From: Bacillota bacterium
GTDB lineage: Bacteria; Bacillota; Clostridia; Lachnospirales; Lachnospiraceae
Assembly (NCBI GenBank): GCA_023663285.1
Contig: JAMPHT010000014.1
Span: forward strand, 1 to 60,387
DNA length: 60,387 nucleotides
Direction: 5' to 3'
The notes under the pieces: generated by a model
Told to the model about the DNA's origin: nothing
Databases searched by the model: none
Seen by the model: the letters and a program-made list of their open reading frames with translations, nothing else
Position numbers and translations under genes: made by a program
In this document: piece by piece, positions 1 through 60,387 of the stretch
Layout: the number at the start of each line of letters is the position of its first letter
Position numbering within the stretch: the stretch's first letter is position 1

Positions 1-3
1 TAG

Positions 4-30
4 CGAAGCGGCATCAAAGATGCCGCTTCG
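4..30. repeat. Perfect 12-bp inverted repeat at window edge
   Basis: Two 12-base arms (4-15 and 19-30) pair perfectly around an AAA loop. There is no T-tract on either side, so it is not a clear terminator. Similar GC-rich perfect hairpins recur between genes across this window. Confidence 0.6.
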
Positions 31-55
31 GTGGCTACTGTGTGAAAAGTAACGC

Positions 56-117
56 AAAAATGACTGTGCGCCGCCTCCGAATTTTGCCGATTCGGTGCAG
101 TACACAGTCATTTTTTT
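56..117. terminator. Bidirectional intrinsic terminator after htrA
   Basis: An outer stem pairs AAAAATGACTGTG with CACAGTCATTTTTTT, and an inner stem pairs CCGAAT (77-82) with ATTCGG (90-95). T-tracts follow the stem in both directions. It lies 9 bases past the htrA stop and would also stop transcription arriving from the left. Confidence 0.85.
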
Positions 118-126
118 AAGGAAACA

Positions 127-1554
127 TTAGTCCTCTCCGGGTCTGGTGCCTAATGTAACTTCCAGGTCAAACTCTTCATACACGCCGTCCACCGAACGCT
201 TCACCGTGACGGTGACGGTCTCTCCCGCCTTGATATACTGTATGGTATCCGTAAGCTCCGTATTGCTGCTGATCCTCCTGCCGTCAAACTTCACAATGAT
301 ATCGCCTACCCTGATCCCTGCTTTCTCGGCAGCGCTTCCCTTTGAAACCTCTCTGACATAGACTCCCTTGGGGAATCCGAACATCTCGGAGATCTCGTCT
401 GTGACAGTCTGCATGGTGATTCCCATGTATCCCCTTTCACTTTCCTCCACCTTTTGTACCCTGGTGGTCCGAGCCATCAGATCCTCGATGATAGGGGTGG
501 CCGCGCTGATGGGAATGGCATATCCCATGGCCTCCACGCTGTAAGACCCGTTGTCGTCGATCCTCGCCACATTGATGCCGATGACCTCACCGCTCAGATT
601 CAGCAAAGCTCCGCCGGAGTTTCCGTGGTTGATAGCGGCATTGGTCTGAATATAGATCCCCGTGGAGCCGTCCTCCGCCATCATCTCCCTGTCCAGTGCG
701 CTGATGATGCCGTTGGTAACGGACTGACCGTAGCCAAGGGCGTTCCCGATGGCCACCACAGGCATCCCCATCTTGAGCTCGTCGCTGTCTCCCAGACGTG
801 CCACAGATATGCTGTTCTGTGTCTCCTCGGACAGGTCGGAAATGGGCACTGCAATCACAGCCAGGTCCATATCCGTATCCGTTCCCTTGATAACGGCATT
901 GGCCGTGCTGTTGTCAATGAAAGTGATCTCCAGACTGTCCGCATCCTCCACCACATGGTTGTTGGTCGCGATCAACAGCTCTTCGTCCGTCCTGCCTACG
1001 ATGATACCGGAGCCGCTGGCCACGCCGGGCTCGCTGTATATCTGGCCCCAGAACATTCCCGTACTGGTGTAATTATTCACAATAGACACCATGGCAGGCA
1101 TCACCTCTTCCACCATTTCAGAGACATCGTCCACCACATAGGTGACATACTTTGTAGTTACGGCGTTTCCGTCCGCAGGCACTGTCTCCGAGGGCAGCTT
1201 CACAACGTCCTCCGGCAGTGTGGCGATCACCGCGCTGTCGCTGTCCGCCTGGGAAAACTGGCCCGTGGCGAGCCCCACCGCATAAAACCCTAAGCCGGCG
1301 AACAGCCCGAAGCAAAGTCCCAGGCTGACGCTCAATACCACCTTGCGCACAATGCCCCCGCCGGGCTTTGCGGCTTTCGCCTCCGCCTTTGCCTTTTTCC
1401 CGGCAGCCTTCTCCGCCTTCTTTGCCCCTGCTTTTGCAGCTTTGTCAGCTTTTCTTGCCGCCTTATCCGCCTTTTTGTCATAGGGGACCGCGTTCTGTCT
1501 CAGCTCCTCCTCCGAATATGTGGTGTGGTCAAAATAAGTCTCATTCTCGTACAT
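127..1554 (-). CDS. htrA: HtrA/DegP-type membrane-anchored serine protease
   Basis: This is a surface quality-control protease of the S1C family, about 475 residues. The N-terminus is cytosolic and rich in lysine and alanine, followed by one membrane segment near residues 68-92. A trypsin-like domain follows with the triad visible as NNHVVED (His), DMDLAVI (Asp) and HGNSGGALLN (Ser). One C-terminal PDZ domain begins around GYMGITMQ. The start at 1554 is chosen because AAGGAG lies eight bases upstream; an in-frame start at 1623 lacks a good site. HtrA clears misfolded exported proteins outside the membrane. It stands alone, with hairpins on both sides, so it is probably an independent transcription unit beside the glycan genes. 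Confidence 0.93.
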   Translation of the reverse strand: MYENETYFDHTTYSEEELRQNAVPYDKKADKAARKADKAAKAGAKKAEKAAGKKAKAEAKAAKPGGGIVRKVVLSVSLGLCFGLFAGLGFYAVGLATGQFSQADSDSAVIATLPEDVVKLPSETVPADGNAVTTKYVTYVVDDVSEMVEEVMPAMVSIVNNYTSTGMFWGQIYSEPGVASGSGIIVGRTDEELLIATNNHVVEDADSLEITFIDNSTANAVIKGTDTDMDLAVIAVPISDLSEETQNSISVARLGDSDELKMGMPVVAIGNALGYGQSVTNGIISALDREMMAEDGSTGIYIQTNAAINHGNSGGALLNLSGEVIGINVARIDDNGSYSVEAMGYAIPISAATPIIEDLMARTTRVQKVEESERGYMGITMQTVTDEISEMFGFPKGVYVREVSKGSAAEKAGIRVGDIIVKFDGRRISSNTELTDTIQYIKAGETVTVTVKRSVDGVYEEFDLEVTLGTRPGED

Positions 1555-1767
1555 AACCATTACTCCTTCTGTTCTGAAACCTTTTTTGTTTCCTGCATCT
1601 TTATGTACCCAGTATAACCTCAATTTGTGACGAAATTGTGATTGAATTATGAAGCCTTGGTGAAATTCTTCTCACGCTTTCAGTCATGCCGCCTCCGGCA
1701 TCAGTGCCGCCTCCGGCGGCACAAACAATTCATGAACCGCTGTCAAACCGGAAGAATCCGCCTGCGG

Positions 1768-1793
1768 AAAAACGCCGTATTTTAGGCGTTTTT
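1768..1793. terminator. Hairpin with A/T flanks between glmS and htrA
   Basis: AAAAACGCC (1768-1776) pairs with GGCGTTTTT (1785-1793). The T-tract is at the end of the stem in either direction, so it can act as an intrinsic terminator downstream of glmS. The rest of 1555-1767 shows no gene; a TATACT box just upstream of htrA is a weak promoter candidate. Confidence 0.65.
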
Positions 1794-1797
1794 CGGC

Positions 1798-1859
1798 GTG
1801 AAACTTAGTACTTCTCCGCGAAGCAGCCCTTGCTGCGAGCGGTTAGAAGTACTTTTCAC
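1798..1859 (-). terminator. Long stem-loop immediately after glmS stop
   Basis: GTGAAA and AGTACTTCT on the left pair with AGAAGTACT and TTTCAC on the right, with a GC-rich inner loop. It abuts the glmS stop codon and is followed by the second hairpin, forming a double 3' structure. Confidence 0.6.
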
Positions 1860-1860
1860 G

Positions 1861-3687
1861 CTATTCGACCGTCACCGACTTCGCCAGATTCCTGGGCTTA
1901 TCCACATCGCAGCCCCTGCCCACCGCCACATAATACGCAAAGAGCTGCAGCGGGACAATGGCCAGGGAATTGGCAAAACAGGGATTGGTCTCCGGAATGT
2001 ACATCACATAGTCGGAAGCCTTCTCAATGGCCTTGTTGCTCTCATTTGTCACCGCCATGACAAACGCCCCCCTTGCCTTTACCTCCACGATATTGCTGAT
2101 AGTCTTTTGAAACAGGTCAGGCTGGGTGGAGACCGCCACCACCAGCGTTCCGTCCTCGATCAGAGAGATGGTTCCGTGCTTCAGCTCTCCCGCCGCATAG
2201 GCTTCAGAATGAATATAGGAAATCTCCTTCAGCTTCAGAGAACCCTCCAGGGAAATGGCATAATCGATTCCCCTCCCGATAAAGAAAATGTCCCTGGCTC
2301 CCAGGTATCTGTTTGCAAAATGCTGGATCTTCTGCTTCTGCCCCAACAGCAGCTCTATCTGGTCCGGCAGCCGCCTGAGATCCGTCAAAAGCTGCTGGAA
2401 CTGACCTTCTCCAATGACGCCCCGCACCTTTGCCAGCTTCATGGCCAGCATATAGAGCGCCGTCAGCTGGGCGCTGTACGCCTTGGTGGTGGCAACGGCT
2501 ATCTCCGGCCCTGCCCAGGTATACAGGCAGGCGTCCGCCTCCCTGGCAATGGAGCTGCCCACCACATTCACAATGCCCAGAACCTTGAAGCCCCTTGCTT
2601 TTGCCTCCCGCAGCGCCGCCAGCGTATCCGCCGTCTCGCCGGACTGGCTGATGACGATGACCATGCTCCCCTCCTCCAGAATGGGCTCCCTGTAGCGGAA
2701 TTCACTGGCCACATCCGTTTCCACCGGGATCCTGGCAAGCCCTTCCAGCACGTACTTTCCGGTAACGCCTGCATGATAGGCGGAACCGCAGGCCACGATA
2801 TGGATCTTTTTTACCTTCCGCAGTTCCTCGTCGCTCATCTTCAGCTCTTCGATCACAATGTCGTTGTCCCTGATCCTGGGCGAAATGGTATCCGTGACAG
2901 TCTTGGGCTGTTCGTACATCTCCTTCAGCATGAAATGCTCATACCCGGCCTTTTCCGCCGCGTCCGCATCCCAGTCGATGGTCACCGGCTCCTTGAACAC
3001 TTCCTCGTCGTCTGCGGAGAAAAATTGCAGGCCGCCCTTTTGAAGCACCACTACCTCCTGATTATCCATGTAGAACACATTTCTGGTGTATTTCAAAATG
3101 GCAGGCACATCCGAGGCGATAAAGCAGCCGTCCTCGTTCTTTCCCACGATCAGGGGACTGTCCTTTCTCGCCGCATAAAGCTCATCGGGATAGTCCGCAA
3201 ACATGATGCCCAGGGCGTAGGAGCCCTCCACCCGATGCAGCACCCTCGTCACCGCCTCCAGCGGATCTCCCTTATAATAATAGTCCATCAGATGGGCAAG
3301 CACCTCCGTGTCCGTCTCGGAGGTAAACTGGTACCCCTTCTCTGTCAGCATCTTTTTCAGCGGAATATAATTTTCGATGATGCCGTTATGTACCACCGCG
3401 ATAGTCCCTCCTGCATTGGTGTGGGGATGGGCGTTTTTATCGCTGGGCGCGCCGTGGGTGGCCCATCTGGTGTGGCCTATCCCTGACTGTCCCGGCATGG
3501 TCTCCCCGCCCTTGGTCAGGTTTTCCAGCACCTTCAGACGCCCTATCGCCTTGCGCGTGATGATCTTCGCGCCGTCGTACACCGCGATCCCCGCAGAGTC
3601 ATAGCCTCTGTATTCCAGCTTGGACAGACCGTCCAGAATGATGGGCGCCGCCTGCTTGCTTCCGATATAGCCTACAATTCCGCACAT
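1861..3687 (-). CDS. glmS: Glutamine--fructose-6-phosphate aminotransferase
   Basis: GlmS makes glucosamine-6-phosphate from fructose-6-phosphate and glutamine, the first step to UDP-GlcNAc for peptidoglycan and for the amino sugars built in this locus. The protein is about 608 residues, the normal length. It begins MCGIVGYIG with the nucleophilic Cys2 of the glutaminase domain, continues with two SIS isomerase domains and ends in the family-typical KPRNLAKSVTVE. The start at 3687 is fixed by an AGGAGG site and the Cys2 motif. The gene overlaps the upstream glycosyltransferase by 16 bases, so the two are probably translationally coupled. No glmS ribozyme can lie directly upstream, because that space is coding. 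Confidence 0.97.
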   Translation of the reverse strand: MCGIVGYIGSKQAAPIILDGLSKLEYRGYDSAGIAVYDGAKIITRKAIGRLKVLENLTKGGETMPGQSGIGHTRWATHGAPSDKNAHPHTNAGGTIAVVHNGIIENYIPLKKMLTEKGYQFTSETDTEVLAHLMDYYYKGDPLEAVTRVLHRVEGSYALGIMFADYPDELYAARKDSPLIVGKNEDGCFIASDVPAILKYTRNVFYMDNQEVVVLQKGGLQFFSADDEEVFKEPVTIDWDADAAEKAGYEHFMLKEMYEQPKTVTDTISPRIRDNDIVIEELKMSDEELRKVKKIHIVACGSAYHAGVTGKYVLEGLARIPVETDVASEFRYREPILEEGSMVIVISQSGETADTLAALREAKARGFKVLGIVNVVGSSIAREADACLYTWAGPEIAVATTKAYSAQLTALYMLAMKLAKVRGVIGEGQFQQLLTDLRRLPDQIELLLGQKQKIQHFANRYLGARDIFFIGRGIDYAISLEGSLKLKEISYIHSEAYAAGELKHGTISLIEDGTLVVAVSTQPDLFQKTISNIVEVKARGAFVMAVTNESNKAIEKASDYVMYIPETNPCFANSLAIVPLQLFAYYVAVGRGCDVDKPRNLAKSVTVE

Positions 3688-4739
3688 ATTGTTTCCTCCT
3701 GTTTCCAATATTCTTTACTGTTCGTAAGGGCGGGGATCCACCTTTTAGGCAGTTTCCTGTAATTTTTCCCCAGCAGATATCCCGCATACTTAAAGCCGCA
3801 CTGTATGCAGAAGCCGGGAAAACGATACAGCTGTCCTCTCTCCTTCAGACGCCTAAACGTCGCCGTTACCAGCCGTTTCCCCTCCGCCTCCGAGGGAACT
3901 CCCCGGAATACCTCCGGATGCTCCGCCTGGGAGACTCCCAGGTCAAAATTGCGCTTAAGCTGCTGCATATTTGTATAGCTGTGGGAATGGATCACACGGG
4001 CGTCCGCCTCATAGGCGATCCCGTATCCCGCCCGAATGGCTCCCGCCGCATAGATCATATCTTCATTAAATATAGTATGGCGCACAAATCCGCCGAATTC
4101 CTCATAAATATCCCGTCTGTATGCCGCACAGACATTGGAACAGAAAAAGGTCTTGATCCCCAGCGTTTCCAGATCTGCCGCTGTCTTGATCCGGGACTCC
4201 TTCGGGTAATTAAAATATCTGGACGCCTTCTCCGCCTCGCTGCTGTCCTTTCCCGGCAGCTGCCGCCCGTATGCCACCGCCACCCGGATATTCGGCGCAT
4301 CCGCCGCCTGCGCCGGGGCTTCTCCTGCCGCTGCTCCCGCAGAAGCTTTTCTCACCGTTGCTCCCGCAGAGGTTTTCTCCGCCTTCTCCTGCGCAAGCCC
4401 TTCCCGCAGTCTGGCGGTCAGTCCTTCGATCAGATATTTGTCCGCAGGCATAGCGTCCTGGGTCAGCAGTACGAAAATATCCGCCTCAGAATACTGTACC
4501 GCCTTATGCCTGGTCCCGCCGTGGTCAAATTCCCGCCTGGAAAGATGGTGTACCTCCACATTGCCATAGGTCTTTGCAAGATCCGTTCCCGTCCGGGCCA
4601 TCAGCTCTTCAAAATAAGTTCTTTCCGTATTCATAAGAATTATCTTATGAACCGGCATTGTCTGTCCCTGTAATCTGTTCAGCAGCTCAAGCAGCTCTCT
4701 GCCCGGCCGGTATAGGGGAATCATCACATCAATTTTCAA
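3672..4739 (-). CDS. GT2 glycosyltransferase, rhamnosyltransferase-like
   Basis: This cytosolic GT-A fold enzyme, 355 residues, probably adds a sugar (perhaps rhamnose) to the lipid-linked glycan. It opens with IDVMIPLYRPG and has the EFDHGGTRH signature seen in rhamnosyltransferase-type GT2 proteins, then a TQDAMP acidic motif. Residues about 117-149 are an Ala/Lys-rich low-complexity insert that breaks the domain just before VAVAYGRQLP; family members normally run straight through here. The start codon is TTG, preceded by AAAGGAAAAAGCGGC. A promoter lies 35 bases upstream, and the 3' end overlaps glmS. Donor and acceptor cannot be read from sequence. Confidence 0.85.
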   Translation of the reverse strand: MKIDVMIPLYRPGRELLELLNRLQGQTMPVHKIILMNTERTYFEELMARTGTDLAKTYGNVEVHHLSRREFDHGGTRHKAVQYSEADIFVLLTQDAMPADKYLIEGLTARLREGLAQEKAEKTSAGATVRKASAGAAAGEAPAQAADAPNIRVAVAYGRQLPGKDSSEAEKASRYFNYPKESRIKTAADLETLGIKTFFCSNVCAAYRRDIYEEFGGFVRHTIFNEDMIYAAGAIRAGYGIAYEADARVIHSHSYTNMQQLKRNFDLGVSQAEHPEVFRGVPSEAEGKRLVTATFRRLKERGQLYRFPGFCIQCGFKYAGYLLGKNYRKLPKRWIPALTNSKEYWKQEETICAEL

Positions 4740-4773
4740 GCCGCTTTTTCCTTTCTAAAGCTCACATGGTTCC

Positions 4774-4802
4774 ATTATAACGAAACAAACTGACTTTTAC
4801 AA
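4774..4802 (-). promoter_or_regulatory. Sigma-A-type promoter for GT2-glmS
   Basis: On the minus strand TTGTAA (4797-4802) is separated by 17 bases from a consensus TATAAT (4774-4779). It sits between the LCP gene hairpin and the GT2 start, so it would drive the GT2-glmS pair. Confidence 0.7.
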
Positions 4803-4839
4803 TGAAAAACGATTCCGGCATGAATATAACCTCATGAAT

Positions 4840-4865
4840 AAAGGGGCGCCGTCCCGCACCCCTTT
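4840..4865 (-). terminator. Hairpin after the LCP gene
   Basis: AAAGGGGUGC pairs with GCGCCCCUUU with one wobble. The T-tract is short (TTTATTC on the minus strand), so termination may be partial. Confidence 0.55.
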
Positions 4866-4876
4866 AGCATCTTACG

Positions 4877-6100
4877 TCACTCCCCGTTAAGATACTTACT
4901 TGTTCTGGATTCTATCATCTCGCCGCGCTCCCGGACGCCCTCGGTCACAGTGTAATCCTCGTCGTCAAACAGGAACTGATGCAGCCAGACCACATTCTCC
5001 TCCAGATCCTTAGGAACAATGCAGCTTCCGCTGGCGCCGATATTGCCGGTGACAAACTGGCCGTCGTTGGGGAATCCGCCCTCGTCCACGATCTTGAAAT
5101 CTGCGATCTTGCCCAGCATTTCCAGCATTTCTTCTTTGCTCAGGCTGGTGTAGACCTGCCCTACCACGTCATTAAATATTTTTGTCAGTGTGCTTGGAGA
5201 AGCTTTCAGCGCCTCTTCCTGGATCGCTTTCAAAACGGTGCGCTGCCTCTCGGTACGGGCAAAGTCGTTTCCCACATAGCGGATACGGCAGTAAGCCGCC
5301 GCCTGCAGCCCGTTCAGCAGCTGATATCCGGCTTCCTTCACAGGCGTATAGTCGGAGGCTTTCAGCACCTTCAGATCCTCCTCGGTGATCCTTCCGTTCT
5401 CACCGCTGCCCTTGACGCCGTATTTCCACTGGACCACAATACTTTTCTGGTAATCGTTGAGATAGCTGATCTCATTCTGCTTGATTTCGACCCACACGCC
5501 CCCCAGCCCGTCAACCACATCTATCAGGCTGTTGTAGCCGACCGTCACAAAGTCCTCGATATCCATGTCCAGATTCGTATTCAGCATCCGGATAGCCCTG
5601 GTGGGGCCGCCCTTGGCATAAGCCGCATTGCACTTTGTATAGGTATCGCTCTCCTCGCTGTCGCTTCGGCCGATATTCAGATAAGTATCGCGGTAGACGC
5701 TGACCAGCTTGATATCTCCGGTATCCATATTGATGCTGGCAATCATGATCGTATCGCTTCGGCTGTTCTTCTCCACTTCCTTCTCGCTTGTGGCGTCCAC
5801 GCCGAACAGTGCGATATTACGGTAGCCCAGCATGGTGCTTTCACCCTGCTCCTTCGCCTCCTGTATCTCCGAGGGAATAGCCACCTCCTCCGGGGTGATC
5901 TTCGTGATCTTCGGTCCTTCGGTAGAAATGCGTGACGCCGCCCAGAGCGCCGCCAACATGATCAGAATGACCACCACCTCAAACATAAAAATGATCAACT
6001 TGCGCTTGTTTTTGCGTTTCGCTGCCGCTGCCTTTGCGCCGGCCGATCCCCCCCTGACAGGACCTGCCGCTGTGTTTTGTCTTTTCTGCTTTGCTGCCAT
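4877..6100 (-). CDS. LytR-CpsA-Psr (LCP) family glycan ligase
   Basis: LCP proteins move glycopolymers from undecaprenyl carriers onto peptidoglycan (or other acceptors) outside the membrane. This one is about 407 residues. It has a basic Lys/Ala-rich cytosolic N-terminus, one membrane segment near residues 32-52, then the LCP domain with SRSDTIM, SVYRDTYL and the arginine-rich RYVGNDFARTERQR motif that binds the pyrophosphate lipid. The start at 6100 follows AAGGAGAAGG. The gene sits 16 bases after the initiating sugar transferase, so the same transcript can make the enzymes that start the polymer and attach it. Confidence 0.93.
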   Translation of the reverse strand: MAAKQKRQNTAAGPVRGGSAGAKAAAAKRKNKRKLIIFMFEVVVILIMLAALWAASRISTEGPKITKITPEEVAIPSEIQEAKEQGESTMLGYRNIALFGVDATSEKEVEKNSRSDTIMIASINMDTGDIKLVSVYRDTYLNIGRSDSEESDTYTKCNAAYAKGGPTRAIRMLNTNLDMDIEDFVTVGYNSLIDVVDGLGGVWVEIKQNEISYLNDYQKSIVVQWKYGVKGSGENGRITEEDLKVLKASDYTPVKEAGYQLLNGLQAAAYCRIRYVGNDFARTERQRTVLKAIQEEALKASPSTLTKIFNDVVGQVYTSLSKEEMLEMLGKIADFKIVDEGGFPNDGQFVTGNIGASGSCIVPKDLEENVVWLHQFLFDDEDYTVTEGVRERGEMIESRTSKYLNGE

Positions 6101-6116
6101 AATACCTTCTCCTTTA

Positions 6117-7523
6117 TCAGTATGCATTCTTGTTGACGAAACCCGTAAAAAAAGTCATGAGGATGATCTTGATATCAAAACCGGGCGTCCAGTTTTCAAT
6201 ATAGTATATGTCGTAATCAATACGCTTTCTAATGGAAGTATCTCCCCGCAGGCCGTTCACCTGAGCCCAGCCGGTCAAGCCGGGCCTGACCTGGTGCTTC
6301 ACCATATATCTTGGAATCTCCTCCCTGAACTTCTCCACAAACAGGGGCCGCTCCGGTCTGGGTCCCACAAGGCTCATGTCGCCTTTCAGTATGTTAAAAA
6401 GCTGAGGCAGTTCATCCAGACTTGTTCTCCGCAGCAGCTTTCCCACCTTTGTCACACGGGGGTCGTCACGGACGGTCCATGCCTTTTTTTCATCCTTAGG
6501 CCGCTGCTGCTCCATACTGCGGAACTTATACATATAAAAGGGCCTGTTGTGCAGTCCCACTCTCTCCTGCCTGAAGATCACCGGGCCGGGACTCGTCAGC
6601 TTCACCAGCGCTGCGGCCAGCAGCATGATGGGCGAGGTGACTATGATGCCGAATACGGATCCCACAATGTCCATGGCGCGCTTTATCAGCTTGTTCCCTG
6701 TGTTGGTCAGGGGGACATAGCGTATATTGATAACAGGAAGTCCCATCAGATCCTCTGTGTATGGCTTACTGGGGATCAGGCTGTTGTAATCAGGGATAAA
6801 CTTGGTGTGGACTCCCGATTTTTCACAGATTCCCACGATGGTCTCCAGATAATCATAATCCTTCAGGGAAAGCGTGATGGCTATCTCATCCAGCTTGTTC
6901 TCCGGCAGGATGATCTCCAGATTTCCCAGCGTTCCCAGCACCTTCACCCCCCGGTAGACCGTTCCCGCAGGTATATTGTTATCCAGAATCCCCACAGCCG
7001 CATACCCCCACTGGGGATTGTCCGTCAGTCGGTCTATATATTCCTCCGCCGCCCTGGAATATCCCACCAGCAGAAGATGCTTCAGGTTATAGCCCTTGCT
7101 GCGTATGGTCCGCAGCCCTTTTCGCAGGGCAAGCCGGAAACAGGAGGTGATAAAAATATCAAAGACATAAAAAAACGCCATCACGGAACGGGATACGTTG
7201 ATCTCCCGGATGATCATATACAAAAGTATGATCAGCGCCATGATCCCGATGGTATTCGCCTTCACGATCCCGAAGATCTCAAATCTGCGGCGCACTGTCC
7301 GCTTTGGCGCATACACACCGCAGGAATAGTAGATCAGCACATAAACGGGAACAATAAAGATAAGGAGCCGAAAGTATTCCATCGCCGGAAGGACTCCGGG
7401 ACCCGGACCGTTGTTCAGGACATAAAACTTGAAAAAGTAAGCAAGCATAAAGGATGCTACCGTGATGGCAGCATCAATGATCACCATTAATCGGTTAAAT
7501 ACTTTCTGGTTATCCTTTATCAT
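6117..7523 (-). CDS. Undecaprenyl-phosphate sugar-1-phosphate transferase
   Basis: This WbaP/CpsE-type enzyme starts glycan assembly by moving a sugar-1-phosphate from a nucleotide sugar to undecaprenyl phosphate. It has 468 residues. Four N-terminal membrane segments come first, then a CoA-binding-like domain around 140-260, one more hydrophobic segment near 285-305, and the catalytic domain. Conserved motifs include KRAMDIVGS, QERVGLHN, YKFRSM, DELPQLFNILKGDMSLVGPR and RPGLTGWAQVNG. The choice of sugar (Glc, Gal or HexNAc) is not clear. The ATG has no convincing Shine-Dalgarno; a TATAAT lies only 8 bases upstream, so the message could be leaderless. Confidence 0.93.
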   Translation of the reverse strand: MIKDNQKVFNRLMVIIDAAITVASFMLAYFFKFYVLNNGPGPGVLPAMEYFRLLIFIVPVYVLIYYSCGVYAPKRTVRRRFEIFGIVKANTIGIMALIILLYMIIREINVSRSVMAFFYVFDIFITSCFRLALRKGLRTIRSKGYNLKHLLLVGYSRAAEEYIDRLTDNPQWGYAAVGILDNNIPAGTVYRGVKVLGTLGNLEIILPENKLDEIAITLSLKDYDYLETIVGICEKSGVHTKFIPDYNSLIPSKPYTEDLMGLPVINIRYVPLTNTGNKLIKRAMDIVGSVFGIIVTSPIMLLAAALVKLTSPGPVIFRQERVGLHNRPFYMYKFRSMEQQRPKDEKKAWTVRDDPRVTKVGKLLRRTSLDELPQLFNILKGDMSLVGPRPERPLFVEKFREEIPRYMVKHQVRPGLTGWAQVNGLRGDTSIRKRIDYDIYYIENWTPGFDIKIILMTFFTGFVNKNAY

Positions 7524-7570
7524 GAATTTTATTATAAGGGAAACAACTTATGAAATTATGAAGCTGTTTC

Positions 7571-8548
7571 TTAAGATTTCTTAAGAAAGCGGAAAACGTT
7601 AAGATATAACTGGCCCTGAATGACAAAATAATTTTTCAGGTGCCTGATTTGAAATTTTACCCTGTGGGCTCTGCCCGCAGAGGTGAAAAACCTGGCAAAG
7701 CCTTTCCGAAAGCCCTTGATATACTCCGCCCCCATGCCTTTGCCGCAGAAAAAAACAAGCTTTGCCAGGAATCCCAGCACTAAAAAGGGCAGGTTCCAAA
7801 GCCACTGCAGCAGCGGCATATTTTTCCCCACCACATAGATGTTGTTTGCCGACGCAAGGGAAGTTTTCCAGGCATTGTACCTGGAACCGCTGGAAGCGCT
7901 GCCGTAATGGATGACCTCCGCCTCCGGCTCGTAATAGCTGCGGTAGCCGTATATACGGGCGCGATACCCCATGTCCAGATCCTCCATATAGGCAAAATGC
8001 TCCTCGTCAAAATAGCCGATCTCTTCAAATATGCTTTTTCGGTAGATCGCAGCCCCGGCGCAGGCAGAAAACACCTCACAGGCCGCGGAATACCGCTCCG
8101 CCGGCTTGCCCTTTCCCCTGGCATAGGCCCAGCCGAAAACACAGTATCGGTCGCCTGCGTCGTCCAGCAGCTCCGGGTCATCCCACATGAGCATTTTTGC
8201 ACTGACCGCAAATGCCTTCGGTCTTTCTTCAATGGCATAACATAGGTTTTTAATAAAATCAGATTTAACTTTTGTGTCATTATTCAGCAGGATGACATAG
8301 GGAGCAGCAGAAGAGCGCAGTCCAACATTTACTGCATGGCAAAAGCCGGTATTTTCAGGCAGGGCTTCCACCCGCACCTGAGGATAGCTCTCCCGCAGCA
8401 GCGCAAGGCTGCCGTCGGCGGAGCCGTTATCCACCACCATGACCTCATATTCCGGCGTGTCCGGCGCCTGGGCAAGGACAGCGTCCAGACAGTCCTTCAG
8501 GAACCGGATCCCGTTATAATTTGGTATAACTACCGTTATTTTGCACAT
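7571..8548 (-). CDS. GT2 glycosyltransferase, WbbL/rhamnosyltransferase-like
   Basis: This GT-A enzyme, about 325 residues, likely extends the lipid-linked glycan on the cytosolic face. It begins KITVVIPNYNG, has VVDNGSADGS for nucleotide binding and the LLNNDT metal-binding triad, and a MEDLDMGYR acceptor-side motif. A hydrophobic stretch near residues 238-260 may bind the membrane. The start at 8548 follows GGAGAGGGT. It begins 14 bases after the upstream GT2 gene ends, so they are one operon. A rhamnosyl donor is likely from the family, but not proven. Confidence 0.86.
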   Translation of the reverse strand: MCKITVVIPNYNGIRFLKDCLDAVLAQAPDTPEYEVMVVDNGSADGSLALLRESYPQVRVEALPENTGFCHAVNVGLRSSAAPYVILLNNDTKVKSDFIKNLCYAIEERPKAFAVSAKMLMWDDPELLDDAGDRYCVFGWAYARGKGKPAERYSAACEVFSACAGAAIYRKSIFEEIGYFDEEHFAYMEDLDMGYRARIYGYRSYYEPEAEVIHYGSASSGSRYNAWKTSLASANNIYVVGKNMPLLQWLWNLPFLVLGFLAKLVFFCGKGMGAEYIKGFRKGFARFFTSAGRAHRVKFQIRHLKNYFVIQGQLYLNVFRFLKKS

Positions 8549-8562
8549 ACCCTCTCCTATCT

Positions 8563-9912
8563 TCACACTTCCAGGGGCTGGTACAGAAGGCGGTAGCCTC
8601 CGTCCCGCAGCGCCTTGCTGAGTCGGAGACTGATCTCCACCGGATCCGCTCCGGCAGGCAGTGTGGCGGCGTCAAATTTTTCCGTTCCCGGCAAGGCCTT
8701 ATATGGAACACCTGTTATTTCTTCAAAAAGTCCTCTCAGGGATTCCCGCACCTCCAGATTACGCACATCCAGCGCCTCCGCGTCCTGCTGCAGTATCGCA
8801 CGATGAAGGTATCCGCTGTAAACCTCAGGCAGCCCCTCATAAAAGACCGAACCGTCCGCGCCCATTCTTCCGCCTGTGACTTTTCCGTTTTCGGTAAGCC
8901 TGCCGCCCACAGCTGCCAGATCATCCCGCACCTTCAGCGGACTTTCCCCATACTCCAGACGGTAGAAGCCCGGATGGGGCATTTCCGTCACTTTTGCCTT
9001 CCAGCCCCTCCTGTCCACGAATGCCTGCACCGCCCTGCGCCCGGCATCATAGGCATAACGCTTGCTCCAGGGATTTTCCGACGTGGAATTGCCGTAACAG
9101 CGCCAGTGATAAATCGTCTTGGGGACATGAAGAATCGTATCCTCCCTCCCTTCCAGCTCGTCCACCGCCCGCAGTACCAGATCATGATCCTGCGCCCCGT
9201 CAAATTCTTTCCGAAGCTTCAGTTTCCGAATCAACCCCCGTTTCATTACCATAAAATGACATATGTAATTATTTGACAGCAGCAAATCCAGGTTAAAGGC
9301 TTCCTTTCTGTTGGGCTCGTGATATATCAGCATATTGCTTTCGGCCTTATCCTCGTCGGAATACAGCAGCTGAGGCTCCACGCCCTCCCGACGCTTTTCC
9401 TCTATCCGGACAGCTACCTCATACAGCGCGTCCCTGGTCAGGGTATCATCATGATCCAAAAGGCCCACATAATCCCCCGTGGCCAACTCCAGCGCCCTGT
9501 TGGTATTTTCCGAAATGCCCCCGTTGCTCTCCAGATGCACATATCGGATGCGGGGGTCGTCAAATTCCTGCAACACCTTCAGAATCTTTTTCCTTTTTCC
9601 CTCTGTTGCGTCCGCCAGGATCAGCTCCCAGTACGGATAGCTTTGGAACATCAGGGAATCCAGCAGTTCCCGCAGACAGTTTTCCCTGGTGCGGTACGCC
9701 GGCACCACAATACTGAACTTCAGCGGATCGTCGTTTTGTTCTGCCCAGCGCTTCTGGCGTTTCAGCTCCTCCAGAGACGCCAGTTCCCACCTGTAAAGGG
9801 GCTGCTTGCGCATCTCCAGCTTTTCCTGTATTTCATAACACGTGCTTTTAAATCCGTTCCGCATGAAGAAAAATAATGTTTTTTTAACATCCGCAAACTT
9901 GATCGCGCCCAT
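8563..9912 (-). CDS. GT2 glycosyltransferase with truncated second domain
   Basis: The protein has 449 residues. A full GT2 domain begins with FSIVVPAYRTREN near residue 66, with LLDHDDT as the metal-binding motif and EFDGAQDHDLVLRAVDE and IYHWRCYGNST further on. It closely resembles the first GT domain of the plus-strand gene at 12177. After about residue 300 the tail (VRDDLAAVGGRL, YSGYLHRAILQQD) looks like the back half of a second GT2 domain whose nucleotide-binding front half is absent. A short C-terminal extension follows. It probably acts as a single-domain transferase on the glycan made by this operon. Sugar specificity is unknown. Confidence 0.83.
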   Translation of the reverse strand: MGAIKFADVKKTLFFFMRNGFKSTCYEIQEKLEMRKQPLYRWELASLEELKRQKRWAEQNDDPLKFSIVVPAYRTRENCLRELLDSLMFQSYPYWELILADATEGKRKKILKVLQEFDDPRIRYVHLESNGGISENTNRALELATGDYVGLLDHDDTLTRDALYEVAVRIEEKRREGVEPQLLYSDEDKAESNMLIYHEPNRKEAFNLDLLLSNNYICHFMVMKRGLIRKLKLRKEFDGAQDHDLVLRAVDELEGREDTILHVPKTIYHWRCYGNSTSENPWSKRYAYDAGRRAVQAFVDRRGWKAKVTEMPHPGFYRLEYGESPLKVRDDLAAVGGRLTENGKVTGGRMGADGSVFYEGLPEVYSGYLHRAILQQDAEALDVRNLEVRESLRGLFEEITGVPYKALPGTEKFDAATLPAGADPVEISLRLSKALRDGGYRLLYQPLEV

Positions 9913-9946
9913 CCTGTCGTTTCCTCTTCATATCTTGATACAAGAG

Positions 9947-9978
9947 AAGAGGCTGTGAAAAACAGCCCCCTCTTTTTT
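9947..9978. terminator. Hairpin downstream of phosphoglucomutase
   Basis: AAGAGGCTGT pairs with ACAGCC..CTCTT with a two-base bulge. The long T-tract is on the plus-strand side; the minus-strand side has only TCTTCTCTT, so for the pgm transcript it may be a weak or partial stop. Confidence 0.5.
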
Positions 9979-9983
9979 CGTCT

Positions 9984-11705
9984 TTACAGTTCAGCCTTCA
10001 AATCCTCCGTCAGCTGTTCCAGCCTTGCCTCCGCATCCCGGATGCTGCTTCCCTTCACACCCATATAGAACTTGATCTTCGGCTCTGTGCCGGAGGGGCG
10101 GGCACAGCACCATTCGTCGTCGGGCAGTTCAAAATAAAGCACGTTAGACTTGGGCAGTCCTGTCTTTGTCTCTGTCCCGTCCGCCATATCCACGATCCTG
10201 TCCGTCTGGTAATCCCTGAATTTCAACACCTTTCTGGAACCGAAAGCCTTCGGCGGATCCTGCCGTAACTTATCCATGATCTCCGCGATCTGCCTTGCAC
10301 CGTCGATCCCCTTCATGGTGATGGTATACTGGCTCTCCTTATAATAACCATATTTCTCATAAGTATCCAGCATCATGTCCCACAAAGTCTTACCGTGCTT
10401 CTTGCAGTACGCCGCAACCTCGCAGAGACACATAACTGCCACAATAGCGTCCTTATCCCTGGCATGAGTTCCCGCCAGGCAGCCGTAAGATTCCTCCAGA
10501 CCGAATACATAATTGTTGCTTCCCGTCTGCTCAAACAGCTTGATCTGCTCGCCGATAAATTTAAAGCCTGTCAGCACCTCGATCAGCTTCACATTATAAG
10601 CGGCGGTAATGGGCCGGGTCATGTTGGTGGTCACGATGGTGGTCACCAGAGCGGGATCTGCAGGCATCGTGCCCGTAGCGGTCTTTTCACGCAGTATGTA
10701 CTCTGCGATCAGCATACCGGACATATTGCCTGTAAAGGAAACATATTCGCCGGTCTTTGTATCCTTTGCGTACACGCCCAGACGGTCTGCGTCGGGGTCC
10801 GTCGCCAGGACGATATCCGCGTCCTTCTCTTTCGCAAGACGCAGAGCATAAGTAAACGCCTTGGGATCCTCCGGGTTGGGATAGTCAAGGGTAGTAAAAT
10901 TCGGGTCAGGATTTTCCTGTTCGGGAACCACATACACATTTTTAAAGCCAAGCTCGGAAAGCACCCTTCTCACGGGGAGATTGCCCGTCCCACAAAGAGG
11001 CGTATACACGATCTTGATATCCTCCGCCATCTCCCGGATCACATCGGGATGAATGATCTGCTTTTTCAGCTCCACCATATACTTGTCGTCGATCTCTTTG
11101 CCGATCACCTGATACAGCCCGGCGGCAATGGCAGCTTCCTTCTCCATGGTCTTGCACTGGTGGAAGTCCTTGATGGCCTTTACCTCCTCGATGATCTGGA
11201 CATCCTTGGGTGCGGTGACCTGGGCGCCGTCCTCCCAATACACCTTATAGCCGTTATACTCCGGCGGGTTATGGCTTGCAGTCACCACGATCCCCGCGGT
11301 ACAGCCCAATGTGCGGAGGGCAAAGGAAAGCTCCGGCGTAGGTCTTAAAGAGTCGAACACATATGCCTTGATGCCGTTGGCAGCCAGGCAGAGTCCCGCC
11401 ACATCTGCGAATTCAGGGGACATTCTTCTGGAATCATAGGCGATGGCAACTCCCTTCGCCTGGGTGCCCTGCTTTAAGATAAAGTTTGCCAGGCCCTGGG
11501 TCGCCTTGCGCACTGTGTAAACATTCATACGGTTGGTTCCTGCGCCGATCACCCCCCGCAGGCCGCCGGTTCCGAATTCCAGCTCCTTATAAAACCGCTC
11601 TTCTATCTCGCCGGGATCATTGCGGATCGCCAGCAGTTCGTTCTTTGTGTCCTGATCGAAATAGTCATCCTGCAGCCAAAAGTTGAATTCCTCCATATAA
11701 CCCAT
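9984..11705 (-). CDS. pgcA: Phosphoglucomutase (PgcA type)
   Basis: This enzyme interconverts glucose-6-phosphate and glucose-1-phosphate, supplying the substrate of RmlA and of UDP-glucose synthesis. It has 573 residues, the usual size for the long Gram-positive alpha-phosphoglucomutase family. The phosphoserine loop is TASHNPPEYNGYK, the magnesium loop is ATDPDADRLG, and the phosphate-binding C-terminal motif is RPSGTEPKIKFYMG. The start at 11705 has AGAGG nine bases upstream; a second ATG three codons later is possible. Its place at the head of the glycosyltransferase/LCP gene run fits a role in nucleotide-sugar supply. A phosphomannomutase side activity cannot be excluded. Confidence 0.93.
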   Translation of the reverse strand: MGYMEEFNFWLQDDYFDQDTKNELLAIRNDPGEIEERFYKELEFGTGGLRGVIGAGTNRMNVYTVRKATQGLANFILKQGTQAKGVAIAYDSRRMSPEFADVAGLCLAANGIKAYVFDSLRPTPELSFALRTLGCTAGIVVTASHNPPEYNGYKVYWEDGAQVTAPKDVQIIEEVKAIKDFHQCKTMEKEAAIAAGLYQVIGKEIDDKYMVELKKQIIHPDVIREMAEDIKIVYTPLCGTGNLPVRRVLSELGFKNVYVVPEQENPDPNFTTLDYPNPEDPKAFTYALRLAKEKDADIVLATDPDADRLGVYAKDTKTGEYVSFTGNMSGMLIAEYILREKTATGTMPADPALVTTIVTTNMTRPITAAYNVKLIEVLTGFKFIGEQIKLFEQTGSNNYVFGLEESYGCLAGTHARDKDAIVAVMCLCEVAAYCKKHGKTLWDMMLDTYEKYGYYKESQYTITMKGIDGARQIAEIMDKLRQDPPKAFGSRKVLKFRDYQTDRIVDMADGTETKTGLPKSNVLYFELPDDEWCCARPSGTEPKIKFYMGVKGSSIRDAEARLEQLTEDLKAEL

Positions 11706-11878
11706 GTTATTTTACCTCTTTTCTGCCCGCGTCGGGCTTTATTTTACTGTTATCCGCTACGTTCACACTCGCAAACCCGCGCTGACGCGCTTTATCGCCT
11801 GCTTCACAGGCTGTTTGCTCGTTAATGGCGCAGGAAAATCAAATGCCGCTTCGCGTCGCTTGATTTTCTTCTGCGCAC

Positions 11879-11887
11879 ATTATATCA
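11879..11887 (-). promoter_or_regulatory. Extended -10 promoter for pgm
   Basis: On the minus strand TGATATAAT gives an extended -10 (TGN-TATAAT). No good -35 is visible, which is common for extended -10 promoters. The leader would be about 165 bases. Confidence 0.5.
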
Positions 11888-12096
11888 TATTTCAATGCGC
11901 TGCACCATACTAAATCCAGAAAATATTCGGCCGGTCACGATTGCTTTATATATAGAGCTTCTCCTTATCGTTGCCGTCTTGTCCTTTAATTGGCAGCATT
12001 TGTATTGCAGGCTCTGACTTTTACAGCTTCATGTTTCATATTATAGCACATATGTTCTGGGGTTTCAATGTATTACTTTCATTTTATCAAAAAAGG

Positions 12097-12126
12097 CTGA
12101 CATTACGCAATGCCTCATGATATAAT
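12097..12126 (+). promoter_or_regulatory. Promoter for double GT2 gene
   Basis: CTGACA (12097-12102), an 18-base spacer and TATAAT (12121-12126) preceded by TGA form a strong sigma-A-type promoter about 50 bases before the start codon. Confidence 0.75.
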
Positions 12127-12176
12127 AACCGCAAAGGAAAACAAGCGGCCGCCAATGCGGCAGAACGGAGATCGAG

Positions 12177-14588
12177 ATGAACCAGCATCCGGAAAACTAC
12201 CGATTTTATTTATATGACAAAAACACCCTGACGGTTCGGGGCGGCTCTCCCGACAGCGCTGTCTCCGGGCATACCTTTGGCGTCTTACTGGATGGAGAGC
12301 CTCTTGCCTGTGAGCGGGAGGCAGGGGAAGAGCCTATCTTTCGGGTAAACCTGCCTGCCCATTGGGAAAAAGGGAAAAAGCTTCTTATCACAGACAGCTT
12401 TGCAGGCAGGACCAGCACCGTATCCACCGTTTCCGTTGCAGCCCTCCGCAAGGATATGCAGCGCCTGTTCTACAACATCGAAAACTGCTGGATAGCGGAC
12501 GGAAGCGTACACCTCCAAGGCTGGGTCATCGGGACCGACGCCGTGGATATTCAAATCCTTGACCGGAAGGGTGACCCAATAAACGGCAGCATCATCCGCT
12601 CCTATCGGCAGGATGTGCTGTACGAATATGACAATATGCCCATTTACAGCGGCCGGGGCGGGGCAAATGCGCCAGAGGCAGTGGAAGCGGGCTTTCGGAT
12701 CAAATTTTCCGCAGACGCCGCAAAGGCTTTCCAGGTCCGCTTTACCTCCGGCGCTCAGACTACGACCTTCAGGTCCTCCGTGTCCAAAGCGGGCAGGCAT
12801 ACCGCCAGACTGAGTATCTGGAAAAGATTTACCGCCTATCTGGGCCGGGAAGGCTTCCGAAACACACTGAAACGCATTGTGCGCCAGTTCACCGGTTTTA
12901 ATACCCGCACCGATTACCCCACCTGGTACAAAAGGCATCAGCCCTCCAGGACGGAGCTGGAGCGCCAGCGAAGGGAAGTATTTACAGAGCCTGCGATCTT
13001 CAGCATTGTGGTTCCCCTGTACCGCACCAATGAAAACTACCTGAAGGAATTACTGGATTCCGTTCTCGCCCAGACCTATCCTCACTGGGAGCTCTGTCTG
13101 GCCGACGGCAGCGGGCAGGAACATTCCCTGGAAAAAGCGGTGAAGCGTCTGACCGACGGCGACAGCCGGGTACGGTATCAGCTGCTTGCGGAAAATTTAG
13201 GAATCGCGGAAAATACCAACGCCGCCATCAAAATGTCCTCCGGCGACTTCGTGGCTCTGGCGGATCATGACGATCTGCTGGCTCCGAATGCCCTGTATGA
13301 ATGCGCCAAAGCGCTGTACCGCCATCGGAACGCGGAGGTGCTTTACACCGACGAGGACAAGGTGGATATGTCCGGAAAGACCCATTTCGAGCCTAATTTC
13401 AAGCCGGATTTCAGCCCGGATCATCTGCGCAGCATGAACTATATCTGCCATATGTTTGTGGTAAAAAGAAGCCTGCTGGATAAGGTGGGACTTCTGCGGC
13501 AGGAGTTTGACGGCGCCCAGGATTATGACTTTATCCTGCGCTGCTGTGAACAGGCCGGGGAAATCTATCATATTCCCAAGATTTTGTACCACTGGCGCTG
13601 CCATATAGACTCTACCGCCTCCAACCCGGAGAGCAAGCTGTACGCCTTCGAGGCGGGCCGCCTGGCACTGGAGGCCCACTATCAGCGCATGGGACTTCCC
13701 GCCACCGTGGAAAACGCCAGCTATCTGGGTATGTATCACACGCTCTACCACTGGGAGCAGACCCCTCTTGTGTCTATTATGATTCCAAACAAGGATCATA
13801 TGGCGGACTTAAAGAAATGCATGGATTCCATTGACGAGAGATCCTCCTACCGGAATTATGAGTATATCATCATTGAAAACAACAGCACCGAGGAAGAAAC
13901 CTTCCGATATTATGATGAGATCAAAAAGCGCCCCAACGTGACGATAGTCACCTATCAGGGAGCCTTCAATTTCTCCCGTATCAACAACTTCGGGGAACAG
14001 TATGCAAAAGGGGAATATCTTCTTCTCCTCAATAACGACACGGAGATGATCGACGAAAACTGTATTCAGGAAATGCTGAATTACTGTATGCGGGAGGATG
14101 TAGGAATCGTGGGGGCCAGACTCTGGTACGAGGATGACACCATCCAGCACGCAGGGGTCGTCATAGGGCTTGGGGGCGTTGCCGGACACACCTTTGTGGG
14201 CGCCGGGCGGCACGATCCCGGATACCAGAAGCGCATACTCTGCGCTCAGAACTATTCCGCAGTTACAGCCGCCTGTCTCATGGTAAAGCATGACCTGTAC
14301 AGAGAAGCAGGGGGGCTCACCGAGGAATTTGCGGTGGCCTTCAACGACATCGACTTCTGCCTGAAGATCCGCGCTCTGGGCAAGCTGATAGTCTACAACC
14401 CCTATGCGCAGCTGCACCACTATGAGTCCAAATCCAGAGGCTACGAGGACACACCGGAAAAAATAAAACGCTTCAACGGAGAAATCGAAAAATTTCAGAA
14501 ACGCTGGTCGGACATCTTAAAGCATGGTGATCCTTACTATAATCCGAATCTGACCTTAAGCGCCTCCGACTTTTCCCTGGCGCTGTGA
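12177..14588 (+). CDS. Tandem-domain GT2 glycosyltransferase
   Basis: This 803-residue protein has three parts. Residues 1-220 form a beta-rich region with HLQGWVIG, like the accessory domain in large polysaccharide GT2 proteins. The first GT2 domain starts at about 274 (FSIVVPLYRTNENY, ADHDD near 364, EFDGAQDYDFILRCC). The second starts at about 531 (PLVSIMIPNKDH, LLNNDTEM near 620, AFNDIDFCLKIRALGK). Two complete catalytic domains suggest it adds two residues or a repeating disaccharide. It has its own promoter and is the only plus-strand transferase here. It meets the minus-strand methyltransferase/kinase gene tail to tail with a nine-base gap. The first domain is a close paralogue of the GT2 at 8563-9912. 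Confidence 0.87.
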   Translation: MNQHPENYRFYLYDKNTLTVRGGSPDSAVSGHTFGVLLDGEPLACEREAGEEPIFRVNLPAHWEKGKKLLITDSFAGRTSTVSTVSVAALRKDMQRLFYNIENCWIADGSVHLQGWVIGTDAVDIQILDRKGDPINGSIIRSYRQDVLYEYDNMPIYSGRGGANAPEAVEAGFRIKFSADAAKAFQVRFTSGAQTTTFRSSVSKAGRHTARLSIWKRFTAYLGREGFRNTLKRIVRQFTGFNTRTDYPTWYKRHQPSRTELERQRREVFTEPAIFSIVVPLYRTNENYLKELLDSVLAQTYPHWELCLADGSGQEHSLEKAVKRLTDGDSRVRYQLLAENLGIAENTNAAIKMSSGDFVALADHDDLLAPNALYECAKALYRHRNAEVLYTDEDKVDMSGKTHFEPNFKPDFSPDHLRSMNYICHMFVVKRSLLDKVGLLRQEFDGAQDYDFILRCCEQAGEIYHIPKILYHWRCHIDSTASNPESKLYAFEAGRLALEAHYQRMGLPATVENASYLGMYHTLYHWEQTPLVSIMIPNKDHMADLKKCMDSIDERSSYRNYEYIIIENNSTEEETFRYYDEIKKRPNVTIVTYQGAFNFSRINNFGEQYAKGEYLLLLNNDTEMIDENCIQEMLNYCMREDVGIVGARLWYEDDTIQHAGVVIGLGGVAGHTFVGAGRHDPGYQKRILCAQNYSAVTAACLMVKHDLYREAGGLTEEFAVAFNDIDFCLKIRALGKLIVYNPYAQLHHYESKSRGYEDTPEKIKRFNGEIEKFQKRWSDILKHGDPYYNPNLTLSASDFSLAL

Positions 14589-14597
14589 CGGTCGAAG

Positions 14598-16655
14598 CTA
14601 CAGAAGCTTCCTCACGGAATCCGCCATCTCCCTGGCAATACCCAGGGGCAGCAGAGCCACCTCCATTCTGACAAACAGACTGTTTTCAGAGCTCCGCGGA
14701 AGCTTCTCCAGCAGAATATTGATGTTGGGATCCTCCGTAGGGAAAATAATGGTGGAGGGTTTTGCGATCCTCCCGTTTAATAACAAATGTTTTTTATCTA
14801 TGGGAACAGGCTCGCCGTTGAAGGTGAGCTTTTCTATTCTGACGGCGCAGCTGTCAAAGGCCGGGTCAATACGCAGCATCTTCACCTCTCCGTCCACGGC
14901 AAGCTCCAGCTCCACCGTCCTGTCATCCACATATGCCGACTGCACCAGCCTGGATTCTTCCTCATGATAACCGGCGCCCCGATCCTCGTATATCTGGATG
15001 CGCTTACGGCTCTCTGACTCCCAATATTTTTCAAGCCACTCCTGGGGTTTGGCCGTCCTTCTGCCCATAAGCTCCCCCAGCTGGGCCAGCACCAGCCGCT
15101 TTCCTGACACAAAGCTCTGGAAGCCTCTCTCCTGCTCCCGGTACTCTTCCGCTTCCGCCTCTGTAAGTTCAAGCTCGCTTAATATCAAATCCAGATTCAA
15201 CTTATTTCGTTTTTCATCTTCCAATAAATAACAGTAGATTGCTCTGAATGCCAGCTCCTTTGTCTCAATGGACCTGCCAAAGGTCCATTCATAGTCGATC
15301 AGAGTCCACTTATCCCCATCTACCAGAATATTGGAAAAAATCAGATCGTAATCCGCTATCGGCTCCTGACTGTTATACCCGATCCGCTCCATATATTCCC
15401 GAAAAAGCTTAAGAAAGCCTTCCTGATCCTCCTTCTCCAGGCACCTGTCCATCAGCTCAGACAAAGGCGTGCCCTTTACAAATTCAAACCGGATGCAGAC
15501 CTGCCCCTCTTCTTCCTCCAGCTTACAGCGGTTGATTTCCAGCTTTCCGCCCTGATATTTTTTCACCAGACTCCGATAAGCCGCTTCCATGCCTCTGATA
15601 TGGTCCTCCGCCGCCCTGCCTACAGGATACTTGCAGACGCTGCTTTCTCCCTCCGCAGTTTCTGTGATTTCCGTTCTGATGGCATATTCGGGCGCTCTGT
15701 CATTGGAATATTTTACATAGCTTATGTCAAAAGCTTTTCCAATAACAGCCGTAATTGAATTTGAGAATACAGAAAAAAGCCCCTCCTCCACAATGCCGTC
15801 AAATGCGTTTTTCTCGTCAAATAAAAGCATCCTGTCCCGGTCAAGGTTTCTGAGATTATCGGAAAGCTGGCCCTTTCCCGGCAGCCGGGCGTCGCTGTAC
15901 AGATTTGTCATGAACTTGTAATCAGGGTAGGGATAGTAAAAATGCGCCTCCTCCACTCCGCAGCTGCGGAATATTTTCTCCAGCCCCTTCCGGCTGAAGG
16001 TGCGGACGCCGCCCCCCTCCGCGTAATTCTCAATGCCGGAGAACCAGGTGCCCAGGTGATCCTCTTTGCAGCCTGCAAAATATTTCAATCCGTACTTATT
16101 CTCAATGGCAATGACTATTCTGCCCCCTGCACTCAGATGAGGCATCAATATTTTCAGAAAATCCTCGTAGGGAGTCTCCCCGCCGATATAACTCTGTCCG
16201 TATTCAAACACACCTATCAGGCAGATGTAATCGAAATCTGCAGGCAGCCCCGGCTCAATGTCCTTAAAATTTCCCACATGAATGGTCACATTGCCGCAAT
16301 CGCTGTGCCTGTGGGCATTGATCAGGCTCCGTTTCCTGGACAGCTCCACGCAGGTGACGCTTCCCGCTTTCCGGGCAAAAGCCCCCGTGATCGCCCCGCA
16401 GCCGCTGCCCACCTCAAGCACCTTGGCGGACTTATCCATGGGTATCCAGTCCACGATATTTTCCCGCAGCGGGGATAAATGATAGAGGATGGGCCAACTT
16501 CTCCGCTCCTCGATCACCTTCCCGTATTCTACAGCCGAAAGGTTCCTTACAATATCCAGAAGCTCATCCTCCACCGCTCCGTCGCAGTACAGATCTTCCC
16601 CCGAATACTTGCTGTAATCCAGTATCACTTTCCCAATCTGCTCTTTCTCCTGCAT
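14598..16655 (-). CDS. Methyltransferase-kinase fusion, WbdD-like
   Basis: The protein is about 685 residues. Its N-terminal half is a class I SAM methyltransferase (VLEVGSGCGAITG near 79-91, CVELSRKRS next). The middle is a protein-kinase/APH-like fold: a possible ATP lysine in SVCKYP (about 342), a catalytic-loop DYDLIFSNILV (Asp 437, Asn 442) and IDYEW (Asp 454) in place of DFG. The C-terminal 150 residues are beta-rich. This order matches WbdD, which caps and stops growing O-antigen chains with phosphate and methyl groups so that Wzt can recognise them. It lies directly downstream of wzt, which strengthens the analogy. The start at 16655 follows GGAGGGAAGT. The role as chain terminator is inference. 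Confidence 0.8.
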   Translation of the reverse strand: MQEKEQIGKVILDYSKYSGEDLYCDGAVEDELLDIVRNLSAVEYGKVIEERRSWPILYHLSPLRENIVDWIPMDKSAKVLEVGSGCGAITGAFARKAGSVTCVELSRKRSLINAHRHSDCGNVTIHVGNFKDIEPGLPADFDYICLIGVFEYGQSYIGGETPYEDFLKILMPHLSAGGRIVIAIENKYGLKYFAGCKEDHLGTWFSGIENYAEGGGVRTFSRKGLEKIFRSCGVEEAHFYYPYPDYKFMTNLYSDARLPGKGQLSDNLRNLDRDRMLLFDEKNAFDGIVEEGLFSVFSNSITAVIGKAFDISYVKYSNDRAPEYAIRTEITETAEGESSVCKYPVGRAAEDHIRGMEAAYRSLVKKYQGGKLEINRCKLEEEEGQVCIRFEFVKGTPLSELMDRCLEKEDQEGFLKLFREYMERIGYNSQEPIADYDLIFSNILVDGDKWTLIDYEWTFGRSIETKELAFRAIYCYLLEDEKRNKLNLDLILSELELTEAEAEEYREQERGFQSFVSGKRLVLAQLGELMGRRTAKPQEWLEKYWESESRKRIQIYEDRGAGYHEEESRLVQSAYVDDRTVELELAVDGEVKMLRIDPAFDSCAVRIEKLTFNGEPVPIDKKHLLLNGRIAKPSTIIFPTEDPNINILLEKLPRSSENSLFVRMEVALLPLGIAREMADSVRKLL

Positions 16656-16687
16656 ACTTCCCTCCATGCCGCTTGCGGAAACCTACG

Positions 16688-16714
16688 GGAAGAATCCGCT
16701 TTGCGGATTCTTCC
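16688..16714. repeat. Perfect 12-bp hairpin GGAAGAATCCGC
   Basis: Arms 16688-16699 and 16703-16714 pair perfectly around TTT. The same GAAGAATCCG hairpin occurs at 46327-46352, and one arm is found at 1750-1761, so it is a dispersed intergenic element. Confidence 0.65.
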
Positions 16715-16725
16715 GGATGAGACTT

Positions 16726-16766
16726 AGATTTTCTTGGACGCTGTAGAGCAGCGTCCTAGAAAATCT
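16726..16766 (-). terminator. Hairpin overlapping the end of wzt
   Basis: AGATTTTCT plus GGACGCTG pair with CAGCGTCC plus AGAAAATCT. The stem contains the last codons (KIF) and stop of wzt. There is no T-tract, so it may protect the 3' end or reduce read-through rather than stop fully. Confidence 0.5.
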
Positions 16767-18084
16767 TCTCGTCCTGTATAACGATCTCCGACTCACAATC
16801 ATAGTACCCCACCGTGTCCTTGTCGGAGATCACCGTCACGCTCATTACATCATAGAGCCTGTGATATACCTCAAAGGTATCTCCGTTATATCCCGTGACC
16901 CCCAGAGAAAGCAGATATTCTCCCCCCTGCAGGCTCATTTTCTGGGTAAAGGTGATCTCCTTTGTCTGCCCGGCGTCCACGCTCTCCAAAAATGCCTTTT
17001 CAATCATGGTGTTGGTCCCTGTGATCTCCGTTCCCTTCACGTTTTTTACGGAAAAGGCAAATATGGGACAGGGGATGTGGTCGCTGAATTCCACCTTCAT
17101 GTGCAGGGTATACCGGGTTCCCTTGAGGACCGCCGTGGTCCGCACTCCCCTGTCGTCCGTCAGATAATACTCCGTGATCCTGGCCTGCTTCGTCCCATAT
17201 TCCAGAGTGTCTCCAAGAGCTTTCCCTGCTGCCTCCCGCAGTCCGGGATCGTCCACAAGCCTGTGGCTTTCCTGCTCTTCCGGGATCTCATACTGTCCTA
17301 CCAGCACCTGCTTATAGGCATCTATCATCTTTTTGGGCGTCCCCTCCCCCAGCAGCTTTCCCTTATTTAATAAAAACACCCTGTCGCAGTACTTGCTGAT
17401 ACTGCTCAGATCATGGCTGACAAAAACGATCGTCTTTCCCAGCTTTTTAAACTCCTCGAACTTATGATAGCACTTTGCCTGGAAAAACACATCTCCCACG
17501 GAAAGGGCCTCGTCCACGATCAGTATCTCCGGCTCGATATTGATAGCCACCGCAAAGGCAAGCCTGACAAACATACCGCTGGAATAGGTTTTCACCGGCT
17601 GGTATACATAATCTCCTATGTCTGCAAACTCCAGGATCGCCGGAAGCTTTTCATCTATCTCCTTCTCGGAAAAGCCCATCATGGTGCCGTTGAGATACAC
17701 ATTTTCAATGCCGTTATACTCCTGATTGAAACCGGCTCCCAGCTCCAGAAGCGCCGAAATACGCCCTGCCACCCGCACCTCGCCCGATGTGGGCGTCAGC
17801 ACCCCCGTGATGATCTTCAAGAGCGTGGATTTTCCGGAGCCGTTGGTCCCGATGATGCCCACCGTCTCGCCCCTGTAAACATCCATACTGATACCGCTCA
17901 GGGCATAGTGCAGCTTGTGGACCTGCTTTTTCCCAAGTCCTAACGCTTCCTTCATCCTGTCTCTGGGTCTGTCATACAGCTTGTATATCTTTTCCACATC
18001 CTGTACCACGATGGCCGGGACGTCCACCTCCTGCAATTTGATCTGTATCTCTCTGTCTTTCGCTTTTTCCAATTTACTCCGCAT
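16756..18084 (-). CDS. wzt: Polysaccharide ABC exporter ATPase with glycan-binding tail
   Basis: This is the ATPase of a two-component glycan exporter. Of its 442 residues, the first 250 form the nucleotide-binding domain: Walker A GTNGSGKST, signature YSSGMFVRLAFA (a variant typical of the Wzt/TagH group), Walker B ILIVDEALSVGD, and the H-loop in FVSHD. A beta-sandwich Wzt C-terminal domain follows from about 290, which in O9a-type systems binds the modified chain end. The start at 18084 overlaps the upstream gene by 11 bases; GGGGGAGG is very close to the ATG, so the nearby TTG codon is a possible alternative. It works with the permease encoded two genes upstream. Confidence 0.92.
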   Translation of the reverse strand: MRSKLEKAKDREIQIKLQEVDVPAIVVQDVEKIYKLYDRPRDRMKEALGLGKKQVHKLHYALSGISMDVYRGETVGIIGTNGSGKSTLLKIITGVLTPTSGEVRVAGRISALLELGAGFNQEYNGIENVYLNGTMMGFSEKEIDEKLPAILEFADIGDYVYQPVKTYSSGMFVRLAFAVAINIEPEILIVDEALSVGDVFFQAKCYHKFEEFKKLGKTIVFVSHDLSSISKYCDRVFLLNKGKLLGEGTPKKMIDAYKQVLVGQYEIPEEQESHRLVDDPGLREAAGKALGDTLEYGTKQARITEYYLTDDRGVRTTAVLKGTRYTLHMKVEFSDHIPCPIFAFSVKNVKGTEITGTNTMIEKAFLESVDAGQTKEITFTQKMSLQGGEYLLSLGVTGYNGDTFEVYHRLYDVMSVTVISDKDTVGYYDCESEIVIQDEKIF

Positions 18085-19585
18085 CCTCCCCCACGCAGGA
18101 AATAGAATTTTTGTGATACCAGTTTGCCATAGCCCTGTTTGCTCCGGCATTGGGATCACTGCTCAAATCATTCGGCATAAATATAATCGGCTTATTAACA
18201 TAAGGCTTCACTACCACATCCGGGCCTCCATTCACAATAGTCTCTATCCTGTCCCAATACTCCTGACGGAAATTAAAGCCTTCACCGGTATGCACAAACC
18301 AGTATGCGGCAAAGGAGGAATAATGAGCAGCCTGATATGGGTCCACGGCAAAAATGCACAGCATAAGCGCCCCTATCACCGGATAAAACCACACCCCAGC
18401 CTCCTTGTTCAGAAACACCTTCCTGCCCTTCAGCCTGCCCTGCAGCCACCCCAGCCAGTACACTTCATTCAGTATCAGCAACAGCTGGAACGTGATTTTA
18501 ACTGCGTTCTGCGTTCTTCCCAGCCCAGCGTGTCCTATAGTATAAAGACTGGGGGTAAAGCCTGTTGCGTACAGGCAGAAGGACCAGAGCAGCAACAGTC
18601 CGGGAAGGCGGAAACGAAACTCCGTATTTTTGAGCATCTGCCAGATAACAGGCGCCAACAACACCAGCAATGCCACTGTTATCCAGCCTGTGTATTCTGT
18701 CAGATGACGAAAGGCTTCCAGAAAGGAGCGCCAGACAGCCTCCCATGCCCCCATTCCCAGACCGCTTTCCCGCAACACACTGCTTCTCACATTGTTTCCG
18801 GGTGCGGACACATTTTTATAAAAGGCATATGCATACACCGCAAGAGACGGCAGCATCCAAAATACCTTTTTGTTTTTCAATATAATCCCCACAGCCGCCA
18901 CGGACAATCCCACCAGCAATCCCTGCAGCGCAGTCACATAATTGGCTCCCCCTGCCAGTACCCCCCCCAAAAGGGCCCACAGCATCAACAGCACAGAGGC
19001 CGCCGGCTTCGTCTTTTTCACCAGCAGCTTGATCCATGCGGCAGCCAGCAGCATCAAAATTGAGTGCATCCCCACATAGTGAACGCCGCCGTTATACCAA
19101 TAGAAGCCGTCATTCAAGCTGTAGATCAGCACGATCAGCATAGCTGCCGCAACAGCCTGCACAGTCATGCTGCCGGCTCTGTCCGCCTGCATGACGTCCT
19201 GCAGAAGCACCTTCGTCAATATAAGCGTCGAAAACAGCAGTATCAAGATCAGAAACAGGGGGCCAAGAAAATAATATTCTTCTCCCCATACACAGGGAAC
19301 CATACTCATAAAGAACACGGAGGAAAAAGTACCCTGCCAGGCCCACCACTGCGTCCTGACACAGTAGATCGCTCCCTGCAGCGCGCTGCCCAGGCTGCGC
19401 TCCAGATCCAGAAAGTTTTTGACAAACAGGCCGTAGTTATAATCGTCATAATAAGGCGCCGCATCAGGCAGCGCCCGAAACAGCGGTATCAGTAATCCCG
19501 CCAGCACCAGCCAGGCAAGCGCCGCCACCAGCCGTTTATCCGGCTTCCAACTCAATATTTTTTTGATTTTGCTCCAAATCTCCAT
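18074..19585 (-). CDS. Polytopic membrane protein, GT-C-like (DUF6056-type)
   Basis: This 503-residue protein has roughly eleven hydrophobic segments. Before the second segment it has an acidic loop motif, APYYDDYNYG, and then WWAWQGTFSS. An acidic pair in the first outer loop is the hallmark of lipid-dependent GT-C glycosyltransferases, and the pattern resembles the DUF6056 family, which I recall but cannot confirm here. It sits between the exporter permease and ATPase genes with a strong AAGGAG site, so it may decorate the glycan outside the cell. Donor and acceptor are unknown. It overlaps wzt by 11 bases. Confidence 0.75.
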   Translation of the reverse strand: MEIWSKIKKILSWKPDKRLVAALAWLVLAGLLIPLFRALPDAAPYYDDYNYGLFVKNFLDLERSLGSALQGAIYCVRTQWWAWQGTFSSVFFMSMVPCVWGEEYYFLGPLFLILILLFSTLILTKVLLQDVMQADRAGSMTVQAVAAAMLIVLIYSLNDGFYWYNGGVHYVGMHSILMLLAAAWIKLLVKKTKPAASVLLMLWALLGGVLAGGANYVTALQGLLVGLSVAAVGIILKNKKVFWMLPSLAVYAYAFYKNVSAPGNNVRSSVLRESGLGMGAWEAVWRSFLEAFRHLTEYTGWITVALLVLLAPVIWQMLKNTEFRFRLPGLLLLWSFCLYATGFTPSLYTIGHAGLGRTQNAVKITFQLLLILNEVYWLGWLQGRLKGRKVFLNKEAGVWFYPVIGALMLCIFAVDPYQAAHYSSFAAYWFVHTGEGFNFRQEYWDRIETIVNGGPDVVVKPYVNKPIIFMPNDLSSDPNAGANRAMANWYHKNSISCVGEDAE

Positions 19586-19606
19586 AAACCGCTCCTTTAC
19601 ACTCTC

Positions 19607-20593
19607 TCACAGCACATCCGCAAAATGCACCTTCAGCCGCTTAAACACCGCCGCGCCGATCCCGAACAAAACCACCGTCACGATCCAGAAATACATGGTG
19701 GAAAAAAAGTCCTGGAAAAACCATTCCTGCTCACAGATCGCACTCCGGTAACCGTTCACGATATATACCAGGGGATTCAGCTTGAGCACAACGACCCACC
19801 TGCCGCTTAAACTGTCAATATTCCAGAGAATGGGAGTGGCCCACATACCGATCTGCAGGGCAATATTGATGATCTGCGCCAGATCCCGGAAAAAAACCAC
19901 GACGGCACAGCTGGTATAACACAGCGCCAGCACAAAAATAAAGAGACAGGCGCTGTAATAAAAAATCTGCAATGTGTACACCGTGGGATAATAGCCGTAA
20001 ACAGCCGCTACGATCAACAATACCACCACAAAAAAAGCATGTATGAAGGTTGCCGCAATGATCTTGATGATAGGCAGGATGCTGATCTTAAATACCACCT
20101 TCTTCACCAGATAATTGTACTCCAGCATGGCGTTGGTCCCGCTGTTCAACGCCTCGGTAAAATAAAACCAGGGCACCAGCCCCGCCGTGAGGAACAGGAC
20201 AAAGGGTATCTCCCCGTTTCCCCTGTTGACCTGGTTTCTCATGATCTTTTCAAATACCACATAGTACATTGCCACAGTGACCACCGGCTGGGCCATAGCC
20301 CACACAGCCCCCAGATAGGAACCGGCATACCGCTTTTTGAAATCATTTTTTGCCAGCTTCCAGATGAGACGCCTGTTCTGATACAATTCCACCGGAAGGG
20401 TAGTGAATTTGTCATACCACTTTGCAAATATGATACAGGACGCCAGAATCACCGTACAGGACAAAAGCTTTTTGATCAGCTCCTGCCTGGGATCCGCTCC
20501 CGGTCCCGTATTCTGATGCAGAATAATAATGGCGGCCAGTATGGCTCCTGCCCCGGAAAATATGGCAATTCCGACCTTTTTGCTTATCTTCAT
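19607..20593 (-). CDS. wzm: Polysaccharide ABC exporter permease
   Basis: This is an ABC-2 type permease of the Wzm/TagG/RfbA group, 328 residues. The core, from about residue 78, shows the conserved LAKNDFKKRYAGSYLGAVWA amphipathic segment and six membrane helices, with GLVPWFYF and a C-terminal LNPLVYIVNGYR. Compared with the usual 260-residue permease it has about 65 extra N-terminal residues with two added hydrophobic segments. With the ATPase at 16756 it would export the finished undecaprenyl-linked glycan. AGAGGAATCGAA precedes the ATG. It follows rmlC after a 72-base gap holding an imperfect hairpin. Confidence 0.93.
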   Translation of the reverse strand: MKISKKVGIAIFSGAGAILAAIIILHQNTGPGADPRQELIKKLLSCTVILASCIIFAKWYDKFTTLPVELYQNRRLIWKLAKNDFKKRYAGSYLGAVWAMAQPVVTVAMYYVVFEKIMRNQVNRGNGEIPFVLFLTAGLVPWFYFTEALNSGTNAMLEYNYLVKKVVFKISILPIIKIIAATFIHAFFVVVLLIVAAVYGYYPTVYTLQIFYYSACLFIFVLALCYTSCAVVVFFRDLAQIINIALQIGMWATPILWNIDSLSGRWVVVLKLNPLVYIVNGYRSAICEQEWFFQDFFSTMYFWIVTVVLFGIGAAVFKRLKVHFADVL

Positions 20594-20628
20594 TTCGATT
20601 CCTCTCTCGGCACCCTGGCATTCTTCCG

Positions 20629-20676
20629 GGTGGAAATAAGATCTAAACCCGCAAGGACTAAGATTTTATTCCCACC
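20629..20676 (-). terminator. Imperfect 16-bp hairpin overlapping the rmlC stop
   Basis: GGTGGAAATAAGATCT pairs with AGATTTTATTCCCACC with two mismatches. The stop codon of rmlC is inside the stem. There is no T-tract on the minus strand, so it may attenuate or stabilise rather than terminate; the exporter genes continue downstream. Confidence 0.45.
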
Positions 20677-21205
20677 CTGGCCACCTGGTATCCCGCTCGG
20701 ACAAAATCAGCTCCATTCCCTCCGGGATGGGCCATTCCACACCAATGGCAGGATCATTGTACATGATACCGCCCTCGTCGCCGGGATGATAAAAATCCGT
20801 ACATTTATAGCAAAATTCCGCGTAATCTGAAAGCACCAGGAAACCATGGGCAAAATTTTTCGGTACATAGAACTGTTTCTTATTCTCCTCTGAGAGCAGT
20901 ACGCCGTGCCACTGACCATAGGTGGGAGAGCCCTTTCTTATATCCACCGCCACGTCAAACACCTGCCCTCTGATGACCCTCACAAGCTTTGCCTGAGGAT
21001 GCTCGATCTGAAAGTGCAATCCTCTGAGCACGCCCCGCCCGGATGCGGACTGATTATCCTGCACAAAAATGTCAGGGATCCCCGCCGCTTTGTAATCCTC
21101 GTAGTGATAGGTCTCGCAGAAGTACCCTCTTGCATCCCCGTGTACAATGGGGGTGATCACCTTCAGACCCTCGATCTCACAGGTTTCTACCATGATTTTT
21201 CCCAT
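20666..21205 (-). CDS. rmlC: dTDP-4-dehydrorhamnose 3,5-epimerase
   Basis: RmlC turns dTDP-4-keto-6-deoxyglucose into dTDP-4-keto-L-rhamnose. The protein is 179 residues, the normal size for this cupin. It has GDARGYFCETYH at the start, the catalytic-region GLHFQ and HPQAKLVRVIRGQVFDVAVD, and SPTYGQWHG. AAAGGAAG lies ten bases before the ATG. RmlA and RmlB are in the same operon, but RmlD, which completes dTDP-L-rhamnose, is not in the window. Confidence 0.95.
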   Translation of the reverse strand: MGKIMVETCEIEGLKVITPIVHGDARGYFCETYHYEDYKAAGIPDIFVQDNQSASGRGVLRGLHFQIEHPQAKLVRVIRGQVFDVAVDIRKGSPTYGQWHGVLLSEENKKQFYVPKNFAHGFLVLSDYAEFCYKCTDFYHPGDEGGIMYNDPAIGVEWPIPEGMELILSERDTRWPGWE

Positions 21206-21241
21206 GCTGCATATCTTCCTTTCTTTTTGCGCCGTCCGCCT

Positions 21242-22501
21242 TTAATAATAGCTTATATCCATATCCACATTCCCGGAAATACCGTCCACCGATCCCTTGG
21301 AGGTATACTGCCACATCTGATAGTATCCCTGGTACAGCGGTACGCTCCTGTATTCTGCAAGCCAGATGTAATAATCGTTATCCAGCCTGTCCGTGTGCAG
21401 ACGATTATTGTACCAGTTGCGGCTTCCGTAAACCCCCGCCTGATATCCCGCGTTTTCAATGGTACGGCAGAACGCCTCGCAGACAAGGGTCCTGTTCTCT
21501 ACATCCAGCCCGTCCGCACGCCCATTTCCTCCCGCGCCCTCGGTATCAATAAAAATAGGATATTCCAGATCATATTCCTTTACCAGCCGCAATACCGCAG
21601 AGGCTTCCTCCACGGCCTCCACCTCGTTCACCGCCTGGGTAAAGAAGTAAACGCCCACCGGGATGCCGCTTGCGGTGGCTCCCTTTATATTCGCGGCAAA
21701 GTAGGGATCCTCCACCAGGCTTCCCGTCACAGAACCCCGGTATCCCGCCCTGATGATTGCAAACTCCACGCCTGCATTCCGCACCTTGTCCCAGTCGATA
21801 TCGCCGTTCCACTTGGACACGTCGATGCCCACATGACTGTTGCCCCCGGCATTCTGCAGCTTCTTGATCTCCGTTTTGTCCGCGTCCTCCAGGGCGTCTG
21901 CCACACCGGTATCCTCGGCTTCCGCGTCAATGTCCGCCTCTGTTTTCAAAAGCAGGGAAATATCGTCGATGGCCACATATTCCACCTTATCCTTGACGTG
22001 TACCCTTGTGGCATTTTCCGGGACCCGGTATCCCTCCATGGGCAGCAGCTTCACATAGTAATCCCCCGCTGCCAGGCCCCCTATATAGATAATACCGTCC
22101 GTGTCCAGATCCTTGTACTGACCCAGGCCCTCCAGTTCCACGAAAAAGCTCTTCCCCGTCACCGGATCGCCGGATATATCCACGATCTGTATACGCAGAT
22201 CCTTCTCCACGGAAGTCACCACCAGGGACAGTCTTGTCGACTGATCCATGGCCGCCTCCAGGATGGGATTTATCTCCGGGTCAAAAAAGGTGGGGTCACT
22301 CAGAAAAGCAGAAAGATCATTTCCGATCTGTCCGCCGCTTCGCGCCGGCGTCTCTTCCGGCTCCGCCGTCCCCGTGCTCCCCGGCTGCGGGGCCGGTCTC
22401 CCCGTTCCCCTGTCCCTGTTGGTATAAAGCACCAGCAGGGCCACCAGCAGAATGATGGCCATGGAGGACAAAATTGTCAGCTTACGCAATTTAGAGTCCA
22501 T
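21242..22501 (-). CDS. Membrane-anchored GH25 lysozyme
   Basis: This 419-residue protein would cut peptidoglycan glycan strands outside the membrane. It has one N-terminal membrane anchor (residues 8-25), a Pro/Gly/Glu-rich linker, a SpaA/prealbumin-like beta domain (about 95-170), then the GH25 domain from about 222. GH25 motifs are [23 protein letters not shown] and [10 protein letters not shown], with the catalytic Asp and Glu present. It overlaps rmlA by 11 bases and is followed by rmlC, so a wall hydrolase is made with nucleotide-sugar enzymes. It shares its domain plan with the large protein at 24864 but lacks the Big2-like and wall-binding parts. Confidence 0.9.
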
Positions 22502-23360
22502 TTGCTACCTCAACCAGATATTGTCCGTAATTGGTTTTCATCAAAGGCTCCGCCAGCTTCATCAGCTGTTCTCTGTCAATGAAGCCCCTCCTGTACGCGA
22601 TCTCCTCAATGCAGGAAATATACAGCCCCTGCCTCTTCTGGAATGCAGCCACAAAGTCGGAGGCGTCCAAAAGCGCGTCATGGTTCCCTGTATCAAGCCA
22701 GGCAAAGCCTCTGCCCAGGGTCTCCACATGGAGGGTCCCTCGCTGCAGATATTCATTATTCACCGTGGTGATCTCAATTTCCCCTCTGGCGGAGGGCTTG
22801 ACGTTCCTGGCGATCTCCACCACATCGTTATCATAAAAATACAGGCCCGGAACCGCATAATTACTCTTTGGATGCTCCGGCTTCTCCTCGATAGACAACG
22901 CCTTCCCGTTCTCGTCGAATTCCACCACTCCGTACTCTCTGGGATCCCGCACATAGTATCCGAAAATAGTGGCTCCTTTCTCCCTGGCCGCCACTTCCCG
23001 CAGGACCCTGGAAAAGCTCTGGCCGTAAAAAATATTGTCTCCCAGCACAAGAGCGACCCGGTCGCTGCCAATAAATTCCGCGCCGATAATAAACGCATCC
23101 GCCAGTCCTCTGGGCGTCTCCTGCACCGCATAGGCCAATTTCATCCCCAGCTGGCGTCCGTCTCCCAAAAGCTCCTGAAATACGGGAAGATCCCTGGGTG
23201 TGGAAATGATCAGTATCTCCCGGATCCCCGCCAGCATCAGCGTGGACAGGGGATAATAGATCATGGGCTTGTCATACACCGGCATGATCTGCTTTGAGAT
23301 CGCCCTTGTCAAAGGATAAAGCCTGGTGCCGGAACCTCCGGCAAGTATGATTCCTTTCAT
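22491..23360 (-). CDS. rmlA: Glucose-1-phosphate thymidylyltransferase
   Basis: RmlA joins glucose-1-phosphate and dTTP to make dTDP-glucose. The protein is 289 residues, standard for the family. It starts [20 protein letters not shown], the nucleotide-binding loop, and continues with [16 protein letters not shown] and [11 protein letters not shown]. The start at 23360 is set by this N-terminal motif; the upstream in-frame ATG would add 25 unrelated residues. It follows rmlB by 86 bases, with a hairpin between. Confidence 0.96.
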
Positions 23361-23408
23361 ATCTGAAGTACCTGTACCTTTCCGAAAACTTATATTTACT
23401 ACATACCG

Positions 23409-23436
23409 AATGGGAACGACGTTCATCGTTCCCATT
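23409..23436. terminator. Hairpin between rmlB and rmlA
   Basis: AATGGGAACGA pairs perfectly with TCGTTCCCATT. The T-tract is on the plus-strand side; on the coding (minus) side it is followed by CGGTATG, so it is more likely a processing or attenuation site within the operon. Confidence 0.5.
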
Positions 23437-23446
23437 TTTCATTTCT

Positions 23447-24532
23447 TTATTGCTTTTCATACATCTCTGTATAATACTTCTGATAGTCGCCGCTGGTCAC
23501 ATTTTTCATCCATTCCTCATGCTCAAAAAACCACTGTATGGTCCTGCGGATGCCTTCCTTAAACATGGTCTCAGGCTCCCATCCAATCTCCGCCCTGATC
23601 TTGTCCGGAGCGATGGCATATCTCCTGTCATGTCCCTTTCTGTCCTCCACATAGGTGATCAGATCCCCGTTTACATGAGCCTTTCTTGGATCCCCCTCCG
23701 GCAGCATCTCCTGTAAGGTCTCCAGGATCGTATGGATGATCTCAATATTCTGCTTTTCGTTGTGGCCGCCGATATTATAGGTCTGGAACAGTCTGCCCTG
23801 CTCCTGTACCATGTCGATGGCCTTGGCGTGATCCTCCACGTACAGCCAGTCCCTGACATTCTTTCCGTCGCCGTACACCGGCAGCTTTCTGCCCTGAAGG
23901 GCGTTGTTGATGATCAGCGGTATCAGCTTCTCCGGGAATTGATAGGGACCGTAATTGTTGGAACAGTTGGTGATATTCGCCGGAAAATGATAGGTGTCCA
24001 TATAAGCCTTCACAAGCATATCCGAGCTTGCCTTGCTGGCCGAGTAGGGACTGTGGGGATCATAGGGCGTGGTCTCGTAAAAGAAGGCGTTGTCGTCCTC
24101 CGGCAGAGAGCCGTACACCTCATCCGTGGAGACGTGCAGAAGCTTCTTATCCTCTCTGAAGCTTCCGTCAGGCAGCTCCCATGCCGCTTTTGCGCAGTTT
24201 AAGATCACCGCCGTCCCCAGCACATTGGTCCGCACAAACACCTCCGGATCCCTGATGCTTCTGTCCACATGGCTTTCCGCCGCAAAATGCACCACCCTGT
24301 CAATGTCGTTCTCCTGAAAGATCTTTGTAATGGCCTCCTTGTCGCAGATGTCCGCCTTTACAAAGGTATAATTCGGCCTGTCCTCAATATCCTTCAAATT
24401 CTCTAGATTCCCCGCATAGGTCAGCGCGTCCACATTGATGATGCGGATGGCGTCGCCGTATTTGCGGAACATATAATGAATATAATTGGAGCCGATAAAG
24501 CCCGCGCCGCCCGTAACAAGATATGTCCTCAT
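23447..24532 (-). CDS. rmlB: dTDP-glucose 4,6-dehydratase
   Basis: RmlB converts dTDP-glucose to dTDP-4-keto-6-deoxyglucose, the branch point for rhamnose (RmlC) and for the amino sugar made by the WecE-type enzyme at 31232. The protein is 361 residues. It has the NAD-binding VTGGAGFIGSNYIHY, the HFAAESHVDRSI motif, STDEVYG, and the catalytic YSASKASSD. AAAGGAT precedes the ATG by about 12 bases. It is the first gene of the rml-exporter operon, with its own promoter. Confidence 0.96.
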   Translation of the reverse strand: MRTYLVTGGAGFIGSNYIHYMFRKYGDAIRIINVDALTYAGNLENLKDIEDRPNYTFVKADICDKEAITKIFQENDIDRVVHFAAESHVDRSIRDPEVFVRTNVLGTAVILNCAKAAWELPDGSFREDKKLLHVSTDEVYGSLPEDDNAFFYETTPYDPHSPYSASKASSDMLVKAYMDTYHFPANITNCSNNYGPYQFPEKLIPLIINNALQGRKLPVYGDGKNVRDWLYVEDHAKAIDMVQEQGRLFQTYNIGGHNEKQNIEIIHTILETLQEMLPEGDPRKAHVNGDLITYVEDRKGHDRRYAIAPDKIRAEIGWEPETMFKEGIRRTIQWFFEHEEWMKNVTSGDYQKYYTEMYEKQ

Positions 24533-24573
24533 AAAATGTGTTATCCTTTCCGCTTTCTTAAAAAGTCAAAAAT

Positions 24574-24602
24574 ATCATAACACACTTTCCACGGATTTCC
24601 AA
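24574..24602 (-). promoter_or_regulatory. Promoter for the rml-wzm-wzt operon
   Basis: TTGGAA (24597-24602) and TATGAT (24574-24579) are 17 bases apart on the minus strand, about 40 bases before the rmlB start. Confidence 0.7.
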
Positions 24603-24664
24603 ATGCTTTTATTCTTAAAAATATTTTGCGTTTTTATTAAGCAACAGTTCACTCGTCAGCTAAA

Positions 24665-24787
24665 CCGGTAATCATTCTCATGCAGACCCGCTTTCGCTTG
24701 GAGGCGCGACGTAATGGTACATAAGCAAGCAAAATACGCTTGCTAAGTACCAACGTCTTGCACAGTCTGCCTGAGAACGACTACCGG
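24665..24787. repeat. 123-bp long imperfect palindrome
   Basis: Six paired blocks nest around one centre: CCGGTA (24665) with TACCGG (24782), TTCTCA (24675) with TGAGAA (24772), GCAGAC (24682) with GTCTGC (24765), GACGT (24708) with ACGTC (24753), TGGTAC (24715) with GTACCA (24747), AGCAAGC (24724) with GCTTGCT (24738). It fills most of the 331-base gap between the large GH25 gene and the rmlB promoter. It encodes nothing obvious. It could be a MITE-like remnant or a structured RNA. Confidence 0.7.
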
Positions 24788-24863
24788 CTGCCGCCTGCAA
24801 CGCATGAAAACAGACCGTATTTCACACATATACCAAAAATATCTCTTTATAAAGCTGTATCTG

Positions 24864-27800
24864 TCAATACCCCAAATAGCTCAGGTTCAGGTCCACATTT
24901 CCGCTGATGCCGGACACTCTGCCGGTGGAACGGTACTGCCACAGGTCGTATCTGCCGGTGTAGGTGGGGGTCTGGGCATACTGAGCCAGCCAGATCTTGT
25001 ACGCGCTCAGTGCGCTTGCATCTATCTTATTGTCCAGCCAGGTCTTGTTGGCATAGATACCTGCCGTATATCCCGCATTCTGGATCGTCTTACAGAACGC
25101 CTTACAAACCGCCGTCCGCGTCTCCTTACTGATGGAATCCGCACGTCCGCCGCTGGACTCCACATCCAGGAACACCGGATAGGAAATTTTGTAATTCTTG
25201 ATCAGCCCAAGCACCATGGAAGCCTCTTCCACCGCTTCCCGCTCATCGACAGCCTGGGTAAAGAAATATACTCCCACCTTCAGACCCGCCGCCGTTGCGC
25301 CCTTGATATTTGTCTGGAACTTGGGGTCCTCTATCAGCGCGCCCTGAGAAGACCCTCTGTAGCCGCAGCGAATGATCACATAGCTGACGCCTGAATTCTT
25401 AACGGCGTTCCAGTCAATGGTCCCGTTCCATTTCGACACGTCGATACCCATGGTGCCGCTTCCCGTCACCAGCGATCCGTCGCTGGCAAAGTTATACTTT
25501 GCACCCTGGATGACCTGCTCTCCGGTCACCTTCTTTCCCTCGGCGGTAAAATAGTACACATGCCCGTTCAAAGTCTGCCAGCCGGTATATTTTACCTCAC
25601 CTTTAAGATAAAATTTATCATAGGTATAGTAATCCGCATATGTTGCCGGCCTGTAATCCTTCAGATTATTGTCGTAGACATACAGGGGCTGTTTTGCCTT
25701 ATCGAGCAGCGGAGTCTCTTTGTCTGTTTTAGGATCCGCTTTCACCGTGACAACACAAACCGCTTTTACCTCCTCGCCGTTCTCCGTGCATTTCACGGTA
25801 AGCGTTGCGCTGCCCTGCTTCAGCGGCTCCAGCGTAACCGGCGCCGTGATCACATTGTTTTCGGTTTTTAAGGCTCCCAACGTGACCTTCATCACATTGG
25901 CGTCACTGGACTCCACGGTGATCTGGGGCGCCGCTTCAGTGGCCCCCTTCAGCGTTACGTTCAGTATCAGCGGGTTCGCCACATATGCCAGCGTGGCGGT
26001 GCTGCTCAGCTCGATCACCTTGTTTGCCCCCACAGTCACCTGAATCACTGTGGTCACGGCCGTATCAGCCGTTCCTCCCTCATAATTTGCAGTTACCGTA
26101 ATATTTGCAACGCCTGCCGCCACACCAGTCACTGTGACCTTGCCTGCAGCGTCAACCGTTGCGGCAGCTATCGTCTCCTTGTCAGAGGAAACCTGGTACA
26201 CAAGCTTTTTCCCCTCCGTATGATCCTTCGCGGTGACCTGGGCTGTTGCCGTTCCCTTGATTACCGTAACAAGCGTTGTTTTATCCGCCGTCAGGGTAAA
26301 CTTTGCAAGCTCAGCATCCGTTACCTTGATGGCGATCTGGCCGCTGACCGTCAAGTCTTCTGTTTTTGTCTCTGTCTGTTCGGTGGTCGTCCCCGCCGCA
26401 TCCCCGCCGGAAACGGTGGGGTCCGGTGTGGCCGTTACCTCTGTAGTCACTGTATAGGTGACTTTGACCGTCGCGCTGTAGCTGATCACTGCTTCGCCGG
26501 CTGCAACGCCTGTGACCAGGCCCTTGCTGTCCACATCTGCAACAGCAGGATTTGAACTGCTCCAGCTTTCGCTCTCTGGCGCAACGCCCGTTATTGTTTC
26601 TTTTTCCCCCGCAGTAATATTCTGTGTAGCCGTCAGCTGGGTGGCACCACCCACCTTGATCTCTGTCCCGGCTCCGGCTGTAATATTCGCTGCGTTACTC
26701 TGAAGCGTCATCCGCTGGAATCTGCCGTCCAGCCCTGCTGCCAACGTCAGAATGGTCAGCGGATCTGCAACATCACTCTTTTTGACCTCGATATAGGACG
26801 TCCCCACAGTAGTGCTTTCCACCCAGGCCACGGTATCCTGCAGCACAGACTCAACTACCGTCTCGTTCTTTGCGGTATCCTCCTTCTTGGCGTCGACCTC
26901 GGCTTCCGTCTTTACCTCGTTAGCCACGTCCACCTTTTCATAGGCGATATCCTTCTTTACCTCCACCGTCCTGGTCGCAGTAGAAACGGAATAACCCGCA
27001 TATTTTTCATCGGACAATTCCTCCATGGCAACCTTATAGGTTCCGGCGGCAATATCCTTTTTATAAATAATACCGTCCATATCGTCGTCAGACCAGATGC
27101 TGCTCTTGCCGTCCGGATCCGTGACCGTCACGGAAAAGGGCACATTCGCCACCAGCTTTCCCGTTTTCTCATTGGTAAACTTGATCTTCAGATCCTTCTG
27201 AATGGAGGTCATATTCATTTCTACGGACACCTGGCGGGAATACTCGTTTTCCTCATATCCCGGTTCCTCTTCCTCCGCCGGGAACTCCTCCTCCGGATCC
27301 CTGACCATGGCCGCCGCCTCAAGCCGGGCCACCTGCGCGTCCGCTACCGCAACCAGCCCCCGCCCGCCGATCAGATCGATCCCTTCCAGCTGCGTACCCA
27401 CGCTGACAAAATCGGACGCCTGATTTGCGCTCATTCGGGAACTCAGTAAAACAACGCCCGTTATTAATGCAAGAACAAACACAGCTACTCCCGTCCCGGC
27501 AATCACGCGATCCATCACAGACATTTCTCTCAGCTTTCGGATCAGCCAGCCTCCCTGATTTCTCTCTCTGTCCCCGTCGCCACGGGTCTGTTCCCCTCTG
27601 TAATCCGCGTTATAAAGGTCATCGTCCTCATACACGATTTCTCCCGCTTCTTCGTAAGCTCCTTCCCCTTCCGCGTAGTACTCTCCCTCTTCGGTATAGG
27701 CTTCTTCTCCCTCCGCGTAGTACTCTCCCTCTCCGGTATAGGCTTCTTCTCCTTCCTCCGCGTAGTACTCTCCCTCTCCGGTATAGGCTTCTTCTCCTTC

Positions 27801-27956
27801 CTCCGCGTAGTACTCCTCTTCCCCGGTGTAGGCATCTTCCTCTTCCGCGTAGTATTCCTCTTCTCCCGCGTAGGCTTCTTCCTCGTAATCTTCCCAGTCT
27901 TTCCAGGAATCATCTCTCTTATCAGGGCGCTTTGTATGATTAAAAATTTTTTTCAT
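24864..27956 (-). CDS. Large GH25 wall protein with repetitive cytosolic tail
   Basis: This protein of about 1030 residues likely remodels or anchors in peptidoglycan. Its order is: an acidic, Tyr-rich tandem-repeat tail (about 20-115) on the cytosolic side; a membrane segment (about 147-170); a SpaA-like domain; Thr/Ala-rich Big2-like beta domains (about 418-739) with motifs like VTGVAAGEAVISYSA; a choline-binding-type wall repeat (YTGWQTLNGHVYYF); and a GH25 lysozyme domain from about 834 ([22 protein letters not shown]). Catalytic acids are present. The start at 27956 follows AAAGGAA; an in-frame start at 27977 is weaker. It has its own promoter, and no terminator separates it clearly from the rml operon. 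Confidence 0.9.
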   Translation of the reverse strand: MKKIFNHTKRPDKRDDSWKDWEDYEEEAYAGEEEYYAEEEDAYTGEEEYYAEEGEEAYTGEGEYYAEEGEEAYTGEGEYYAEGEEAYTEEGEYYAEGEGAYEEAGEIVYEDDDLYNADYRGEQTRGDGDRERNQGGWLIRKLREMSVMDRVIAGTGVAVFVLALITGVVLLSSRMSANQASDFVSVGTQLEGIDLIGGRGLVAVADAQVARLEAAAMVRDPEEEFPAEEEEPGYEENEYSRQVSVEMNMTSIQKDLKIKFTNEKTGKLVANVPFSVTVTDPDGKSSIWSDDDMDGIIYKKDIAAGTYKVAMEELSDEKYAGYSVSTATRTVEVKKDIAYEKVDVANEVKTEAEVDAKKEDTAKNETVVESVLQDTVAWVESTTVGTSYIEVKKSDVADPLTILTLAAGLDGRFQRMTLQSNAANITAGAGTEIKVGGATQLTATQNITAGEKETITGVAPESESWSSSNPAVADVDSKGLVTGVAAGEAVISYSATVKVTYTVTTEVTATPDPTVSGGDAAGTTTEQTETKTEDLTVSGQIAIKVTDAELAKFTLTADKTTLVTVIKGTATAQVTAKDHTEGKKLVYQVSSDKETIAAATVDAAGKVTVTGVAAGVANITVTANYEGGTADTAVTTVIQVTVGANKVIELSSTATLAYVANPLILNVTLKGATEAAPQITVESSDANVMKVTLGALKTENNVITAPVTLEPLKQGSATLTVKCTENGEEVKAVCVVTVKADPKTDKETPLLDKAKQPLYVYDNNLKDYRPATYADYYTYDKFYLKGEVKYTGWQTLNGHVYYFTAEGKKVTGEQVIQGAKYNFASDGSLVTGSGTMGIDVSKWNGTIDWNAVKNSGVSYVIIRCGYRGSSQGALIEDPKFQTNIKGATAAGLKVGVYFFTQAVDEREAVEEASMVLGLIKNYKISYPVFLDVESSGGRADSISKETRTAVCKAFCKTIQNAGYTAGIYANKTWLDNKIDASALSAYKIWLAQYAQTPTYTGRYDLWQYRSTGRVSGISGNVDLNLSYLGY
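27640..27895 (-). repeat. Coding tandem repeat, about 45 bp unit
   Basis: About six units of 13-15 codons encode variants of EEAYTGEGEYYAE. Two central units are nearly identical at the DNA level (CGCGTAGTACTCTCCCTCTC on the plus strand), which suggests recent unit duplication and possible length variation. Confidence 0.85.
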
Positions 27957-28015
27957 AAACAAATTCCTTTCCGCCACAAAAAACTTAAAAATCAGAAATT
28001 TAACAATTCTGTAAT

Positions 28016-28044
28016 ATTATAGCATCCCCCTTTATCTTCAGCAA
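28016..28044 (-). promoter_or_regulatory. Promoter for the large GH25 gene
   Basis: TTGCTG (28039-28044), a 17-base spacer and TATAAT (28016-28021) lie on the minus strand about 60 bases before the start. Confidence 0.7.
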
Positions 28045-28102
28045 GCGTTAACTCCATTTCTTTATAATTTCTTAAATCTCTTTTAAAATCCGCCTGATAA
28101 TC

Positions 28103-28131
28103 TGGACTTTCCAAGCGCATAATAGTACAAT
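28103..28131 (+). promoter_or_regulatory. Promoter for SGNH-like gene
   Basis: TGGACT (28103-28108), 17 bases, and TACAAT (28126-28131) on the plus strand, about 60 bases before the start codon and divergent from the GH25 promoter. Confidence 0.6.
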
Positions 28132-28192
28132 AATCAAAAAGCCGGGGCTGTCCCGCGGACAGTCTCCGACCGGTGAAGGAACGGAGAAAAAT

Positions 28193-29368
28193 ATGCACAG
28201 ACAGGACATTCCGGACATTGAGATCATAGATTTGGATACCGATATTGCCGCAAAGAATACTGTTGATGATGGCAATAACGGGGCTGCTGCGGACGACGCT
28301 GATACCGATACAGATGACGGCGATTCCGATAAGAACACCGACGATGATACGGACGACACTGCTGCCCGAAAGCCGTCACGCTCCGGAAAGTTTCGCCTTA
28401 ACGTACACATGGTTTTACTTGCAGTAGTGGTTTTGACCTTCAGTTACATTTTTTACAAGTATGTAAATTTCGGACAGATCGTGGAGCAGGATAAGGATCC
28501 CTCGGAAGCGGAGGATTACACCTTGGAAAGCTACGATAATATTCTGGCTCTGACGGACGAAGCGGGAAACGTGATCGCGCCTGATTTGGAGGACGGGCTT
28601 TCCATTGCCGTTTTCGGAAACGGCCCTTTTGCGGAGGACAGGGATTCAGATGAGGGTCTTGCAGGAATGTTAGCCAAAACCACCGGCGCAACAGTCTATA
28701 ACTGCGCCATCGACGGCAGCCGCCTGGCTTCCAGCGTGCCAGGCGGTCCCAATATGGACATTAATCCCTGGGACGCTTTCTCCTTTTACTGGATGTCATT
28801 TTATTCAACAGATGTGGAACTGATCGACTTTTACGGACGGGCCCTGGAAACTCTGGGTACGGATACGCCGCCGGAGCTCCTGGAGGTTCGTGAGATTTTC
28901 TCCACCCTGGATTTTGATACAATAGATGTCATTGTCATCATGTATGACGCCTCGGACTACTTTGCAGGAGCTCCCGCCGCCCCCACAGAGGACCTTGATG
29001 TTATCCAGTCGTTTACCGGAAATCTGGAGGCCGGACTGAAGGTTCTGCGGGAGCATCATCCAAACACCCGCATCATCGTAATGTCCCCCACCTATGCTTT
29101 CTCTGACCAACTGGATGAAAACGGCGACTATATCAGCAGCGATATCGTCCGCTACGGTCAGGACAATCTTTCCACCTATATAAGCAAAGCGGCTGAGACC
29201 TGCTCCGCAGAACAGGTCTCCTTCGTAGATAATTTTTATGTCACCTTTAATGAAGATAATGCCTCCAACTACCTGACCGATAATATGCACCTGAATTCCG
29301 AGGGCCGTAAAAAGGTGATCGAACGGCTCGTCTATGCCCTGAATTATTACGACGCCTTTTACGAATGA
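28193..29368 (+). CDS. SGNH-like membrane protein lacking the usual nucleophile
   Basis: The protein has 391 residues. The N-terminal 65 are cytosolic and rich in Asp, then comes one membrane segment (about 68-87) and an outside domain with the SGNH/GDSL hydrolase layout. The block-I position, where GDS is expected, reads FGNGPFAED; the block-III position, where GxND is expected, reads MYDASDYF. The terminal DNMHLNSEGR keeps the Asp-x-x-His pair. So Ser and Asn appear lost while the fold is kept. It may be a glycan-binding or regulatory relative of acyl esterases. GGAGAAAAAT precedes the ATG. It stands alone on the plus strand within the glycan locus and meets the DUF6077-like gene tail to tail. 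Confidence 0.75.
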   Translation: MHRQDIPDIEIIDLDTDIAAKNTVDDGNNGAAADDADTDTDDGDSDKNTDDDTDDTAARKPSRSGKFRLNVHMVLLAVVVLTFSYIFYKYVNFGQIVEQDKDPSEAEDYTLESYDNILALTDEAGNVIAPDLEDGLSIAVFGNGPFAEDRDSDEGLAGMLAKTTGATVYNCAIDGSRLASSVPGGPNMDINPWDAFSFYWMSFYSTDVELIDFYGRALETLGTDTPPELLEVREIFSTLDFDTIDVIVIMYDASDYFAGAPAAPTEDLDVIQSFTGNLEAGLKVLREHHPNTRIIVMSPTYAFSDQLDENGDYISSDIVRYGQDNLSTYISKAAETCSAEQVSFVDNFYVTFNEDNASNYLTDNMHLNSEGRKKVIERLVYALNYYDAFYE

Positions 29369-29384
29369 CAGACCGCCGCCCGGA

Positions 29385-30155
29385 TCAGCCGCCCGTTTCC
29401 GGCGTCACCAGTGGCACTGCCGTATCGCGGTAGATGATATAACCGTCTGTCTGCCCGAATCTCTCCCAGCCGAAATCCAGGGGATCTCCCAGAAGCTCTT
29501 TTCCCTCTCTGAGTATAATATAATGACAGCTCACCTCTCTCGCAAGGGGGACAAGCACCTCCAGATCTACGATCTCTCCTTCCATGGCGTCATACAGTTC
29601 ACCGCCATAGCCCATAATGAATACTTCCCGCCCATAAGGCATACAGACCATCGGAGAATACTGGCGGACATATAAAAGCAATTCTGACGGGAACACCGCC
29701 ATGACCTCCCTGCCGGGTACTACGATAGCATCGCAAAGATGTACCACACTGTCCGGTACATGATACAGATTTTCCGCCCTGCTGTACAGGGGATTACTGT
29801 ATACCAGCTTCCCGGACAGAGCTATAAGCGCCATGACAGACGCTGCAAACAAAAGCTGTTTTTTTCCGGCCAGCCTGCCGAAAATACTTACCGCCGCATA
29901 GGCGATCACCACGATAACAGGCATCAGCCAGCAAATACGGAAATAGATCTCACTGCCCACGATCTTACAGAAAGCGGAGGCAAACAGCGGGTTAAAATAC
30001 AGTGCCAGCATGATGATCGGCATATATACCAGCACGATCCTCTTAGACCTTTGTTTTTCATTGACAAGCAGATAGATCAGTGATGCCACAAACCAGAGCA
30101 TCACAAAGCCTGTTCCCATATACCTTTGAAATACTGCTATTACTTCAGTCCACAT
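29385..30155 (-). CDS. C-terminal part of split membrane protein
   Basis: This 256-residue product has about four hydrophobic segments and then a soluble tail of about 120 residues (MPYGREVFIMGYGGELYD, HYIILREGKEL). It begins in the same reading frame as the upstream gene, five codons after its stop, and has its own AAGGAAGG site six bases before the ATG. The two together make about 610 residues, a typical size for multi-pass GT-C-like proteins. It could be translated separately or be the rear half of a gene broken by one nonsense codon. Confidence 0.65.
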   Translation of the reverse strand: MWTEVIAVFQRYMGTGFVMLWFVASLIYLLVNEKQRSKRIVLVYMPIIMLALYFNPLFASAFCKIVGSEIYFRICWLMPVIVVIAYAAVSIFGRLAGKKQLLFAASVMALIALSGKLVYSNPLYSRAENLYHVPDSVVHLCDAIVVPGREVMAVFPSELLLYVRQYSPMVCMPYGREVFIMGYGGELYDAMEGEIVDLEVLVPLAREVSCHYIILREGKELLGDPLDFGWERFGQTDGYIIYRDTAVPLVTPETGG

Positions 30156-30167
30156 ATATGACCTTCC

Positions 30168-31229
30168 TTACCCCAGCACCAGATATAACACCAAAAATAC
30201 CGCCGGTATCACGCAGCAGACAGACACAGGCAGAAGCATTTTTATTCTGCGGCAGCATACGGCGATACAAAGTCCTCCTGCTCCCGCCAGCAGGCAGACA
30301 AGCAGCGCCCCCTGCGTACTGCACAGACAGCCGGAAACCATAGTCATTCCAAGCAACAGCCAATACGAAACGCCTGCCTTCTCCCCTCGCTGCAGCCGCT
30401 CCGCTAAAATAAACAAAAGCCAGATAAGAAAAGGTATCACTATGTCAGCCAGGACCGCCTTGCCCTGCGCCGTTCTCACCAGCAGAAAATTCTCCGAGGT
30501 ATAAAGGGACTGTCCTCCGAATATCACCAAAAGCTCAATAAAGAGCATAAACAGCGGGAGCTCCCGGCGATTGTTTCCCACCAGGCTTCTGCCTATCAGA
30601 TAGAAAATGGAATAGGCCATGGCAATCAATGCCATCGGCAGTACGATCTGAGAGATCGTAGCGGCATGCACACCGGACAGTCTGGCAAGAAACGCTATCC
30701 ATACCGGAAAAGGCGCCAGCCCGTGACGTACATCCAGTCCTGTGCCAAAGCCTGTGTAGGGCAGATTCTGATACATGGTGTCCGAGTTTTCCGTAATGAC
30801 GGCAGTGGCCACATAATAAGCGTCGTCGCCCTCCTCGTATGCCTGGGTCACCGCAAGCACCTGCTGCAGGACAAAAAGTCCGAAAACGACCAGCCACAAC
30901 AAAAGCGCCACCCAGTCCTTTTCCCGCTCCTGCCTCTTGGCCGGAATCATCCTGACCTTACGTCTCCGGACTGCCGCCCCAAAAGCCGGAAGCAGCGCCA
31001 GAAGCATAAAGCACCCAAACAGTATGCACTGATACAAAAAGCTGCTATTCGGACGTATCAAAATCACCGGCACACAGATGACCTGAAACCCCGCCCATAG
31101 AACCATCTGTCCGCCCACCCACCTAAGGGGCAGAACAGCAGGGCTCTTTTCCTCCGGAGGAACAAACAGTCCGCCCACAAAGAAGGGAACCACCAAAAGC
31201 AGCAGCGCGAGAATCAATATCCGGATCAT
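30168..31229 (-). CDS. N-terminal part of split membrane protein (DUF6077-like)
   Basis: This 353-residue product has about nine hydrophobic segments. After the fourth it has an outer loop with EGDDAYYVATAV and an aromatic PFPVW motif, which resembles GT-C-type proteins and, from memory, the DUF6077 family. The stop (TAA) follows a run of hydrophobic residues in what should be mid-protein, and the next gene continues in frame. It starts two bases after the WecE-type gene ends in the direction of transcription, so it belongs to the pseI operon. Function is not known; extracellular glycosyl transfer is a reasonable guess. Confidence 0.65.
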   Translation of the reverse strand: MIRILILALLLLVVPFFVGGLFVPPEEKSPAVLPLRWVGGQMVLWAGFQVICVPVILIRPNSSFLYQCILFGCFMLLALLPAFGAAVRRRKVRMIPAKRQEREKDWVALLLWLVVFGLFVLQQVLAVTQAYEEGDDAYYVATAVITENSDTMYQNLPYTGFGTGLDVRHGLAPFPVWIAFLARLSGVHAATISQIVLPMALIAMAYSIFYLIGRSLVGNNRRELPLFMLFIELLVIFGGQSLYTSENFLLVRTAQGKAVLADIVIPFLIWLLFILAERLQRGEKAGVSYWLLLGMTMVSGCLCSTQGALLVCLLAGAGGLCIAVCCRRIKMLLPVSVCCVIPAVFLVLYLVLG

Positions 31230-31231
31230 TC

Positions 31232-32353
31232 CTAAAACCTCTTTACCACATCGCAGATAAAGTCGACCTGCTCCAATGTCAGCCCATAGTACATGGGCAG
31301 ACGCATCAGCCGCTCACTCTCTCTGGTGGTATATTTGTCCTCACCATGGAAACGTCCGAATTTCTGTCCCGCAGGCGCCGTGTGCAGGGGAATATAATGA
31401 AATACGGAAAGGATCCCGTTTTCCTTCAGGTCCGCAATTCTTGCCGTCCTCTCCTCGATATCCCCGGCCTTGATATAAAACATATGGGCATTGTGTACGC
31501 AGCCCTCCGGCACCACAGGCAGTTCTATCTTCCCTGCCTCCGCCAGGGGCAGCAGATTCTCATAATAGCGGTTCCAAAGAGCAAGCCTTGCGTCGTTGAT
31601 CTCATCCGCTATTTCCAGCTGGGCGTAGAGATAGGCCGCATTCATATCGCTGGGCAGATAGGAGGAACCATAGTTGACCCAGGTGTACTTGTCGATCTGG
31701 CCCCGGTAAAATTTGCTTCGGTTGGTGCCCTTCTCCCGGATGATCTCCGCCTCCTCCACATTCTTTTCATCCCGTATCAGCAACGCGCCGCCCTCGCCCA
31801 TGCTGTAGTTCTTGGTCTCATGGAAGCTGAAGCAGCCGAAATCGCCTATGGTTCCCAGGGGCTTCCCTTTATAAGAGGACAGGATACCCTGGGCGGCGTC
31901 CTCAATGACTGTCAGCTGATACCTGTCTGCAAGCTCCATAATGGTATCCATCTCACAGGACACCCCCGCGTAATGAACCGGCACGATGGCTCTTGTCTTT
32001 TCCGTCACCGCCGCTTCGATCAGCTTCTCGTCAATATTCATGGTGTCCGGACGAATGTCCACAAACACCGGGATCGCTCCCCTGAGCACAAAAGCGTCCG
32101 CCGTGGACACAAAGGTATAGGCAGGCATGATCACCTCGTCTCCCGGCTGTATGTCAGCCAGCAGCGCCGCAAGCTCCGTTGCATGGGTGCAGGAGGTGGT
32201 CAGAAGGCATTTTGCAGTCCCCGTTCTCTCCTCGATCCACTCATTGCACCTTTTGGTATATGCACCGTCGCCGCAGATCTTCTGGTTTTGCACACATTCC
32301 TGAATATATTCCATCGCTTTGTCCGCACAGGGCGGCACATTAAAATTGATCAT
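31232..32353 (-). CDS. wecE: WecE/RffA-type sugar aminotransferase
   Basis: This PLP enzyme of the DegT/DnrJ/EryC1/StrS family probably converts dTDP-4-keto-6-deoxyglucose to dTDP-4-amino-4,6-dideoxygalactose. It has 373 residues. Family features close to WecE include TTSCTHATE, IMPAYTFVSTADAFVLRG, the PLP lysine in SFHETKNYSMGEGGAL, and REKGTNRSKFYRGQIDKYTW. The start at 32353 follows AAGGAGAAGGGGAA; 23 upstream in-frame residues are excluded. The substrate would come from RmlB in the neighbouring operon. It overlaps the DPM-type GT2 by 14 bases. A C-3 or glucose-configured product is possible. Confidence 0.88.
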   Translation of the reverse strand: MINFNVPPCADKAMEYIQECVQNQKICGDGAYTKRCNEWIEERTGTAKCLLTTSCTHATELAALLADIQPGDEVIMPAYTFVSTADAFVLRGAIPVFVDIRPDTMNIDEKLIEAAVTEKTRAIVPVHYAGVSCEMDTIMELADRYQLTVIEDAAQGILSSYKGKPLGTIGDFGCFSFHETKNYSMGEGGALLIRDEKNVEEAEIIREKGTNRSKFYRGQIDKYTWVNYGSSYLPSDMNAAYLYAQLEIADEINDARLALWNRYYENLLPLAEAGKIELPVVPEGCVHNAHMFYIKAGDIEERTARIADLKENGILSVFHYIPLHTAPAGQKFGRFHGEDKYTTRESERLMRLPMYYGLTLEQVDFICDVVKRF

Positions 32354-33344
32354 TTCCCCTTCTCCTTTCATTTCCTTCCGCCGGCCTGCCGGAGCGTCCG
32401 CCGCGGCAGATGACCTGTCCATGCAGGTTGTCCGTCACCTTGCTGATGATATATTTGGGCCTGCCCTTTACCTCTTCATAGATCCTGGCAATATAATGTC
32501 CGATAATGCCCAAACTCAGCATCAGAAAGCCGCCGATGATCAAAAGCAGGAGGATCACGGTGGTAAAACCCTCCACAGAATCCCCCAGCAGGAACCGCAC
32601 AAAGGTCTGCACCCCCATCACCGCGCTGAACAGAATGAACAGCATACCCGTCACCGTTACCAGCTGCAGGGGAAGCGTGCTGAAGGATGTGGCATTGGAC
32701 ACGGCGTATCTCATCAGGCTAAAGAAGGACCACTTGCTCTCTCCGAACCTGCGCTCCTGCACCTCATACTCCACACTCTCCGTCCGAAACCCCGCCCAGA
32801 AGCTTAAGGCCCGGAAGAAGGTATTGCGCTCCGGAAGGGCCAGAAGCACATCCACCACCTTGCGGTCCAGCAGCTTAAAATCCGACGAAGCGCTCATATC
32901 TATCTTGATCAGCCTGCTCATGATCTTATAGAAAAGTCCTGCGGACAGCCTGTGTCCCAGGCTTTCCTTTCCCCGGCTGGTCTTGATCCCCTCCACGATC
33001 TCCACGCCTTCCTGCCACAGCGCCCACATCCTTGGAATGATCTCCGGCGGATGCTGCAGATCGCAGTCCATGACGACCACCGCATCTCCCGCGGCAAGCT
33101 CAAGTCCCGCAAAAATACCCGCTTCCTTGCCAAAATTTCTTGAAAATTCAGCCCCCTTGATTCGGGGATTCTTTTCGGACGCCTTCTGTATTTCCCCATA
33201 GGTGCCGTCCCCGGAACCGTCGCTGATAAACACCAGCTCATAGTCGATCTTATTCTCCTCAAGCAGCTTTGACAGAACCCCTGCTGTATTCGCTATATTC
33301 TGTTCCTCGTTGTAGGCAGGCAGAACAATTGATAACAACGCCAT
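32340..33344 (-). CDS. DPM/GtrB-type polyprenyl-phosphate glycosyltransferase
   Basis: This enzyme, 334 residues, likely makes a polyprenyl-phosphate-linked sugar as donor for reactions outside the membrane. The GT-A domain begins LLSIVLPAYNEEQN and has VFISDGSGDGT and the metal-binding VVMDCDLQHPPE; RNFGKEAG follows. Two C-terminal membrane segments (about 230-255 and 265-290) are standard for GtrB. The start at 33344 follows AGGAGATATGAG. It sits between a GtrII-like protein, its probable partner, and the aminotransferase. No GtrA-type flippase gene is seen nearby. Confidence 0.9.
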   Translation of the reverse strand: MALLSIVLPAYNEEQNIANTAGVLSKLLEENKIDYELVFISDGSGDGTYGEIQKASEKNPRIKGAEFSRNFGKEAGIFAGLELAAGDAVVVMDCDLQHPPEIIPRMWALWQEGVEIVEGIKTSRGKESLGHRLSAGLFYKIMSRLIKIDMSASSDFKLLDRKVVDVLLALPERNTFFRALSFWAGFRTESVEYEVQERRFGESKWSFFSLMRYAVSNATSFSTLPLQLVTVTGMLFILFSAVMGVQTFVRFLLGDSVEGFTTVILLLLIIGGFLMLSLGIIGHYIARIYEEVKGRPKYIISKVTDNLHGQVICRGGRSGRPAEGNERRRGNDQF

Positions 33345-33357
33345 CTCATATCTCCTC

Positions 33358-34908
33358 TTAACGATGTATATTTTCTGTCTTAATGTACATGACCCCGTCC
33401 ATGATCTGAATGGAATTCTCCCCTGGGAAGCTGTCCATAGCCATATACGCTTCGTCATAGTACATTTCCGCCATAGCCTCCGCCGGCAGGATATTCAGGG
33501 TGGCCCCCAGATAATGCTGTATAAACAGCCTGTAATTTTCTCCCGTGTACAACAGAACATCCCCGCTTATACCAATCATTCCGGAGGTCACCGGCAGCGT
33601 AACGTCTGTAGCCGGGAACTGCTCGTCCCCCACCACGCCTATCATGGCAATAGGGATCCCCTGATAATACCCCGGCGTCTGCTCGATCCTGTCCAGAAGC
33701 CGTACACAGTAGGCATAGGTCTTTTCATACCTCCTGTTCAGGTTAGAATAACCGATGTTATCCATCACCCCGTAGAAAAACACCAGCACAAAGGCTGCCC
33801 CAAAAGCCGCCCACTCCAGCGCCGCTCCCCCGCGGATCTCCCCGGCCCGCCTCTCCACAAGGGCAATGAGCCCGATGGGAAAAAGCACCCACTGATAACG
33901 CATCAACAGATGATAATTCACCGACGGAGATACCATCAATATGACGTCTGCCCCAATGGGCAGCGCCAAAAGCGCCACCACTATTATAACGAAAAACCAC
34001 GGACTCTTCCACCACTTTCTTTTTGCCGCCATAAGGATCACAGTGGCTAAGCCTCCGCAAATCAACAAAAGCCAGGCCGCCGCGGAGATCCAGTTGTTCC
34101 AGAGCACGTTTCCCCTCAGGGAAAAAGCAGCAAAATCCCGATACATTCCCGCGATCCGTTCCAAAAGCCCGCCCTGGGCTCCGCCCTGGGAAAGGCCGGA
34201 GATTCCCTGGTAGGTATCCAACTCCTTTCCCTGCAGCTGCAGGAGCACCAGCAGGATCACATAATAAAGCACCGCCCCCAGCGCGCCCATATACAGATAT
34301 CGCAGTCCCCTCTTCACCTTCTCCAGCAGCCCCGTCTGCTCCATTGCCAGCGCCAATATGGCAAAGATAGAAAGAATCATGGCAAACGCAAGATAGCTCT
34401 GGTAAGTCCCCAGGCTGAAGGCAAGGCAAAGGGCCCCCGGCAGGAAACCGTACCGATACTTCTTCGTAAACAGTACAGCCAGCACGGCCAGCAGCAGCGC
34501 CAGCATATATCCGTCCAGTGTAAACACATAGGCAAAGGTGGAGGCAAGCGCCGGAAACGCCACCAACAGCCCGCTGACCGCCACAATAGCCCATTTTCTC
34601 TTAAGCTCCAGCAGCTCTGTCAGAGCCGCCGCAGTCATTCCCAGAAAGAACAGTCCCAAAAGGCCGATCACCCAGGGAACGGTGTAAAAGGAAGAAAAAC
34701 CGCAGGCAATCATCAAAAACCATCTTCCTGAGGTGATCATATTCTGGTCAAAGTAAATGCTGCTCAGCCCGTCGTGGTTGGGAATATCCGAGAGCATTGC
34801 TGGCATATGTACCAGCAGCCCCGTCACAAAGGCCGCCAGAAAAGCTGTTTTCCATTCCTTTTTCACTTTTCTTCCCAATTCCTTCAACATTATCCCAGGA
34901 CCTTTCAT
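33358..34908 (-). CDS. GtrII-like membrane glycosyltransferase
   Basis: The protein has 516 residues and about ten membrane segments. The first outer loop reads DIPNHDGLSSIYFDQNMITSG, then SGRWFLM, which matches the glucosyltransferase GtrII family that uses polyprenyl-phosphate sugars outside the cell. A soluble C-terminal part of about 110 residues follows. GGGAGGTGTAAGC precedes the ATG. Its neighbour downstream is a GtrB-type enzyme, so the pair probably forms a side-branch decoration module. The acceptor may be the exported glycan or a protein. Confidence 0.82.
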   Translation of the reverse strand: MKGPGIMLKELGRKVKKEWKTAFLAAFVTGLLVHMPAMLSDIPNHDGLSSIYFDQNMITSGRWFLMIACGFSSFYTVPWVIGLLGLFFLGMTAAALTELLELKRKWAIVAVSGLLVAFPALASTFAYVFTLDGYMLALLLAVLAVLFTKKYRYGFLPGALCLAFSLGTYQSYLAFAMILSIFAILALAMEQTGLLEKVKRGLRYLYMGALGAVLYYVILLVLLQLQGKELDTYQGISGLSQGGAQGGLLERIAGMYRDFAAFSLRGNVLWNNWISAAAWLLLICGGLATVILMAAKRKWWKSPWFFVIIVVALLALPIGADVILMVSPSVNYHLLMRYQWVLFPIGLIALVERRAGEIRGGAALEWAAFGAAFVLVFFYGVMDNIGYSNLNRRYEKTYAYCVRLLDRIEQTPGYYQGIPIAMIGVVGDEQFPATDVTLPVTSGMIGISGDVLLYTGENYRLFIQHYLGATLNILPAEAMAEMYYDEAYMAMDSFPGENSIQIMDGVMYIKTENIHR

Positions 34909-34927
34909 GCTTACACCTCCCTCACCG

Positions 34928-35974
34928 TCAAACCGGAATCTTCATTCCGTTCAGGGCCAGCGCCAGGCGCTCTGCGCCGCGACCGTCCGTCAGCCTTTTT
35001 TCACTGCTGTGATACTGCCTGCGCAGAGCTTCATCCGCCGCAAGCTCCCGAAACAGGACGCTCATACGCTCCAGGACGACGTCCCCCTCCCTGTGAAAGG
35101 CTCCCGCAAAACCGGCGATATGATGAGCGGAAATATATTCCGTCAGGGGCTCCTGATTCTCCGCACAGGAAAAACAGATAAAGGGGACCCCCAGAGAAGC
35201 CAGTTCATATATAGTGCTTCCGCCCGCCGTGACGGCAATGTCCGCAGCCGCCATCAGTCCTGCCATATCCGTCACATCACAGTGCAGGTGTATGTTTCCA
35301 TGCTGCTCTTCCATCCTCTTCAACGTCTCATAGTGAGGATTAAAGCGCCCCGCCACCACATGATATTCCAGCTTCTCGTCAAAGAGCGCTTCCAGAAGCC
35401 TGCCGGCAATATTCTCCCAGTCGCCGCCTCCGGCGGTGATCAGTACCGCAGCCGTCTCCTTTCCGGGTTCATATGCCCTGTTCCGAAACTGTTCCCGTAT
35501 AGGCACATAGGCGCTGCCCAACAGAAGCTTCGTCCGGGCGTCATTATAATAACGGTCGTAATCTTTTTGGCAGGCAGTGACATTATAGTTGATGATCCCG
35601 TCTACGGGATATTTCCGCTTTCCCATATCGTCCATCAGTACCACTCTGCCTAAACGCCTGAGTCCTTCCAGATACTCGTCTGTCACGTGATAGCTGTCCA
35701 CCAGGATCGTTGGGCGATCCTGCCCGGCCTCCGCCGGAGCCTTGATGATCCTCTTAAGCACGGGCAGCTCCGACGCCATATCCCGGTAATCCGTTCCCAG
35801 CACAAGCGCCCTGAACCCCTGCTGCCTCACAAGCTCCCCTGCGCTTTGGTCCGCGCACAGAAATGCCACTTCCTTTTCGGATGTCAGCTTCACAAGCTCC
35901 GCTCCAATGGTCATGCAGCGCATAAGGTGGCCTGCGCCTGTTTTTTCATTTCCGTCCGCCCGAATCCAAAACAT
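34928..35974 (-). CDS. pseG: PseG: UDP-6-deoxy-AltdiNAc hydrolase
   Basis: PseG removes UDP from UDP-2,4-diacetamido-2,4,6-trideoxy-beta-L-altropyranose, the fourth step to pseudaminic acid. The protein has 348 residues and a GT-B-like fold. The N-terminal FWIRADGNEKTGAGHLMRC matches the family, including the catalytic His region, and VTAGGSTIYELASLGVP is the C-terminal nucleotide-binding motif. It lies 25 bases after pseI. The last 17 coding bases before the end share a sequence found at the ends of two other genes. Confidence 0.9.
   Translation of the reverse strand: MFWIRADGNEKTGAGHLMRCMTIGAELVKLTSEKEVAFLCADQSAGELVRQQGFRALVLGTDYRDMASELPVLKRIIKAPAEAGQDRPTILVDSYHVTDEYLEGLRRLGRVVLMDDMGKRKYPVDGIINYNVTACQKDYDRYYNDARTKLLLGSAYVPIREQFRNRAYEPGKETAAVLITAGGGDWENIAGRLLEALFDEKLEYHVVAGRFNPHYETLKRMEEQHGNIHLHCDVTDMAGLMAAADIAVTAGGSTIYELASLGVPFICFSCAENQEPLTEYISAHHIAGFAGAFHREGDVVLERMSVLFRELAADEALRRQYHSSEKRLTDGRGAERLALALNGMKIPV
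34937..34953. repeat. 17-nt part of the shared 3'-end repeat
   Basis: AATCTTCATTCCGTTCA is identical to part of the 28-nt repeat at 37757-37784 and 46415-46442. Here it encodes NGMKI near the PseG C-terminus. Confidence 0.6.
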
Positions 35975-35999
35975 ATTTTTCCGTCCTGTCTCCTACATT

Positions 36000-37058
36000 T
36001 TACTCGAAATCCACCAGGTCCCAGCTCATGGGCGTACCCATTGCAGCGTCTCTGGCAATTTTTTTCCCCAGGAGTTCTTCATAATACATGGTGTGAAGCC
36101 CGCAGGCAGGCCGCACGGAACGGAGATTTTCCGGCGTAAATACCTCCCCCGCCTTCATATTCTTTGCCACAAACAGGGAACGGGAATGCTCCCTCTCCCT
36201 GGCCGCCTTTGGCGTAAGGTCATAGGTCACCTTCCCCAGCGCAAGCTCTATCTTTCGGATATTGTCCACCATCTCCCTGAATTCCTCCGGTTCCATGGAG
36301 AAAGCGGAATCCGGACCGCCGTCGGCACGCCGTAAGGTCAGATGCTTCTCCACCACCTTCGCCCCCAGCGCTACCGCGGCTCCCGCCACTGCGCCTCCCA
36401 TGGTATGGTCTGACAATCCCGCAATACACTGAAAGGTTTCCGCCATGGCAGGAATCGTCCGCAGATTCACATCCTCATAGGGGGCGGGATAGGCGGAAGT
36501 ACATTTTAACAGGATCACATCCTCGTTTCCCTCCTCCCGGCAGATCTGCACCGCCAGCTCAATGTCGGACAGACGGGCGATCCCCGTGGCCATGATGACA
36601 GGCTTGCCCAGCCGGGCGATCTTCCGGATCAGGGGAATATCCGTTATCTCAAAGGACGCCACCTTATAGGCCGGTACATTCAGCTCCTCCAGAAAATCCA
36701 CCGCTGTCAGATCAAAGGGGGAAGAAAAACAAACCAGCCCCATTTCCTCCGCAATGGACTTCAACTTCGGCTGCCATTCCCATGGAGTATAGGCAGTTTC
36801 GTAAAGCCTGTGCAGGGTCATGCCGTCCCAAAGCGTCCCCTGGGTGATCTGAAAGCAGGGTGCATCACAGTCCAGCGTAATAGTGTCCGCCGTGTAGGTC
36901 TGAAGCTTCACCGCGTCCGCCCCGGCCTCCTTTGCCGCCTGTATGATCGCTGCCGCCCTGTCAAAATCCATATTGTGATTTGCCGACATCTCTGCAATGA
37001 TAAAGGTGGGGCTGTTCTCACTGATGATATGGTCTCCTATTCTGATCTCCCTGTTCAT
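36000..37058 (-). CDS. pseI: Pseudaminic acid synthase
   Basis: PseI condenses the free 2,4-diacetamido-altrose sugar with phosphoenolpyruvate to give pseudaminic acid. The protein has 352 residues: a NeuB-type TIM barrel, then a SAF/antifreeze-like domain from about 285. The IAEMSANHNMDF motif is typical of PseI; the sialic acid enzyme NeuB usually has a different sequence here. KLQTYTADTITL, ATGIARLSDIE and LSDHTMG also fit. GGAGGTAGAGAA precedes the ATG. It heads an operon containing pseG, a GtrII/GtrB pair and a sugar aminotransferase. Confidence 0.93.
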   Translation of the reverse strand: MNREIRIGDHIISENSPTFIIAEMSANHNMDFDRAAAIIQAAKEAGADAVKLQTYTADTITLDCDAPCFQITQGTLWDGMTLHRLYETAYTPWEWQPKLKSIAEEMGLVCFSSPFDLTAVDFLEELNVPAYKVASFEITDIPLIRKIARLGKPVIMATGIARLSDIELAVQICREEGNEDVILLKCTSAYPAPYEDVNLRTIPAMAETFQCIAGLSDHTMGGAVAGAAVALGAKVVEKHLTLRRADGGPDSAFSMEPEEFREMVDNIRKIELALGKVTYDLTPKAAREREHSRSLFVAKNMKAGEVFTPENLRSVRPACGLHTMYYEELLGKKIARDAAMGTPMSWDLVDFE

Positions 37059-37143
37059 TTCTCTACCTCCTACATACCATGCCTTCCCCTTTATTTATCG
37101 GTTACGCTCTAAAATGCACTTTTGTACATTATTTCTGGATATT

Positions 37144-37173
37144 ACTATAGTTAGCAACATAAAGGACTGTCTA
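37144..37173 (-). promoter_or_regulatory. Candidate promoter for the pseI operon
   Basis: TAGACA (37168-37173), 18 bases, and TATAGT (37144-37149) on the minus strand. It overlaps the toxin-antitoxin 3' hairpin, so the two transcription units are tightly packed. Confidence 0.5.
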
Positions 37174-37187
37174 TTTCCCGACAGCCC
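37164..37187 (-). terminator. Hairpin after the antitoxin gene
   Basis: GGACTGTC pairs with GACAGCCC with one mismatch around TATTTCCC. It lacks a long T-tract, so termination strength is doubtful. Confidence 0.4.
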
Positions 37188-37205
37188 CCTTACATCAAAT
37201 TGCTT

Positions 37206-37394
37206 CTATCCCCAAACCTCTTCATGGGAATATAACTCTCCTCTTTCGATTTCCTGTCTGGCTTCCTGTATAGCCTCCACTTCATCCGGCAATGCCGCAT
37301 CCTCCTCAACAAATTTTAAAAGAATCCGGCAGACTGTATCAATTTCTTTTTCGTTTACCATTTCGACAAGACCACGCAATGTTTCTCTGCTCAT
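37206..37394 (-). CDS. Putative antitoxin of a RelE/ParE-type pair
   Basis: This 62-residue, acidic, mostly helical protein follows the toxin gene after 11 bases and has an AGGAGGTGATTTT ribosome site. Its order (toxin first, antitoxin second) is the reverse of the usual one but known for some RelE-superfamily pairs. The N-terminus (RETLRGLVEMVNEKEID) could form a dimer. The C-terminus (ARQEIERGELYSHEEVWG) looks like the toxin-neutralising tail. The assignment rests on size and context. Confidence 0.72.
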   Translation of the reverse strand: MSRETLRGLVEMVNEKEIDTVCRILLKFVEEDAALPDEVEAIQEARQEIERGELYSHEEVWG

Positions 37395-37405
37395 AAAATC
37401 ACCTC

Positions 37406-37648
37406 CTACAATCCTTTATACGCTTCACCCCTCGGTAAAACAGCATCAATAATGATTGTATCATTTTCTGTCTGATAAATAACCCTATAATCGCCAATCC
37501 TCAACCGATATAAATTTGAGTAACCTTGTAATTTTTTAATATCTCCAAAGGGTATTTTCTCAATTCCCTCTTTTACCCGGTCTTTTACTCTTATATCCAA
37601 AGCCTTGATGTTTTTTCTTGCCCTTTTCGTGTAGATAATATTCTGCAT
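37406..37648 (-). CDS. RelE/ParE-family toxin
   Basis: The protein has 80 residues. NIIYTKRARKNIKALD, IPFGDIKKLQGYSNLYRLRIGDYRVIYQ and a terminal beta strand are classic for the RelE/ParE fold, with the conserved arginines of YRLRIGDYRVIY present. RelE-type toxins cut mRNA on the ribosome, while ParE-type ones block gyrase; sequence alone does not decide. AGAGAGGAAC precedes the ATG. Upstream TTGACG, 17 bases and TAAAGT form a possible promoter with a repeated TTGAC that could be an operator. Confidence 0.85.
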   Translation of the reverse strand: MQNIIYTKRARKNIKALDIRVKDRVKEGIEKIPFGDIKKLQGYSNLYRLRIGDYRVIYQTENDTIIIDAVLPRGEAYKGL

Positions 37649-37734
37649 ACTATGTTCCTCTCTTCAGTAATTATACTTTAGCATGTCAATATATCTACGT
37701 CAAACAATATTTAAAGAATCCACAGTGGTTTTTA

Positions 37735-38433
37735 CTATGCGGGCGTTTTGGGACCGCTTAGAAAATCTTCATTCCGTTCACACTTCTCCAGGGAGCGGAC
37801 AGTGTACTCCGCCTCCCCGCCCGGCTCCGCCTCAAGCCCCATATACATTCCTTTTTCCCGGATGATGCGGACCGTTTTCATTCCCAGCGCCTTTGCCCCT
37901 ATAAAGTCCTTTAGGGGGTTGTCCCCCACATAGACCGCCTGATTGGGAGCACAGTCCAAGGCCCGGAGACATTTCTCATAAACTGCCGTCTGCGGCTTAC
38001 AGAGTCCGAAATCATCTGTGACGATCACACTGTCCAGCCTGTCCTCCAGCCCCAGTGCCTTTATTTTCTCATGCTGTACCTGGCTGCATCCGTCCGTGAT
38101 CAGACCCGTTTTCACGCCTCTGTCCTTCAGGCTTTGCAGCAGCCGCTCCCCATCCGGATACAGCCGCAGTATGGGTTTGGTGCTGCGGTACGCCTGTACA
38201 AGCTCGCTTACGGGGACCCCGATCCCAAGCTCCTCACAGAGTATGTCAAACACTTTCCCCCGTCCATGTTCCTCTGTCAGCTCCAGCATCCGCCGATAAA
38301 ACGCTTCTTTCCTGTCCGGCATCCCAAGCCTGTCTGCAAGATAAGCCGCCGTGTTTTCAAATGCCTGCCTCACATATTCCCATTCGTCATACAGCGTGTC
38401 ATCCAGATCAAATAGGACCGCCCTGATTTCCAT
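37735..38433 (-). CDS. HAD-superfamily hydrolase
   Basis: This cytosolic HAD protein has 232 residues. The nucleophile motif is AVLFDLDDTLYDE, motif II is GLITDGCS, motif III includes HEKIKAL, and motif IV is VYVGDNPLKDFIGAKALG. A helical cap lies between the first two. It is likely a small phosphatase, perhaps acting on a sugar phosphate. It is the last gene of the exporter-pseF-ATP-grasp operon. Its last 16 codons run in a different frame through a 28-nt sequence that ends pseH in another frame. Confidence 0.85.
   Translation of the reverse strand: MEIRAVLFDLDDTLYDEWEYVRQAFENTAAYLADRLGMPDRKEAFYRRMLELTEEHGRGKVFDILCEELGIGVPVSELVQAYRSTKPILRLYPDGERLLQSLKDRGVKTGLITDGCSQVQHEKIKALGLEDRLDSVIVTDDFGLCKPQTAVYEKCLRALDCAPNQAVYVGDNPLKDFIGAKALGMKTVRIIREKGMYMGLEAEPGGEAEYTVRSLEKCERNEDFLSGPKTPA
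37757..37784. repeat. 28-nt repeat at the HAD gene 3' end
   Basis: The 28 bases are identical to 46415-46442 (end of pseH) and share 17 bases with 34937-34953 (end of pseG). In pseH they read SVNGMKIF-stop; here the HAD frame reads through to FLSGPKTPA. Confidence 0.75.
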
Positions 38434-38447
38434 CCTTATACCCCTCT

Positions 38448-39440
38448 TTAAGCGTACCAGTCGATCTCCTGTCCATCCGCCGTCTCATATACCGCCTGCT
38501 CATACCGAAGCATGGTCAGCTCCGAGAAATCTCCCAGATATTCCTCCTCTGTCCTCACGCCCCATCGCTTTCCGCCGCACATTTCTCCAAGAGCCTTCCC
38601 ATAGTCCGCCCCCGCCGCAAAGGATAGGGGCACACCCCCGCCAAATCTGGGGTTGATCTCAATAAAGGAAATTTTTTCTTCATCCGATCCACCGGATAAA
38701 AAGCACTGTACGGTCAGCGGTCCCGCAACGCTGCCCTCCCGGTTCAACGCCTCCAGCAGCCTCTTTGTCTCCCGGACCAGGATCCCCCGCTTCGCCGTTC
38801 TGCTCTTTACCACCTCGCCGGATCGGACCTCCAGCCTGATCCGGGGCACGATATACACCGGAGTCCCCCCCTCGTCACACAGAACATCTATGGTATACTC
38901 CGTTCCGACGGCGCAGTCCTGTATCAGAGGCTTGTCCACATAACGGCAGAAAAAGTCCAACTGCTCCCTGTTCTCCGCCTGAAATACCCCCCTGCTCCCC
39001 ATTCCGTCAAAGGGTTTTACGATCAGGGGATACCTTCCCGCCGCCTCCGCCTGATCCCGACTGTATACCCTTGGAGCAGGAATATCGTATTTCTCAAAAA
39101 AAGCCGCCGTCCTTCTCTTGTCATTACAGACGTCGATGACCTGCTCTCCCGACAGCGCCAGATGCACCCCCAGCTCTTCAAACTGCCCTCTTGCCTTATT
39201 TAAGACCGGAAATTCCCCCTCATACAGCGGAATCAGCATATCGATCTGCTCTCTTTCGCATATGGCAAGCAGGGCGCTGACGTAACCCGCCTCGTCGCAT
39301 CGCGGCGCCTGATAAAACCCATCCGTGAAATACCTTGCGGCATTCCGGCCGGAGGCGTCCGCCCCCACCACCCGAAAGGTATTCTTCAGATGTTCGATCA
39401 GCTGTATCCTTTTCCCGATTGAAGTAAGCAGCAGGTTCAT
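38448..39440 (-). CDS. ATP-grasp ligase, carbamoyl-phosphate-synthase-like
   Basis: The protein has 330 residues. An N-terminal Rossmann-like domain (LLLTSIGKRIQL, VVGADAS) precedes the ATP-grasp fold with YPLIVKPFDGMGSRGVF and the metal-binding EINPRFGGG. These enzymes join a carboxylate to an amine or thiol. It overlaps pseF by four bases (ATGA), so they are translated together. It might add an amino acid or acyl group to a sugar, for example to a pseudaminic acid derivative, but the substrate cannot be inferred. GGAGAGGAA precedes the ATG. Confidence 0.87.
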   Translation of the reverse strand: MNLLLTSIGKRIQLIEHLKNTFRVVGADASGRNAARYFTDGFYQAPRCDEAGYVSALLAICEREQIDMLIPLYEGEFPVLNKARGQFEELGVHLALSGEQVIDVCNDKRRTAAFFEKYDIPAPRVYSRDQAEAAGRYPLIVKPFDGMGSRGVFQAENREQLDFFCRYVDKPLIQDCAVGTEYTIDVLCDEGGTPVYIVPRIRLEVRSGEVVKSRTAKRGILVRETKRLLEALNREGSVAGPLTVQCFLSGGSDEEKISFIEINPRFGGGVPLSFAAGADYGKALGEMCGGKRWGVRTEEEYLGDFSELTMLRYEQAVYETADGQEIDWYA

Positions 39441-40126
39441 TTCTGTGTTCCTCTCCGATACTTTATCTCCGCGATCTCCCAGTCGGCTTCATTGTCGATA
39501 TCCTGCACCTCCAGCTCGGAGACCACAAAGGGCAGGATATTACCTACCATCAGCCTTTTGTTCTTCAAGAATCCTGAAGTGCGGAACACATAAAACTGCC
39601 CTGCGTCATGGTAGTGGGGCTCCAGGTCCTGGGAACGGCTGTCCAGATATTCCGGATATTCAAACACCAGCCTGCCATCCCGGACGATCATGGCGCGCTG
39701 GGGAGGATAGGAGAACTGCACCACGGGGATCAGGGTGTCCGCGTCACTCTCCAACAGCTTCTCCGCCGCTGATTTAAGCTTTTCTCCGCTGACAAAGGGG
39801 GCCGTCGGGTAGATGCAGCAGGCCAGGTCAAAGGTCTCTCCCCTTTTTTTATATTCCGCCAGCACCTCCAGCAGCACATCATTGGTAGTGGCAAAGTCTC
39901 CGGCGGTATCCCCGCTGCGGAAAAATGGGACCTCCGCCCCGTATTTCTCCGCTATCTCCGCGATCTCCGCATCCTCCGTGGATACCATCACTCTGTCAAA
40001 CAACCCGCTTTTCAATGCCGCTTCTATAGAATACGCCAAAATAGGCTTTCCGCAGAATTCCTTTATGTTTTTTCTGGGAATGCGCTTGCTGCCTCCCCTG
40101 GCCGTAATGATCGCTATCGCCCTCAT
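39437..40126 (-). CDS. pseF: Pseudaminic acid cytidylyltransferase
   Basis: PseF activates pseudaminic acid with CTP to give CMP-Pse. The protein has 229 residues. It begins AIAIITARGGSKRIPRKNIK, the nucleotide-binding loop of CMP-sugar synthetases, and has MVSTEDAEIAEIA, CIYPTAPFV and FSYPPQRAMI, which fit PseF better than NeuA. The start at 40126 overlaps the exporter stop as ATGA; an upstream in-frame ATG at 40150 is less likely. It completes the pathway whose other steps are encoded elsewhere in this window. Confidence 0.92.
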   Translation of the reverse strand: MRAIAIITARGGSKRIPRKNIKEFCGKPILAYSIEAALKSGLFDRVMVSTEDAEIAEIAEKYGAEVPFFRSGDTAGDFATTNDVLLEVLAEYKKRGETFDLACCIYPTAPFVSGEKLKSAAEKLLESDADTLIPVVQFSYPPQRAMIVRDGRLVFEYPEYLDSRSQDLEPHYHDAGQFYVFRTSGFLKNKRLMVGNILPFVVSELEVQDIDNEADWEIAEIKYRRGTQK

Positions 40127-41874
40127 CCCGCAGAATTCCTCTCTTCCCATATTTTTCCGTCCTGTACACGATACACAATATCACATTTTTCAATGGTCTG
40201 CAATCTGTGGGCAATGATGATCAACGTCTTTCTGCCCTGCAGCAGATTGATGGAGTCCATGATCGCCTTTTCCGTATCGTTGTCCAGACTGGACGTGGCC
40301 TCGTCCAGCACAAGCACCTCCGGATCGTGATACAACGCCCTGGCTATACTGATGCGCTGCCTCTGTCCGCCGGAAAGCCGTATCCCCCGCTCCCCCACCA
40401 CCGTGTCCAGCCCATCCGGCAGGGAACGGATAAACTCGTCCAGCTGCGCCTCCTTTAAGACCGCCCAGACTCTATCCTCGCTTATCTTCTCATCCGCTAT
40501 GCCAAACGCCACATTGCGGCGGATCGTATCGTCCAACATAAATATCATCTGGGGGATATAGCCGATATTTTTCAGCCAGCGCCTGTAATTGCTCCTGATG
40601 TCCACACCGTCGGCGCAGATGGTCCCCTCCCGCACATCCAGCAGGCCCAGCAGGATATCCGCCAGAGTGCTCTTGCCTGCGCCGGTGGTACCCACGATCC
40701 CCACAGACGCCCCAACGGGGATCACCATATCCGCATGACTAAAGATCAGCTTGTCCGTATTGGGATAGGCATAAGTGATATTTTTCAGCTCTATGCTCCT
40801 TTGCACCGGCAGCCGTTCCTCTTCCTCCGTGGCAAAGGACATATCCACCTTTTCACCGGCGATCTCATCCTGCAGATTATCGCTGACTCCCATAAAGAAG
40901 GGCTCGAAATAGGCGATGGAGGTAAGCTGATTATTGATGCGGTTCACACTGGGCAGCAGCACAAAGGCTGCAGCCGCCAGGGTGGTCAGCACCCCCAGCA
41001 TATTCTCTGTGGACGTTCCCGTGACCACAAGAAAGATCATATAACCCACCATAGCCCCCACGCAGGCCGTCTCCATCAGCAGCTTGGGAGTGGCGTTATA
41101 GAGAGAATACTTCCGGACTGCATTGACATAGCCCTTTCCGCACTTCTTGTATTCCTCCACAAAGTACCGTTCCCTGCCGCCCACCTTGATCTCCTTGATG
41201 CCCTGCACCGTCTGGGAGATCCATTTGAACAGCCCGCTGTAATAGTCCTGATTATCCTTGCCCGCCTTATACATAATGGGTTTCATCACACATTTCACCA
41301 GCACCATCAAAATCACCAGGACCCCTCCCAGCAACAGGGTCATGGTTCCGTTGGTCAGGAAACAGTATGTGATGACAAACAGGGACATGACGCCGTCAGA
41401 CACAAGGGTCAGCAGCGCCAGGATCAGGGCATACATATTATTGACATCCGAGGTGATGCTTCTCTGCACCACCGCCGTGTCCGCATTCAGGAAAAACTCA
41501 TAGCCTCTCCGCATATAATTGCGCATCATGCGCTCGGAGGTGCGGAACTGATTAGTGTATACAAAATGGAGCGTCAGCTTCTGCTGTAAAAACAGGAACA
41601 GGTTCTTCACCGCAAACACCAGTATCAGCAATACCATCACCGCCACCGAAAAGCTCCGGTAATCGGTGAAGCCTAAGAAATCATACAGCCGTGCCACCAT
41701 ACGGTTGCTTTCCAGGGCGTCCGAATCGACCGCCACATTCACCACGTTCACCAGCATTCCTACGCCTGCGGTCTGCAGAAACGCGCTGACGATCATCATA
41801 AACACCAGCCCCGTCATGGCTGTCTTTTGCCTTTTATCCAGCAGAACATTCAGCTTTTTTAAAATCTTCTTCAT
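40123..41874 (-). CDS. ABC exporter (fused permease-ATPase), flippase-like
   Basis: This protein of 583 residues has an N-terminal six-helix membrane domain and a C-terminal ATPase: Walker A GTTGAGKST, signature LSGGQRQRIS, Walker B VLVLDEATSSLD, and IIAHRLQT. The form resembles PglK-like lipid-linked oligosaccharide flippases as well as general type I exporters. Its coupling to pseF suggests it flips a glycan containing pseudaminic acid, which is inference. The start at 41874 follows GAGGATGGGAA. Confidence 0.85.
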   Translation of the reverse strand: MKKILKKLNVLLDKRQKTAMTGLVFMMIVSAFLQTAGVGMLVNVVNVAVDSDALESNRMVARLYDFLGFTDYRSFSVAVMVLLILVFAVKNLFLFLQQKLTLHFVYTNQFRTSERMMRNYMRRGYEFFLNADTAVVQRSITSDVNNMYALILALLTLVSDGVMSLFVITYCFLTNGTMTLLLGGVLVILMVLVKCVMKPIMYKAGKDNQDYYSGLFKWISQTVQGIKEIKVGGRERYFVEEYKKCGKGYVNAVRKYSLYNATPKLLMETACVGAMVGYMIFLVVTGTSTENMLGVLTTLAAAAFVLLPSVNRINNQLTSIAYFEPFFMGVSDNLQDEIAGEKVDMSFATEEEERLPVQRSIELKNITYAYPNTDKLIFSHADMVIPVGASVGIVGTTGAGKSTLADILLGLLDVREGTICADGVDIRSNYRRWLKNIGYIPQMIFMLDDTIRRNVAFGIADEKISEDRVWAVLKEAQLDEFIRSLPDGLDTVVGERGIRLSGGQRQRISIARALYHDPEVLVLDEATSSLDNDTEKAIMDSINLLQGRKTLIIIAHRLQTIEKCDIVYRVQDGKIWEERNSAG

Positions 41875-41921
41875 TTCCCATCCTCTTGCCGGCGCCCTTG
41901 GCTCGATCCGCCAGCCATACC

Positions 41922-41950
41922 ATTGTAGCACATTTTCTTCCCTGAGTAAA
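41922..41950 (-). promoter_or_regulatory. Promoter for exporter-pseF operon
   Basis: TTTACT (41945-41950), 17 bases, and TACAAT (41922-41927) on the minus strand. Confidence 0.65.
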
Positions 41951-41978
41951 ATAGCAGATTCCATTTTTACTCCGATTC

Positions 41979-41987
41979 TGATATAAT
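41979..41987 (+). promoter_or_regulatory. Extended -10 promoter for SGNH hydrolase gene
   Basis: TGATATAAT on the plus strand, 28 bases before the ATG, with AAGGAGGT between them. It is divergent from the exporter promoter. Confidence 0.6.
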
Positions 41988-42014
41988 GAGCATTACAAGG
42001 AGGTTTGGTCTGTC

Positions 42015-43535
42015 ATGAACACCAGGACAAAAGGAAAAGCCGTGACCGGATTAGTAATTTTGATTATTCTCTGCATTGCAGCAGGCGCTTTTCTCCTGTG
42101 GCGGCACCGGATCGTGACGCCGCCAATCGACCTTAGGCATATCGGTTCTGCGAAGCAAAGTCTGCTTTCCCATTCCCCGCAATCCGTCAACATCCGCAAT
42201 GCGGCGAAATACCGACATTCCCGCTCCGCCGCCGTCCTGCAGAACACCCCCCGGCAAAATGATTTCTTTAGTATCTTATTAAATACCTATGATACTGTGT
42301 TCCTTTCCACGTATCCCATTAAATCCTTCAGCGAAGCCGATTATCAATACTTCCGCGCCATGACTGTGTTAAAAACGGACTATCTGCTGCCTGACTTTTC
42401 TTCTCTGGAATACTATATGAAAAATATCGCCAGATCCGGCAATACCGTTTCCACCGTATATCTGGGCATTCGTCCGGACAAGATCACCGCAGAAGAGATA
42501 GCTGTGCTGGCGGCTGCCTGGCCGGAACTGGCCTTTGAAGTGATACTTGCCTGCCCCTCCGTCGAATACTGGCGTGGGTTATCCGATTCAGAATATGAAC
42601 GGATCCTGACTGCATACTGTGACTTTCTTGCCGACGCCGATACGATTGCCGGTACTCACACCTATTTTTTCTCTGCGGAGGAATGGCTGATCTCCAATCC
42701 CCTGCTCTACACGGATAAGTGGAGCCTGACCGCAGACGCAGCTAAATTTGTCATGACCCACAGCGACAGTTTCCATGATTATCAGGTCACCACGGAAAAT
42801 GCCGCCCTGCTCTCTTCCGCCCTGCGTCGGCTCACAGCTGTCCAGCGCACTGAGCCCACTGTCTATCCGGATCTGAGCAATACCGCAATTGTTTTCTTTG
42901 GCGACAGCGTTATCGGGAATTATCTGGATGGTATGTCCATTCCCGGTTTCGTACAGGGGTTTACAAATGCCACTGTCTATAACTGCGGTTACGGAGGCAA
43001 TCCGGCCGCTATGAATGATAAGACGATCATCACGCTTCCCGGAATCGCAGCCGCCTTTGTGGCTCAGGACTTATCCGTTCTTCCCAAGGATGCACAGGTC
43101 TACGCCGGCATTTCCCAATATATCGCCAGCCCGCCCCAGACCGAAAAGCTTTGCTTTGTGATCAGTTATGGACTAAATGATTATTTTAACGGACAGCCCC
43201 TGTATTCCGAGGACCCCGATGATATCACCACATATTATGGCGCTATCCGTACCGCCGTCTGCTGTCTCAAAGAAAACTATGCAGATGCGCAGATATTTCT
43301 CTGCACTCCAACATATACTGCCCAGACCGGCGGGAGCAAAGACTTAAGCCAGGAGGATTATGTAAATTGCGTGATCAAATTAGCCCATGAGCTGGATGTA
43401 GCTGTAATTGACAACTACCGATTTCTTGGAATCGACGAAACAAATTACAAAACCTATTTGGTAGACATGGTACATCCCAACGAAGAAGCACGTTTTATGT
43501 TCGCGCAAAAAATCATTGACGCAGTTTGTAAATGA
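42015..43535 (+). CDS. Membrane-anchored SGNH/GDSL hydrolase
   Basis: This 506-residue protein has one N-terminal membrane anchor (about 12-33), an unassigned domain of about 230 residues, and a C-terminal SGNH domain from about 293. The full catalytic set is visible: FFGDSVIGNY (Ser), NCGYGG (Gly), ISYGLNDYF (Asn) and DMVHPNEE (Asp, His). Outside-facing SGNH enzymes commonly add or remove acetyl groups on glycans, so this is a candidate O-acetyl-modifying enzyme. It stands alone on the plus strand, and its 3' end overlaps the minus-strand GT-C gene by 23 bases. Confidence 0.82.
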   Translation: MNTRTKGKAVTGLVILIILCIAAGAFLLWRHRIVTPPIDLRHIGSAKQSLLSHSPQSVNIRNAAKYRHSRSAAVLQNTPRQNDFFSILLNTYDTVFLSTYPIKSFSEADYQYFRAMTVLKTDYLLPDFSSLEYYMKNIARSGNTVSTVYLGIRPDKITAEEIAVLAAAWPELAFEVILACPSVEYWRGLSDSEYERILTAYCDFLADADTIAGTHTYFFSAEEWLISNPLLYTDKWSLTADAAKFVMTHSDSFHDYQVTTENAALLSSALRRLTAVQRTEPTVYPDLSNTAIVFFGDSVIGNYLDGMSIPGFVQGFTNATVYNCGYGGNPAAMNDKTIITLPGIAAAFVAQDLSVLPKDAQVYAGISQYIASPPQTEKLCFVISYGLNDYFNGQPLYSEDPDDITTYYGAIRTAVCCLKENYADAQIFLCTPTYTAQTGGSKDLSQEDYVNCVIKLAHELDVAVIDNYRFLGIDETNYKTYLVDMVHPNEEARFMFAQKIIDAVCK

Positions 43536-45156
43536 CCAACTCCCCTTCTCTTCCGATCTCCCTGTATCCCGCATCCATGCACATTCTGTCGATAGTGCCG
43601 CCGGACAGCGTGGCAAGATACCTGCTTTCCAGCCGGTCAAAGTTCTCAATGATATATTCCCTCATACAGCAGCTGATCCCGAAGCCCTCCGGCAGACCGT
43701 ACAGAAACTGCCAGCTTGTAAATGCAAGGCTCCCGTCAGGTGTCTCGTCCTGAAATACCCAGATAACGGAATTATCATAATTCGGAACCCCGGACTCCCG
43801 CTCCAGCTCCAGCCTTCCGTCAAAGATCTCTTCCCATTCCGTAAGCAGCTCCACCTTTTCCTCCTGACGGTATGGGATCTCATAATACAGCGGATCCGAC
43901 GCCATATAGATATAAAAGTAAGCAAAGGTCACACCCACCAGCACCGCCTTCTTAAAAAACCGTGTATCCATAAGCGCAATGGCAAAGATTCCCGCCGTCA
44001 TAAAGGTCAGCAGATGCCTGCTGCCCTCTTCCAGCTTGTACATCAGAAGCAGCGCAAAAAACATGGCCACAAAGCTGAAGGCCAGATGCAGCTGTATCAC
44101 CAGACGGTTATACAGCCTGCGCCTCGCCGCCACATTGTCCTCGTCCCGCACAACACTGTCCTCGGAGGCCCTGCCCAGGGTCCTGAATCTTCTATAGTCC
44201 AGAAAGCTCTGGCCTGCCAGGATGCACAATATCACCACGTAGCCGCAGGAATAAGCTCCCATGGGCAGTCCTGTGCGAATGCCCCTGACCATGCCCTCCA
44301 GAAAGCTCTTTCCCATATAATGCAGCTTGGTGATACAAAACCGGATGCCTCCGAAAATACCCTGCTCGAAAAAGGCTTCTATCCAATCCGTGAAAAAGAG
44401 AGGCGCAAAATACGCCGCGCCCAGATAATGATTGATACAGGCATAAAGCGCCAGAGTCCCCCCTATCACCGCAGCCGACCCAAAAGCTCCCTTCCAGCCC
44501 TGTCTCCTGATAAGCAGATAAGAGGGCAGCAGCAGAAACAGCAGCAGATAAGGACGCATCAGCGTCATGACCGCTCCCATGATAAACAGCAGCACCAGCT
44601 TACAGGTCCTCCTTCGGTCCAGATAATTAACTGCCAGCCCCAGAAAAAGGATCACCATATCAAAGCAGAGAACCTCCGCCATACCGGAAAGCATATACCT
44701 TGTAAACGGAGTGTACAGGGAAAACAGCAGCGCAAGGACCCCCAGCTGCTTCCAGGCAGGCTTTACCAGCCAGACAAACGCAAAGCAGACCAGGGAAGTC
44801 AGCACGATATTGCAGACAACAGGGGACCACAGCTGCCACCCGAACAGCAGCCCCCATAGCACCCAGGGAAATACCAGGACCGGGCTCCAGGCCGCAAAGG
44901 AGAGCTTCAGCGCATGACTCTCGTTAAAGCCGAAATAACCCTGAGGGTATCCGTAATGCAGGATCCCCTCCACCTGCTTGTAATAAAACAGTTCGTCGTT
45001 CCACGCGCTGTTCGGCAGCCAGACGCTGCTGATCGTCTCACCATCCAGCGCACACCGCACAAAACAACACAGCACCGGAAGCAGCGCCAGAAGCACCGCC
45101 TGGGTGAATGTCATATACCTTTTATCCTGCTGCCACCAGGGCTTAAATCTCTTCAT
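43513..45156 (-). CDS. Polytopic membrane protein, GT-C-like
   Basis: This 547-residue protein has about eleven membrane segments. The first outer loop has LPNSAWNDELFYYKQ, an acidic motif in the place where GT-C enzymes bind the lipid donor and metal. The last 120 residues are soluble. It follows a GtrB-type enzyme by overlap, so the pair probably forms a second decoration module that uses a polyprenyl-phosphate sugar. Start could be TTG at 45159 or ATG at 45156; GGGAGAAG serves either. Acceptor unknown. Confidence 0.75.
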   Translation of the reverse strand: MKRFKPWWQQDKRYMTFTQAVLLALLPVLCCFVRCALDGETISSVWLPNSAWNDELFYYKQVEGILHYGYPQGYFGFNESHALKLSFAAWSPVLVFPWVLWGLLFGWQLWSPVVCNIVLTSLVCFAFVWLVKPAWKQLGVLALLFSLYTPFTRYMLSGMAEVLCFDMVILFLGLAVNYLDRRRTCKLVLLFIMGAVMTLMRPYLLLFLLLPSYLLIRRQGWKGAFGSAAVIGGTLALYACINHYLGAAYFAPLFFTDWIEAFFEQGIFGGIRFCITKLHYMGKSFLEGMVRGIRTGLPMGAYSCGYVVILCILAGQSFLDYRRFRTLGRASEDSVVRDEDNVAARRRLYNRLVIQLHLAFSFVAMFFALLLMYKLEEGSRHLLTFMTAGIFAIALMDTRFFKKAVLVGVTFAYFYIYMASDPLYYEIPYRQEEKVELLTEWEEIFDGRLELERESGVPNYDNSVIWVFQDETPDGSLAFTSWQFLYGLPEGFGISCCMREYIIENFDRLESRYLATLSGGTIDRMCMDAGYREIGREGELVIYKLRQ

Positions 45157-46087
45157 CAAAATTGATCTTCTCCCGAATCACATATTGAGGCGAATTGTTC
45201 AGGCTGATGTAAATACGCCCGATGTACTCGCCAATCAGCCCCAGCATCAGCATGATCATTCCGCCGAAAAACACCAGGGCAGCCATTGTGGAGCTGAATC
45301 CCATCGGCACATCCGGATTCAGCAGCCGCTTTACTATCGTATAGACTCCGTACGCAAACCCGACTATGGCGCTGAAGGCTCCCAGCGCCGTGGCGATCCG
45401 CAGGGGCTTTACCGAGAATGCGGTAAACCCGTTGAACCAGAGCCCCACCAGCTTTTTCAAAGTGTACCCTGAAGAACCTTCCTCCCGCTCCCTGTGGTTG
45501 ACCGTCACATTGGTGATATTCTTTGTGGCGCGCAGCACAAGTCCGATCACATAAGGATATGAGTTCTCATACCGCACCATATCGTCCACCACAAACCGCT
45601 TCACTGCAAAATAACTGGAAATGTACAACCCTGCCGGTTTTCCCAGCATGATCCTGGTCATAAGCTCATTTACTTTACTCCCCAGATTGCGAAAGGGGGA
45701 ATGCCGCTTGTGCTCATATCGGGCATAGACTGCATCATATCCCTCCTCCAGCTTGTCCAGAAGCTTATCCGCCTCCTCCGCCGGCGTCTGCCCGTCGTCG
45801 TCTAAGCAGATCACATAATCCCCGTCAGAATGCCGCAGTCCCGCCATCAGCGCAGAATGCTGCCCGAAATTCCGTGAAAAGGAAATGCCCCTGATATTGC
45901 TGTTTTCTTCACACAATTTTCGGATCGTCCCCAGCGTATCGTCCGGCGAGCAATCATTCACCAGAAAAATATCATACTCATATTTTCCCAGACTGTCCAT
46001 TTTTTCCTTTATTTCCGCCACTACCCGTGGAAGCGTATGCTCCGAGCGGTAGCAGGGAATCACAAAACTGACTTTCTTCACCTTCAT
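45143..46087 (-). CDS. DPM/GtrB-type polyprenyl-phosphate glycosyltransferase
   Basis: The protein has 314 residues. GT-A motifs are VSFVIPCYRSEHTLP, LVNDCSPDDT, SFSRNFGQHSALMAG and the metal-binding ICLDDDGQTP. Two membrane segments lie near 230-255 and 265-290, as in GtrB and ArnC. The end of the gene overlaps the start of the GT-C gene. GGAGGAAGGTTGG precedes the ATG. It likely loads undecaprenyl phosphate with one sugar for transfer by its neighbour. It is separated from pseH by a 328-base hairpin-rich gap. Confidence 0.9.
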   Translation of the reverse strand: MKVKKVSFVIPCYRSEHTLPRVVAEIKEKMDSLGKYEYDIFLVNDCSPDDTLGTIRKLCEENSNIRGISFSRNFGQHSALMAGLRHSDGDYVICLDDDGQTPAEEADKLLDKLEEGYDAVYARYEHKRHSPFRNLGSKVNELMTRIMLGKPAGLYISSYFAVKRFVVDDMVRYENSYPYVIGLVLRATKNITNVTVNHREREEGSSGYTLKKLVGLWFNGFTAFSVKPLRIATALGAFSAIVGFAYGVYTIVKRLLNPDVPMGFSSTMAALVFFGGMIMLMLGLIGEYIGRIYISLNNSPQYVIREKINFDEEI

Positions 46088-46415
46088 CCAACCTTCCTCC
46101 ACAGGGAAAATCAACAACCTCGCGGCATTCGACAAATGTCCGCCGCGCAGCCGCCTGGCTTATTGCACACGGGAATCACGCATGAAAAGAATCATACGCG
46201 AATAAAAATGCGCCTGTTACAAACTCACGCAAGGGAAGAATCGCGCGGGAAAAATTGCGCTTGCGCAAAATCACCCAGGGGAAGAATCGCTTCCCTTGCG
46301 ATTCTTCGGCAAACCGCCGCCAAACCGGAAGAATCCGCAATCGGATTCTTCCCGGAATGACTTAGATTTTCTTAGGTTGGGTCCAAAGAGGTGGGCACAC
46401 CCCCTCTTTCCAACC
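46088..46415. other. Hairpin-rich intergenic region
   Basis: This gap between pseH and the GtrB-type gene has no credible gene. It holds three stem-loops in a row: GAAGAATCGC with GCGATTCTTC (46281-46307), GGAAGAATCCG with CGGATTCTTCC (46327-46352), and the long stem at 46364-46426. The GAAGAATC(C)GC motif is repeated four times in this region. They may regulate how much of the transcript continues into the downstream GtrB/GT-C pair. Confidence 0.65.
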
Positions 46416-46426
46416 TTAGAAAATCT
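46364..46426 (-). terminator. Long stem-loop overlapping the pseH stop
   Basis: AGATTTTCTTAGGTTGG pairs with CCAACCTTAGAAAATCT with one mismatch, and AAAGAGG pairs with CCTCTTT inside. The stem includes the final KIF codons and stop of pseH, as in wzt at 16726. There is no T-tract. Confidence 0.5.
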
Positions 46427-46442
46427 TCATTCCGTTCACACT
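46415..46442. repeat. 28-nt repeat at the pseH 3' end
   Basis: Identical over 28 bases to 37757-37784 at the end of the HAD gene. Confidence 0.75.
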
Positions 46443-46952
46443 GGCCATCCACACAATATCCCTATATTCTCCATCTATGCAGACGTCATCCTTCAACAGC
46501 CCTTCCCGTACAAATCCCGCCTTCTCATAGCTGCGGATCGCCTGGATATTCTCCGCAAATGCCCGCAGATAAACTCTGTGCAGTCCTTCCTCTTCAAAGC
46601 AGTACCGCAGCATCAGCCTGGCCGCCGCAGTGCCCACGCCCCGCCCTCTGGCGGAGGCTTCCCCGATGAAGATACCATACTCCGCCTTGCCATGCTGCCG
46701 GTCAATGTCCCTGATGTACACGGAGCCCAGGGGCCTGTCCTCTGACAGGCTGCAGATGATCATCTGCACCACCTTCCCCGTTTCCACCATCGTCCTGACC
46801 CAAGTCTCATGCCCCTCTCTGGTAAAGGGCGTCTGATAAATAAAATTTTTTCGCACCGAATCGCTGTTTCGCCACGCCACGATCAGATCCGTGTCAGCAT
46901 CCGTCATAAGCCGCAGATAGATCCCCGCATCCTCATCCCTGTATTCCTTCAT
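46416..46952 (-). CDS. pseH: PseH-like GNAT acetyltransferase
   Basis: PseH N-acetylates the 4-amino sugar made by PseC. This GNAT-fold protein has 178 residues. It begins with IYLRLMTDADTDLIVAWRN, typical of the RimJ/PseH-like group, and has the acetyl-CoA loop EASARGRGVGTAAARLML and the FAENIQAIRSYEKAGF motif. Its place in the pseC operon makes PseH the natural call; a ribosomal-protein-type acetyltransferase would be less likely here. It overlaps the upstream GT2 gene by 20 bases. Confidence 0.85.
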   Translation of the reverse strand: MKEYRDEDAGIYLRLMTDADTDLIVAWRNSDSVRKNFIYQTPFTREGHETWVRTMVETGKVVQMIICSLSEDRPLGSVYIRDIDRQHGKAEYGIFIGEASARGRGVGTAAARLMLRYCFEEEGLHRVYLRAFAENIQAIRSYEKAGFVREGLLKDDVCIDGEYRDIVWMASVNGMKIF

Positions 46953-47886
46953 TTTCAGTCCTGTCCTTTTCCCCGCTGATCCTGTTCAGCCTGTACTCAA
47001 AATCCCTTCTGTCCTTTGCCGCCATATTGTCAAGGATCATTCCCGCAAAAAAAGCCTGTATCCCGGCAAGCGCCATGAATCCGCAGACGATCAGCGTAGG
47101 GAATCTGGGCACCTGGCCCGTGCTGAGATACTCCCCGACGATCGGGATCATCAGTGTCAACGCTATCAGAAACAACAGCAGACAGATCATGCCGAAGAAG
47201 CGGAGCGGTTTATAATTTCTGTACAGCTGCACCATCTTGCGGATGACCTTCAGCCCGTCGCTGTAGGTATTCAGCTTGGAAACGCTGCCCTCCGGCCTGT
47301 CCCGATATTCCACCACCACGTTTTCTATCTGCATATGATAATTGACCGCATGTATGGTCATTTCCGTCTCGATTTCAAAGCCCTTGGAAAACACAGGAAA
47401 GGTCTTTACAAACTCATAGCTGAACGCCCTGTACCCCGTCATGATATCCTTGATATCCGTTCGGAACAGCTTGTTGATGCCAAAGCGCATCAGACTGTTT
47501 CCAAAATTGTGGAAAGGGCGCTTATTTTCGGTAAAATATGTGGATGAAAGCCTGTCGCCCACCACCATATCCGCATTATGCTCCAGCACCAGGTCCACCA
47601 TCCTGCGGGCACAGTCCATGGGATAGGTATCGTCGCCGTCCACCATAAGATAGCACTGCGCCTGGATCTCCCGGAACATCCTGCGTATCACGTTGCCCTT
47701 GCCCTGCTTATATTCATGTCGCACCACTGCCCCTGCCGCCTCCGCAAGCTCCACAGTCCTGTCAGTGGAGTTATTATCGTAGACGTAGACCCTGGCGTCC
47801 GGAAGGGCCTGCCGCACATCGGCCACCACCTTCGCTATGGTCTGTTCTTCATTATAGCAGGGAATCAAAACGGCAATCTTATCCAT
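46933..47886 (-). CDS. DPM-type GT2 with two C-terminal membrane segments
   Basis: The protein has 317 residues. KIAVLIPCYNEEQTIAKVV, VYVYDNNSTDRT, GKGNVIRRMFREI and MVDGDDTYP are clear GT2 motifs of the dolichyl-phosphate-sugar synthase type. Two membrane segments near 225-250 and 260-285 end the protein. It probably makes a polyprenyl-phosphate sugar. It lies between pseC and pseH, so it may act in the same glycan branch. AGGTG precedes the ATG. Confidence 0.88.
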   Translation of the reverse strand: MDKIAVLIPCYNEEQTIAKVVADVRQALPDARVYVYDNNSTDRTVELAEAAGAVVRHEYKQGKGNVIRRMFREIQAQCYLMVDGDDTYPMDCARRMVDLVLEHNADMVVGDRLSSTYFTENKRPFHNFGNSLMRFGINKLFRTDIKDIMTGYRAFSYEFVKTFPVFSKGFEIETEMTIHAVNYHMQIENVVVEYRDRPEGSVSKLNTYSDGLKVIRKMVQLYRNYKPLRFFGMICLLLFLIALTLMIPIVGEYLSTGQVPRFPTLIVCGFMALAGIQAFFAGMILDNMAAKDRRDFEYRLNRISGEKDRTENEGIQG

Positions 47887-47943
47887 TCTGCTGCACCTCG
47901 TTTTACCATAATTTACAACATTGCTGTATCTGTGATTTCTAAA

Positions 47944-49137
47944 TCACAGTCTATAATACTCCACGATTTTTTTCACCGCATGGATCACATCCTCCACATC
48001 CCCGTCGGTCAGAGAAGGGTAGAGGGGAATGCTCATCACTTCCTCATAATACTTCTCCGCGTTGGGACACAGCCCCTTTTGATAGCCCAGCTTCTCATAA
48101 TAGGAATGCCAATATACCGGAAGGTAATGGACCTGAGGACAGGTATTCTCCGCATAAAGGGCGTCAAAAAACTGCTTTCTGTCACAGCGCAGCTTCTCCG
48201 GCCGCAGCCGCAGGATATAGAGATGCCTGGTAGTATCCGATTCCGGGATCTCCCGCTGCACCACTATCTCCGGTATCGCTTCAAAGGCCCTGTCGTATTT
48301 TTCCACGATCTCCTTCCTGCGTGCAGAAAAGGCAGACAGCTTCTTAAGCTGGTTCCGCAGAAGCGCCGCCTGAAAATCCGTCATACGATAATTATATCCC
48401 AGCTCCACCTGTTCATTATACCACAATGCATCCGTAGGATGCACCATCTCCTCCTGTATCCGGGTGATGCCGTGGGTGCGCACCCGCATCAGCCGACGGT
48501 ACAGCCCCTCGTCGTTTGTGGTAATTGCGCCGCCCTCGCCGGCGGTGACCGTTTTGACAGGATGAAAGCTGAAGCAGGTCATATCCGCAATGCTGCCGAT
48601 GGGCTGCCCCTTATACTTGGTTCCAATGGCATGGGCCGCATCCTCTATCAGGATCAGCTCATGCTTCTCACAGATCGCCCGGAGGGCGTCATGCTCCACA
48701 GACTGCCCCGTAAAATCTACCGCCACGATTCCCTTTGTCCGGGAGGTTATCAGCTTCTCCACCGCCGCCGGGTCTATATTGTAGGTATCCGGCCTGATAT
48801 CCGCAAATACCGGCGTTGCGCCACAATACAGCACACAGTTTGCAGAAGCCGCAAAGGTGATGGAGCTGACGATCACCTCGTCTCCTTCGCCAAATCCGGC
48901 CGCCAGGGCCGCCAGATGGAGGGCTGCCGTTCCGTTTGCCACCACCACCGCGTATTTCGCACCGGTGACCTGGCAAAGCTCCCTCTCCAGCGCCTGAACC
49001 TGGGGACCGCAGGTGATCAGATCGCTTCCAAGCACCGCCGCCACCGCATCTATATCATCCTGCTCAATGCACTGTCTCCCATAATAGATCGGCTTCTCCC
49101 GCACCGGCATTCCGCCGAATATTGCCAGTTCCTCCAT
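47944..49137 (-). CDS. pseC: PseC: 4-keto-sugar aminotransferase of Pse pathway
   Basis: PseC puts an amino group on C4 of UDP-2-acetamido-2,6-dideoxy-L-arabino-hexos-4-ulose. The protein has 397 residues and is a PLP enzyme of the DegT family. Fit to PseC: IVSSITFAASANCVLYCGATPVF, VAVDFTGQ, the PLP lysine in SFHPVKTVTAGEGGA, GYNYRMTDFQAALL and VHYLPVYWHSYYEKLG. The start at 49137 uses AGGTTG. The first 53 codons and the promoter are duplicated beyond the nearby insertion sequence. It heads the operon pseC-GT2-pseH-GT2-GT-C. Confidence 0.92.
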   Translation of the reverse strand: MEELAIFGGMPVREKPIYYGRQCIEQDDIDAVAAVLGSDLITCGPQVQALERELCQVTGAKYAVVVANGTAALHLAALAAGFGEGDEVIVSSITFAASANCVLYCGATPVFADIRPDTYNIDPAAVEKLITSRTKGIVAVDFTGQSVEHDALRAICEKHELILIEDAAHAIGTKYKGQPIGSIADMTCFSFHPVKTVTAGEGGAITTNDEGLYRRLMRVRTHGITRIQEEMVHPTDALWYNEQVELGYNYRMTDFQAALLRNQLKKLSAFSARRKEIVEKYDRAFEAIPEIVVQREIPESDTTRHLYILRLRPEKLRCDRKQFFDALYAENTCPQVHYLPVYWHSYYEKLGYQKGLCPNAEKYYEEVMSIPLYPSLTDGDVEDVIHAVKKIVEYYRL

Positions 49138-49199
49138 ATGAATCAACCTGCCTTTCCCAAGCCCCACAAGCTTTGCGGCTTTTCTATCGCTATGATTGC

Positions 49200-49228
49200 A
49201 TTATACACATCTTATTTCCAAAAGTCTA
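49200..49228 (-). promoter_or_regulatory. pseC operon promoter
   Basis: TAGACT (49223-49228), 17 bases, and TGTG-TATAAT (49200-49205) on the minus strand. The same promoter is duplicated at 51639-51667. Confidence 0.7.
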
Positions 49229-49296
49229 CCGCTTCTTTTGCGAGCAGTCCGCTGTTCATATCGGCGATAGTTTAGCCATGATATACCACAATCCTA

Positions 49297-49324
49297 TTGA
49301 CTTGTCTTTTCAAGATGATATAAT
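49297..49324 (+). promoter_or_regulatory. Duplicated plus-strand promoter, left copy
   Basis: TTGACT and TATAAT 16 bases apart, ending exactly at the IS boundary. Its original downstream gene is now beyond the IS; this copy points into the element, antisense to the transposase. Confidence 0.6.
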
Positions 49325-49352
49325 CCCGTTTTCAACACTTAAAATAATTAAT

Positions 49353-49392
49353 AAAGCCGGAACTCCCCACAGAATAAGGAAATTCCGGCTTT
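49353..49392 (-). terminator. Hairpin after the transposase gene
   Basis: AAAGCCGGAA pairs with TTCCGGCTTT. On the minus strand it is followed by ATTAATTATTTT, so it can end the transposase transcript before pseC. Confidence 0.65.
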
Positions 49393-49422
49393 TGCCATAC
49401 TTAAAAATGTTGTATATTTCGA

Positions 49423-51282
49423 CTACTTCAAAATTTTTTTAATGATGCTGTTTAAATCCTTTGGCCGATAGTGACATCTGTCTAGGGGGAGCATAGTCAG
49501 CTGTGTCAAGGCGCCGAGGGCTTTGCTTCCTTTGTAAAGAGCCATATAATCCATATCATGCACATTCGCGACATTCATGTTCTTCAAGGTTGTTATCAGG
49601 GCACCTGGCGTGATATGTGTTCCCTGGGTATCAAGCTTCGTTTCCAGAAGCCGATACACCAGCAGTGCGGTATAGCAGATCAGGAAATGCGCCTTGATCC
49701 GCTCCGGCAGCCTGTGGTTTACAGGACGTCCGTCAAAATTTGTCTTCATGATCCGAAAGCAGTCCTCGATCTGATACCTTTTTCGTGATACCGCAAGGAC
49801 ATCTTTGGCTGGATCCGCAAGATTTGTGGCAACAGCATAGTATCCATCATATTTTTCTTCCTCTGCGATTGTATTTTCATCAAGAATGTATTCCACAACA
49901 GGTTTTTCACCGGATTTTGTTTTTGTAATCCGCTTCATGAAGCGCTTTATATCGTTCGGGCCTTTTTTGATCTCATCCGGATCTTTTCGGGAAAGCAGTT
50001 TTTTTGCCCGTTCGATCTGCCGGTTTCTGACAGTCCGCTGGTATTCCATCATTTTTCTGGAAAACGTGATGATGACACGTTGTTTCAGGACTCCTTTCGC
50101 TTTCCTTTGTACAGTGCGCCCGTTTTTCAGGGTCACATCCTCGTAAAGCCCCAGGTCAAGCGCTTTGTCAGCCTGGATGACCTTGTAGGCGAAGTCCTGG
50201 TAAAGTCCAAGGTTATCCGGGTTATGCCGGTCAAACTCTTTCATGTCTTTGATCGTAACGGGGGTGTCGTCGGAAAGAAGCTTATAATCATAGTCATTAA
50301 AGACGGCTTCTTTCAATGTATCGCTTAGTTTTTTGATGGATTGTGTGACAATGAAAGCCCTGCCGCCCATGCTGTTGAACTTTCTGATGTTATAGGAACC
50401 AAGTCCTGCATCAGCACAGTAGATAAATTTTGCATCCGGGATCATTTTTAACACTTCTTCCTCCAGAGGGATAGCTGTCAGCTGCTCACTTTTATTTCCG
50501 GGATGCAGGCACATGGTGATGGGGATCCCCCTGCTGTCCATGAACAGTCCCATCTCCACGATGGGATTGGGGCGGTGTTCTTTGCTGGTACCGTACTGGC
50601 GCAGCCCGGTCATGACTTCTCCCGTGACATCGTCCACGATCTCGTCGTCCGCTTGTTCACATTCAAAGTAGAAGTTCGTGCAGTCATAATAAAGCACGGA
50701 GGGGTCCCTCTTAACGATAGTGTCACTCTGCTGGTAGAGCCATGCCAGATAATCATCGTAATGTTCTTCCAAAAGATCCATAAAACGAAGGATATGCTGA
50801 TAGTCAAAGTCCGGTTTTTCGTAATAGGAATCCAGCTTGTAAAGCATTGTGTATTTGGAAAGCGGCTCCATGATCCTGGAATAAATAAGGAAACGGTGGA
50901 TGGTGTAACTGTCGAAGGTCATTTTTCTGCCGGCCGTCTTTTCCTTAAAAAAATCTTTGAGCCGGAGGCCGCTCATCAGGTTCTGCAGGAAAAAGTACCC
51001 TATGTTGAGGCTGGTGGAAGAGGAAGCAGAGTCATCCGTCCTTTCTACCCTCTCATTGTAATCAGTAGAAATGGAATGCTCCACTCTGCCGACACGGTAT
51101 TCCTCATTCATTTTCCGGATTTCTTCCTTGACATAGGCGAGGGGGTCATCTGTGATCTTGAGCAGTTCGGAGTGCTTCCCGAAGCGTTTGACGTTTCTGG
51201 TTGTAACCTTTTTGCCGTTGCGGATTCCCATCTGGGCATAATAGATAGGGTCTTTACTGTTTTTGTTATAAAAGAGTTTCAT
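49423..51282 (-). CDS. IS1634-family (IS4-group) transposase
   Basis: The protein has 619 residues, the usual size for IS1634. The N-terminus (KLFYNKNSKDPIYYAQMG) is followed by a DDE domain: first Asp in VLYYDCTNFYFE, second Asp in FIYCADAGLGSYN, and the C-terminal Y-x-x-E signature in RYQIEDCFRIMKTNF. It appears intact. The start at 51282 is chosen because GGCGGTGA precedes it and it follows a perfect promoter; the 29 upstream in-frame residues overlap that promoter. Confidence 0.93.
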   Translation of the reverse strand: MKLFYNKNSKDPIYYAQMGIRNGKKVTTRNVKRFGKHSELLKITDDPLAYVKEEIRKMNEEYRVGRVEHSISTDYNERVERTDDSASSSTSLNIGYFFLQNLMSGLRLKDFFKEKTAGRKMTFDSYTIHRFLIYSRIMEPLSKYTMLYKLDSYYEKPDFDYQHILRFMDLLEEHYDDYLAWLYQQSDTIVKRDPSVLYYDCTNFYFECEQADDEIVDDVTGEVMTGLRQYGTSKEHRPNPIVEMGLFMDSRGIPITMCLHPGNKSEQLTAIPLEEEVLKMIPDAKFIYCADAGLGSYNIRKFNSMGGRAFIVTQSIKKLSDTLKEAVFNDYDYKLLSDDTPVTIKDMKEFDRHNPDNLGLYQDFAYKVIQADKALDLGLYEDVTLKNGRTVQRKAKGVLKQRVIITFSRKMMEYQRTVRNRQIERAKKLLSRKDPDEIKKGPNDIKRFMKRITKTKSGEKPVVEYILDENTIAEEEKYDGYYAVATNLADPAKDVLAVSRKRYQIEDCFRIMKTNFDGRPVNHRLPERIKAHFLICYTALLVYRLLETKLDTQGTHITPGALITTLKNMNVANVHDMDYMALYKGSKALGALTQLTMLPLDRCHYRPKDLNSIIKKILK

Positions 51283-51313
51283 TTGTTCACCGCCGTAAAT
51301 GATATATATTACT

Positions 51314-51342
51314 ATTATACAACATATACAACACAGTGTCAA
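51314..51342 (-). promoter_or_regulatory. Consensus transposase promoter
   Basis: TTGACA (51337-51342), 17 bases, TATAAT (51314-51319): a perfect consensus on the minus strand inside the element. Confidence 0.85.
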
Positions 51343-51353
51343 GAAAAATTTGA

Positions 51354-51377
51354 CAAAAAAATGCCGCATTTCTGCGG
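51354..51377 (-). terminator. Entry terminator at the IS end
   Basis: On the minus strand CCGCA-GAAA-TGCGG is followed by CATTTTTTT. It lies upstream of the transposase promoter and would stop transcription entering from the duplicated pseC promoter. Confidence 0.75.
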
Positions 51378-51393
51378 TTCCTAAGGATTTTAT

Positions 51394-51576
51394 TCAGTTA
51401 TAAGTGTTGAAGACCCGCTCCCTCTCCAGCGCCTGAACCTGGGGACCGCAGGTGATCAGATCGCTTCCAAGCACCGCCGCCACCGCATCTATATCATCCT
51501 GCTCAATGCACTGTCTCCCATAATAGATCGGCTTCTCCCGCACCGGCATTCCGCCGAATATTGCCAGTTCCTCCAT
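51394..51576 (-). pseudogene. Truncated pseC copy (first 53 codons)
   Basis: The first 53 residues match PseC exactly (MEELAIFGG to QALERE), then the frame enters the IS end and stops after RVFNTYN. It has the pseC promoter and ribosome site but no catalytic part. It is a by-product of the target duplication. Confidence 0.92.
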
Positions 51577-51736
51577 ATGAATCAACCTGCCTTTCCCAAG
51601 CCCCACAAGCTTTGCGGCTTTTCTATCGCTATGATTGCATTATACACATCTTATTTCCAAAAGTCTACCGCTTCTTTTGTGGCTTAGCCATGATATACCA
51701 CAATCCTATTGACTTGTCTTTTCAAGATGATATAAT
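51417..51736. repeat. Right direct repeat flanking the IS (320 bp)
   Basis: Second copy of 48978-49324, starting exactly at the IS right end and ending at the TATAAT of the plus-strand promoter. It differs by TGGC in place of a 31-base block. Confidence 0.92.
51709..51736 (+). promoter_or_regulatory. Promoter of the small secreted protein gene
   Basis: TTGACT (51709-51714), 16 bases, TATAAT (51731-51736), 35 bases before the ATG with AAAGGAGG between. Confidence 0.75.
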
Positions 51737-51770
51737 ATAATAAAACAAAATACAAAGGAGGTTCATTACA

Positions 51771-52028
51771 ATGAACAAAAAGAGAATCACACTTGCTGCC
51801 CTTGGCTGCGTAGTATGCATGGGCCTTGGGGTCCTGGCTGCTCCCGCCGCCACGCTTCCCGTTCAGGCGGCCGCTGCCCAGGAAGAGACTGTCATGCCCA
51901 TGTCGGACGCCATTTCATGGAGATATGCCGTCATAAACAAAAAGCTGTACAAGCGCCTTTACAATTATTCCACCATGGAATGGGTAGGCTCTTGGGTATT
52001 TGTCAGAGATTGGCCCTATGAGGATTAA
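51771..52028 (+). CDS. Small secreted protein, unknown function
   Basis: This 85-residue protein has a Sec signal peptide (positive start NKKR, hydrophobic core, likely cut after PVQAAA near residue 35). The mature part is about 48 residues and aromatic-rich: ISWRYAVINKKLYKRLYNYS and WVGSWVFVRDWPYED. Small exported proteins of this type occur in Clostridia, with Trp/Tyr/Arg patterns like this one. No enzyme motif is visible. AAAGGAGG precedes the ATG. Its promoter lies at the edge of the IS target repeat. A glycan- or wall-binding role is only a guess. Confidence 0.8.
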   Translation: MNKKRITLAALGCVVCMGLGVLAAPAATLPVQAAAAQEETVMPMSDAISWRYAVINKKLYKRLYNYSTMEWVGSWVFVRDWPYED

Positions 52029-52496
52029 AGTTTCACCGCCATAGCATCGGAAGAACCCTCAAATCGACGCAGAGAAACTTCCTAAATAAAATCAATAACC
52101 CGATGATGCAAAGCAAAATGCATCTGCGATGCATATGTATCAAGCCTGCAACGCTGCAGAGCACAATGTGCTCGCGGGAATCAAGATAAAGGAGCGGACA
52201 ATGTCCGCTTGCGAGACTTGCTTCGCAAACTCGTTATTTCATACGGAAATCCCACAAAGATTTCTTATTTAACAATAGAATTCACGCTTCGCGAAGATTT
52301 TATTGTTATATTTAAAAAAGCGGCCCCGCCGAGGAGCCGCTTTATGCTTTCATCTGTTTGTTTTCTTCATTCTCATTTATTCCCACGAGCAAAATGTGCC
52401 TTTCAGACACATAAACCAAGTCAGCTATGTTGACTTTGTGCCAATGTTTAAAGCCAGCTATAAGTTGGATTGGACATTTGGTAAATGTCGCGATAG
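52029..52496. other. 468-bp intergenic region with hairpins
   Basis: No credible gene is seen between the secreted protein gene and the M56 gene. Several short perfect hairpins occur (GCATCTGCGATGC, GCGGACAATGTCCGC, CTTCGCGAAG) and one clear terminator. A sequence TCCCACGAGCAAAATGTG (52381-52398) recurs at 55012-55029. A 64-codon minus-strand frame at 52342-52536 has no supporting features. Confidence 0.6.
52314..52343 (-). terminator. Intrinsic terminator of the M56 transcript
   Basis: AAAGCGGC pairs with GCCGCTTT and is followed by TTT then AAATAT on the minus strand. Confidence 0.65.
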
Positions 52497-53630
52497 TCAT
52501 TCCAACTCTTCTCTGACAGATATTCCAATATAGCACTCCAACGTATCCACATTCTCTGCGAAATGGCCGTTCAAATAAACATCATAGGTGCCATCCTCTC
52601 TGAGAACGGCATACATACAGTCGTCCGCAACTGAGTTGCTTACTGCCACATCCCAAGGACGGAACGCATATGCCTCCAGTGTAAAGCAATAAGAAGCTAT
52701 GTAGATTCCAACCGCAAATGCCGCCAGCCCATAGAACAGCGGGCCTCTCTTTTCCTTATTCCGGCGCATCATACTCTGTCTGCGCTCCAGATCCTCGCTC
52801 TTGACGTCCGCCACAGGAATAGCCGCATCAATGCCCGGCATGGCGGACTTTCCACGGATCTCCTCATTGACGCGGTCCAGGGTCCGGCAGTAGGCTTCCC
52901 TCGCCACCGCATCTCCTGCGATCAGCTTCTCATCCACCCGCATTTCCAGCAAAAGGTCTGTTTTCTTCTCCATCTGCCCGGCCAACGGATTCCACCAGTA
53001 AATAGCGCGCAGGATCCCTATGGCATCCTTGAGCAGCGCATCATGGCGGTAATAGTGAGCCGTCTCATGGCGCAGGATATAATAAATCTCCTCCTCCGAG
53101 AAATTCATGGTGCTGGGAAGGACTATGTAAGGCCGGATGGTCCCGTACTGCATAGGCGCACCGTAATAAGGCACCTTTACCACCCAGAGAGGGTTCCTGC
53201 GGCTGCCGCAGATCTCCGCCATCATCCTTTTGTAGGGTTCCCGCTTGGTCAGATTCTCTCCGTATCGGATGATATAATGCCGACATGACGCCTTATCCTT
53301 GAAATGCTTGTATATAAAATACACCGTCCCGCCAATCCAGACGCATCCGAGTATGGTACAAGCAGAAATGCGTATCATCCCAAAACGCAGGAAAGGATGC
53401 CGAAAATACGCAACACCCTTCGACAGCCAGCCGGGAAAATAAATATTTCTCGAAAAAGGCACCTCAAAAGGAAACAGGAACCGCAGCACTGTCAGAGCCA
53501 GAAATACCGCTATCAGTTTGTATCCCACCGAAAGCAAGATCTTCCGGCTCCGGAAACAAAGCACTATCATCACGATCAGAAGATTGCTCGCCAATACGGT
53601 CATCAGCATAGTAGAAAATGAATAATTCAC
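52497..53630 (-). CDS. BlaR1/MecR1-like M56 membrane metallopeptidase
   Basis: The protein has 377 residues. Three or four membrane segments come first, then the zinc-binding motif RHETAHYYRHDALLKD (HExxH) and a conserved IYWWNPLAG, a further membrane segment and a tail of about 55 residues. It lacks the penicillin-binding sensor domain of BlaR1, so it must sense something else or act through its short tail. M56 proteases in this setting cut BlaI-type repressors. Start codon is GTG, preceded by AGAGGAAGAG. It lies directly after a BlaI gene. No beta-lactamase is nearby. Confidence 0.88.
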   Translation of the reverse strand: MNYSFSTMLMTVLASNLLIVMIVLCFRSRKILLSVGYKLIAVFLALTVLRFLFPFEVPFSRNIYFPGWLSKGVAYFRHPFLRFGMIRISACTILGCVWIGGTVYFIYKHFKDKASCRHYIIRYGENLTKREPYKRMMAEICGSRRNPLWVVKVPYYGAPMQYGTIRPYIVLPSTMNFSEEEIYYILRHETAHYYRHDALLKDAIGILRAIYWWNPLAGQMEKKTDLLLEMRVDEKLIAGDAVAREAYCRTLDRVNEEIRGKSAMPGIDAAIPVADVKSEDLERRQSMMRRNKEKRGPLFYGLAAFAVGIYIASYCFTLEAYAFRPWDVAVSNSVADDCMYAVLREDGTYDVYLNGHFAENVDTLECYIGISVREELE

Positions 53631-53647
53631 AATCTCTTCCTCTTACA

Positions 53648-54043
53648 TTACTTTAGCTTCTTCTCACAGTCTGAAATAATGGCCTTAAGCTTCTTGATCT
53701 CGCTCTTCAGCTTATCCGGCTGTTCCTCCACGTGCAGGATCGCCGCGCAGATATCCGACTGTGCGATCACATTTTTAAAGTTAGCGTAATCTGTTGCGAA
53801 ATTGTCCAAAATAACGTCTCTGGACGCTGCCGTAGGACGATAGGTCCTGCTCAACACCTTCCCGCTGTGGGTGACGCCGTCAACCTCCACCAGGTCCTCC
53901 TTCAAAAGCTTTCTGAGAACAGCGATGACGGTGCTCTGGGTCAGCCCCCTCATCTCATTCACAATGTCGGTAGAAGTCATCGCTTCACCGGACTTCCATA
54001 AGATATTTAATACGTCTAATTCTCTTGGGTTTAACTGTGCCAT
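53648..54043 (-). CDS. BlaI/MecI-family repressor
   Basis: This 131-residue protein has a winged-helix domain (LNPRELDVLNILWKSGEAMTS, TQSTVIAVLRKLLKEDLVEV) and a helical dimerisation tail. BlaI-type repressors are inactivated by an M56 protease; the adjacent downstream gene encodes one. AGGAGGTTACAAAAAG precedes the ATG. A dyad in its own promoter suggests autoregulation. Confidence 0.9.
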   Translation of the reverse strand: MAQLNPRELDVLNILWKSGEAMTSTDIVNEMRGLTQSTVIAVLRKLLKEDLVEVDGVTHSGKVLSRTYRPTAASRDVILDNFATDYANFKNVIAQSDICAAILHVEEQPDKLKSEIKKLKAIISDCEKKLK

Positions 54044-54071
54044 CTTTTTGTAACCTCCTTATATAGGCATA

Positions 54072-54099
54072 ATTATATCATTCATGATAAATAAGTCAA
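54072..54099 (-). promoter_or_regulatory. Promoter with central dyad for blaI-M56
   Basis: TTGACT (54094-54099), 16 bases, TATAAT (54072-54077) on the minus strand. ATCATTCATGAT (54077-54088), a perfect dyad with a two-base centre, lies in the spacer and is a likely operator. Confidence 0.72.
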
Positions 54100-54416
54100 G
54101 CATCCTGAACATTTTGCATTCTTTCCATCAGCTCTTTCGGCGGAATAGCGTCCCTGAACCAGTCGTACAACTCCATAAAGTTCTGGAAAAGAACCTCTTT
54201 AGACTTCGGCGTAGGGACATACGTCCTTCCCAGCACCCTCCCGCAATAGGTCGTCCCGGAAACCTCGATCAGTCCGTCATCCAAAAGCCTTCTTATGACG
54301 GCGGTCCCGGTGTTCTGTGTAAGTTCCCTTTTTTCTGCCACAATATCACTGCAGGTCATGGGCCGGTTCTCCCGCCACAGTATATTGAGCATATCAATCT
54401 CTCTTTGACTTAACAA
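54096..54416 (-). CDS. Second BlaI/MecI-family repressor
   Basis: This 106-residue paralogue has the same winged helix (SQREIDMLNILWRENRP, TQNTGTAVIRRLLDDGLIEV) but a shorter tail. The start codon is TTG with GGGAGAACA upstream. It has its own strong promoter, and its 3' end overlaps the -35 of the next promoter. Two BlaI proteins with one protease suggest heterodimers or a two-step switch. Confidence 0.87.
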   Translation of the reverse strand: MLSQREIDMLNILWRENRPMTCSDIVAEKRELTQNTGTAVIRRLLDDGLIEVSGTTYCGRVLGRTYVPTPKSKEVLFQNFMELYDWFRDAIPPKELMERMQNVQDA

Positions 54417-54478
54417 TGTTCTCCCATCCTTATCCTATTTTATTACCAACCGGTCTATAAGCCCGGCCGACATTTTTT

Positions 54479-54508
54479 ATTATATTTTCTGCTGTTCCTA
54501 TATGTCAA
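54479..54508 (-). promoter_or_regulatory. Consensus promoter for upstream blaI gene
   Basis: TTGACA (54503-54508), 18 bases, TATAAT (54479-54484) on the minus strand, both boxes perfect. Confidence 0.8.
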
Positions 54509-54697
54509 GTGTTCAGAGCAAATTTTCTAATTTTTCTTTTTGATGTCTCTTTTGTTTCCAAAACAGACGCAAAATAAATTTCTTTCTGATATTTCTTTGA
54601 AGCCATGACATACCGTTCTCACAATAAAACCTTTTTCGTTTTTCAGTATACCGCGAAGCTGTAAAATCACAGAAATTTACGATTCGTTAAAAAACCC

Positions 54698-54727
54698 TTG
54701 ATTATTGCACCCCCGGTATGGTAGAAT
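54698..54727 (+). promoter_or_regulatory. Promoter for 61-residue protein
   Basis: TTGATT (54698-54703), 18 bases, TAGAAT (54722-54727), about 50 bases before the ATG. Confidence 0.55.
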
Positions 54728-54779
54728 TAAAAATTATAAGAAACAGTAAATCCACATAGGACACATAGGATACGAAAAG

Positions 54780-54965
54780 ATGACAAGTACTGAAGTTTTC
54801 AACGCAATCAGCAAATCAAACAGCGAACAATGTTATGCTATTGTCTACCTGGTCAACAATTATAGGATCGAAGAAGCCGTAGACCTGATTCTGGAGCGCT
54901 TTGACTGCAGCAGGGACGCTGCGGAAGAAACGGCCTATATGATCAAGGCCAAATTAAGAAAATAG
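54780..54965 (+). CDS. Small helical protein, unknown function
   Basis: This 61-residue protein is predicted largely helical (YAIVYLVNNYRIEEAVDLIL, CSRDAAEETAYMIKAKLRK) with two cysteines and no signal peptide or membrane segment. The pattern could be a small UBA-like or regulatory three-helix unit. A promoter and AGGA site support expression. No family is recognised. Confidence 0.6.
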   Translation: MTSTEVFNAISKSNSEQCYAIVYLVNNYRIEEAVDLILERFDCSRDAAEETAYMIKAKLRK

Positions 54966-55018
54966 AAATGAATACAGAAGCTTTGTCTTTGTAGTGCCCG
55001 GCTCCTTTTCATCCCACG

Positions 55019-55049
55019 AGCAAAATGTGTCCACAGGATACATTTTGCT
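55019..55049. repeat. Hairpin AGCAAAATGT near Wzz gene end
   Basis: AGCAAAATGT (55019-55028) pairs perfectly with ACATTTTGCT (55040-55049). It lies between the 61-residue gene and the 3' end of the wzz-like gene and includes part of the 18-nt repeat seen at 52381. Confidence 0.6.
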
Positions 55050-55094
55050 TTGCAACGGGGTCATGACTTGGAGGCCGGGCATTGGTTAGTGCTG

Positions 55095-56669
55095 TCATTC
55101 CGCTATGACGCCGCCCAGCACCGTTATTTCCTGTCTGCTCAACAGTTCCAGTTCTTTCAGTATCTCATCGTATAGTGTCACGCCTGCAGTTTCCACAAGC
55201 ACCACGCTTCCGACGCTGCCCAGCCGCTCCATTGCCTCCGCATCATACAATACATTGCTCAATGTGTTGACTCCAATGCCTGCCGCCTCCAACTGTTCCT
55301 TTATCTGCTCGCAGATCTCCAGGGTATTTCCCTTCAGCTCACAACCCAGAAGGCACACCGGCTCAGCGCCTCTCTTCATCGCCGCCATCTTTACCGCCAC
55401 AGCCGCCAGACTCACGGATTCCTCCGGTGAAAACCTCCTTTTATTATGATAACGCAGCTTCAATATCCACTGGTCCACAATGTCAAGGAAACGCTTTCCG
55501 GATGGCGCTGGCACCGTTCCAAGCTGAGGTATTCCATAAAGCTCGCAGAAATCATCCGTACTGCGAATCCTGGTATTCATAATATATTTCATAAAAAGCG
55601 CAAAGACATAAACGCCGGCGAACAAAATCATTCCCAGCAGCACATACTTTACGCTGACGCCGGCTTTAACAGCTGCCGATTCCGGCGCTTCCGAACCGAC
55701 TGCCCCCCCCGATTCAACTTCGGCACTGTCCATCGGACTGCCCGCAACCAGATAATCGTAATACGCCTGTTCCTCTGTGCTAAAATCCTTCAGCAGATTA
55801 GAATGGTAGTTTACAAGCGAATAAAAGGACGTCGCATAGCTGTTCTGCCTCTCTGCCTCTCTTCTGTCAACTACTTCCCCCTGAGAACGGCTGAGCAGGA
55901 TGATCTCATGGCTTCCCAACGACTGCCCCAGCTCTTTCTGCTGCTGCCGGATAAATTCCTCCGCCGCATCCGCCATGGCGCTGCAGGTATCTGCATCATC
56001 ATGCCGAAGCTGCAGGCTCAGCACATACACACTGCTCTGAGGAATATCCACCACTACTACGCTATTCCTGTCTGCACTCTGGTCTGCACTGGCTTTCGGC
56101 TGATTCAAGGAGATCAGCTCTCTCACACTGCCTTCCAGTCCACAGCGTTCCTCCGTATACTGAAAAAAGGCCTCACCGGTCAACAAATACTCATAAGCGC
56201 TCCCTGCGCCGTATGCACAGTCGGCATCCTCCGCCCGAATCGCAAAGGTTAAATCCGCCTGCTGTATTTTTGCCGGATCAAGCTGCATCAACAGCGAACT
56301 CTGCTGATAATCAAACTGTTCCTCACAGCACTGCCGGAGCACAAACGCATTTTGAACCTTGACCACTGCGGCGGCATCCAATCGCTCTCTCAGGTACTCC
56401 CCCTGGGCTTCCCACTGGTCCAGAAGCTCCTGCTGAGACATACTCTGCTGCTCTGCAAGAAGCTGCTGCTGTTCTTCCGCCATCTGCTGCTGCCTTCCGG
56501 CCGCCTGTGAGGAGCGCATATAACTGAACCCGCCCAGCAGGACGCCTCCCAACAGCATGACCACAAGCGCCATGCGCCAGTGGAGCAGAACCTCCACAAA
56601 TAAATCCAGCAAACTGATCTCTCGTTCCCGCATTTTCACATTCTCCGTAACTATATTTTCCGTAGCCAT
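55095..56669 (-). CDS. Wzz/CapA-type chain-length protein with dead BY-kinase domain
   Basis: This protein of 524 residues has a Wzz-like layout: membrane segments near 27-50 and 335-360 with a long outside region between, including a Gln-rich coiled-coil stretch (EEQQQLLAEQQSMSQQELL). The cytosolic C-terminus (about 370-524) has the fold pattern of a bacterial tyrosine kinase, but the Walker A position reads LLGCELKGNTLEI, without the GKS/T, and there is no Tyr cluster. It probably regulates polymer length or export without kinase activity. The start at 56669 follows GGAGGAAA, two bases after capG ends. Confidence 0.78.
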   Translation of the reverse strand: MATENIVTENVKMREREISLLDLFVEVLLHWRMALVVMLLGGVLLGGFSYMRSSQAAGRQQQMAEEQQQLLAEQQSMSQQELLDQWEAQGEYLRERLDAAAVVKVQNAFVLRQCCEEQFDYQQSSLLMQLDPAKIQQADLTFAIRAEDADCAYGAGSAYEYLLTGEAFFQYTEERCGLEGSVRELISLNQPKASADQSADRNSVVVVDIPQSSVYVLSLQLRHDDADTCSAMADAAEEFIRQQQKELGQSLGSHEIILLSRSQGEVVDRREAERQNSYATSFYSLVNYHSNLLKDFSTEEQAYYDYLVAGSPMDSAEVESGGAVGSEAPESAAVKAGVSVKYVLLGMILFAGVYVFALFMKYIMNTRIRSTDDFCELYGIPQLGTVPAPSGKRFLDIVDQWILKLRYHNKRRFSPEESVSLAAVAVKMAAMKRGAEPVCLLGCELKGNTLEICEQIKEQLEAAGIGVNTLSNVLYDAEAMERLGSVGSVVLVETAGVTLYDEILKELELLSRQEITVLGGVIAE

Positions 56670-56671
56670 AC

Positions 56672-57850
56672 TCAATATTTCCTCCATACCAGCTTGTCCA
56701 CGACAGACGTGTAACTCTGTATGATCTTAACCACCTTTGTACTGACATTTTCCTCTGTATAATCCGGCACCGGCGTTCCGTAATGCCCTGCGCTGTTCAG
56801 TTCTACGGCCACCTCCACCGCCTGCAGCAGTGAATGCCCGTCAATACCTGCCAGAACAAAGCTTGCCTTATCCAGCGCCTCCGGACGCTCGGTGCTGGTC
56901 CTGATGCATACCGCAGGAAAGGGATGGCCCACAGAGGCAAAGAACGCGCTCTCCTCCGGCAGGGTCCCCGAATCGGAAACCACCGCAAACGCATTCATCT
57001 GCAGATTGTTGTAATCATGAAAGCCCAAAGGCTCATGCCGGATGACACGTTCATCCAGGCGGAAACCGGATCTCTCCAGCTTAGATTTACTGCGGGGATG
57101 GCAGGAATACAGGATCGGCATATCGTATTTCTCCGCCAGCCTGTTGATTGCGGAAAAAAGAGAATCGAAATTTTTCTCCGTATCAATGTTTTCTTCTCGG
57201 TGGGCAGACAGCAGGATATATTTCCCCGGTTCCAGCTTCAGCCTTTGCAGAATATCGGAGCCTTCGATCTCCGCCAGATTCCGATGCAGCACTTCCGCCA
57301 TAGGACTTCCCGTCACATAGGTGCGCTCCTTCGGCAGCCCGCAATCCGCCAGGTAGCGCCGGGCATGCTCACTATATGCCAGATTTACATCCGCAATGAT
57401 GTCCACGATCCTCCGATTTGTCTCCTCCGGCAGGCATTCGTCCTTACAGCGGTTTCCGGCTTCCATATGGAAGATCGGAATATGCAGACGCTTGGCCGCA
57501 ATGGCGGACAGACAGGAATTCGTATCTCCCAGGATCAGCAGAGCATCCGGCTCTGTCTGCTTCATGAGCTTATAGGCGGTATTGATGATATTTCCCACCG
57601 TCTCTCCCAGATCGTCTCCCACCGCGTCCATATATACCTCCGGTTCCGCCAGCTTCAGATCCCGGAAGAAAATACCGTTCAGATTATAATCATAATTCTG
57701 TCCCGTGTGGGCAAGAATACAGTCAAAGTACCTTCGGCACTTCTTGATCACCTCGCTGAGCCGGATGATCTCAGGACGGGTCCCCACGATGATCAGCAGC
57801 TTCAGCCTGCCGTCGTTTTGAAAATGTATTTGAGAATAATCTGTTTTCAT
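56672..57850 (-). CDS. capG: CapG/FnlC: UDP-sugar 2-epimerase for UDP-L-FucNAc
   Basis: CapG converts UDP-2-acetamido-2,6-dideoxy-L-talose to UDP-L-FucNAc. The protein has 392 residues and a GT-B-like 2-epimerase fold. Motifs: LLIIVGTRPEIIRLSEVI, HTGQNYDYNLNGIFF, HMEAGNRCKDECLPEETNRR (partly shown) and VSDSGTLPEES. The start at 57850 overlaps capF as ATGA and follows GGAGGAGCG. The neighbouring genes carry out the two preceding steps, which makes this call more certain than a plain UDP-GlcNAc 2-epimerase. Confidence 0.93.
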   Translation of the reverse strand: MKTDYSQIHFQNDGRLKLLIIVGTRPEIIRLSEVIKKCRRYFDCILAHTGQNYDYNLNGIFFRDLKLAEPEVYMDAVGDDLGETVGNIINTAYKLMKQTEPDALLILGDTNSCLSAIAAKRLHIPIFHMEAGNRCKDECLPEETNRRIVDIIADVNLAYSEHARRYLADCGLPKERTYVTGSPMAEVLHRNLAEIEGSDILQRLKLEPGKYILLSAHREENIDTEKNFDSLFSAINRLAEKYDMPILYSCHPRSKSKLERSGFRLDERVIRHEPLGFHDYNNLQMNAFAVVSDSGTLPEESAFFASVGHPFPAVCIRTSTERPEALDKASFVLAGIDGHSLLQAVEVAVELNSAGHYGTPVPDYTEENVSTKVVKIIQSYTSVVDKLVWRKY

Positions 57851-58989
57851 CTGCGCTCCTCCAGTTCCACCTGTCGTACCTTTTCCGCCATTGTATCCGG
57901 CCTTTGCGGGTCGTAACATTCATTGCTCCACATCAGCGTCACCATATCTGTCTCACCCGTGTTCACGATCTCATGAGTATAACCGACGGGGATGTCCACC
58001 ACCTTCAACTCATCTCCGCTGACAGGGTACTCGATGATCTTATCTTCTCCATGTCTGCGGAAACGAATCACTCCGCTGCCGCTGACCACAAGAAACTTTT
58101 CATTCTTGGTGTGATGCCAGTGGTTTCCCCTCACAATGCCCGGTTTGGAGATATTGACAGACACCTGCCCCCGGTCAACGCTTCGCAAAACTTCCGTAAA
58201 GCTCCCTCTCGCATCCTCGTGCATGGTAAGCGGATAAGAAAATCCGCCCTCCGGAAGATAACTTAAATAGGTGCTGTACAGCTTTTTTTCAAAGCTTCCC
58301 GCCGTCACATCCGGCACCATCAGATTCTTCCTGCTTTCCCTGAACCCATACAGCAGATCCGCGATCTCTCCCAGCGTCGCCTCATGCACCGTCGGCACAA
58401 AGCAATAACCGTCTCCATCCATGTGCGGATGCCCGTCCAGGGCCTGCAGCAGTTCTTCCACCACATCATCAATATAGACCAGCCTCAGCCGTGTGCTCCT
58501 GTCATTCACCTGTATCGGCAGGTCATGGGCAATGTTATAGCAGAAGGTGGCCACCGCGCTGTTGTAGTTCGGCCTGCACCATTTCCCAAACACATTGGGA
58601 AACCTGTAAATATAAATATTTGCCCCTGTATCCCTGCCATAATCAAGGAGCATATCTTCCCCCGCTTTCTTACTTTTACCGTAGGGGTTGTCCAAGGCCG
58701 CCTGAATGGATGAGGAATTCATGACAGGACAATGGTTTCCCTTTTTTTTCAAGGTTTCAACCAGCGTCGCGGCAAAACCGAAATTTCCTTCCATAAACTC
58801 TTCCGTATTTTCAGGCCTGTTCACACCGGCAAGATTGTACACGAAATCACAGCTTGCGCAATACTCCTCCAGCCGATCCGCAGGGGTATCCGTATCAAAG
58901 GGCAACACCGTCACAGCTTCACGCCTCTCCAGCCAAGATCTCAGATTTTTCCCAATAAAGCCTTCTGCTCCCGTCACCAGAACCTTCAT
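57847..58989 (-). CDS. capF: CapF/FnlB: reductase with cupin domain
   Basis: CapF reduces the 4-keto intermediate from CapE to UDP-2-acetamido-2,6-dideoxy-L-talose. The protein has 380 residues. The N-terminal SDR domain shows VLVTGAEGFIGKNL and NPYGKSKKAGEDM (YxxxK). The C-terminal cupin from about 255 shows VNISKPGIVRGNHWHHTKNE with metal-binding histidines, as in the Staphylococcus enzyme. The start at 58989 overlaps the capE stop by one base (TAATG). Confidence 0.94.
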   Translation of the reverse strand: MKVLVTGAEGFIGKNLRSWLERREAVTVLPFDTDTPADRLEEYCASCDFVYNLAGVNRPENTEEFMEGNFGFAATLVETLKKKGNHCPVMNSSSIQAALDNPYGKSKKAGEDMLLDYGRDTGANIYIYRFPNVFGKWCRPNYNSAVATFCYNIAHDLPIQVNDRSTRLRLVYIDDVVEELLQALDGHPHMDGDGYCFVPTVHEATLGEIADLLYGFRESRKNLMVPDVTAGSFEKKLYSTYLSYLPEGGFSYPLTMHEDARGSFTEVLRSVDRGQVSVNISKPGIVRGNHWHHTKNEKFLVVSGSGVIRFRRHGEDKIIEYPVSGDELKVVDIPVGYTHEIVNTGETDMVTLMWSNECYDPQRPDTMAEKVRQVELEERR

Positions 58990-60029
58990 TATCTGCTCTC
59001 CCACTGTGCAATTTCGTCCCTGATATAAGATAAGGTCAACAGCTTTTCCTTGACCTGCTCCACATCCATCAATTCCGTATTATTTGAGTTGAACTCAGAC
59101 AGCTTTACCCGTTCTGTATTTCCGTCCGTGAAATATTTATCATAATTTAAGTCCCGCTTATCCGCCGGAACGCGATAGAAATTACCCATATCAACAGCAT
59201 GGGCACACTCCTCATTGGTCAGAAGCGTCTCATACAGCTTCTCTCCATGGCGGATTCCAATCACCTTGACCTCATTGTCTGCGTGGAAGAGCTCTTTCAC
59301 CGCCTGCACCAGCACGCCGATGGTACAGGCCGGCGCCTTTTGCACCATGATATCCCCGCTCTCCGCATTTTGAAACGCATACACTACCAGTTCCACCGCC
59401 TCTTCCAGGCTCATCACGAAACGGGTCATAGAGGGTTCCGTCACCGTCAGCGGTTTTCCCTCCCTGATCTGACTGATAAACAGAGGCACCACAGAGCCTC
59501 TGGAGCAGAGCACATTGCCATATCTGGTGCAGCAGATGCTTGTCTCATCCGCGGATACTGTCCTGGCCTTCGCCACAATGACCTTTTCCATCATCGCCTT
59601 GGAGGTTCCCATGGCATTCACGGGATAAGCCGCTTTATCCGTGGACAAACAGATAACCTTCTTTACGCCCGCTTCCACGGCGGACTGCAGCACATTTTCC
59701 GTCCCTAATACATTGGTTTTCACCGCCTCAATGGGAAAAAATTCACAGGAAGGGACCTGCTTCAACGCCGCCGCATGAAAAATAAAGTCCACTCCATGCA
59801 TCGCCTTGTCGATGCTCTGGCGGTCCCGTACATCTCCGATATAAAACTTCAGTTTACTGCTGTATTCAGGGAATTCCCTTTGATAAAAATGACGCATATC
59901 GTCCTGCTTCAACTCGTCTCTGGAAAAAATACGGATCTCTCCGATATCCGACGCCAGAAACCTGTTAAGCACCGCGTTGCCAAAAGAACCGGTCCCCCCG
60001 GTGATCAATAATGTTTTTCCTGTAAACAT
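58989..60029 (-). CDS. capE: CapE/FnlA: UDP-GlcNAc 4,6-dehydratase, 5-epimerase
   Basis: CapE makes UDP-2-acetamido-2,6-dideoxy-beta-L-arabino-hexos-4-ulose from UDP-GlcNAc. The protein has 346 residues. It shows ITGGTGSFGNAVL for NAD(P) binding, FHAAALKQVPSCE, STDKAAYPVNAMGTSKAMME with Met in place of the usual catalytic Tyr (MxxxK, known for CapE and PseB), and SMTRFVMSLEEAV. PseB makes the same product, so this enzyme could also feed PseC in this window. AAGGAGA precedes the ATG. It heads the capEFG-wzz operon. Confidence 0.94.
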   Translation of the reverse strand: MFTGKTLLITGGTGSFGNAVLNRFLASDIGEIRIFSRDELKQDDMRHFYQREFPEYSSKLKFYIGDVRDRQSIDKAMHGVDFIFHAAALKQVPSCEFFPIEAVKTNVLGTENVLQSAVEAGVKKVICLSTDKAAYPVNAMGTSKAMMEKVIVAKARTVSADETSICCTRYGNVLCSRGSVVPLFISQIREGKPLTVTEPSMTRFVMSLEEAVELVVYAFQNAESGDIMVQKAPACTIGVLVQAVKELFHADNEVKVIGIRHGEKLYETLLTNEECAHAVDMGNFYRVPADKRDLNYDKYFTDGNTERVKLSEFNSNNTELMDVEQVKEKLLTLSYIRDEIAQWESR

Positions 60030-60078
60030 TCCAACGGTCTCCTTTTACTTTGCATTGGCTTTTTGCCTTCTGCTGTAC

Positions 60079-60108
60079 AGTATACCACAAGTCGGTGAAA
60101 TTGCACAA
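60079..60108 (-). promoter_or_regulatory. Promoter for capEFG-wzz operon
   Basis: TTGTGC (60103-60108), 18 bases, TATACT (60079-60084) preceded by TGG as an extended -10, on the minus strand. Confidence 0.6.
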
Positions 60109-60146
60109 CCTTTCTTCTCTCGGAATATCATTTAAGACCGCTTTTC

Positions 60147-60302
60147 TCAGAATCGCTTCTGCAACTCCAGATACTTCTCATGTGCATCTGTTCCCTGATA
60201 CGGTGATACCTGAGCGCAATAGAGCGTATACTGCCTTTTGGGAATACCATTCCACGCAATAGCGTGTACGAAGCCTGCATATCGTCTTCGGATCGTCGCC
60301 AT
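60147..60302 (-). other. Orphan 51-codon frame at window edge
   Basis: An ATG-to-stop frame of 51 codons (ends AHEKYLELQKRF) lies just upstream of the capE promoter. It has no good ribosome site. It may be the remnant tail of a gene damaged before the window edge; no family is recognised. The rest of 60030-60387 holds only the capE promoter. Confidence 0.3.
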
Positions 60303-60387
60303 TTTTGTTAAAAATCGTAATCAATAAGTTAAGGAAACGCTGATTAAATCAGTATTTTAACTATCTTTCCGCCACCATATATAGTAT

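Follow-up and report, generated by a model that had tools for sequence, protein, structure and literature searches.

Long target duplications and probable promoter targeting by a clade of IS1634-family insertion sequences

An insertion sequence (IS) of the IS1634 family in a Lachnospiraceae genome, together with the clade to which it belongs, very probably duplicates long stretches of target DNA and takes sigma-A promoters as its targets. The window, meaning the whole stretch of DNA that was analysed, is 60,387 nt long (contig JAMPHT010000014.1 of GenBank assembly GCA_023663285.1). For the majority of copies in this clade, the 3' terminus of the IS lies 0 to 3 nt from the downstream edge of a predicted −10 box, and the candidate promoter reads into the IS on the strand opposite to the transposase. 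Upstream, the duplication ends at a variable distance, so that the gene behind the promoter retains a complete copy of it; the truncated copy is directed at a two-way terminator-like hairpin, predicted from sequence, within the IS. The element and its target copies are as follows.

49325..51416, minus strand (the transposase strand): IS1634-family insertion sequence, 3' end at 49325
49423..51369, minus strand: transposase, a 648-codon open reading frame (ORF) from the first ATG
51314..51342, minus strand: candidate transposase promoter, TTGACA-17-TATAAT (12/12)
49328..49344, plus strand: terminal inverted repeat, arm at the IS 3' end (17 nt, 88% complementary)
51398..51414, plus strand: terminal inverted repeat, arm at the IS 5' end, pairing imperfectly with 49328..49344
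48978..49324, no strand: left target copy (347 nt), its right edge being the −10 box TATAAT
51417..51736, no strand: right target copy (320 nt), in which an internal block of 4 nt stands in place of the 31 nt of the left copy, a net difference of 27 nt

The original prediction of an IS1634-type element set in long direct repeats was borne out by two blocks of 100% identity, one of 263 nt (48978 to 49240 and 51417 to 51679, offset 2439) and one of 53 nt (49272 to 49324 and 51684 to 51736, offset 2412), between which lie 31 nt on the left (49241 to 49271) and 4 nt on the right (51680 to 51683). The fixed offset of 2439 that it gave for the pseC-proximal part extends over the whole 263-nt block, and the IS ends are abutted, as it had also claimed, by the end of the left copy and the start of the right copy, with a boundary uncertain by about 1 to 3 nt. 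The remaining direct repeats listed in the 5-kb region are all 24 nt or shorter, so the long repeat is not due to chance. Judged by the repeat edges, the IS is 2092 nt long, possibly with 1 nt more. Relatives have ends of the same kind (CGGG..ACA / TGT..CGGG), and since many of them start with CGGG, the C beside GGG at 51416/51417 may be an IS base.

Membership of the IS1634 family rests on the transposase, as repeat length varies within the family, its type element included. The protein matches the NCBIfam IS1634 model NF033559 (E = 4.1e-105; 352.6 bits, cut-off 100), and its true start is probably M30. Residues D229, D320, and E535, which by motif context we take to be the catalytic triad, are invariant across 60 aligned transposases; a PDB profile search gave a single weak match (E = 0.028). 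The ends follow by eye the family rule C-----YT, as tabulated in the accessible part of PMC2266710, with CGGGTCTT (the ambiguous first C counted) and CCCGTTTT, both read inward. At 2092 bp, the IS is slightly above the usual, non-defining family length of 1500 to 2000 bp given there, and its target repeat of 347/320 nt is outside the usual, equally non-defining 5 to 6 bp. An Rfam scan of 47500 to 53000 found no match, and a viral-contig scan returned none.

Relatives without the IS should hold one uninterrupted copy of the target, according to the check proposed with the original prediction, and two congeneric genomes, G005 and G071, do: both have the same gene order, lack the IS, and carry the target stretch in single copy. 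The window flanks were joined by script with one target copy kept and then aligned to these relatives: G005 matched in a single block (80% over 1577 nt), and G071 in a pair of collinear blocks separated by a longer stretch. The IS sequence had no match in the fetched stretches of G005 and G071; IS DNA was matched in 29 of 138 genomes and the protein in 26, with both relatives in neither set. A single copy in two IS-free relatives implies that the repeat was made by insertion, and a pre-existing tandem duplication was rejected on the same ground. The alignment places the G005 stretch near the left copy in length, so the 27-nt net loss probably occurred in the right copy, after insertion. That the repeat predates the IS, or arose by recombination between two IS copies, is hardly tenable: IS copies do recombine and the two target copies differ by one 27-nt net change, but for the window the empty sites refute the idea, and elsewhere the repeats that abut the IS vary in length across dozens of copies at distinct sites.

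A quick-method, midpoint-rooted tree built from 109 transposases, in which long branches were flagged, placed the long-repeat elements in one group of 85 rows (support 91; 84 rows and support 96 without an Actinomyces plasmid) and the window IS in a subgroup of 58 tree rows (support 100), hereafter clade D. The draft genome of the window itself (86% complete) holds one further IS match, an internally deleted remnant with no repeat and, by eye, only about 4/6 of a −10 box at its end. A scan of named genomes yielded 29 loci. Schaedlerella arabinosiphila (one contig, 6.3 Mb) carries two related elements, one with 6 full copies and one with 5, and each of the 11 is flanked by a repeat of between 58 and 304 bp. 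More distant relatives (about 30 to 40% identity) also have them, in other Lachnospiraceae genomes, a Carnobacterium plasmid, and a Streptococcus phage, and a Ligilactobacillus copy has a 14-bp repeat. The family model was found in 120 of 398 genomes of the phylum, and repeats of at least 30 bp, up to 524 bp, were common among 80 regions selected by choice from this search, most of them in complete genomes that carry multiple copies. Of 13 copies examined in one Mycoplasmopsis gallopavonis record, 9 have repeats of 30 to 341 bp. The description of the window IS as a "third case" of long repeats was thus too narrow, with repeats of at least 30 bp in Lachnospiraceae, on the plasmid, in the phage, in many genomes of the phylum, and in Mycoplasmopsis; the finding that was to count against long duplication, short duplications only at other IS copies, gave way to long repeats at copies in relatives.

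All 78 repeat lengths range from 14 to 524 bp (median 129), in a set that leaves out L277, L286, L237, L265, L269, L194, L198, L240, L241, and L296 and into which the window, L198, and nine Mycoplasmopsis lengths were entered by hand. Clade-D repeats span 14 to 347 bp (median 147, n = 37). The repeat lists also leave out the duplicate loci L184 and L185, plus L096, L106, L110, L111, and L066. Of the 76 clade-D copies, 21 lie near contig edges, and the other 55 have 700 nt or more of sequence on each side; 40 of these 55 were scored as having a repeat and 15 as having none. L277 and L286 are among the 15, and L309 is among the 40 although its repeat, of 59 nt, is not directly adjacent to the 3' end. 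The copies without a repeat include those of Lactimicrobium and Merdibacter, and we assume that recombination or decay accounts for the absence in all 15. Four elements outside the long-repeat clade (G829, G767, G793, and G686) have repeats of 5 to 6 bp, read by eye at comparable copies. Also outside it, L240 and L241 sit within tandem repeats, and in L296 the apparent 14-nt repeat seems to belong to the IS end.

The genes and promoter candidates around the target in the window are the following.

47944..49167, minus strand: pseC, open throughout, with 190 nt of the gene inside the duplication
49200..49228 (second copy 51639-51667), minus strand: pseC promoter candidate, TAGACT-17-TATAAT, left copy
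49297..49324, plus strand: target promoter candidate, TTGACT-16-TATAAT (11/12, TG before the −10 box), cut at the −10 edge and pointing into the IS 3' end
51709..51736, plus strand: second copy of the target promoter candidate, TTGACT-16-TATAAT, ahead of a small gene
51771..52028, plus strand: ORF of 85 amino acids behind the target promoter, starting 34 nt after the −10 box, with an AGGAGG-type ribosome site

Read in the transposase-forward orientation, the DNA that follows the IS 3' end is often ATTATA or a close variant, that is, a −10 box TATAAT on the other strand. ATTATA as part of the IS end was considered and rejected, as it also occurs at the far edge of the other target copy and TATAAT occurs in the empty sites. 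With a hexamer matching at least 5/6 of TATAAT within 0 to 3 nt of the IS end as the test, 44 of 62 clade-D 3' junctions pass, compared with 591 of 16523 random flank positions (3.6%; binomial p 2e-49), 1 of 39 junctions at the other (5') end, and 4.6% of 6704 windows placed 15 to 300 nt upstream of the junction on both strands. The 62 derive from 76 clade-D copies, of which 12 were dropped because the 3' end was not located or a contig edge intervened, and L277 and L286 because their repeat calls were spurious. The window junction itself scores 6/6 at offset 0, with TTGACT at 16 bp. The remaining 18 of 62 copies fall under 5/6 in the −10 box; L143, L119, L120, and L187 have no promoter in sight, and L119 has TATAAT on its 5' side instead. 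Because a single transposase serves all copies of an element, they count as independent only through their differing target sites.

Eighteen copies that were new in the last searches served as a held-out set, from which L364 and L371 were dropped as no 3' end was found. Ten of the 16 pass the −10 test, against 146 of 3000 control positions (p ~5e-10), with L347, probably read one base off, scored as a miss; L350 shares the target of L278, and without it the count is 9 of 15.

The signal extends beyond the hexamer. A −35 box (at least 5/6 of TTGACA at 16 to 18 bp) accompanies a perfect −10 box at the edge in 9 of 17 copies, compared with 9 of 106 non-coding TATAAT and 5 of 29 gene-proximal TATAAT controls (p = 0.014), and a 5/6 box in 5 of 19, compared with 19 of 987 non-coding and 10 of 245 gene-proximal controls (p = 0.002). 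An ORF with a ribosome site starts no more than 400 nt downstream in 27 of 39 cases, against 462 of 2180 random places and 12 of 39 when the search runs outward from the variable edge. It is nonetheless conceivable, though we think it rather unlikely, that the transposase reads TATAAT or easily melted DNA only and strikes promoters as carriers of that hexamer: no other target positions at the clade-D 3' junction come near the final six bases in information content, and a good −35 box is missing at many sites, including 13 of the 16 held-out ones (3 of 16 reach 5/6), but the −35 enrichment over both non-coding and gene-proximal controls for perfect boxes, and over gene-proximal controls for 5/6 boxes, argues against it with small counts.

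Promoter scores separate the clades. A score of at least 9/12 (box edge within 6 nt) was reached at 24 of 38 clade-D sites, against 3.5% of 6515 control positions and 1 of 38 clade-D variable edges; at 4 of 11 clade-C sites, with the edge 0 to 1 nt beyond the junction; and at 0 of 16 sites of clade A plus G737, where repeats are equally long (L277, L286, L237, L265, L269, L194, and L198, whose repeat edges are unclear, being left out of this comparison). From these counts by clade, targeting of promoters is a trait distinct from the making of long repeats, which is the more widespread of the two. By the same scores, clade D shows strong apparent promoter targeting, and some clade-C elements probably share it, on the basis of few copies. 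We also considered that insertion might be random and only harmless events beside promoters survive. Insertions sparing both neighbouring genes should then be over-represented, but selection could hardly place the IS at the exact last base of the −10 box, as in 36 of the 44 passing copies, while leaving the other edge free, and the lack of high promoter scores at the equally long repeats of clade A and G737 also speaks against it; we hold it to be very improbable. As a separate observation, the IS 5' junctions of clade A and G737 have at least 5 T in the last 8 bases in 10 of 21 cases, compared with 8.3% of 432 control windows, and a terminator-like hairpin in a few cases; the signal is weak, and we do not claim terminator targeting.

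For the host, we infer that the window insertion is nearly silent. The duplication spans the entire gap between two divergent genes plus the 190 nt of pseC, and each gene retains a copy of the gap with its own promoter candidate. The spare pseC start forms a 70-codon ORF running into the IS (51394 to 51606). Ahead of the same small gene in G005 and G071, the target promoter hexamers and their 16-nt spacing are unchanged, and the spacer sequence has changed.

Where the spare promoter points into the IS, the element has one further feature.

49353..49392, no strand: hairpin resembling a two-way terminator, located after the transposase stop and before the IS 3' end, predicted as a minus-strand terminator

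By our own criterion for such a hairpin (an A-run before and a T-run after), 43 of the 46 distinct regions from clade D have it, and shuffling gives it in 19 of 460 cases. For the other groups, the region scanned was a set 110 nt from the transposase stop onward instead of one reaching to the exact IS end: here the hairpin occurs in 12 of 15 clade-C regions, in 0 of 18 of clade A, and in 0 of 29 outside the long-repeat clade, a set in which repeats were measured for a minority of rows. The stem sequences differ between elements, and within clades C and D the hairpin is shared through common descent. Its form suggests that it should act as a terminator in both directions, in which case it would protect the transposase gene against antisense RNA and spare the host any read-through. 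Neither the hairpin nor the edge fixed at a −10 box figured in the original prediction.

Tentatively, we propose for this large IS1634 clade that the promoter is sensed (as open complex or sigma-bound DNA), that joining takes place at the template strand of the −10 box, and that nick-primed copying then proceeds upstream before capture of the second end. The transposase, alone or with RNA polymerase or sigma, would recognise the promoter, and the 3'-OH of the IS 3' end would attack the template strand (which begins ATTATA) just downstream of the −10 box; attack by the 3'-OH of an IS end is standard DDE chemistry. The 3'-OH of the nicked target would then prime strand-displacement synthesis upstream, displacing the IS-joined strand, and the second IS end would capture the other strand once synthesis stops, the copied distance becoming the repeat length. 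The long repeat would make the insertion nearly harmless. Nick-primed synthesis, taken by itself, strikes us as possible but short of probable. It accounts for the pairing of a fixed edge with a free one, for the unvarying direction, for repeats that can be as short as 14 bp or exceed 500 bp, and for the missing 10.5-bp phasing. Helical phasing in the repeats was rejected: the 78 lengths have no 10.5-bp periodicity and nothing at 10.3 to 10.7 (a period of 10.0 gave p ~0.04, uncorrected). Alternatively, both IS ends might join a looped target simultaneously, making a very wide staggered cut that is filled in afterwards. We can credit this to some extent without favouring it, since it would stretch the ordinary DDE pathway and add no new step, but melting over hundreds of bp would be required, and lengths of 14 to 524 bp without 10.5-bp phasing weigh against it.

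Nick-primed copying would be well served by the binding of a replication clamp, which the accessible part of a 2015 paper describes for another IS1634 transposase (PMC4549789). The loose pattern of the binding motif given there is present in only 4 of the 24 transposases looked at, and so the synthesis model does not rely on clamp binding. If the proposal as a whole is true, a DDE insertion sequence would have a target-primed replicative step in which repeat length records the extent of synthesis, the host gene would keep a working promoter, and a built-in two-way terminator would silence the spare one.

Long repeats in such elements have precedents. Vilei reportedly described, in 1999, direct repeats of long and variable length at IS1634 of Mycoplasma mycoides, and Plikaytis is said to have described, in 1998, long direct repeats made on insertion by IS1549 of Mycobacterium smegmatis. 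The likeness of IS1549 to the window IS in its long direct repeats is one of description, as is that of IS1634, a member of the same family with long variable repeats (PMC2266710). In the accessible part of that 2008 paper, the two elements together have repeats of 8 to 514 bp and are named as exceptions to the family value of 5 to 6 bp, and the paper notes that no mechanistic model for the long repeats had been put forward. Two other elements have a transposase of the same family as the window IS but, from the portions of their papers available, 6-bp repeats: IS1634-1 of Acidiphilium (PMC4549789) and ISPfe2 of Paracoccus, trapped in sacB of a trap plasmid (PMC3281130). The IS4 family also has a DDE transposase and is a distant relative, but unlike the window IS it has repeats of about 10 bp and a YREK motif (PMC2266710, available part).

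Promoter targeting by an IS1634-type element was not found in the literature searched, which held few subscription papers, and the promoter-edge asymmetry in an IS1634-family clade appears to be new within that literature. The nearest case is that of the Neisseria CREE elements, which are miniature elements (MITEs) covered in the accessible part of a review (PMC9330008). Their target preference resembles a −10 hexamer, as in clade D, but their repeats are of 2 to 5 bp (TA, TATA, TATAG), unlike the long repeats of clade D, and they are discussed there as forming fusion promoters, whereas in clade D the IS joins the edge of an intact promoter.

Until now, the long repeats of IS1634 and IS1549 were an oddity without explanation; here, long repeats prove common in one clade. 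The target rule, with one edge at the promoter to within about 1 base and the other floating, makes the mechanism testable. Annotation that expects short repeats may misplace long-repeat IS1634-family elements, and insertion sites of the clade may mark promoters in uncultured bacteria. The findings suggest how a mobile element spreads through gene-dense genomes with little damage.

The two target copies flanking the window's IS1634-family element differ only in a stretch that is 31 nt long in the left copy (49241-49271) and 4 nt in the right (51680-51683). By alignment, the target stretch of an IS-free relative of the same genus (G005) is closer in length to the longer form. The following features were recorded in the window and elsewhere in its own genome:

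Window 51314-51342, transposase promoter candidate, perfect consensus (12/12)
Window 51394-51606, chimeric open reading frame of 70 codons, in which the duplicated pseC start is joined to IS sequence
Contig C66, L005:2420-2742, internally deleted, MITE-like derivative of approximately 320 bp, with both IS ends kept

Among distinct elements of clade D (the transposase subgroup of the window), 17 of 47 had a promoter score of at least 10/12 in the region corresponding to that of the transposase promoter candidate. No direct repeat was found around the deleted derivative on contig C66.

One Schaedlerella copy, L119, carried TATAAT at the IS 5' side and not at the 3' side, and may have inserted in the opposite sense. 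At another locus (G764:C1:3595080-3599036), one transposase gene was present in two copies (L349 and L350), 477 nt apart and in the same orientation; the target of the held-out copy L350 read identically to that of the clade D copy L278.

Classical repeats of 5 to 6 bp, judged by eye, flanked IS1634-family elements L266-L268, L257-L259, L292-L294, and L305-L307, all placed outside the long-repeat clade by the transposase tree. Mycoplasmopsis gallopavonis (NZ_LR215032.1) carried two related IS1634-family elements (L315-L327), with repeats of 30 to 341 bp at 9 of 13 copies; in one copy, L321, a perfect hairpin lay at the 5' edge of the IS.

Despite long repeats, no promoters were found at the junctions of clade A elements (L231-L255, from genomes G718, G900, G803, G852, G735, and G873) or of L302-L304. 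Within this set, a T-rich stretch preceded the IS 5' end in 10 of 21 copies, and a terminator-like hairpin lay ahead of it in L234, L235, and L245. These elements possibly have a different transcription signal as their target.
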